Origin: a virus
Length of the DNA stretch: 23,032 nucleotides
Virus record (IMG/VR): IMGVR_UViG_3300024258_000119
Location: 1-23,032 of that record
Reading direction: 5' to 3' (one strand)
The translations under genes were made by a program, and so were the position numbers. The notes below the pieces were generated by a model. It was not told where the DNA came from. It worked only from the letters and a program-made list of their open reading frames with translations, and did no database searches. Shown here one piece after another: positions 1 through 23,032 of this stretch. The first letter of the stretch is position 1. Each line of letters begins with the position of its first letter.

Positions 1-835
1 ATACAGTATTAACTTCTAAGAATCTATCATCTAAAGACTCACCGCCAATCTTAAGATCAGTAGCATTTAATGTTCCAGACACATCAAACTTATACGATGT
101 ATGTGCAGCTTTACCAACACCAACCCTATTAGATGTGTTAATACGAATTGTATTAATACCACCAACACCCATATTTAAGTATTGACCAGTCGCTTGAACA
201 CCACCTGAAGTGAAGTTTAAATCACCAGTAATGGTATCACCAGATGCATCTAAAAAGTCAGCTCCGATATCATCATGAATGGCCTTAACCGTATTTAATG
301 CTGCAACTATGGTAGTATCAGACCCTGAATATATTGCCCAATCACCCACATCAGTTTCAATATCAGATAACCTTGAGTTTAAGTTGTTAGTTGATGTTAC
401 TAATGATGGATAATTGGTTGTATCATACAAGTCTCCGATAGTACCAATTTCAACATCATGTGCATTTAATCTTGCATAGTCTGTATTAAGGATATCAATC
501 CAAGACGTCCCTGTTCCATCATAATTTGCAACTGATGCTGAATCAATATCAATATTAGATACTGCAGCGATTGTAGAAATATCAGCGTGAGCATTATTAA
601 GTGCTTCTACTAAGTTACCATAACCATCAAACAATAATGAGATATCACCAATCCAACCAGCGTTATTAGTTGTTTCAGTTCTCAAATTATTTACTGTTGG
701 TATAAGAGTACCTTCACCACTCATTGCGTTTGTGTTGATTAAAGTTAAGTCACCGATTATGGCTCCTATCTCATTATTCTTTAATCTCCACTCTTCAAAG
801 GTGTTGGTTGTTGCTATATTAACTACATTTGCCAT
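1..835 (-). CDS. Tail fibre protein, N-terminal part (runs off left edge)
   Basis: An open frame of 278 codons from the ATG at 835 continues past the left end of the window, so the C-terminus is not visible. The N-terminus (residues about 8-30, containing TNTFEEWRLKNNEIGAIIGD) is the kind of baseplate-attachment start seen on tail fibres of marine T4-like phages. Residues about 195-205 carry SGDTITGDL, a motif typical of phage tail fibre repeats, and later residues (YKFDVSGTLNATDLKIGG) resemble beta-structured fibre or trimerisation segments. It starts one base after the stop of the 66-aa gene, with an A/G-rich stretch (AAGAAGAAATAAT) before the ATG, and is the last visible gene of the late baseplate operon. 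The family is clear; which T4 fibre (34-37) it replaces cannot be said. It probably takes part in host recognition. Confidence 0.75.
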   Translation of the reverse strand, partial: MANVVNIATTNTFEEWRLKNNEIGAIIGDLTLINTNAMSGEGTLIPTVNNLRTETTNNAGWIGDISLLFDGYGNLVEALNNAHADISTIAAVSNIDIDSASVANYDGTGTSWIDILNTDYARLNAHDVEIGTIGDLYDTTNYPSLVTSTNNLNSRLSDIETDVGDWAIYSGSDTTIVAALNTVKAIHDDIGADFLDASGDTITGDLNFTSGGVQATGQYLNMGVGGINTIRINTSNRVGVGKAAHTSYKFDVSGTLNATDLKIGGESLDDRFLEVNTV

Positions 836-836
836 A

Positions 837-1037
837 TTATTTCTTCTTCTTTAATAGTTTCTTTAACATATCTTTAATCTCAGACATATCATCCTCTAAG
901 GTATTAAGACGTTCTTGATCTGCTTTGTACTTTAAAGATGCCTCTCTTGCAATCTTAGCATTCTTTCTATCTTTATTTATAATAGCACCAGTAGATGGGT
1001 CTCTAAATAAATTAGCCTTACCCGCAACTGGTATCAT
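837..1037 (-). CDS. Small conserved protein of unknown function with coiled-coil tail
   Basis: A 66-aa protein. Residues 1-22 contain GKANLFRDPSTGAIINKD, a motif I associate with a short family found among structural genes of marine T4-like phages (from memory). Residues about 24-66 form a charged, heptad-like helix ending in a lysine run (KKLLKKKK), so a short coiled coil with a basic tail is likely. Its ATG overlaps the stop of the DUF4815 gene by four bases (ATGA) and no clear ribosome binding site is seen, which suggests termination-reinitiation coupling. Placement between a very large baseplate-type protein and a tail fibre suggests a connector, clip or assembly helper, but that is inference. 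No function is established. Confidence 0.7.
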   Translation of the reverse strand: MIPVAGKANLFRDPSTGAIINKDRKNAKIAREASLKYKADQERLNTLEDDMSEIKDMLKKLLKKKK

Positions 1038-4000
1038 GATAACAACGCGATTGATCTAAGGTTCTTACAAGAAGGAACAGCACTAGTGTTTTGACTAGTA
1101 AATACAATCTTGATACTAAACAGTGTAAACGGATCAGCTGTAATATTATATTCCATTTCAGTGTAATCATTAGGATCATCTGAATAAGGAACCGAACCTA
1201 CCGTAGATACAATCTCTACCCAAGGTAATGATTCAAATCCTGTTGCTTCTGACGAAGTCTTATGGTATACTTTAACATTGGTATAAGACGGTCTATTCAC
1301 ATCTATGTACATGTTTAACTCATCAGAGCTTTCATCCAATTGAATAGTCTTAGTTACATACTTAGCTAATGCAGAACCCCTAGAAGCGTCTGTCTCTTCG
1401 AAGAAATTAGCAATAGTATCATATCCAGCACCAACACCAGGGTTGTTAATTCTATTAAATACCGTGATAGCACTTGTACGTTGCATATCAATTACAGGTG
1501 ATACATTATCTTTAGAAGTTGTAATGAAACCTTTAAACTTCAATGATGGTGTAGTTCCTTGTAACACTGCACGAGGTGATTGTGGAGTATAATTACTATT
1601 AATAATCATTGGAAGATAATCACTAGATGCTTGATAATTATTATCACCAACTAAGTAAGTATCTTTAACTGTCCAAGTCATACCCGTATTAGGTAATGTA
1701 ATCTCTTGAACAAATGGGAACATTGTGTTCCACGCTAAGTTCTCTGATGCAGTAGATGCATCATCACCATCAATACCAGTGCCAGTTGCTGCCGTTGTAG
1801 TAGTAATAGTATAACGATCACGCTCTACATTAGACACAACATGAGAAGCTCTAATCTCTGAACCTGGGATACCATTGATATCAGAAGTTCCTTCATAGTC
1901 AAGTGTAACTGACTCACCATTAGTTAAACCATGATTTCTATGTGAGATTATAACATCTTTAGAGCTTACCACTGTTTGCATTGGATCAACATCTAGTGAT
2001 CTATTTTGAATAGGGGCATTCTCTAATTTAATTTCTGCTGTTGCCGCAAATACCGCACGATTCATAACAAACATAATATCTTTGTTTTGATCTGGGGTCC
2101 ATGTAGAAGCGTTCTGAGATTTAAACATAACACCATTATACGGCTGTTTAGAGATCCTATTACCGTCAACATCTTCACCACCAATCTCTGCATACTTAAC
2201 AGTATACTCATTTGAGTTTGCCATAATAACAAAACAATATTCAATGTTATCTTGTAAGTATACCGGCGAGTCAAATATAAATGTTGTAGCCGGTGCAGGA
2301 GTAACCGCATCAGGAATAGAAACATCCACCGGATTAATAGTCTTATCAGAGAAAGGTACTACACGTTGTGTAGGGATACCATTCTCCATTTCTCTAAGCT
2401 GTACTTGTACTGGGATATTACTATCCTTAGTATCAAAGAACAAGTCGATAGAAGTAATAAATGCACCACCACTCAAATCAATAATAATTGATTGTGCTAA
2501 TGGATCCACCCAATAAGTGCTGGTTGATGTATTTGTTCTAGTTTGATTAACAGCATTACGTTGAATAGTAGGCACTCTTGTTGAAATTGAAACATTTTCT
2601 TTAGTTTCAATTAAACCCTTCGCAGCATAATTAGATGCAGCAAATGTAATGTTATCTGCTTGTGCGTCATTAGAAGCGCTTGAAGTTAATAAGAATGTTT
2701 TATCACCTGTATTGAAATTCAATGAAGTATTATTAGGTACCCAGAATGTTCCAGTAATAGCACCGTTACTATCAGTTGTTAATGTAGTGGCGGTTGCTGG
2801 ATGACTCGTGATATTATTAACACCAGTTGTGGGTACAATAGATGAAGCGTTGTTAGTAGATACATAGCTTGCTACATCAATTCCATCAAAGAATGCAAAC
2901 ACTTGAGTATTAGGTTTTAATCTAGTACCTTCAAATGTTACAATACGTGATCTCATGAATGGAGCGAAATTAACATCAACTACTCTATCACCTATATTTG
3001 CTGTTACAGTGTCAGTTCCAATAGAAGTTACTGTACCTGTACGAGATTGTCCTCTCGTAGTGGTAACATCACGACGTCTACCAGAAGCTCTAGTTGTTCG
3101 TCCTGTCCAGTTAGTCTGCCATGAATTCCATACAGTACCTGTAGCGACAGCTTCATTAGCTATAGATCTCATTGCATCGAATACACCATCGTTATTAATA
3201 ATAACTGTTGGGCGTCTATCAATATCTTTCCACTCATCAGTTTCAGGTGATAGTTTTAAAGTACCACTCCAATTGAATACATCATATGGATTAACATTAA
3301 TTGCACCTGAGTATTGGTTTTGATTGATGATAGCTGAAGAAGTATATGGCAACGTTATAAGATCACCTGTCTTTTGTGCAGTTGATGATGCATCAAATAC
3401 CATTGATACATTATTCTCTGAGAACAAAGGTCTTAATAAACCCTTATCTCTATCAATACCAGTCGAGTACTCAATATTATCAACCGCACCAACATTTGTT
3501 GATTGGAATGAATCTACTAAGAATCCAGTCTTAAACTTACTAATGTTTCCAGCACCTAGAATTTGCTTATCCGACGCTTCTTTCTCTAATAGAGATAGTA
3601 CCGTGTAATACTCCAAGTTGTTGATTCGTTTCTCCAACTTACCAATATCACGCATCGTGTAACGTCTGTTATCAATGAATTGAATTTCAACTTCTTCGGG
3701 GCTCATTGTGTATGCAGGTACATACAAGTTGTATAGTACCATTGCATCTTTAGGCATACCAGGCTCTGAAGGCTCTAAGTCACTTACACCTTTAAGAACA
3801 CCAAACTCACCGTCTTTATCTAAATAAACTTTATCAATACGATTTAAGTAATATTGGATATCAGTAGCAAATTGTGTATTAGGTCTTGGACATGTAGATG
3901 TAGAAGCTCCAGTGCCAGTAAAGTTAGAACCACCATTATTCATACGAGGTCTAAAGTCTACCGCTGATCTCAATTCAATTGTACCATGGCTAGGAATGTC

Positions 4001-5968
4001 TTCGTAGTTTACTTGGTTATTGTATGAATCAATAGTAAAGAAATCTCCCGTACCATGATCGAAGTAATTGTATGTAACATCTAAGTCACCTGTCACTGTA
4101 AAGTTTGTATTGGCTTTAAGCTTAATTGAACTTGTAGCATAATGTGTATCACGTTGACCACTATCAAAGTCGAAGTGTTTAGTAACATCTTGACTGTTTT
4201 CAATAATAGATGTAATCACTTGTACATCACAATGATCTAAATGTTGCCATTGCGAATAGTCTAAAGATGCATTTAATACAACTGTATGATTAGAAATTAA
4301 TGATTTCTGTTTATGCTTTAGCGTTCTATTGACCGGAGCAATCAGCGTAACAAACTTAGTCTCCGCTGTAGCAGGCAACCCAGTAATAGTTACTTGTGGT
4401 GGATTGTTACTATTATTAACCACAACTTGACTTGATGTTAATGGGATAACTTCAGCATTGAAGTCATTACGCATCATCCAGTTAACAGCATCAAATGGGC
4501 CAAAAGTCTCATCTGCTATATTAGCTGCAAACTGCACTTGGTTCTGTGCAACTTGTACTGCACTAAACTCTCTGTTAGCTTCATAAGAATAGTTAAAGTC
4601 TTCTGGTTGTAATGGATCAGTCTCAGCATTACAAGTTTTAATTCTTGAGAATGGTAGTGGGAACACTAAGGTGTCTGTAGCTAAGTTATATTGACCCGTA
4701 GTAATAGTACAAGCAAATGAAGTATTAGATTCAATTGTTGTTGCTGTGTTAATTGATCCAGTTAAGTCAAACACGTGTAATCTGTATGTTGATGTTGTTA
4801 GTGCTTGAATTGATCTTACACGAACAGTACCTACCTCAGCATTACTTGAGTTTCTTAACGATACTGTATCAAATGTTGTAATATCTGGAAGACCTGTCAT
4901 ACTCTCAATATCAATATAGTTATTGATATCAACTGTAATAACTTTATCAGTGGCTAATCCAGCGTCTCTCGCTTTATCGAAGGTAACATCTGTTGTAGAT
5001 AGTGTTTCAATTTCATAACCACGAACATATGCCTTTGATGGTTCAATACCAATGTTTAGTTTAGTGTCATCTGTTACATGGTTTTTAATTGAAGCTGGGA
5101 ATGGATTAACTGTATAGTTACCACTCTCGTCGAATGTACGTCTTGCCAACGTGTCTTCAACGATAGCATAATCAGTTGTCCTAGCCTGCTTAATAATACG
5201 ACCACTTTCAAGTCGTGCAAGCAATACAAAGTTACCAATATCAGAAGATATCTCACGTTTAACTAATTTAGTTGTGATTGAATATCTATGTGCACCTGGA
5301 GCAGATTCATTAGGAGAACCTAAAGCGTTGTCATTAAGAGATTCATCATTACCAGCAGAAATAATATTCTCTTCAATACGCAAACCAACATCATATGAAA
5401 CATCATGAGTGTATCGACCAAGAACAACCGTTGATGACTTAACAATAACAAAGTGTTTCTTAATGTAGTAGATACCTTCATCAATAGAAACTAATGAACC
5501 AAACCCAGATGAATCTACGGTAGCTGTAATTAATGATCCATCAGTGATTGTTGCTGCATCTGCAAATGTCCCATTACCTGATACATAGTTGACATATAAA
5601 GTAACAGGGTCATTATCAGTAGATGCTTCTACGTGTACAACCTTAGCTGTAACAGAGCCATCAGACAATTCAACACCAACATAATCTGCTATAGTTGTAA
5701 TTGGATTGCTAATCTTTAAGTAATCAATCTTATTATGAACAAATACGTGGCCAGGTACTACAATAGAACCTTCTTTAAACATATGATCACCAACAGATGA
5801 CACTTGTTGTTGAAGCATAGACTGGATTTGCGTAAGCTCTCTTGCTTGTAACGCATGTCCAGGTCTAAATAATATCTTATTGTACTTCTCTTTAGGACTT
5901 AACCCATCTACCGTTGTAGGTACAGTGAAGTCGTCCCAATAAGGTTCAATATTAAATTTAATTGCCAT
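1034..5968 (-). CDS. Giant DUF4815-type virion structural protein (baseplate/tail)
   Basis: 1644 aa, the largest gene in the window. The N-terminus (KEKYNKILFRPGHALQARELTQIQ and following) is the signature of DUF4815 proteins, known as virion structural proteins of marine T4-like phages. Residues about 770-800 contain a coiled-coil stretch (LEKRINNLEYYTVLSLLEKE); the rest is mostly beta-rich, Thr/Asn/Ser-rich sequence as expected for an extended fibre- or pin-like protein. The C-terminus ends NLRSIALLS. It follows gp8 by 13 nt with an AGGA ribosome binding site and occupies the place where T4 has genes 9-12, so it may supply the outer-wedge or fibre-attachment role of gp9/gp10. That role is inferred; no lysozyme or peptidase motif was seen. 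Confidence 0.8.
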   Translation of the reverse strand: MAIKFNIEPYWDDFTVPTTVDGLSPKEKYNKILFRPGHALQARELTQIQSMLQQQVSSVGDHMFKEGSIVVPGHVFVHNKIDYLKISNPITTIADYVGVELSDGSVTAKVVHVEASTDNDPVTLYVNYVSGNGTFADAATITDGSLITATVDSSGFGSLVSIDEGIYYIKKHFVIVKSSTVVLGRYTHDVSYDVGLRIEENIISAGNDESLNDNALGSPNESAPGAHRYSITTKLVKREISSDIGNFVLLARLESGRIIKQARTTDYAIVEDTLARRTFDESGNYTVNPFPASIKNHVTDDTKLNIGIEPSKAYVRGYEIETLSTTDVTFDKARDAGLATDKVITVDINNYIDIESMTGLPDITTFDTVSLRNSSNAEVGTVRVRSIQALTTSTYRLHVFDLTGSINTATTIESNTSFACTITTGQYNLATDTLVFPLPFSRIKTCNAETDPLQPEDFNYSYEANREFSAVQVAQNQVQFAANIADETFGPFDAVNWMMRNDFNAEVIPLTSSQVVVNNSNNPPQVTITGLPATAETKFVTLIAPVNRTLKHKQKSLISNHTVVLNASLDYSQWQHLDHCDVQVITSIIENSQDVTKHFDFDSGQRDTHYATSSIKLKANTNFTVTGDLDVTYNYFDHGTGDFFTIDSYNNQVNYEDIPSHGTIELRSAVDFRPRMNNGGSNFTGTGASTSTCPRPNTQFATDIQYYLNRIDKVYLDKDGEFGVLKGVSDLEPSEPGMPKDAMVLYNLYVPAYTMSPEEVEIQFIDNRRYTMRDIGKLEKRINNLEYYTVLSLLEKEASDKQILGAGNISKFKTGFLVDSFQSTNVGAVDNIEYSTGIDRDKGLLRPLFSENNVSMVFDASSTAQKTGDLITLPYTSSAIINQNQYSGAINVNPYDVFNWSGTLKLSPETDEWKDIDRRPTVIINNDGVFDAMRSIANEAVATGTVWNSWQTNWTGRTTRASGRRRDVTTTRGQSRTGTVTSIGTDTVTANIGDRVVDVNFAPFMRSRIVTFEGTRLKPNTQVFAFFDGIDVASYVSTNNASSIVPTTGVNNITSHPATATTLTTDSNGAITGTFWVPNNTSLNFNTGDKTFLLTSSASNDAQADNITFAASNYAAKGLIETKENVSISTRVPTIQRNAVNQTRTNTSTSTYWVDPLAQSIIIDLSGGAFITSIDLFFDTKDSNIPVQVQLREMENGIPTQRVVPFSDKTINPVDVSIPDAVTPAPATTFIFDSPVYLQDNIEYCFVIMANSNEYTVKYAEIGGEDVDGNRISKQPYNGVMFKSQNASTWTPDQNKDIMFVMNRAVFAATAEIKLENAPIQNRSLDVDPMQTVVSSKDVIISHRNHGLTNGESVTLDYEGTSDINGIPGSEIRASHVVSNVERDRYTITTTTAATGTGIDGDDASTASENLAWNTMFPFVQEITLPNTGMTWTVKDTYLVGDNNYQASSDYLPMIINSNYTPQSPRAVLQGTTPSLKFKGFITTSKDNVSPVIDMQRTSAITVFNRINNPGVGAGYDTIANFFEETDASRGSALAKYVTKTIQLDESSDELNMYIDVNRPSYTNVKVYHKTSSEATGFESLPWVEIVSTVGSVPYSDDPNDYTEMEYNITADPFTLFSIKIVFTSQNTSAVPSCKNLRSIALLS

Positions 5969-5981
5969 ATTTTTTCCTAAT

Positions 5982-7325
5982 TTAGAATGCTATTACTAAT
6001 CTAATTGTTTCAATCTGATCCGCACCACGACTTACTGGCGTTCTATTCTCTAGGAATACTATATCGCCAGAGTAATGGTTAATCTTTGGAGCAACAACAG
6101 AGGTTATATCTTGTCCACCTGTAGTAGCTGAACTTAATCTTAATAAATCGTTATCTGCATTGAATACTCCAAACCCAGTATCTTCGTTTTGCACATAATA
6201 TACAATACCATTAACTGAATCGTGTTCAACCACAATCGCTTTAGATCCTGTGTCTGTACCAATAACTTCTGCATCGGCTGCAAATGCACCACCAGATACA
6301 ACTAATGATTTAGTCACATTATATGCATTAGTAGCAGCAACATTTGTAGTAGATGCATCAACAGGGTTCTTGACTAGCGCAATTTGTCTGAAGTCGTTCA
6401 CTGAAGGGATGTCACCATTCTCAGAACCATTAAATACTTTATTAATCGCAATATAATGAGTTCTTAATTCTTGTCTTGGGTCAGCACCAAATCCACCCTT
6501 CGGACCAATAACTGGTCTAACAACTCCACCCGAACCAGAACCACCTGTGATTTCAATAGTAGCTTTAGTATATCCAGAACCAGCATTTACAATTGTAACA
6601 CCAGAGATGTTACCACCTGATACAGTAGCTGTAGCGGTACAACCAGTACCATCACCTTTAACTACTAATGTTGGAGCTGATGTATAACCAGTACCAACAG
6701 CGGAAACCTTAATGTTGTAAATTGCACCATCAACAGCACTATCTTGCACTGCCCATTGGTTAAGTAATGCAGTATCTGCACCAGGATCTGGTTGAGCTGT
6801 TAAATATTGTACAGGAATAAATGATTGTGTCAAGAACTTAGATCCAGTGTCTACAGGCACGGTGTATAAATATTTCCACATATAACCATCATAAGATGTG
6901 TTATCAATAATGCCTGATGTTTGCACACCTGTTAAGTCTGGATTACGAGTTGACGTTCCTGCTGATTGTAAGCAAATGTATACGTTATTGTTATCTGTAA
7001 TAACATAGTATTCTTTACCTTCGATATTAACATCTCTGTCATCGTATTCACCATATGATGTACCAGACACCCAAAGATTACGAGGTGTTGCGTAAATTAC
7101 GTCATTCCCTTCAATCTTTTTCATAGCATACATGTTTTCCCATGCAGTATTGGTGGTGTAATCATTCTCGGCAGGTACATCTGGATTATTCTCATCGGCT
7201 AATCCATTAGCATCTAACCAAGCATGAGGTCTACCTAATCCAAGGTAATATGTGTCATTAGACATACTGTCAACAAACCTTTCAGTTGCATCTAATCTAA
7301 ATTTGTTCGTTATAATTGCTGACAT
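5982..7325 (-). CDS. 8: Baseplate wedge protein gp8
   Basis: 447 aa. The N-terminus (ITNKFRLDATERFVDSM) aligns by eye with T4 gp8 (IVTSKFRTEKMLNFYNSI). The central GYMWKYLYTVP (residues about 147-157) matches T4 GYVWEYLFEIP, and the C-terminal IVFLENRTPVSRGADQIETI matches T4 MIYMENRPPIIMAMDQTEEI. In T4, gp8 is a dimer in each of the six baseplate wedges. This copy is about 110 residues longer than T4 gp8 (334 aa); much of the excess is a glycine-rich insert at residues about 205-270 with GTGYTSAP and GSGYT repeats. A strong AGGAG ribosome binding site precedes the ATG by about 9 nt, and it follows the gp7/I-like gene by 13 nt in the wedge operon. Confidence 0.92.
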   Translation of the reverse strand: MSAIITNKFRLDATERFVDSMSNDTYYLGLGRPHAWLDANGLADENNPDVPAENDYTTNTAWENMYAMKKIEGNDVIYATPRNLWVSGTSYGEYDDRDVNIEGKEYYVITDNNNVYICLQSAGTSTRNPDLTGVQTSGIIDNTSYDGYMWKYLYTVPVDTGSKFLTQSFIPVQYLTAQPDPGADTALLNQWAVQDSAVDGAIYNIKVSAVGTGYTSAPTLVVKGDGTGCTATATVSGGNISGVTIVNAGSGYTKATIEITGGSGSGGVVRPVIGPKGGFGADPRQELRTHYIAINKVFNGSENGDIPSVNDFRQIALVKNPVDASTTNVAATNAYNVTKSLVVSGGAFAADAEVIGTDTGSKAIVVEHDSVNGIVYYVQNEDTGFGVFNADNDLLRLSSATTGGQDITSVVAPKINHYSGDIVFLENRTPVSRGADQIETIRLVIAF

Positions 7326-7338
7326 TTAATCTGTCTCC

Positions 7339-8493
7339 TTATGGTGTTGTTGTTTCGGTTATATCACAACCGATTTGTGTGTCTATACGTTTATTTATAA
7401 CGTCTTCAAAAGTTAATGGACCGTATTCTTTCATAGCTCTAAAGTTAATAAACTTGGTATTGTCAAAGTGATCTACAAAGCCAAACTCATTACCAACGTT
7501 GATATCATATGTATATTCTTTTTCAACATATGATCCAGAATCAATAAATGATATTGTACTGTAAATTGTGTCGATGTAAATATTTCTTGGTAAACCAGAG
7601 TCTTGATAACCAGGTTGAACCTCATTATTAGCAGACTCCATCATGTTAATAAAGATTAAGATTTCACCGAAGAATATAAATCCTGCTGGGTGAATCAATC
7701 TTGTAAATGCACTCTTCCAATCATCAATGCTCTTACCAGTTCTCAATACATAAGAAAACTTCTGGTAAAAATACGAGTCTTGTATATACTTCTTATCTGA
7801 TGCAAATCCATCAACAGTTGAGAATAAACCTTTCTTGTATACTTTAACTGTTGAACCGCTTAATAACTCTGTACCAAATCTAACATACCCAACATAGTTA
7901 TCACCGCTTAAGTAATACCCAGGAACCCAATCCTCGTTTAATATGCCATCAACAAATATTAAATCGTCATCAACTTTTAGTGTAAACCCTCTATCATCCA
8001 CTCCCTCGACAATTGATACATTGGAGGTTAGAGTGAATGAATATGCTTCAGCATGTTTAGAAGGATCATTTTTAATACTATCCTCAACACTAAACCATTT
8101 ACCATCAGAAGGTATTAACATATCTTCTTTAGGGAAGTATATCTCTACTTCATCACCATAAATTAATTTAAAGAATGATTGAATAGATTCTGGTGTGCCA
8201 CGTGATTTATAAAACTCAACTAAGTGTTTATAGAATATACGTGGGTCTGCATTAAATGATCTGGGAATTGGAACACCAATTTCATTTTGGAGCTCTTGTA
8301 GCAACTCCTCTTCAATCATATCAATATCACGTTGATGATCTAATTGATTTAAGTAAAACCCAGATTTATTCTTATGCTCTAAGTATAATGCATATACTTT
8401 AATAAACTCAACAAGCTCTGGATAATCCGTGACAATGTGTTCAGGGACTAAGTCATCTACAAATGAAGATATATTAAAATAATTCTCAGCCAT
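7339..8493 (-). CDS. Baseplate wedge protein, gp7 / P2 gpI-like
   Basis: 384 aa. The N-terminal half reads like phage tail protein I: a conserved DYPELVEFIKVYALYLE helix (residues about 23-40) and a KSRGTPESIQSFFKLIYGD motif (about 96-114), followed by YFPKEDMLIPSDGKW. In P2-type phages gpI follows J; in T4 the gp6-gp7 pair has the equivalent position, but T4 gp7 is 1032 aa, so this is a much shorter version. It begins two bases after the gp6 stop with no obvious ribosome binding site (probable coupling) and is followed by gp8. It most likely joins the gp6 ring to the peripheral baseplate. The equivalence to gp7 is based on position and motif, not on end-to-end similarity. Confidence 0.65.
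   Translation of the reverse strand: MAENYFNISSFVDDLVPEHIVTDYPELVEFIKVYALYLEHKNKSGFYLNQLDHQRDIDMIEEELLQELQNEIGVPIPRSFNADPRIFYKHLVEFYKSRGTPESIQSFFKLIYGDEVEIYFPKEDMLIPSDGKWFSVEDSIKNDPSKHAEAYSFTLTSNVSIVEGVDDRGFTLKVDDDLIFVDGILNEDWVPGYYLSGDNYVGYVRFGTELLSGSTVKVYKKGLFSTVDGFASDKKYIQDSYFYQKFSYVLRTGKSIDDWKSAFTRLIHPAGFIFFGEILIFINMMESANNEVQPGYQDSGLPRNIYIDTIYSTISFIDSGSYVEKEYTYDINVGNEFGFVDHFDNTKFINFRAMKEYGPLTFEDVINKRIDTQIGCDITETTTP
7392..7399 (-). promoter_or_regulatory. Possible internal late promoter before gp8
   Basis: A perfect TATAAATA on the minus strand lies inside the 3' end of the gp7/I-like gene, 66 nt before the gp8 start, and could give gp8 its own late transcript. In DNA this AT-rich, chance matches inside genes are expected, so support is weak. 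Confidence 0.3.
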
Positions 8494-8495
8494 CT

Positions 8496-10352
8496 TTAAT
8501 TACTCGTTGTAGTGTAATCAATACCAGCAGTTGTACCACCAATTACCATTGTATCAATCTCTCCCACAATCTTAGCAGAGTTATATGATATAACAAGTAA
8601 TTCGTTTCTCATTGGACTAATGTCGTTTGATGCTGGCTTAACAATAATGTTTAATTTATCTGTTAATCCAACAACAGTGTCTAAACTAAATCCTTCTAAT
8701 ACTACCTTACCTGTTAAGATATCAATGTGTCCTACCGTATGATTTAACACTTTGTTATTATTATTAACAATTTGGATAATGTTCTTAGCTTCTTCCGTGT
8801 TGAAGTAATCTTTCAATACACATATTTCACCATTATAAGTGAACTGTGTGGAAGTCATGTAGTTAATTGATGCGTGTAATTGTCCTAACGCTTGGTTGAA
8901 GTTAAATTCATAGTACCGTTCAGATTGGAGTACAGGGGTAAATGTCTGATGCATTGATATTCTAGTGATGTTAGACACAATAGCTATATTAGTATTATCA
9001 ACATCCTGTAGTACATTAGAGTTTCTAAACACACCACCAAATGATTTCAAGTTTGCATTATTATATGCTGATAGCGTATCTCTAATTTGTTCAGCTAATG
9101 CTGCAGCTGTTGCATTAGATATGTTAGGGTTATACTTAAAGTATACTTCTAAATCAATGTATGTGTAATTAGGATCAACAAGAACTGGTGTAATTGATAC
9201 AACGTTCTTTGGTTTAAGATGCACCCCAATAATCTCAGCTTTTTGAGTGGGGGTTAATACCTCACCGTCGAGAGGTTTAATTGAAATATACACCTTACCA
9301 TAATCAGGTGGAATATTATCTTCTCCGCCCCACACAGTCATTGTATCAACATTACCATATGAATTTTGAATAATTCCTTTATAGTCATCTGGTGTTACAG
9401 CTCTGTTTTGAGCAACAAATCCTAATGGAGCATTAAACTTAATTGAATCTGTACTTTCTGCTTTTGCTCCACCAGTAGCACTAGTAGTAGTTGTAATAAT
9501 AACATCAGTATTGCCATTAATATTATCAGCTAGTGAAAACTGAGATGCTCCATTAATATCCGAAGCACCAACTGTTAAGTAGTTCACTTTAATAATATTA
9601 CCTGGAGTCAATCTCTTACCAATAACACCATCACCAAATTTAAGCTCATAAAACCCACTTCGTGACTCTTCTAAAAAATATGCAGTCGAATCTGAATCAA
9701 TATTAATAATATTTGGAATATTTGCAAATGTTTCATACTTAGAAGAGGTAGAACTTTCGTATACTTCAACGACTAGTGTGTCTGTGTTAACAAAGTTATC
9801 TTGTAATAAGTAATGCTCAAACCCAGTCTCGTCGTAAATATATGAACGATTATTTAACTGGCCTTGCAATAGTTTTACATTTTTAAATACATATTTACCA
9901 TCAGCATCTCTGGTGGTTGAATGTACAGAGTCTGATATTAAAGAATGGGTTACTGAATTAATAGTGGTAGTGAATATTGTACCACGATTCATACTTAATG
10001 GAAGATAGTTGCCATCATCATCTTGAACATTAATAGGATTAACCATTTCAACATCGACAAATGCCGTACTAGGTTTAGTTGATCTTGGAGTGTACCCTAA
10101 TAACTTAGCATGTGATACGACACTTTCTCTTAACTGTGCGGTATCTAAGAATGTTTCATTCAGGGCAAAATTAGCATTAACCGAGTTAATATGAGTAATG
10201 TATGACAACACATCAATCATAGTGTTCATTGCAGACCCTTCGAAGTTGTAGTCTTGGAAATCTCCTGGCTGTTCCTGCATGTATGATATCAGATTAGATT
10301 TAAGTGTATTAAAATCCAATTCAGACGCATTGATTCTTCTGTTATTACTCAT
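8496..10352 (-). CDS. 6: Baseplate wedge protein gp6 (P2 J-like)
   Basis: 618 aa, close to T4 gp6 (660 aa). Diagnostic segments are the N-terminal ELDFNTLKSNLISYMQEQP, then a conserved motif YNFEGSAMNTMIDVLSYITH (about residues 39-58), LNETFLDTAQLRESVVSHAK with LLGYTPRS, and the core NRAVTPDDYKGIIQNSYGNV (about 315-334) followed by GKVYISIKP. In T4, gp6 dimers link neighbouring wedges into the inner baseplate ring that holds the structure before contraction. Its start overlaps the gp25 stop by four bases (ATGA), so translation is probably coupled to gp25, its structural partner. Nothing appears broken. Confidence 0.93.
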   Translation of the reverse strand: MSNNRRINASELDFNTLKSNLISYMQEQPGDFQDYNFEGSAMNTMIDVLSYITHINSVNANFALNETFLDTAQLRESVVSHAKLLGYTPRSTKPSTAFVDVEMVNPINVQDDDGNYLPLSMNRGTIFTTTINSVTHSLISDSVHSTTRDADGKYVFKNVKLLQGQLNNRSYIYDETGFEHYLLQDNFVNTDTLVVEVYESSTSSKYETFANIPNIINIDSDSTAYFLEESRSGFYELKFGDGVIGKRLTPGNIIKVNYLTVGASDINGASQFSLADNINGNTDVIITTTTSATGGAKAESTDSIKFNAPLGFVAQNRAVTPDDYKGIIQNSYGNVDTMTVWGGEDNIPPDYGKVYISIKPLDGEVLTPTQKAEIIGVHLKPKNVVSITPVLVDPNYTYIDLEVYFKYNPNISNATAAALAEQIRDTLSAYNNANLKSFGGVFRNSNVLQDVDNTNIAIVSNITRISMHQTFTPVLQSERYYEFNFNQALGQLHASINYMTSTQFTYNGEICVLKDYFNTEEAKNIIQIVNNNNKVLNHTVGHIDILTGKVVLEGFSLDTVVGLTDKLNIIVKPASNDISPMRNELLVISYNSAKIVGEIDTMVIGGTTAGIDYTTTSN

Positions 10353-10747
10353 CGTAGTCTCTCTAGTGTTGTTGATACATCAACTGATGTATTTGTAGCT
10401 ATAATTTGTATTGTTACTGTTATCTGTACATCATTCCTATCAGGGAAAGTCTTTACATTCACATTCAATACTTTAACTCTTGGCTCATCATTTGCTAATG
10501 CATTTTTTACCTGATTAGATATTATAACTGCCGTAGCATAGTTAATATTCTCAAATAAATAAGACCTCAAATTTGCACCAAAGTATGGATTGAAAGGTCT
10601 CTCTCCATGGTTGGTTCTAAGTATATTTAATACACTTTGTTTAACTGAATTGATACCTTTCTTGGTAGAAATATCTCCAGTATTAGGATTTAGTTTATAG
10701 ATAAAATCTATATCTGAGTACTGATTTTGAAATGCTATTTGGGCCAT
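10349..10747 (-). CDS. 25: Baseplate wedge protein gp25
   Basis: 132 aa, the same length as T4 gp25. It carries the gp25 family hallmarks: an N-terminal YSDID, SVKQSVLNILRTNHGERPFN (residues 34-53), FGANLRSYLFE (56-66) and the invariant EPR (88-90) before a beta-rich C-terminus. gp25 is one of the most conserved contractile-injection components (P2 W; GPW/gp25 family). It sits at the sheath-baseplate junction and is thought to start sheath contraction with gp6 and gp53. A TATAAATA late promoter lies only 6 nt before the ATG and no ribosome binding site is visible, so a leaderless message is predicted in addition to read-through from gp5. Confidence 0.93.
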   Translation of the reverse strand: MAQIAFQNQYSDIDFIYKLNPNTGDISTKKGINSVKQSVLNILRTNHGERPFNPYFGANLRSYLFENINYATAVIISNQVKNALANDEPRVKVLNVNVKTFPDRNDVQITVTIQIIATNTSVDVSTTLERLR

Positions 10748-10753
10748 ATATGT

Positions 10754-10761
10754 TATTTATA
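10754..10761 (-). promoter_or_regulatory. Late promoter TATAAATA before gp25
   Basis: A perfect T4-type late promoter box on the minus strand in the 20-nt gap between the gp5 stop and the gp25 start. Six bases (ACATAT) separate it from the ATG. If transcription starts about six bases after the box, as in T4, the mRNA begins at or next to the start codon. Confidence 0.7.
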
Positions 10762-10767
10762 CAATTA

Positions 10768-11880
10768 TTATACGTTTGGTGCTGTAGATGTAGTTCCAGC
10801 ATGACCAGACACACCTGATGTGTGAGTGTGAGTATTAACTGATACGCCATGATCAGTATTAACATCCTTACCTACAGATAATTCACCATCAATCCTAACA
10901 TCACCCGTAATCTGAGTAGTAGGACAATCTAAGGTAGTCTTACCTAATACCTTAGCCGCAACATCTTGCAATACGGTTAAATCTACATGACCATCTACTA
11001 AACCAGTTAAGTTGCCTTCAATGTGTAAATCAATATTACCAGTATTCTCAGCAGGGTGATGTATACTAATACCATCTTCTTCTGTTACATGGTCATCAAG
11101 ATTGGCACCAACTCTCATAGCGATGTTACCACGTACCTCTCCATTGACATCACCATGCACTAAAAAGTCTAGGTTATTCCCTATGTTAGCTGTTACATTA
11201 CCAGCAACTGACAAATTAACATCCTCACTTACGATAATGTTTACATTGCCTTTAACTTCTATTGTATCATCACCTAAGATTAACTCATAGTTATCAGCAA
11301 CAACCCTTTCAATTTTAGAACCACCAGGTTGTACTTCGTAATAAGTACCTGAGTTATGTCTCTCTCTAATTCTTTGTGATCCAGGTGTATCGTCATACTC
11401 TTTAATGTGACCACTCTCTGATTCATATACATGGTTATATGGGTATTGTGGTGCGTATGCTGATCTAGGTTGGTATTCCCCCTGAACTTCATAGTCATTT
11501 GGATCAGGATTGCCTCTAGTTCTTAAATTGTTATCTTCTTCATTCTGGTTTCTAGGATATTGCCCTGAAGGATCTGTAAATCCAAATTCAGAAGGAACAT
11601 AATCACCTGATATGGTAGGAAGCGATCCCATTATCAAGAACGCTTGCAAGTTGGTATCGGTAAACGTACCAACAACCCACGATCCTTGTAATAAGAATGT
11701 AGAGTGTCCCACCCCAGATATACTAGGAGTTGTGGTACCGGCCATAACTAATGCCCAAGGCAAGTCTGCCGTGGGGATTACATTTCTATCCTTAGTGTGA
11801 ACATTTACCACACGTACCTTAACTCTACCTAATTTCTTTGGGTCTTGTATATCCTCAACCACACCGTAATATAATTCCAT
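10768..11880 (-). CDS. 5: Baseplate central spike gp5-like, without lysozyme domain
   Basis: 370 aa. Residues 1-90 form an OB-fold-like start (YYGVVEDIQDPKKLGRVKVR, PWALVMAG, GSWVVG) as in T4 gp5 and P2 V. Residues about 150-182 contain SGHIKEYDDTPGSQRI, typical of the gp5/VgrG spike neck. Residues about 205-340 are a VxGNxxxxV-style repeat expected to form a trimeric beta-helix needle. The tip (residues 349-360) contains HTH (351-353) and H360, resembling the iron-binding HxH tip of P2 gpV-type spikes. There is no lysozyme domain between OB and helix, unlike T4 gp5 (575 aa). It lies 3 nt after gp27 (its hub partner) with a GGA ribosome binding site 7 nt before the ATG. It pierces the outer membrane during contraction. 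Confidence 0.88.
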   Translation of the reverse strand: MELYYGVVEDIQDPKKLGRVKVRVVNVHTKDRNVIPTADLPWALVMAGTTTPSISGVGHSTFLLQGSWVVGTFTDTNLQAFLIMGSLPTISGDYVPSEFGFTDPSGQYPRNQNEEDNNLRTRGNPDPNDYEVQGEYQPRSAYAPQYPYNHVYESESGHIKEYDDTPGSQRIRERHNSGTYYEVQPGGSKIERVVADNYELILGDDTIEVKGNVNIIVSEDVNLSVAGNVTANIGNNLDFLVHGDVNGEVRGNIAMRVGANLDDHVTEEDGISIHHPAENTGNIDLHIEGNLTGLVDGHVDLTVLQDVAAKVLGKTTLDCPTTQITGDVRIDGELSVGKDVNTDHGVSVNTHTHTSGVSGHAGTTSTAPNV

Positions 11881-11883
11881 AAT

Positions 11884-13002
11884 CTATTCCTTGGCTAATT
11901 CAATAGTTTGAGTATAATCGTTGTCTTTTATTGTATGTATTATCTTTGATACTAGATACACACCTGAAAACTTTCCAGAACGACTTTGAGTTTGCTGCTG
12001 TTTATTTAGTAGCACTTTAACTTTATTGCCCACTCCAAGTCCAGGTATTGCTTGACATTCATAAGCAGTTACTCTAATAGAAAATATCATATTAAGCATC
12101 GATGTCATGTTGCATATATTTATTTGATCATTAGTATGCAATAAAGGTTTGGAATCATTGTCATACATATCCATACGTAACAGATTTAAAGAGCTGCCTG
12201 AATTAGACATCTCTCCAAACACTTCAGCATCAACAGATGATTTGGATATATCAGCATTTACAATAGTCTTTCCATACACACCATTAGCTACTTTATATGA
12301 TATATTATCATTATCAGAGTGTACCACTACAGACGCTGGTTGTCCTATATTACCTAATTGATTTTCCACAGTATCAGCGTTCTGAATAGATGGAGATATT
12401 GTTGCCATGGTTGACTGACCATTTATCTGAGTTAAACTAGTTAAGAAAGCATTCTTACTATCCACTAACCTCTCGAACATAAAAAAAGGAGAACTGTCTA
12501 TATCATACGCTTGACTTTTAACTTGTTTAATAGCTGTGTTAGGACTAATATTAGGAGCAATGTAATGGCCCTTAGTAATAGAGTTGGCTAAAACTTTTAG
12601 ATTTTTACTGAATGATCCATCAAAAATGCTTTTAATAATATCAGTACTTGTTCCTTTAAATGATTTAGATATTAATTGTGCAGTGTTTATAAATGTATCA
12701 ATTGATTTTAAATTAATAACATACGTCTTCTTAGTTAGATTTGTAGTTACATCGATAGCATTAACACCATCTAAATGGAAGCTGTGTTTTACTGTGTGGT
12801 CGAAGTATTCAAACTCTAACAGAATCAGATTGCCTTTAGTGATAGCATTATCCAACATACCAACACCATCAACAATTTCAATCTTGCCTTCAAGGTTGCC
12901 GAATATATTTTCAGTAATATTAAGGTTTAATACTGTATCAGATATATCGATTGATCGATTGTCCTCATATACAATTGATACAGAGAATTTGCTTAGCTTC
13001 AT
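11884..13002 (-). CDS. 27: Baseplate hub protein gp27-like (P2 D-like)
   Basis: 372 aa, close to T4 gp27 (391 aa). The N-terminus (SKFSVSIVYEDNRSIDISDT, NLNITENIFGNLEGKIEIVD) has the two-beta-domain opening typical of contractile-tail hub proteins, and the C-terminus (KFSGVYLVSKIIHTIKDNDY) matches the usual hub ending in which the protein returns to the tube-like domain. In T4 a gp27 trimer forms the cup joining tail tube to the gp5 spike. Direct linkage to gp5 (3 nt apart) and a 4-nt overlap with the gp53 stop fit this role. Similarity to T4 gp27 is weak by eye, so the assignment rests on fold-like motifs, size and gene order. Confidence 0.75.
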   Translation of the reverse strand: MKLSKFSVSIVYEDNRSIDISDTVLNLNITENIFGNLEGKIEIVDGVGMLDNAITKGNLILLEFEYFDHTVKHSFHLDGVNAIDVTTNLTKKTYVINLKSIDTFINTAQLISKSFKGTSTDIIKSIFDGSFSKNLKVLANSITKGHYIAPNISPNTAIKQVKSQAYDIDSSPFFMFERLVDSKNAFLTSLTQINGQSTMATISPSIQNADTVENQLGNIGQPASVVVHSDNDNISYKVANGVYGKTIVNADISKSSVDAEVFGEMSNSGSSLNLLRMDMYDNDSKPLLHTNDQINICNMTSMLNMIFSIRVTAYECQAIPGLGVGNKVKVLLNKQQQTQSRSGKFSGVYLVSKIIHTIKDNDYTQTIELAKE

Positions 13003-13724
13003 GAGTCCATTTCTTGCTTAAATGCAGCAACGAATTCATCAATCTTTTCAGGTCTAATAGCTCTAACGTATCTATTAGCATCATTATTATAACTTTCGTG
13101 TTCTAAGTTGGTCACTTTATGAGTGCCTGCTGTTCTTGGTGCTGTAATATCCCCAGTAGAATCGTCTACATGATAGGCTGGTGCATATGCTCTACTAACA
13201 ATCTCTGTAGCCGTAACTGTGTCAGAAGATTCTAAACCAATCAAGTCTTCACCAGCAGTTCTAAATGTGCCTGATATATGTTTAACCGTGATATACTTGT
13301 CGTTAGTGTGGATTGCAAGCACCTGACCAATAGCTCCTGACAGCACCCCTTGTATATACTCACCTTGAATAAACTTACCTAACAGATCGTCTGTACACAT
13401 ACACGCTAAGGCTGCAAAGTCTGCATACTTGTATACTGAATAATCTAATAGCTGAGCTGAGTTCTTGGGCCAATCATTCCAAATGTTTTTAATATTAGGA
13501 TTAATAACCATAAGCGTCCAATAGTGACTAGGTGTTCCATACAACCTCTGACTCATCTGCTCAATGCGCTCTCCATCTTGGACTTGAACAAAGTTGTAAA
13601 ACGCATGATTGTTAATTAAAGAGTCACTAGCTGCAGCAAATCTGGTAAGGTCTATTATGTCATCAAATACACCATCCCCATTTAAATCATAAGAAATTGT
13701 TTTAAAGTTCGAAAAGTATCCCAT
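12999..13724 (-). CDS. 53: Baseplate wedge protein gp53
   Basis: 241 aa against 196 in T4. The core QVQDGERIEQMSQRLYGTPS (residues 47-66) with HYWTLMVIN is the LysM-like gp53 signature (T4: PEELANAIYGNPQLYWVLLMCN), and the C-terminus EKIDEFVAAFKQEMDS resembles the T4 end. In T4, gp53 clamps the gp6-gp7-gp25 wedge cores into a closed ring. Two unusual parts are seen. Residues 12-22 (YDLNGDGVFDD) look like a dockerin-type calcium loop. Residues about 117-175 (GEYIQGVLSGAIGQV ... GTFRTAGEDLIGLESSD) are a glycine-rich beta module absent from T4 gp53, which explains the extra length. It starts two bases after the gp48 stop and overlaps gp27 by four. Confidence 0.87.
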   Translation of the reverse strand: MGYFSNFKTISYDLNGDGVFDDIIDLTRFAAASDSLINNHAFYNFVQVQDGERIEQMSQRLYGTPSHYWTLMVINPNIKNIWNDWPKNSAQLLDYSVYKYADFAALACMCTDDLLGKFIQGEYIQGVLSGAIGQVLAIHTNDKYITVKHISGTFRTAGEDLIGLESSDTVTATEIVSRAYAPAYHVDDSTGDITAPRTAGTHKVTNLEHESYNNDANRYVRAIRPEKIDEFVAAFKQEMDS

Positions 13725-13726
13725 TA

Positions 13727-14896
13727 TTAATATCCCTTTGTTTCTACATCATCACGATAAATTGGCATGATTTCATTTAATGTAATTGATAAATCTATTT
13801 CCACTGGTCTACCATCAGACTTAAAGAATGATGCAGCATTAGGGTTATAAGTAACACTTACGTTAGAAATAACAGTAGGTGGCAGGTTAACCATACCATC
13901 AACACCATGAAATGATGTTACGATTTGGTCAGGCACTGTTAAAGTAACCGAACTCTTTCTATGAGCATGAGCAGCTCCCCTAAATTTGATAATAATCCTT
14001 TCGCAAGCTATACTTTCTTGAACACTATCAGGAAGCATTTTCCAAGTAAAAGTAAATGATCTTAATTGAGTGTTTTTATACTGCATATACTCATTAGGAT
14101 TAAGAGCTTTACCCATACGTCTCATTGCTTCATCACCAATAGCTTGACCTAAACCAGCACCACCAGCAGTTCCTGCTGCCTGCACTATTCCACCAGCAGC
14201 ATTAGCAGCAGCAGCAATAGCACCACCTATTACTGCAGCACTAGATACTGCTAATCCAACAGCGACATCCTCACCAGAGAATGTATCCAGTACACCACTT
14301 AATCCATCTTTATCCCATGCATCAGTTACTTGGCCACCCATAGCAGCTAATTTTCTACTTTCTTGTTCATACGACATACTATCATTAATAGATATTGCAG
14401 GAGTCATATACATAATAACAGATGCATCCCTAACCTTCCTATCACCCATAGAGTCTAGTATAAAGTCCTTTCGTTTTTCTAAAGTTTCTTTTACAGCAGC
14501 TCCAGCTTTATTTCTAGCAACCAGTTCTTTAAGGTTTTTATTTGTAGTATCACTAGATATTGTAGCATTAGCAGCATTAATGGCTGTGGTGATCTTGGCT
14601 AGTTCTGCATGATCTTTTTCTATAACTCTCAGAAACTCAAACATTATAAATGGATCACCAGCTTCTGTGTATGAGTTTTTTTGAGCGGATGCACGAGCAT
14701 CGCTATAATCATCAATGTCTGTAACAACATCCGAGTTGAAATCCACGGATGTGTCTGTACCATTCCCCAAATCGTAAGGGTATGATAAGTATGTACTGGA
14801 TGCGGTCGCATCAGGTTTTACGCCATTCCAAGCATCTGCAACATCTCCAGCAAAGTCACTTATAGTGTCAGCTATCGTTTCAAAAGGATTACCCAT
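13727..14896 (-). CDS. 48: Tail tube cap / baseplate-tube junction protein gp48
   Basis: 389 aa against 364 in T4. The N-terminal third contains SYPYDLGNGTDT, typical of the family, and the C-terminal VEIDLSITLNEIMPIYRDDV aligns with the T4 gp48 end (TLEITMREIITLNRASLYTG). The middle includes FTWKMLPDSVQES (about residues 283-295), matching T4 VFTWDLTPRSTED. An Ala/Gly-rich hydrophobic stretch at residues about 208-252 could be a helical segment facing the tube lumen or the tape measure. In T4, gp48 caps the hub and nucleates the gp54-gp19 tail tube. It is the first gene of the minus-strand late operon, with a TATAAATA promoter 31 nt upstream, so it has a short leader, unlike gp4 on the opposite strand. 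Confidence 0.82.
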   Translation of the reverse strand: MGNPFETIADTISDFAGDVADAWNGVKPDATASSTYLSYPYDLGNGTDTSVDFNSDVVTDIDDYSDARASAQKNSYTEAGDPFIMFEFLRVIEKDHAELAKITTAINAANATISSDTTNKNLKELVARNKAGAAVKETLEKRKDFILDSMGDRKVRDASVIMYMTPAISINDSMSYEQESRKLAAMGGQVTDAWDKDGLSGVLDTFSGEDVAVGLAVSSAAVIGGAIAAAANAAGGIVQAAGTAGGAGLGQAIGDEAMRRMGKALNPNEYMQYKNTQLRSFTFTWKMLPDSVQESIACERIIIKFRGAAHAHRKSSVTLTVPDQIVTSFHGVDGMVNLPPTVISNVSVTYNPNAASFFKSDGRPVEIDLSITLNEIMPIYRDDVETKGY

Positions 14897-14927
14897 ATTC
14901 TAACTCGGTTATTGTTTGTATGATACT

Positions 14928-14935
14928 TATTTATA
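14928..14935 (-). promoter_or_regulatory. Late promoter TATAAATA for the baseplate operon
   Basis: A perfect late box on the minus strand in the divergent intergenic region, 31 nt before the gp48 start. It predicts a leader of about 25 nt and is the likely main promoter for gp48 and the genes downstream. Confidence 0.75.
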
Positions 14936-14941
14936 GTAGTT

Positions 14942-14949
14942 TATAAATA
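14942..14949 (+). promoter_or_regulatory. Late promoter TATAAATA for gp4
   Basis: A perfect late box on the plus strand, 6 nt from the opposing minus-strand box. Only five bases (ATAAC) separate it from the gp4 ATG, and there is no ribosome binding site in between, so the predicted mRNA starts at the initiation codon. Confidence 0.75.
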
Positions 14950-14954
14950 ATAAC

Positions 14955-15446
14955 ATGAGAAAAACATATAGCGGCAAATGGAAACCAAAGTACCCAGAAA
15001 AGTATAATGGGGATCATACTAAGATAACATATAGATCGCTATGGGAACGCAATACATTTAGATGGATAGAAAAGCAATCATGGGTTAGATGGTGGAATTC
15101 TGAAGAGACCATTATACCATACATTTGTGCAACAGACAAGCGTCCCCACAGATATTTTATTGACCTTACTATTAAGAGAATGGATGGAAAGGTTATATTA
15201 GTCGAGATTAAGCCACTTGATCAAACAAAAGCTCCTAAAAGAAAGAACCTTAATGAAGCATTGACTTATATGAAGAACACTTCGAAGTGGAAGTATGCTA
15301 AAAGGTATTGTGATGATAGGGGATGGAAGTTTGAGATATGGACTGAGAAGACACTAGAGAGTTTTGGAGTTCCTGGTATGAAAAGGGTAAAGAAGGTTCC
15401 ATGGAAACCCCTAAAGAAAAAGATCAAAAAGAAGATCAAAAAGTAA
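14955..15446 (+). CDS. 4: Head completion nuclease gp4 (T4 gp4/gp50)
   Basis: 163 aa; T4 gp4 is about 150. The N-terminus (KYPEKYNGDHTKITYRSLWE) closely matches T4 (KNPQKYKGDLNKIIYRSSWE). Likely PD-(D/E)XK nuclease residues are E31 (SLWER), D70 (RYFIDL) and E84-x-K86 (LVEIKP), followed by the conserved WKYAKRYCDDRGWKFEIWTE. In T4, gp4 acts with gp2 after DNA packaging to finish heads so that tails can join. A lysine-rich tail (KKVPWKPLKKKIKKKIKK, residues 146-163) extends the C-terminus and may bind DNA. The start has no ribosome binding site but lies 5 nt from a late promoter; an in-frame stop just upstream excludes a longer form. Confidence 0.92.
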   Translation: MRKTYSGKWKPKYPEKYNGDHTKITYRSLWERNTFRWIEKQSWVRWWNSEETIIPYICATDKRPHRYFIDLTIKRMDGKVILVEIKPLDQTKAPKRKNLNEALTYMKNTSKWKYAKRYCDDRGWKFEIWTEKTLESFGVPGMKRVKKVPWKPLKKKIKKKIKK

Positions 15447-15454
15447 TATAAATA
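15447..15454 (+). promoter_or_regulatory. Late promoter TATAAATA before the gp2-like gene
   Basis: A perfect late box beginning one base after the gp4 stop codon, with five bases (AGTAC) between it and the next ATG. It has the same geometry as the gp4 promoter and again lacks a ribosome binding site. Confidence 0.7.
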
Positions 15455-15459
15455 AGTAC

Positions 15460-16044
15460 ATGGCATCATTATTCGATAAATTAGAATCAGAAGCGTTTCG
15501 TAAAGGTCTTACTAAAAGGTCTAAAGAAGCGCAAGACTGGTTTAGAAAGCAAGTAAGCTCTATGGGCAAAATCAACATGCATACAATGTTGAAGGATGAT
15601 AGACTAGTAAAGAAGCAGAGACCTAGAGTTGGCGATATGTTCATGTATGCATACGATCCTAAGCATAGAAAGACATTACCATATTACGATAGGTTTCCTT
15701 TAACTATTATGGTGGGGCAAGCCCCTGGTGGATTTTATGGATTAAATTTACATTATCTTCCGCTAAAGCAAAGAGCTATATTCTTAGATAATTTGACGGC
15801 CATTGCTAATAATAAGAAGTTTGATGAGACCACAAGATTAAAATTGAGTTACAATTTATTAAAGAGTGCAAGCAAATTTAAATACTTCGCTCCGTGTTTT
15901 AAACATTATTTAACAGAACAAGTGGATTCTAAAATTATGAAAGTAGAAGCATCTGAATGGGACATAGCTATATTTCTTCCTACAGAGAACTTTGCTAAGA
16001 AGAAGACATCATTTGTTTGGAAAGAATCAAGGAGTAAGTACTAA
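15460..16044 (+). CDS. Candidate DNA end protector, gp2-like
   Basis: 194 aa. The conserved core is VGDMFMYAYDPKHRKTLPYY (residues 57-76) then DRFPL, GLNLHYLPLKQRAIFLDNL (94-112), a KLSYNLLKSASKFKYFAPC segment (128-146) and a C-terminal EWDIAIFLPTENF (166-178). I recall proteins with this YDPK..LPYYD.FPL..GLNLHYLP pattern from marine T4-like phages, where they are usually annotated as DNA end protector (gp2) or structural protein. T4 also groups genes 2 and 4, which supports gp2. gp2 binds packaged DNA ends and shields them from RecBCD. T4 gp2 is longer (about 274 aa), and I cannot confirm homology by eye, so a different neck or head role remains possible. Confidence 0.55.
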   Translation: MASLFDKLESEAFRKGLTKRSKEAQDWFRKQVSSMGKINMHTMLKDDRLVKKQRPRVGDMFMYAYDPKHRKTLPYYDRFPLTIMVGQAPGGFYGLNLHYLPLKQRAIFLDNLTAIANNKKFDETTRLKLSYNLLKSASKFKYFAPCFKHYLTEQVDSKIMKVEASEWDIAIFLPTENFAKKKTSFVWKESRSKY

Positions 16045-16760
16045 TGTCCCTTCCAGTCGGTATTGATACATTAAAATCCACTATTGGAAAACGTGGTGGT
16101 TTAGCCCGTGCTAATAGATTTGCAATATATATTACCCACCCCAATATGAAGAGCCCAATGGGGCCCGGATTGTTTAATGCGGACATTGGAGGCTTAGTAT
16201 CTAATGTGGCTGGTTCATTGATGTCTGGTGGTTCTATTGATCCAATGAGTTTCATTAATGATCCTCGAGACATGTTCTTATTATGTGAGAGTGTTCAGCT
16301 TCCGGGTAAACGTATTGCCACTATGGAAAGCTTTATCACACATAAAGCAATTAAGAAACCTTATTCATACTTAGTGGATGAAGTAACATTTACATTTGTA
16401 TTAACTAACGACTACTTTGCAAGGAAGTATTTTGATTCGTGGCAACAGCTCATTGTGGATCAACAATCATTAAAGATGAATTATAAGAACGATTATGTCA
16501 CAGACGTGACTATTCAACAGCTTACATCATCTAATGATATTATACCAGCATATACAGTTAAATTAAAGAACGCTTTTCCATTAGCAGTAAATGCTATTGA
16601 GTTGAGCAACTCATCAGAGAATAGTCTATTGCAGTGTTCTGTTACATTATCATTCGATGATTGGGAAGAAGTGGGATTACTAGATGGATTCACTGATTTA
16701 GTATCTAAAGGAAGAGACATATTTGATGCAACAGTGGGTCAAGTGAAAGGATTATTTTAA
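16044..16760 (+). CDS. Tail-tube-fold baseplate protein, gp54-like
   Basis: 238 aa. The segments EVTFTFVLTNDYFARKYFDS (residues about 111-130), WQQLIVD, VKLKNAFPLAVNAIELS and the C-terminal LQCSVTLSFDDWEEV follow the tail tube fold (compare T4 gp19 WTVTVMNDEAHDARQKFVDW and IQTFEVTLALDYWE). It is longer than gp19 (163 aa), with a glycine-rich N-terminal insert (SLMSGGSIDPMSFINDPRD) and a C-terminal amphipathic tail. A tube-like protein beside gp26 and a tape measure candidate best fits gp54, which starts tube polymerisation on gp48; a second tail tube protein is the alternative. The ATG shares a base with the preceding stop (TAATG), and AAGGAG lies about 9 nt upstream. Confidence 0.6.
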   Translation: MSLPVGIDTLKSTIGKRGGLARANRFAIYITHPNMKSPMGPGLFNADIGGLVSNVAGSLMSGGSIDPMSFINDPRDMFLLCESVQLPGKRIATMESFITHKAIKKPYSYLVDEVTFTFVLTNDYFARKYFDSWQQLIVDQQSLKMNYKNDYVTDVTIQQLTSSNDIIPAYTVKLKNAFPLAVNAIELSNSSENSLLQCSVTLSFDDWEEVGLLDGFTDLVSKGRDIFDATVGQVKGLF

Positions 16761-16778
16761 ATTATAAGGAAATATATT

Positions 16779-17486
16779 ATGAATACATTACCAACAATAT
16801 CAGTACCGAAGTATAGATTAACAATACCATCAACAAAAGAATCAGTAGCATTCAGACCATACTTGGTTAGAGAAGAGAAGCTATTAATGATTGCTTCAGA
16901 GTCAGAAGACCAAGAGCAGATTGAAGATGCTGTAATACAAGTGGTGGAAGACTGTTTGGAATATGGTAAGAGTATAAAGGAATTAACAGCTGCTGACTTA
17001 GAGTTTATCTTTATTCAATTACGTAGTAAGAGTGTTGGAGAGACATTAGATATCATTAAGGTATGTGATGAGTGTGAAGGTCAGACAGAAGTGTCTATTA
17101 ACATCCAGGAAGCTTATGTTAAAGCTCCAGAAGAGGTAGATTTCAATGTGAAGCTATCTGATGATCTAACACTTGAGTTGAGGTTTCCTACATTGAGTAA
17201 TAAGGTATCTTACAATGAAGATGTATCTGATACTGATATCCTTATTAAAAATGCGGCTAATTCATTATCAGTAATATACTATGGTGAAGATACATACGAT
17301 GCAAAGAGTGTATCAGTTAGTGAAAGAGAAGAATTTATTGGCAGCCTTAGTACAGAACAATTTAATAAAATTATTGACTTTCTAATGAAAGCTCCGTATG
17401 TAACATATGATGGAAAGTTCACTTGTAGTAAATGTGGGCACAAGCACGAATTTAATTACACAGGATTAATAGATTTTTTTATTTAG
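16779..17486 (+). CDS. 26: Baseplate hub assembly chaperone gp26-like with zinc ribbon
   Basis: 235 aa; T4 gp26 is 208. It has the T4-type baseplate protein layout: an N-terminal PKYRLTIPSTKESVAFRPYL with VREEKLLMIA, a helical middle, and two CxxC pairs at residues 96-99 (CDEC) and 216-219 (CSKC) that would form a zinc ribbon. In T4, gp26 is needed for hub assembly and is probably a chaperone rather than a major structural part. A good AGGA site precedes the ATG by 8 nt. The last codons are GAT TTT TTT ATT TAG: the run of seven T at 17474-17480 sits directly before the stop and permits a -1 shift into the open frame downstream, which would give a 292-aa fusion. Confidence 0.8.
   Translation: MNTLPTISVPKYRLTIPSTKESVAFRPYLVREEKLLMIASESEDQEQIEDAVIQVVEDCLEYGKSIKELTAADLEFIFIQLRSKSVGETLDIIKVCDECEGQTEVSINIQEAYVKAPEEVDFNVKLSDDLTLELRFPTLSNKVSYNEDVSDTDILIKNAANSLSVIYYGEDTYDAKSVSVSEREEFIGSLSTEQFNKIIDFLMKAPYVTYDGKFTCSKCGHKHEFNYTGLIDFFI
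17474..17480 (+). promoter_or_regulatory. Candidate -1 ribosomal frameshift site (T TTT TTT)
   Basis: Seven consecutive T fit the X XXY YYZ slippery pattern in the gp26 frame (GA T TTT TTT), two codons before the gp26 stop. Slipping back one base enters a frame that is open for 58 codons. No strong stem or pseudoknot is visible at the usual 5-9 nt spacing; a weak CCTA/TAGG hairpin lies about 30 nt downstream. Confidence 0.55.
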
Positions 17487-17656
17487 CTCTTTCGCACGAA
17501 TCATTAGAGGCCTACTTTAGGTTAAACTTTTCATTGATGGAAGAGCACAAATATAGTTTAGTTGAGTTAGATAACATGATCCCTTGGGAACGTGAAATCT
17601 ATACCAGCTTGCTCATAAAACAGATCAATGAGGATATAGAGAATGCCAACACATAA
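17480..17656 (+). CDS. -1 frame extension of gp26 (chaperone fusion; possible gp51 equivalent)
   Basis: The frame one base back from gp26 is open from the T run to a TAA at 17654-17656 and encodes 58 residues beginning YLALSHESLEAYFRLNFSLM and continuing EEHKYSLVELDNMIPWEREI. The composition is that of a real protein (charged helix, tryptophan, hydrophobic pattern). I recall a similar NFSLM...YSL.EL.NM.PWERE.Y segment after gp26 in related phages. An internal ATG at 17537 would give only 39 residues, has no ribosome binding site and would lose the N-terminal half of the motif, so production as a gp26 fusion (292 aa) is more likely. It overlaps the tape measure start by 14 nt. In lambda and P2, such frameshift products are tail-assembly chaperones for the tape measure protein. 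Confidence 0.6.
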   Translation, partial: YLALSHESLEAYFRLNFSLMEEHKYSLVELDNMIPWEREIYTSLLIKQINEDIENANT

Positions 17657-19529
17657 AGATGATAAAGTTGTAGCGAGAGCTCAAGCAAATAAAATTCAGA
17701 GGGATGCAAAGTCAGGATTCAATCTGCTAACTAAAGCTATTGGTGAATTAAACAAGAACGTAGAAAGTTTAAGAAACATTGAGCTGTTATCGGTAGCACA
17801 TGACGTAAAAGTTGGTGATAATGACAAAAAGTTCTATTCAGGAGTTGATAGGACTAACCAAGAATCTAAGGTCAACGAAGCTCACATTGTTGAATCTACA
17901 GCTAGACAAGAGGCCGGACTTCGTCAAATAGCAAAGCGGATTGTATTATTGCATGGGTTTTTAGCTAAAGATTCATCTGAAGAAACTAAGTTCAGATTAA
18001 AAGTAGCATCCGAAGAACACACTCAATCATTGCGCAAGCATAGATCGATTGGAATGTCTCAGTTTGAGTTTATGAGAGATCGTAAAATCCAGAGTATATC
18101 TGGATTAGAAGGACAAGAAAGATTTACTCAAAACGATAAAGGTGAGTGGAAAGGTACTGGTAAGAACTACACAGCTGAAGAAGCAAAAGCTGAAAGGCTG
18201 GCTTGGGATACAATGATATCCAAGAAGAAACACTCCATGAACAAGGCTCATGCTGAGGGTGCTGTTAATAGTAAGTCTAAAAGATATCGTGCTGCACAGA
18301 TTACTGGTGATGTTACAAGTGAGGAAGCCCTTAAGGCGCAGCGGACTATCATTAAAGAAAAACGAGCCCATCTGATAGCAGAAGGAGCATCTGCTCAAAA
18401 GATTAAGGCAGAGTCTCGAAAACTTCTAAACTCTTTCGTTGCAGCTAATGATGACGTTAATAAAATGTATAATTATGGTACAACTGCTATATTGGATTCG
18501 AGAGACCATGGTGGTGATAATGAAAAAAAGGCTGATCCTGAATTAGTTAAGAAGACTAATGATATATTAAAGGTCAACTCAGACATGCTGGATGTGCTAA
18601 AAGGAAATGCTTTAGCAGAGAAAGAAATAAATAGAGAAAAACGTAAGAATATTCTAAAAGGTAAGTCGACTAGATTTAGCAAACCTCGTATCATTTCACC
18701 TAGTGCTGTGGGTACAGGTATTGGATTATTGGGGGGAATAGCAACCACAGGTACTACGTTAGCCACTACTGCATTAGCCAGCAAGATGGTAAAAGATCGT
18801 ATTGCAAAGAAGGCGGCAAAGAAGGTGGCCGCAAAAGCAGCTGCTGCTTTAGCTGCTAAGAAAGTTGCTGAGAAACTAGCCATTAAGAAAGCTAAAGAGG
18901 TTGCTGCTAAGAAAGTTATCCAAGTAGCTACTAAAGCAGTAGCGGTCTCTGCTGTTAAGAAGGTAGCAACTAAGAAAGTTGTCGAAAAGGTTGGACTATC
19001 AACTGTCATGGCCCTTGCTAAGAAAGTAGCGGCTAAACTTGGTTGGAGTACAATTGCTAAACATCTTGCAACTAAACTTCCTGCATTAGCATTAGGTGCT
19101 GCAGCAGGCCCTATTGGTATTGCAATTGCTATTGCTGGAGCAATATGGATGGCATATGACATCTACGAAGTACTTCAAGAGCTGGACAAAGCCACCGATG
19201 TTGGTAAAGGGTTGGATCATCCTCTACTCAAGCCAATACCAGAACAAGCTAATAAGCAAGTGATGACCAAAAGAGGCCTGCGTACAGTTAAAGTTACCAA
19301 TGCTGATGCACTAGATTCTGCTGAGAAACAAAAGCAAGCAGCTATACAGCCTAGCATAGATGGTGCTAGTAAAGCCAAATCTACTGTAGTATCTAATTCA
19401 GGTAACACATCGAACTCAGGCAATTCCACAGTCATTAATCAGTATGGGTCATTTGATCCAGCTAGGTTAAATACTAGCGACTTGACTACTAGAGTTCCTG
19501 TAGAAGGATTTATAACTCCAGGAATTTAA
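17643..19529 (+). CDS. Candidate tail tape measure protein (gp29 role)
   Basis: 628 aa, against 590 for T4 gp29. Residues 1-350 are mostly charged alpha-helix with coiled-coil character (KIQRDAKSGFNLLTKAIGEL; EKEINREKRKNILKGK). Residues about 375-475 are an Ala/Lys-rich stretch (KKAAKKVAAKAAAALAAKKV and more), followed by a hydrophobic, membrane-like segment (LALGAAAGPIGIAIAIAGAI, about residues 480-505). The C-terminus is Ser/Asn/Thr-rich and ends with a PVEGFITPGI tail. Long helix plus one hydrophobic segment is typical of tape measure proteins, and it directly follows the gp26/-1 frame unit. At about 1.5 angstrom per residue it would set a tail near 94 nm. A GAGG site lies about 8 nt upstream of the ATG. 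No sequence similarity to T4 gp29 is apparent by eye. Confidence 0.6.
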   Translation: MPTHKDDKVVARAQANKIQRDAKSGFNLLTKAIGELNKNVESLRNIELLSVAHDVKVGDNDKKFYSGVDRTNQESKVNEAHIVESTARQEAGLRQIAKRIVLLHGFLAKDSSEETKFRLKVASEEHTQSLRKHRSIGMSQFEFMRDRKIQSISGLEGQERFTQNDKGEWKGTGKNYTAEEAKAERLAWDTMISKKKHSMNKAHAEGAVNSKSKRYRAAQITGDVTSEEALKAQRTIIKEKRAHLIAEGASAQKIKAESRKLLNSFVAANDDVNKMYNYGTTAILDSRDHGGDNEKKADPELVKKTNDILKVNSDMLDVLKGNALAEKEINREKRKNILKGKSTRFSKPRIISPSAVGTGIGLLGGIATTGTTLATTALASKMVKDRIAKKAAKKVAAKAAAALAAKKVAEKLAIKKAKEVAAKKVIQVATKAVAVSAVKKVATKKVVEKVGLSTVMALAKKVAAKLGWSTIAKHLATKLPALALGAAAGPIGIAIAIAGAIWMAYDIYEVLQELDKATDVGKGLDHPLLKPIPEQANKQVMTKRGLRTVKVTNADALDSAEKQKQAAIQPSIDGASKAKSTVVSNSGNTSNSGNSTVINQYGSFDPARLNTSDLTTRVPVEGFITPGI

Positions 19530-19534
19530 GACAC

Positions 19535-19562
19535 AAAAAAGCCCCAATTAAGGGGCTTCTTA
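19535..19562. terminator. Bidirectional intrinsic terminator
   Basis: The stem AAGCCCC/GGGGCTT (19539-19545 and 19552-19558) with a six-base loop AATTAA lies between the convergent tape measure and gp32 genes. On the minus strand it is followed by six T (complement of the A run at 19535-19540), making a strong terminator for the gp32 operon. On the plus strand the trailing T tract is weaker (CTTATT). Confidence 0.85.
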
Positions 19563-19577
19563 TTAACTACTTAAAGC

Positions 19578-20450
19578 TTACGCTTCAGCTGCTAACTTAG
19601 CAAAGTAACTCATAGTATCATCACTTGACTCAGATGGAGCAGCTGCAGTAGGAGCTGATTCCATAGGAGACACAACTGTGTTCTCTAAATCAACTGCTTC
19701 AGCAGATGTAGTCACATGACCACCTTCTCCAAGCACTCTTGTCAAATTGACCTTCAACTCGTCGTAAGACTTAAACGTAGATGGATCAGTGAACTCTTTT
19801 AATGAGTGCTCAGCATTATAGATTGCTTCCAACTTAGCATCTTCAGCTAGTGCTTCTGCAGGACCAAACTCAGAACGATCATAGTTTCTGTAACCAGCTA
19901 CCTTTGCAATCTTTAACTTAAAGTTAGCTCCTTTCCATAGATCAAAGGGATTAGTTGCTGTCTCATCTGCAAACTTAGGTTGCATAGCATCCATAACCTT
20001 TTCAAAGATCTTAGCACCATACTGGTATAAGAATGTCTTGCCATTGTTCTCAGGGTTTTCTGGATCAGATACTACATAAATGTTAGAAACATAATGCAAT
20101 CCTCTCTTCTGTTTACGTGCCGTTGCCTTTCCTTCTTCAGTACCATTATTCCATAGTTTAGAATTTAATTCTGATACTGGATCATCCTTACCGATAGTAG
20201 TTAAAGACTTCTCTACGTACCATAGACCTGTAGGACCCTTAAAGAAGTGATCCCAATACTTAGCCCAAGGTAAGTCATCACCTTCTACTGCAGGTAAGAA
20301 TCTAATCACTGCGTAACCATTACCAGCTTTATCCACTGTTGGTTTCCACATACGATCATCGCCGTACGATTCTTTCTTAATTTCTTTATTACCTGCCCCT
20401 ACCAATGAATCCATATTCATTGCTTTTTCTTTTAAGTCTGCAAAACCCAT
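19578..20450 (-). CDS. 32: Single-stranded DNA-binding protein gp32
   Basis: 290 aa against 301 in T4. GPTGLWYVEKSLTTIGKDDP (residues about 72-91), NIYVVSDPENPENNGKTFLY (about 123-142) and KGANFKLKIAKVAGYRNYDR align with T4 gp32 ([52 protein letters not shown]). An acidic, Ser/Ala-rich C-terminal tail (SSDDTMSYFAKLAAEA) fits the partner-binding tail. The protein has no cysteine, so the zinc site of T4 gp32 (His64, Cys77, Cys87, Cys90) is absent. It coats ssDNA in replication and recombination and works with gp59. The ATG has a GGAG site 7 nt upstream. The 47-nt AT-rich leader recalls the T4 autoregulatory site, but no pseudoknot was identified. Confidence 0.93.
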   Translation of the reverse strand: MGFADLKEKAMNMDSLVGAGNKEIKKESYGDDRMWKPTVDKAGNGYAVIRFLPAVEGDDLPWAKYWDHFFKGPTGLWYVEKSLTTIGKDDPVSELNSKLWNNGTEEGKATARKQKRGLHYVSNIYVVSDPENPENNGKTFLYQYGAKIFEKVMDAMQPKFADETATNPFDLWKGANFKLKIAKVAGYRNYDRSEFGPAEALAEDAKLEAIYNAEHSLKEFTDPSTFKSYDELKVNLTRVLGEGGHVTTSAEAVDLENTVVSPMESAPTAAAPSESSDDTMSYFAKLAAEA

Positions 20451-20497
20451 ATTATTTCTCCGTATATTGTTATATTATTTTATATTTTTTTGTATCA

Positions 20498-21079
20498 TCA
20501 TGTAAATGTATTAAGCACAATCTTCATCATCTTATCTTTATCAAAGGTTATGAAAGGTTGATACTTAACCACCTTTTTGTATAGATCCGGCCACAGTATT
20601 GTTTCCGTAATCTTTCCATTTGCATCTTCAATAAAACCTGTTAATGCATTAAGAATACACACTGTCTCTATCGACACTGTTTCTTCCAGGTATTTATTTA
20701 TAATGATTGGATAGTTATCTTTATAACAACTAAGCAATCCGTCTAAACTATACTCGGATAGATCTTCAAGTTCATTCTTAAAATTATAAGAAAGACTCTC
20801 GATTCGTTTCATATGATCGGTATAGGTCTTCTCATCCCTAATCATATCACCACTCCAACTATTGCCAGCAAGATTATGGGCTACGAAGTATTGTATAATA
20901 TCTTCTACCTTGTTGAACCTCTTGCCAATCTTAGTCAGTTGGTATTTATCTGGTCTCCCCCAATAACTCTTTTGGGATACTCTTGTTTTAAAATGGTACT
21001 TGATGGCATCATATGATCCACTAAAGTGCATCTTAATGGCCATGCTGTACTTATATGCGTCTATACCTTCCATAATCAT
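20498..21079 (-). CDS. 59: Replicative helicase loader gp59
   Basis: 193 aa from the first ATG; T4 gp59 is 217. DAYKYSMAIKMHFSGSYDAI with KYHFKTRVSQKSYWGRPDKY (residues about 7-46) aligns with T4 SVYKLYLMIKQHMNGKYDVI and KYNWCMRVSDAAYQKRRDKY. The C-terminal helical half is also T4-like (ETVCILNALTGFIEDANGKI; T4 ETFILLDSFLNIIDKHDEQT). gp59 loads the gp41 helicase on gp32-coated forks. There are two possible starts, at 21079 and 21073 (MIMEG). A sigma70 promoter ends at 21087, so transcription would begin almost at the ATG; no ribosome binding site is present. It lies between gp33 and gp32, as in T4. Confidence 0.9.
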   Translation of the reverse strand: MIMEGIDAYKYSMAIKMHFSGSYDAIKYHFKTRVSQKSYWGRPDKYQLTKIGKRFNKVEDIIQYFVAHNLAGNSWSGDMIRDEKTYTDHMKRIESLSYNFKNELEDLSEYSLDGLLSCYKDNYPIIINKYLEETVSIETVCILNALTGFIEDANGKITETILWPDLYKKVVKYQPFITFDKDKMMKIVLNTFT

Positions 21080-21086
21080 AATATAT

Positions 21087-21115
21087 ATTATACACTAAAC
21101 GTGTCTAAAAGTCAA
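21087..21115 (-). promoter_or_regulatory. Early sigma70-type promoter for gp59-gp32
   Basis: A -35 TTGACT (21110-21115) and -10 TATAAT (21087-21092) are separated by 17 nt on the minus strand, near-perfect consensus. The -35 overlaps the last codons of gp33 (GTT GAC TTT TAG). The flanking AGCTGTTGAC and AGTGTATAAT are shared with the promoter at 22668-22696. Confidence 0.88.
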
Positions 21116-21344
21116 CAGCTAATTGGGATGTTTCAGTATCTCTGATAACCATGTTAACCTGTTGAGCTTCAAATTCAATCTTATCAATCAGCTGTTTTGA
21201 TAATAGCTTTTTAGCATCTCTAACGTCAATGTCATTCCGCTCGCACAATTCAACAACAGCGTCTATGTATGATGAGTCCTTACTATGTTTAATCATATAG
21301 TTCTCTACCATTCTCGAAAAAGACTTCTTGTTTATATCATCCAC
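21105..21344 (-). CDS. 33: Late-transcription co-activator gp33
   Basis: 79 aa, shorter than T4 gp33 (112 aa). MVENYMIKHSKDSSYIDAVV (residues 12-31) with ELCERNDIDVRDAKKLLSKQ and LIDKIEFEAQQVNMV aligns with T4 MVEEFGMSYLEATTAFLEEN, SIPETQFAKFIPSG and IIEKIQSEAIDENLL. In T4, gp33 binds the RNA polymerase beta flap and, through its hydrophobic/acidic C-terminus (LDFLL), the gp45 sliding clamp, switching on TATAAATA late promoters. The C-terminus here (LAVDF) is a likely equivalent. The start is GTG with GAGGAG six bases upstream, inside the end of the preceding gene; stop and start overlap by one base (TAGTG), so translation is coupled. Confidence 0.87.
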   Translation of the reverse strand: MDDINKKSFSRMVENYMIKHSKDSSYIDAVVELCERNDIDVRDAKKLLSKQLIDKIEFEAQQVNMVIRDTETSQLAVDF

Positions 21345-22435
21345 TATTTACTCCTCAATATTATTACATCATGATTTAATCGTCCTGAAGGAACCTTCTT
21401 TGTTGCCTTGATTGTTCCAACGAACTTCTCGATTTGCTTTGGTGTCTTCTTCAATATAGTAGGAAGAATGTCCCCTGGTTTTCTCAGTTTTAGCACCATA
21501 CTTAGCTCTTTATCAAACCCTTTAATTGTTGATCCTGTAACAGTTATTCCATCTGGATTATTAGATATGAATATCATTAGTTGTCTCGTCTTAGTGTTGA
21601 ATGCATACATATTCATCGATCCAGGAATTCTCATAGGATTGATAGATGTCAATTTATAATCTCTATTTTCCTTTTGATATTTCAACTTCTCCACTTGCTT
21701 ATCAGCCCCTTTAAGCTTCTTAACAGAGATTTTAACCTTCCTGGTAGCCTTCATACTCTGCTTCATGTTATCAACATCACCAATAAACTGCTCTAATACC
21801 GCTACTCTGGCCGTCAAATCCTTGATTGTCAGGTGTTTATATGCTTCTACGATCTGATCATCCTCTTTAGCAATGACAGCTTTATAGTCGTCTAAGTGCT
21901 CATGTATCCAAGCTTCTACTTCAACAAAGCGCTTAATCTCGTAAGTCTTTAACTTATTATATAGATCAAACTTACCGACTGTCTTACCAACATGCCATCT
22001 ATCTTCAATGGCATATAAGTCTTCCATAATAGTTGAGTTAATCTTAATGATAGCTCGTTCTACTGGAGTTAACATTCTAACAGTTGGCTTCTTATCAGAT
22101 ATGATAGAAGTTCCTCGAGATTTAAAATCAGTAAATTTATCATTGATCCATTTTATAGCATGCTCATATCCTGAGTCAAACTTGTTGTCCAATGAATCCC
22201 AGTAACAGATGCCTGCCATATGACTAGACGAGTATTCCCATGCTGGAACAGATAATATGGCCTTGGCATTTTCCCTATCAAACTTTCGTTTAACATAGTT
22301 CTTTACTACTTCCCCATACTCTTTAGAATCCACCTCACGATGAACATATTGAATGAATTCTCTAAATGCCCCATCGATAGGGGCAGCTGCTAAACCAAAC
22401 TTAGTTCTAGCTCTTACTTTCTTTTTACCAGCCAC
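21344..22435 (-). CDS. Conserved protein of unknown function, 363 aa
   Basis: I recognise it only as a protein widespread in marine T4-like phages. The basic N-terminus (AGKKKVRARTKFG) is followed by a helical region with WEYSSSHMAGICYW (about residues 66-79), charged helices to about residue 245, and a C-terminal domain with KLKYQKENRDYKLTSINPMR (about 250-269), MYAFNTKTRQLM, ITVTGSTIKGFD, LKLRKPGDILP and a final PSGRLNHDVIILRSK. It starts with GTG and a GGGAG site, overlaps the upstream 69-aa gene by 11 nt and the gp33 start by one base. This tight coupling to gp33 and the early operon suggests a role in replication or transcription control; the basic N-terminus allows nucleic acid binding. 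No catalytic motif was seen. Confidence 0.75.
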   Translation of the reverse strand: MAGKKKVRARTKFGLAAAPIDGAFREFIQYVHREVDSKEYGEVVKNYVKRKFDRENAKAILSVPAWEYSSSHMAGICYWDSLDNKFDSGYEHAIKWINDKFTDFKSRGTSIISDKKPTVRMLTPVERAIIKINSTIMEDLYAIEDRWHVGKTVGKFDLYNKLKTYEIKRFVEVEAWIHEHLDDYKAVIAKEDDQIVEAYKHLTIKDLTARVAVLEQFIGDVDNMKQSMKATRKVKISVKKLKGADKQVEKLKYQKENRDYKLTSINPMRIPGSMNMYAFNTKTRQLMIFISNNPDGITVTGSTIKGFDKELSMVLKLRKPGDILPTILKKTPKQIEKFVGTIKATKKVPSGRLNHDVIILRSK

Positions 22436-22634
22436 TGTCTTCTCCCATAGTATTACGAGCCACTTCCATGATGCCTGACTCTTCCCAGCCTTCTGTAATC
22501 TCTAAGTCTGAGTTATACATATTCTCAGGGCGATTGGCATCTAATGTTGTTCTTGTAATTTTAGCAGACTTTCCTAACGCTTTTAATAGGTTGCGTGCCT
22601 TAGCTTCACTTCTTAATTTATCTTCTCTTGTCAT
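22425..22634 (-). CDS. Small protein of unknown function, 69 aa
   Basis: The start at the ATG at 22634 is chosen because AAAAGGAAC gives a ribosome binding site 8-10 nt upstream. A longer reading from a GTG at 22676 would start inside the promoter -10 region and upstream of the expected transcript start. The protein begins MTREDKLRSEAKARNLLKAL, a basic amphipathic helix, and has an acidic C-terminal half with TEGWEESGIMEVARNTMG. It is first in the transcript from the promoter at 22668-22696 and overlaps the 363-aa gene by 11 nt. I do not recognise the family. A small regulatory or host-takeover protein is possible from position only. Confidence 0.65.
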   Translation of the reverse strand: MTREDKLRSEAKARNLLKALGKSAKITRTTLDANRPENMYNSDLEITEGWEESGIMEVARNTMGEDSGW

Positions 22635-22667
22635 AATGTAGTTCCTTTTCTGATTGTTTATAATTAC

Positions 22668-22696
22668 ATTATACACTCAAACGGATCAAAGGTCAA
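22668..22696 (-). promoter_or_regulatory. Early sigma70-type promoter for the 69-aa / 363-aa / gp33 genes
   Basis: A -35 TTGACC (22691-22696) and -10 TATAAT (22668-22673) with a 17-nt spacer on the minus strand. It starts four bases after the stop of the 85-aa gene and leaves a leader of about 27 nt before the ATG at 22634. It shares AGCTGTTGAC and AGTGTATAAT with the promoter at 21087-21115. Confidence 0.88.
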
Positions 22697-22699
22697 CAG

Positions 22700-22957
22700 C
22701 TATTTCGAATAAATATCAGAAATAAATTCTTCGAAGGCTTCAACCTTAGCAACACGATCAGGCCACTTGATGTACTCACGTGATGGATCAGCTTTTAAAT
22801 TATTAAGTAGTGGGGTAATAGCATTATATAACTCATCCAATTTCTCTTGGGCTGAATCATAATTACTAGAGCTTTGCTCTACCACCTTACTTAATTGCTG
22901 GACTGAGTCTAAATCTTTCTCATCGATGAGGGTAAAACCAAAATCAAAATCATCCAT
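22700..22957 (-). CDS. Small acidic conserved protein of unknown function, 85 aa
   Basis: The protein begins MDDFDFGFTLIDEKDLD and contains KLDELYNAITPLLNNLKADP (residues about 39-58) and REYIKWPDRVAKVEAFEEFI (about 60-79). I recall the pattern MDDFDFGF ... LYN.I.PLLNNL ... EYI.WP.R..K from small early proteins in many T4-like marine phages; no function is known to me. It is mostly helical and acidic. T4 has dsbA upstream of gene 33, and this protein has similar size, but I see no convincing match. The ATG lies within the end of the upstream gene (8-nt overlap), preceded by an AAGG site about 9 nt upstream, so it belongs to the same transcript as that gene. Confidence 0.75.
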   Translation of the reverse strand: MDDFDFGFTLIDEKDLDSVQQLSKVVEQSSSNYDSAQEKLDELYNAITPLLNNLKADPSREYIKWPDRVAKVEAFEEFISDIYSK

Positions 22958-23032
22958 ATAACACCTTAATCCCTAACGTCCAGTTTTCAGCCGCGTCTTC
23001 AACATATTGTAATGACTTAAATGGAAAGTCTT
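22950..23032 (-). CDS. C-terminal end of an unidentified early gene (partial)
   Basis: The minus strand has an open frame entering from the right edge that ends in TGA at 22950-22952. The 26 visible residues include FKSLQYVEDAAENWTLGIKV near the C-terminus. The other two minus-strand frames contain stops in this stretch, and the 8-nt overlap with the next ATG is in keeping with the compact operon. Too little is visible to name the product. Confidence 0.6.
   Translation of the reverse strand, partial: DFPFKSLQYVEDAAENWTLGIKVLYG

Follow-up and report, generated by a model that had tools for sequence, protein, structure and literature searches.

Iron at the tips of the P2 gpV, phi92 and R2 pyocin spikes is described as bound by six histidines contributed by three chains; the apexes of P2 and phi92 are said to resemble PAAR cones, the two kinds of tip serving the same function in different groups of phages (PMC10715212). 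In phage T4 the tip is formed by gp5.4, presented in PMC4576200 as a PAAR protein which locks the last strands, and a standalone PAAR is reported for most jumbo myophages (PMC7824862). The central spike gp27 of Agrobacterium phage Milano has a C-terminal HVH, as here an HxH, with cryo-EM density read as likely Fe, and its spike complex is likened by its authors to those of the R-type pyocin and T4 (PMC10811340). That HxH and PAAR tips are equivalent across phage groups is thus already known; no report of both within the T4-type gp5 was found in the open-licence literature.

The DNA analyzed here (the window) is the entire IMG/VR record IMGVR_UViG_3300024258_000119, a partial genome of 23,032 bases from a T4-like phage known through environmental DNA, carrying a T4-type virion module. 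It probably encodes a T4-type gp5 spike with a self-formed, putatively metal-binding HxH tip of the P2/Mu kind in place of a PAAR protein. Pfam and PHROGs identify on the minus strand genes for gp48-like, gp53, a 372-aa tail protein, gp5, gp25, gp6, a wedge protein and gp8-like. The T4-type baseplate neighborhood (gp48, gp53, hub, gp25, gp6) is therefore present, the hub protein being assigned by PHROG and position only and termed gp27-like by position alone, as the phiM12 record also remarks. The genes around the spike are as follows:

12999..13724, minus strand: gp53 baseplate wedge (Pfam Phage_gp53 7.2e-6; phrog_232 2.3e-28)
11884..13002, minus strand: 372-aa tail protein in the hub (gp27-like) position, immediately upstream of gp5 (phrog_350 2.4e-30)
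10768..11880, minus strand: gp5 central spike, 370 aa, without lysozyme domain (Pfam Gp5_OB 4e-21; phrog_430 2e-86)
10349..10747, minus strand: gp25 baseplate wedge (Pfam GPW_gp25 9.2e-16)
8496..10352, minus strand: gp6 baseplate wedge (Pfam Gp6-like_1st 2.6e-17)

The gp6 protein is closest, at 35-38%, to those of the pelagiphages HTVC008M and Mosig and the Methylophilales phages Melnitz, with Pelagibacter phage HTVC008M (37.5%) being its best named relative. Elsewhere in the window, an ORF in the place of gp4 (head completion; 14955-15446) matches the N-terminal domain of a TnsA-like endonuclease in Pfam (4e-16). A 628-aa ORF (17643-19529) adjoining gp26 possesses hydrophobic stretches and has no match in Pfam or PHROGs; by position it is possibly the tape measure protein.

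An earlier note on this DNA, made from the letters alone, had given the coordinates, strand and length of gp5 correctly (the gene starts with ATG, its stop ends at 10768 and it encodes 370 aa), and had proposed an OB domain leading through a neck into a beta-helix with the T4 lysozyme domain omitted, an order which Pfam and alignment to the T4 gp5 chain bear out, with the beta-helix as a probable element. The N-terminal OB domain (PF06714) spans residues 30-130 with 76.2 bits against a cut-off of 25, while Gp5_trimer_C (PF22178) is found at residues 198-269 with an E-value of 5.6e-4, below the Pfam cut-off. Against T4-type gp5 chains the protein gives E-values of 3.7e-41 to 1.4e-38 (T4 gp5 1.3e-38), its residues 4-123 aligning with T4 residues 11-136 and residues 125-252 with T4 367-493. 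Residues 137-366 of T4, the lysozyme region of about 230 residues, have no counterpart, the gap falling between residues 123 and 125, and Pfam detects no lysozyme domain (PF00959) in the protein. C-terminal fragments of T4 gp5 match its putative beta-helix region at about 3e-5, where the monomer model has no regular structure. This AlphaFold model (33 sequences, mean pLDDT 68) has as its best Foldseek match T4 gp5 (1pdl, E-value 1.1e-12, TM 0.40 at most); its pLDDT falls below 50 at residues 349-356 and 358-370, making it useless for the geometry of the tip histidines.

For comparison, 225 loci with gp5 were collected (some contigs counted twice), of which 183 had a complete gp5 with gp25 or gp6 downstream; the other 42 had a cut gp5 or lacked gp25/gp6 downstream. 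L099 and L100 gave no T4-type gp5. The 183 loci were grouped by tip similarity into 86 clusters. Their representatives, drawn from viral contigs with three gp5 queries and supplemented by hand-chosen named records, are a sample of kin and not of all T4-type phages. Phage_lysozyme (PF00959) matched just two of the 86, one being RB32 and the other presumably Aeh1. The absence of the lysozyme thus holds, but its presentation in the earlier note as a special feature was overstated, as the other 84 representatives have no such match. The database label 'gp5, tail lysozyme' is accordingly misleading on this branch. The record of Vibrio phage KVP40 is annotated with a T4-type gp5 that likewise lacks the lysozyme domain, but unlike the spike of the window this gp5 has a blunt end and a PAAR gene close downstream, so that losing the lysozyme and losing PAAR are two distinct questions. 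A tie between the HxH tip and the missing lysozyme was also rejected, as the blunt, PAAR-bearing gp5 of both KVP40 and locus L006 is without lysozyme.

How peptidoglycan is opened is a question beside that of the tip and does not count against it. A virion peptidoglycan hydrolase encoded elsewhere could have taken over the work of the lysozyme, a possibility that we hold at somewhat less than even. Relatives have CHAP (4 of 86), Peptidase_M15 (two models with 2 matches each) or GH19 (1) attached to their gp5, and lysozyme frames of 161 aa and 163 aa occur in the contigs of L036 (HQH group) and L205 (HxH) respectively, as does a 201-aa M15 frame in that of L215 (HxH). From their size, however, these last three look like lysis enzymes. 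Acidic lysozyme activity was also once reported for T4 gp25, as cited in PMC5259590, and the gp25 of the window belongs to that family, but no other hydrolase-type Pfam match was found in the 21 window ORFs scanned, and PF00959, PF08291, PF05257 and PF01464 are absent from the contigs of L001, L002, L006 and L008. The 628-aa ORF was considered as a hydrolase, which is unsupported (no Pfam match at E-values up to 1); its counterparts by position in Mosig and C48C1 are not similar to it by BLASTP (best E-values 0.33 and 0.22). A hydrolase is perhaps not needed, since PMC11948020 describes a contractile phage with no enzymatic domains for penetration. Long C-terminal extensions of gp5 that are hydrolase-like by eye were seen in L073, L069 (M15-like), L077, L189, L016 (HEIGGH), L017 and L021; these come after the beta-helix, while the T4 lysozyme sits inside gp5.

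The C-terminal sequence of gp5 reads ...NTHTHTSGVSGHAGTTSTAPNV and holds the proposed apex:

10822..10830, minus strand: codons of H351-T352-H353, the HxH tip motif (both histidines invariant in 31/31 tips)

The earlier note had placed H360 together with the HTH at residues 351-353 in the tip; all of these residues are present, as is H344, but H360 is not conserved among the 31 tips, and its place in a conserved site is not supported. Within the last 60 residues, HxH was found in 32 of the 86 representatives, whereas 1000 shuffles gave 2.9 on average and 10 at most; L081, counted in the 32, has its HxH in a C-terminal extension and not at a tip, and was set aside. In the 31 HxH tips, one per cluster, only the two columns corresponding to H351 and H353 are invariant, with flanks that vary widely.

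A profile of these 31 tips was compared with 177,635 PDB sequences. Its top seven matches are all phage central spikes, these being gp021 (9ndy), Mu gp45 (three entries), gp43 (8eon), gp44 (9b45) and gp41 (4ru3), with E-values of 0.009-0.13, no single match being significant (best 0.009). In the four alignments printed, the gp5-type HxH is matched by that of Mu gp45 and by those of three further solved spikes. The eighth match is an unrelated protein (0.51), followed by phi92 gp138 (0.55-0.82). The corresponding profile of 28 blunt tips matches C-terminal fragments of T4 gp5 (7e-22) and, weakly, VgrG. Judged by these profiles, HxH and blunt tips would fall into two known structural classes, weakly so for HxH. 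Neither the gp5 tip nor four further ends of HxH or HQH type matched an apex family in Pfam. The last 100 residues of gp5 alone gave six phage records at E-values of 0.01-0.02, two of the alignments reaching the HxH and four, to Vibrio phages, covering the shaft; homology of the tip to P2-like Vibrio phage X29 was rejected, as that alignment spans residues 281-336, in the shaft. Among viral contigs the same 100 residues found the same virus only (5 loci, contigs L001-L005), by a method that finds close relatives only.

As the earlier note had observed, there is no PAAR gene beside gp5: gp25 starts 20 nt past the gp5 stop, with no cap gene between the two. The domain PF05488 also has no match anywhere else in the 23-kb record. 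Across relatives, separate PAAR genes near gp5 were sought with a model based on six annotated phage PAAR proteins, with one further round of building on the matches that it gave. They were found in none of the 31 HxH clusters and in 24 of the 28 blunt ones, a difference with a Fisher p of 9.5e-13 uncorrected for kinship (2.9e-10 to 2.8e-16 over five clustering thresholds). The spacing of gp5 and gp25/gp6 follows the same division, a gap of 40 nt or less being present in 28/31 HxH clusters versus 3/28 blunt clusters. Of the remainder, clusters with a PAAR-like fused end have no separate PAAR gene (0/7), those with other ends have one in 6/19 cases, and L081 with its extended C-terminus has one. 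When kinship was taken into account on a quick gp5 tree with long branches that meet, HxH versus blunt gave 4 independent pairs on starred branches (0 the same way, 2.4 opposite, 1.6 without difference; median p 0.5) and HxH versus all others 6 pairs (0, 1.5 and 4.5 respectively; median p 1), so that this test had too few pairs for power, with no pair going against the association.

The fused PAAR class was defined by motif, and the PAAR model has no match to its ends. Such an in-frame PAAR-like end (..GAAR..GS..V.IG) with no separate PAAR gene was seen in L078-L080, L170, L179, L180, L181, L193 and L055. Counted under other ends are L014, with an N-terminal part equal to that of L013 and a C-terminus that reads differently, and L027-L038, in which HQH stands some 126 residues short of the C-terminus. 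The latter have a GHQH motif followed by a long extension, with gp25 directly after and no PAAR, and perhaps possess an HxH tip with an extra domain.

Whole records were also searched for PF05488. The first set, 50 records taken from 80 loci, had it in 23. A set of 46 IMG/VR records comprised 42 with an HxH-tipped gp5, three of the HQH group and one with a cut gp5; the domain was absent from all 42 HxH records, of which the longest (142 kb) is the sole one near genome size, as well as from the three HQH-group records (one of 148 kb) and the cut-gp5 record. Named phage records with a blunt gp5 have it in 11 of 12 cases, ten over the cut-off and ACG-2014d weakly (2.7e-4), the exception being C48C1, a complete genome. 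With regard to named records with other gp5 ends, S-CAM1 has PAAR and Melnitz-3 a weak match, and none was found in phiM12, phiM9, VP-1, PhiW-14 and Phi_10. HxH therefore goes with no PAAR, but the converse does not hold: four blunt clusters, C48C1 among them, have no PAAR gene, and absence of PAAR is thus no proof of a self-formed tip. In L010-L012, L013 and L054, whose contigs are 4-28 kb long and contain no PAAR, a blunt gp5 is followed directly by gp25.

These distributions bear on whether a separate PAAR protein from outside the 23-kb record caps the spike, with the HxH being incidental or lying beneath the cap. The record is a fragment, and PAAR caps need not adjoin gp5, being about 7 kb away in HTVC008M and Mosig and about 17 kb away in ACP17 (blunt). 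However, in HTVC008M and Mosig the PAAR gene directly precedes gp25, where here gp5 runs straight into it; the tip is without the blunt IxLN end seen on PAAR-bearing spikes, and its PDB matches are of another class; and the 42 HxH-tipped records without PAAR, even with only one near genome size, tell against a distant cap, which we regard as improbable. It is equally hard to credit a generic histidine-containing beta-helix end with no metal, its tip open or closed by hydrophobic packing, for although an HxH in the last 60 residues of this one protein is not striking (shuffle P = 0.083), the two histidines alone are invariant amid highly variable flanks, HxH is concentrated C-terminally in the 86 proteins (36 in the last 60 residues versus 18 elsewhere) and the motif excludes PAAR across clusters.

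The preferred reading, a self-formed HxH tip in place of PAAR, also draws on the closest relative, L006 (IMGVR_UViG_3300009008_000058), whose gp5 is 76% identical over residues 3-277. The L006 gp5 has an extra shaft insert of about 155 residues and a blunt end, and a PAAR gene lies directly after it (L006:7512-7814). By blastn, past a short matching block, similarity ends at 10969 and resumes at 10762 (12064 and 12271 on the reverse complement), delimiting the following:

10763..10968, minus strand: exchanged stretch, the last ~67 gp5 codons (beta-helix end, HxH tip and stop) plus a 5 nt spacer

At this place L006 has the blunt gp5 end and the PAAR gene, and, as aligned, the two gp5 proteins differ by a tip exchange, apart from the shaft insert. 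Similar pairs are L018 (HxH) and L039 (blunt, PAAR), which are 73% identical over about 300 residues, and L192 and L193, with an HxH tip and a PAAR-like fused end respectively, which share 77% identity over 243 residues. The surrounding baseplate genes are mosaic with respect to L006 (window 11884-13724), with 76% identity for the gp5 body, 34% for the hub-position protein and 45% for gp53. The shaft insert, an extra domain, occurs in L006 (L006:5974-7515; residues ~281-436, blunt) and, in a similar form at the same place, in L134 (L134:3147-4667; HxH), and is absent here; shaft insert and tip type seem to assort separately.

The quick tree, made from the N-terminal part of gp5, requires 10 changes of the HxH label, of which starred branches force at least 6, and the smallest starred set holding this gp5 has HxH in 23 of its 30 rows. 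The tip of this gp5 might come from the HxH-rich sister clade, or L006 may have gained PAAR. As a tentative and broader proposal, the tip in the T4 superfamily may be an exchangeable cassette in which the HxH apex, the blunt end with PAAR and the fused PAAR-like end swap repeatedly at one and the same position at the gp5 end, also between close relatives, HxH perhaps having originally been recombined from P2/Mu-type phages.

In comparison with T4 gp5 and gp5.4, the spike of the window shares the OB domain, the neck, a probable VxGN beta-helix and similar surrounding baseplate genes, and differs in having no lysozyme domain, no PAAR gene in the 23-kb record and an HxH end versus the blunt IxLN-type end of T4. 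With the P2 gpV, Mu gp45, phi92 gp138 and R2 pyocin spikes it shares a C-terminal HxH followed by a short Gly/Thr-rich tail; unlike in those, the tip is carried on a T4-type OB/neck/beta-helix within a T4-type baseplate, the similarity is weak and the metal is suggested by analogy. The earlier suggestion that a P2-style tip replaces the PAAR cap is supported, with H360 removed from the site, by the invariant HxH, the weak PDB profile matches, the exclusion of PAAR and the exchange with L006.

The sequences themselves show the domain order and the loss of the lysozyme; they also show that the HxH is invariant, that PAAR is absent from this and other HxH loci and that the exchange with a PAAR-bearing relative is local. 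By analogy with solved spikes, we infer a trimer, a metal, sharpness and piercing. The beta-helix of the gp5 trimer would end in its own apex, where the three chains would close at H351 and H353, their six histidines surrounding a single metal ion, which by comparison with P2 gpV is probably iron. An apex closed in this manner would make a PAAR cap unnecessary, and once the sheath contracts the pointed spike would be driven through the outer membrane in the manner of T4 gp5-gp5.4, without a gp5-borne lysozyme.

Both kinds of tip are thus found on nearly the same gp5 body within one protein family, and are mutually exclusive in the sample analyzed. Pairs such as the window and L006, or L018 and L039, are natural matched pairs for what a separate cap adds, be it control of assembly, cargo or fit to the host envelope.

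Follow-up and report, generated by a model that had tools for sequence, protein, structure and literature searches.

Frameshifted tail assembly chaperone pairs are familiar from lambda, in which the genes lie in the order V-G-GT-H, and from P2, with its E/E' pair, both of which use slippery heptamers different from the one described here. A poly-T slippery motif with a -1 extension of a short chaperone is conserved in Vandenendeviridae and Andersonviridae (phage Adele), as described in PMC12846349; the motif at that locus, GTTTTT, is unlike the T_TTT_TTT discussed below, and we liken the two loci by description. In T4 itself, the proteins listed as hub assembly chaperones include gp26 and gp51, the latter being required and absent from the particle (PMC3004832). 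The T4-like chaperone genes were identified by Vladimirov, Gautam and Davidson in 2022, as reported by citing papers, and one of these, the PRFect paper (PMC10885494), states that some T4-like phages have a short gene plus a separate fused long gene in place of frameshifting, citing that work. Cyanophage and marine vibriophage gp51 have been described as missing the first ~200 residues, with no cause given in the available part of the source (Sullivan et al. 2010, PMC3037559). Frameshifted chaperone pairs are therefore established in other phages and have been reported before from T4-like ones, and the idea is less new than was supposed in an earlier note on this DNA (given Vladimirov, Gautam and Davidson 2022, via citing papers). 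What we report is a strongly supported case in an uncultured relative. The window, by which we mean the whole stretch of 23,032 bases analysed, is an uncultured virus record whose baseplate and neck genes are T4-like and include, by Pfam and PHROG, relatives of gp8, baseplate wedge, hub, tail tube cap, head closure, DNA end protector and tail tube proteins. All features below are on the plus strand.

Results

The local gene order in the window—tail tube, gp26, extension, long gene—parallels lambda V-G-GT-H. Directly upstream of gp26 lies a gp19-like tail tube gene (16044..16760; phrog_45 tail tube, 2.7e-33), whose match to PF06841 Phage_T4_gp19 (1.8e-4) is under the family cut-off. The 0-frame gp26 gene (16779..17486) encodes 235 aa, the presumed short form of the chaperone, and belongs to PF12322 T4_baseplate (2e-54) and phrog_150 (2.8e-60). 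It ends ..ATA GAT TTT TTT ATT TAG, with the slippery heptamer near the stop that the earlier note had pointed out. Its seven T's at 17474..17480 form an in-frame X_XXY_YYZ heptamer in the right phase for tandem -1 slippage, one codon before the TAG stop at 17484..17486. No stop interrupts the -1 frame from nine codons ahead of that TAG (as read on locus L001, in which the junction is identical to that of the window), and after the heptamer it runs for 58 codons plus stop as an extension at 17480..17656, the length claimed for it beforehand; its peptide reads YLALSHESLEAYFRLNFSLM...NANT, its TAA is at 17654-17656, and its last 14 nt are shared with the next ORF, which begins with an ATG at 17643. 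Joined to gp26, it gives a predicted long form of 292 aa, which shares the N-terminal body of the short form at the level of sequence. The extension matches phrog_634, "baseplate hub assembly catalyst" (8.7e-22), and phrog_150, the gp26 family, itself runs on into the extension. A +1 shift was rejected, the +1 frame being open for only 12 codons past the stop. The window junction had no Megablast match among named phages, and an Rfam scan of the window matched nothing.

The extension could be a separate small protein, the "gp51" of cyanophage annotations, with its own start or made by reinitiation past the gp26 stop. This is how public records annotate it, and an ATG is placed at the gp26 stop by a TAATG or TGATG overlap in several Vibrio, Caulobacter, rhizobial and Stenotrophomonas phages. 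In the window, however, no ATG, GTG or TTG occurs in the first 17 codons of the extension, in line with the claim that it has no good independent start. The earliest candidates are a TTG at 17534 and an ATG at 17537, 18 and 19 codons in; starting there would cut off the conserved N-terminal third of the peptide, and this first start sits partly in a predicted stem (see below). Four clusters of relatives (L024, L071, L097 and L128) lack any start among the first 25 codons. Together with purifying selection on codons that precede any start, a heptamer that is kept regardless, and the in-frame fusion of the extension domain in T4, all detailed below, these observations make a separate protein an unlikely account of the extension. 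Six of the phages concerned (L085, L091, L092, L093, L094 and L100, of the Vibrio, Caulobacter, rhizobial and Stenotrophomonas groups) carry both the heptamer and the stop-start overlap, and such phages could thus make a free extension besides the fusion.

We next consider conservation of the junction across relatives, which the earlier note had proposed to align. An IMG/VR search with gp26 yielded 80 loci, to which named phages were added from annotated records and by three further scans; the resulting 115 loci were clustered at 85% identity across 210 bases around the stop, giving 46 clusters. In 41/46 clusters, spanning Kyanoviridae, Straboviridae, and rhizobial, Caulobacter, Pseudomonas and Stenotrophomonas phages, a T_TTT_TT(T/C/G) lies in frame and leads into a homologous -1 extension; the extension is open in all 46. 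Three more loci, on MAG contigs found by a scan with a single extension protein, all have the heptamer and AAGG. The junction thus passes the test that the note had proposed: the T run and the -1 reading are conserved and, as described further on, the codons 5' of the ATG at 17537 are under purifying selection. The heptamer and its -1 extension are not due to chance: other in-frame heptamers number only 4 in the 27,786 bases of the 41 gp26 genes, and the first Phe codon of the heptamer is TTT in 41/41, as compared with 279 TTT and 145 TTC (145/424) elsewhere in these genes. The 0-frame stop lies 0, 1, 2 or 8 codons past the heptamer among relatives, which shows that the heptamer stays in place as the stop moves. 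In clusters such as L016, L019, L071, L072, L075 and L079, a stop shuts the -1 frame immediately ahead of the two Phe codons, so that the shift can take place nowhere but on the heptamer.

Two artefactual or nonribosomal origins of the -1 step can be weighed on the same alignment. Miscounting of the T's in sequencing is excluded because most relatives read TTTTTTC instead of seven T's and yet need the same -1 step, which is found in 41 clusters with different heptamers. Homopolymers can also cause RNA polymerase to stutter, and with seven T's in the window phage, transcriptional slippage on the run could produce mixed mRNAs, some of them in frame for the fusion. The shorter run of most relatives, six T's then C, keeps ribosomal slipperiness instead, and both the conserved X_XXY_YYZ phase and an upstream anti-Shine-Dalgarno site at fixed spacing point to the ribosome; we regard transcriptional slippage as very improbable.

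The extension is under selection as a peptide. Over its first 19 codons, which precede the first ATG in the window, pooled values are 0.41 for pS and 0.098 for pN (pN/pS 0.24) from 29 disjoint locus pairs, a number that overstates the independent comparisons since some of the pairs come from near-identical loci. Between the window and L006, extension substitutions fall 3, 2 and 16 times at -1-frame codon positions 1, 2 and 3. The extension codons before any ATG are therefore under purifying selection. This bears on a further reading, that the -1 ORF is unexpressed or is what is left, in decay, of a gene formerly fused, which a frame open in 46/46 clusters, strong conservation and a pN/pS of about 0.24 leave with hardly any probability.

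A second conserved element lies upstream of the heptamer. An AGG is found 10-14 nt upstream in 40/41 clusters, the GG at -11/-10 usually being preceded by A or G, and the hybridisation energy to the 16S anti-Shine-Dalgarno shows a sharp minimum at this position across clusters. Because a Gly is conserved there, codon choice was tested: the mean best anti-Shine-Dalgarno energy is -5.6 kcal/mol vs -4.5 in synonymous recodings, with 0/300 shuffles reaching the observed mean, while the same test at four control positions had no effect. The upstream AGG is therefore selected beyond codon choice. These energies were computed with the standard bacterial anti-Shine-Dalgarno, from which that of the host may differ. 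In the window, the Shine-Dalgarno-like AGGA lies at 17462..17465, 8 nt before the heptamer, and the site as a whole (ACAGGA) is weaker than the average, at -4.1 vs -5.6 kcal/mol; most relatives have a strong one.

Downstream, a stem-loop is predicted in the window, with a 5' arm GCUCUUUCG at 17486..17494 that begins 5 nt past the heptamer, and a 3' arm UGGAAGAGC at 17538..17546 that overlaps the internal ATG (17537-17539). Its predicted energy is -16.6 kcal/mol (z -2.6 against dinucleotide shuffles; p 0.04 with synonymous recoding), and all nine outer pairs are kept in L006 despite substitutions. The stem stands out in the window and in several relatives and is modest on average: across clusters, the downstream fold has a mean z of -1.5 vs 0.0 to -0.5 in controls when dinucleotides are shuffled, and of -1.0 vs -0.6 in control windows when codons are fixed. 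Since the latter difference is so small, we treat the stem as lineage-dependent. A universal downstream stem was rejected, the average signal under fixed codons being mostly common to the control windows, and a stem is claimed for individual phages only.

The comparison with T4 provides an independent view of the fusion. T4 gp51 aligns to the predicted 292-aa protein with no gap across the junction (aligned T4 part: NYTGLIDFFYLALSHESLEAYFRLN; BLASTP 4e-17 in a two-sequence comparison, with a profile alignment besides), so the predicted frameshift product is collinear with a real single-frame protein. Like the predicted fusion, T4 gp51 consists of a gp26-like body (PF12322) and the same C-terminal extension in frame, whereas T4 gp26 ends before the extension. 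A Tevenvirinae-type gp51 from Klebsiella phage P545 likewise matches phrog_150 over nearly its whole length (1.9e-77), with PF12322 at residues 2-201 and the extension family, phrog_634, at residues 147-250. The proposal that gp26 and its extension are the T4-like counterpart of the chaperone pair is supported more strongly by these matches than it was in the earlier note. T4 thus has its short (gp26) and long (gp51) forms as separate, divergent genes with no frameshift, whereas the window has one gene and a slippery site. In one relative, a T4-type long gene 51 is broken into two frames (L124:2501-3246), and the match in Acinetobacter phage ZZ1 (H176) is in two pieces; either a sequence error or a second recoding event is possible in these cases.

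Structural comparison is suggestive only. The AlphaFold model of gp26 has a pLDDT of 90.6, and among the PDB matches listed by Foldseek for it, the highest probability goes to 2ob9, the tail assembly chaperone of HK97 (probability 0.89 and 0.80, E 0.21 and 0.66 for its two chains; TM 0.42). We take this as no more than a suggestive likeness of the modelled gp26 fold to HK97 gp13. A fold search with a model of a T4-like gp51 found no meaningful match, and a PDB sequence search with the gp26 profile gave just weak matches to unrelated proteins.

The long gene that follows (17643..19529, 628 aa) is a candidate tape measure by position. It has no Pfam or PHROG match, and its identification as a relative of T4 gp29 was dropped, the similarity not being significant. 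Hence, of the earlier suggestion that the frameshift lies in front of the tape measure gene, the gp26/extension pair stands, while the putative tape measure itself is placed by position, with no significant similarity to T4 gp29. Compared with its counterparts in relatives, the ORF shows hardly any similarity. Most relatives for which enough sequence is available have a poorly conserved long gene of ~450-1,100 aa 3' of the extension, a size and position compatible with a tape measure.

Discussion

The main conclusion of this study is that gp26 and its -1 extension very probably form one gene (we put the probability at about 0.9), encoding a tail assembly chaperone pair of the lambda G/GT type through -1 ribosomal frameshifting. 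The heptamer, the conserved -1 reading, the selection on both the peptide and the AGG, and the homology of the fusion to T4 gp51 are observed; from them we infer slippage itself, its frequency and the chaperone action. Most ribosomes would stop at the TAG at 17484 to yield the 235-aa short form. A fraction would pause on T_TTT_TTT, aided by the upstream AGGA and, in the window phage, by the downstream stem-loop, whereupon both tRNA-Phe would slip back by one base and reading would continue to 17656 to give the 292-aa long form. If the pair acts as in lambda, the body common to both forms may coat the tape measure protein or polymerise along it, and the extension may recruit tail tube subunits.

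This reading explains a puzzle in the annotation of T4-like phages. In Kyanoviridae (S-PM2, S-SM1 and DSL-LC03), the gene order, heptamer, upstream AGG and extension of gp26/"gp51" are as in the window, but the records annotate two separate genes or omit the second. More generally, among the sampled named phages that carry a split extension (L081-L083, L085, L088-L100, L134 and L135), none has a joined gp26-extension CDS annotated, and the extension goes by the name gp51, is entered as hypothetical, has its start set at an internal Met, or is left unannotated, as it is in DSL-LC03, VmeM-32, AS-szw, ACG-2014j and S-PRM1. The "gp51" of cyanophages and other T4-like phages would look truncated because it is the tail end of a frameshift product and there is no separate gene. 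Three results we did not find stated in the available literature (Vladimirov et al. 2022 via citing papers): that the AGG at fixed spacing goes beyond codon choice, that -1 stops localise the shift, and that Ackermannviridae are an exception, as discussed below.

The exceptions are confined to 5/46 clusters (L086, L096, L098, L099 and L111), namely four from Ackermannviridae and one similar unclassified Vibrio phage (D533). These keep a homologous -1 extension and have neither the T heptamer nor the upstream AGG. Their junctions read NNT TTC NNN TAA, some with a TAATG overlap, and Kuttervirus S8 has neither a heptamer nor a canonical start near the extension. We tentatively suggest, at somewhat less than even odds, that single-gene frameshifting is the older and commonest arrangement across the T4 superfamily, that the two genes of T4 arose by a later duplication, and that Ackermannviridae represent a third solution in which the extension was kept, the heptamer and AGG were lost and, in some, a stop-start overlap was gained.

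The case described here brings gp26 and gp51, the "hub assembly chaperones" of T4, into the scheme common to tail assembly chaperones, and it offers a clean natural comparison of frameshifting with gene duplication. If the evolutionary scenario above is true, one homologous chaperone would show three ways to fix the ratio of two forms.
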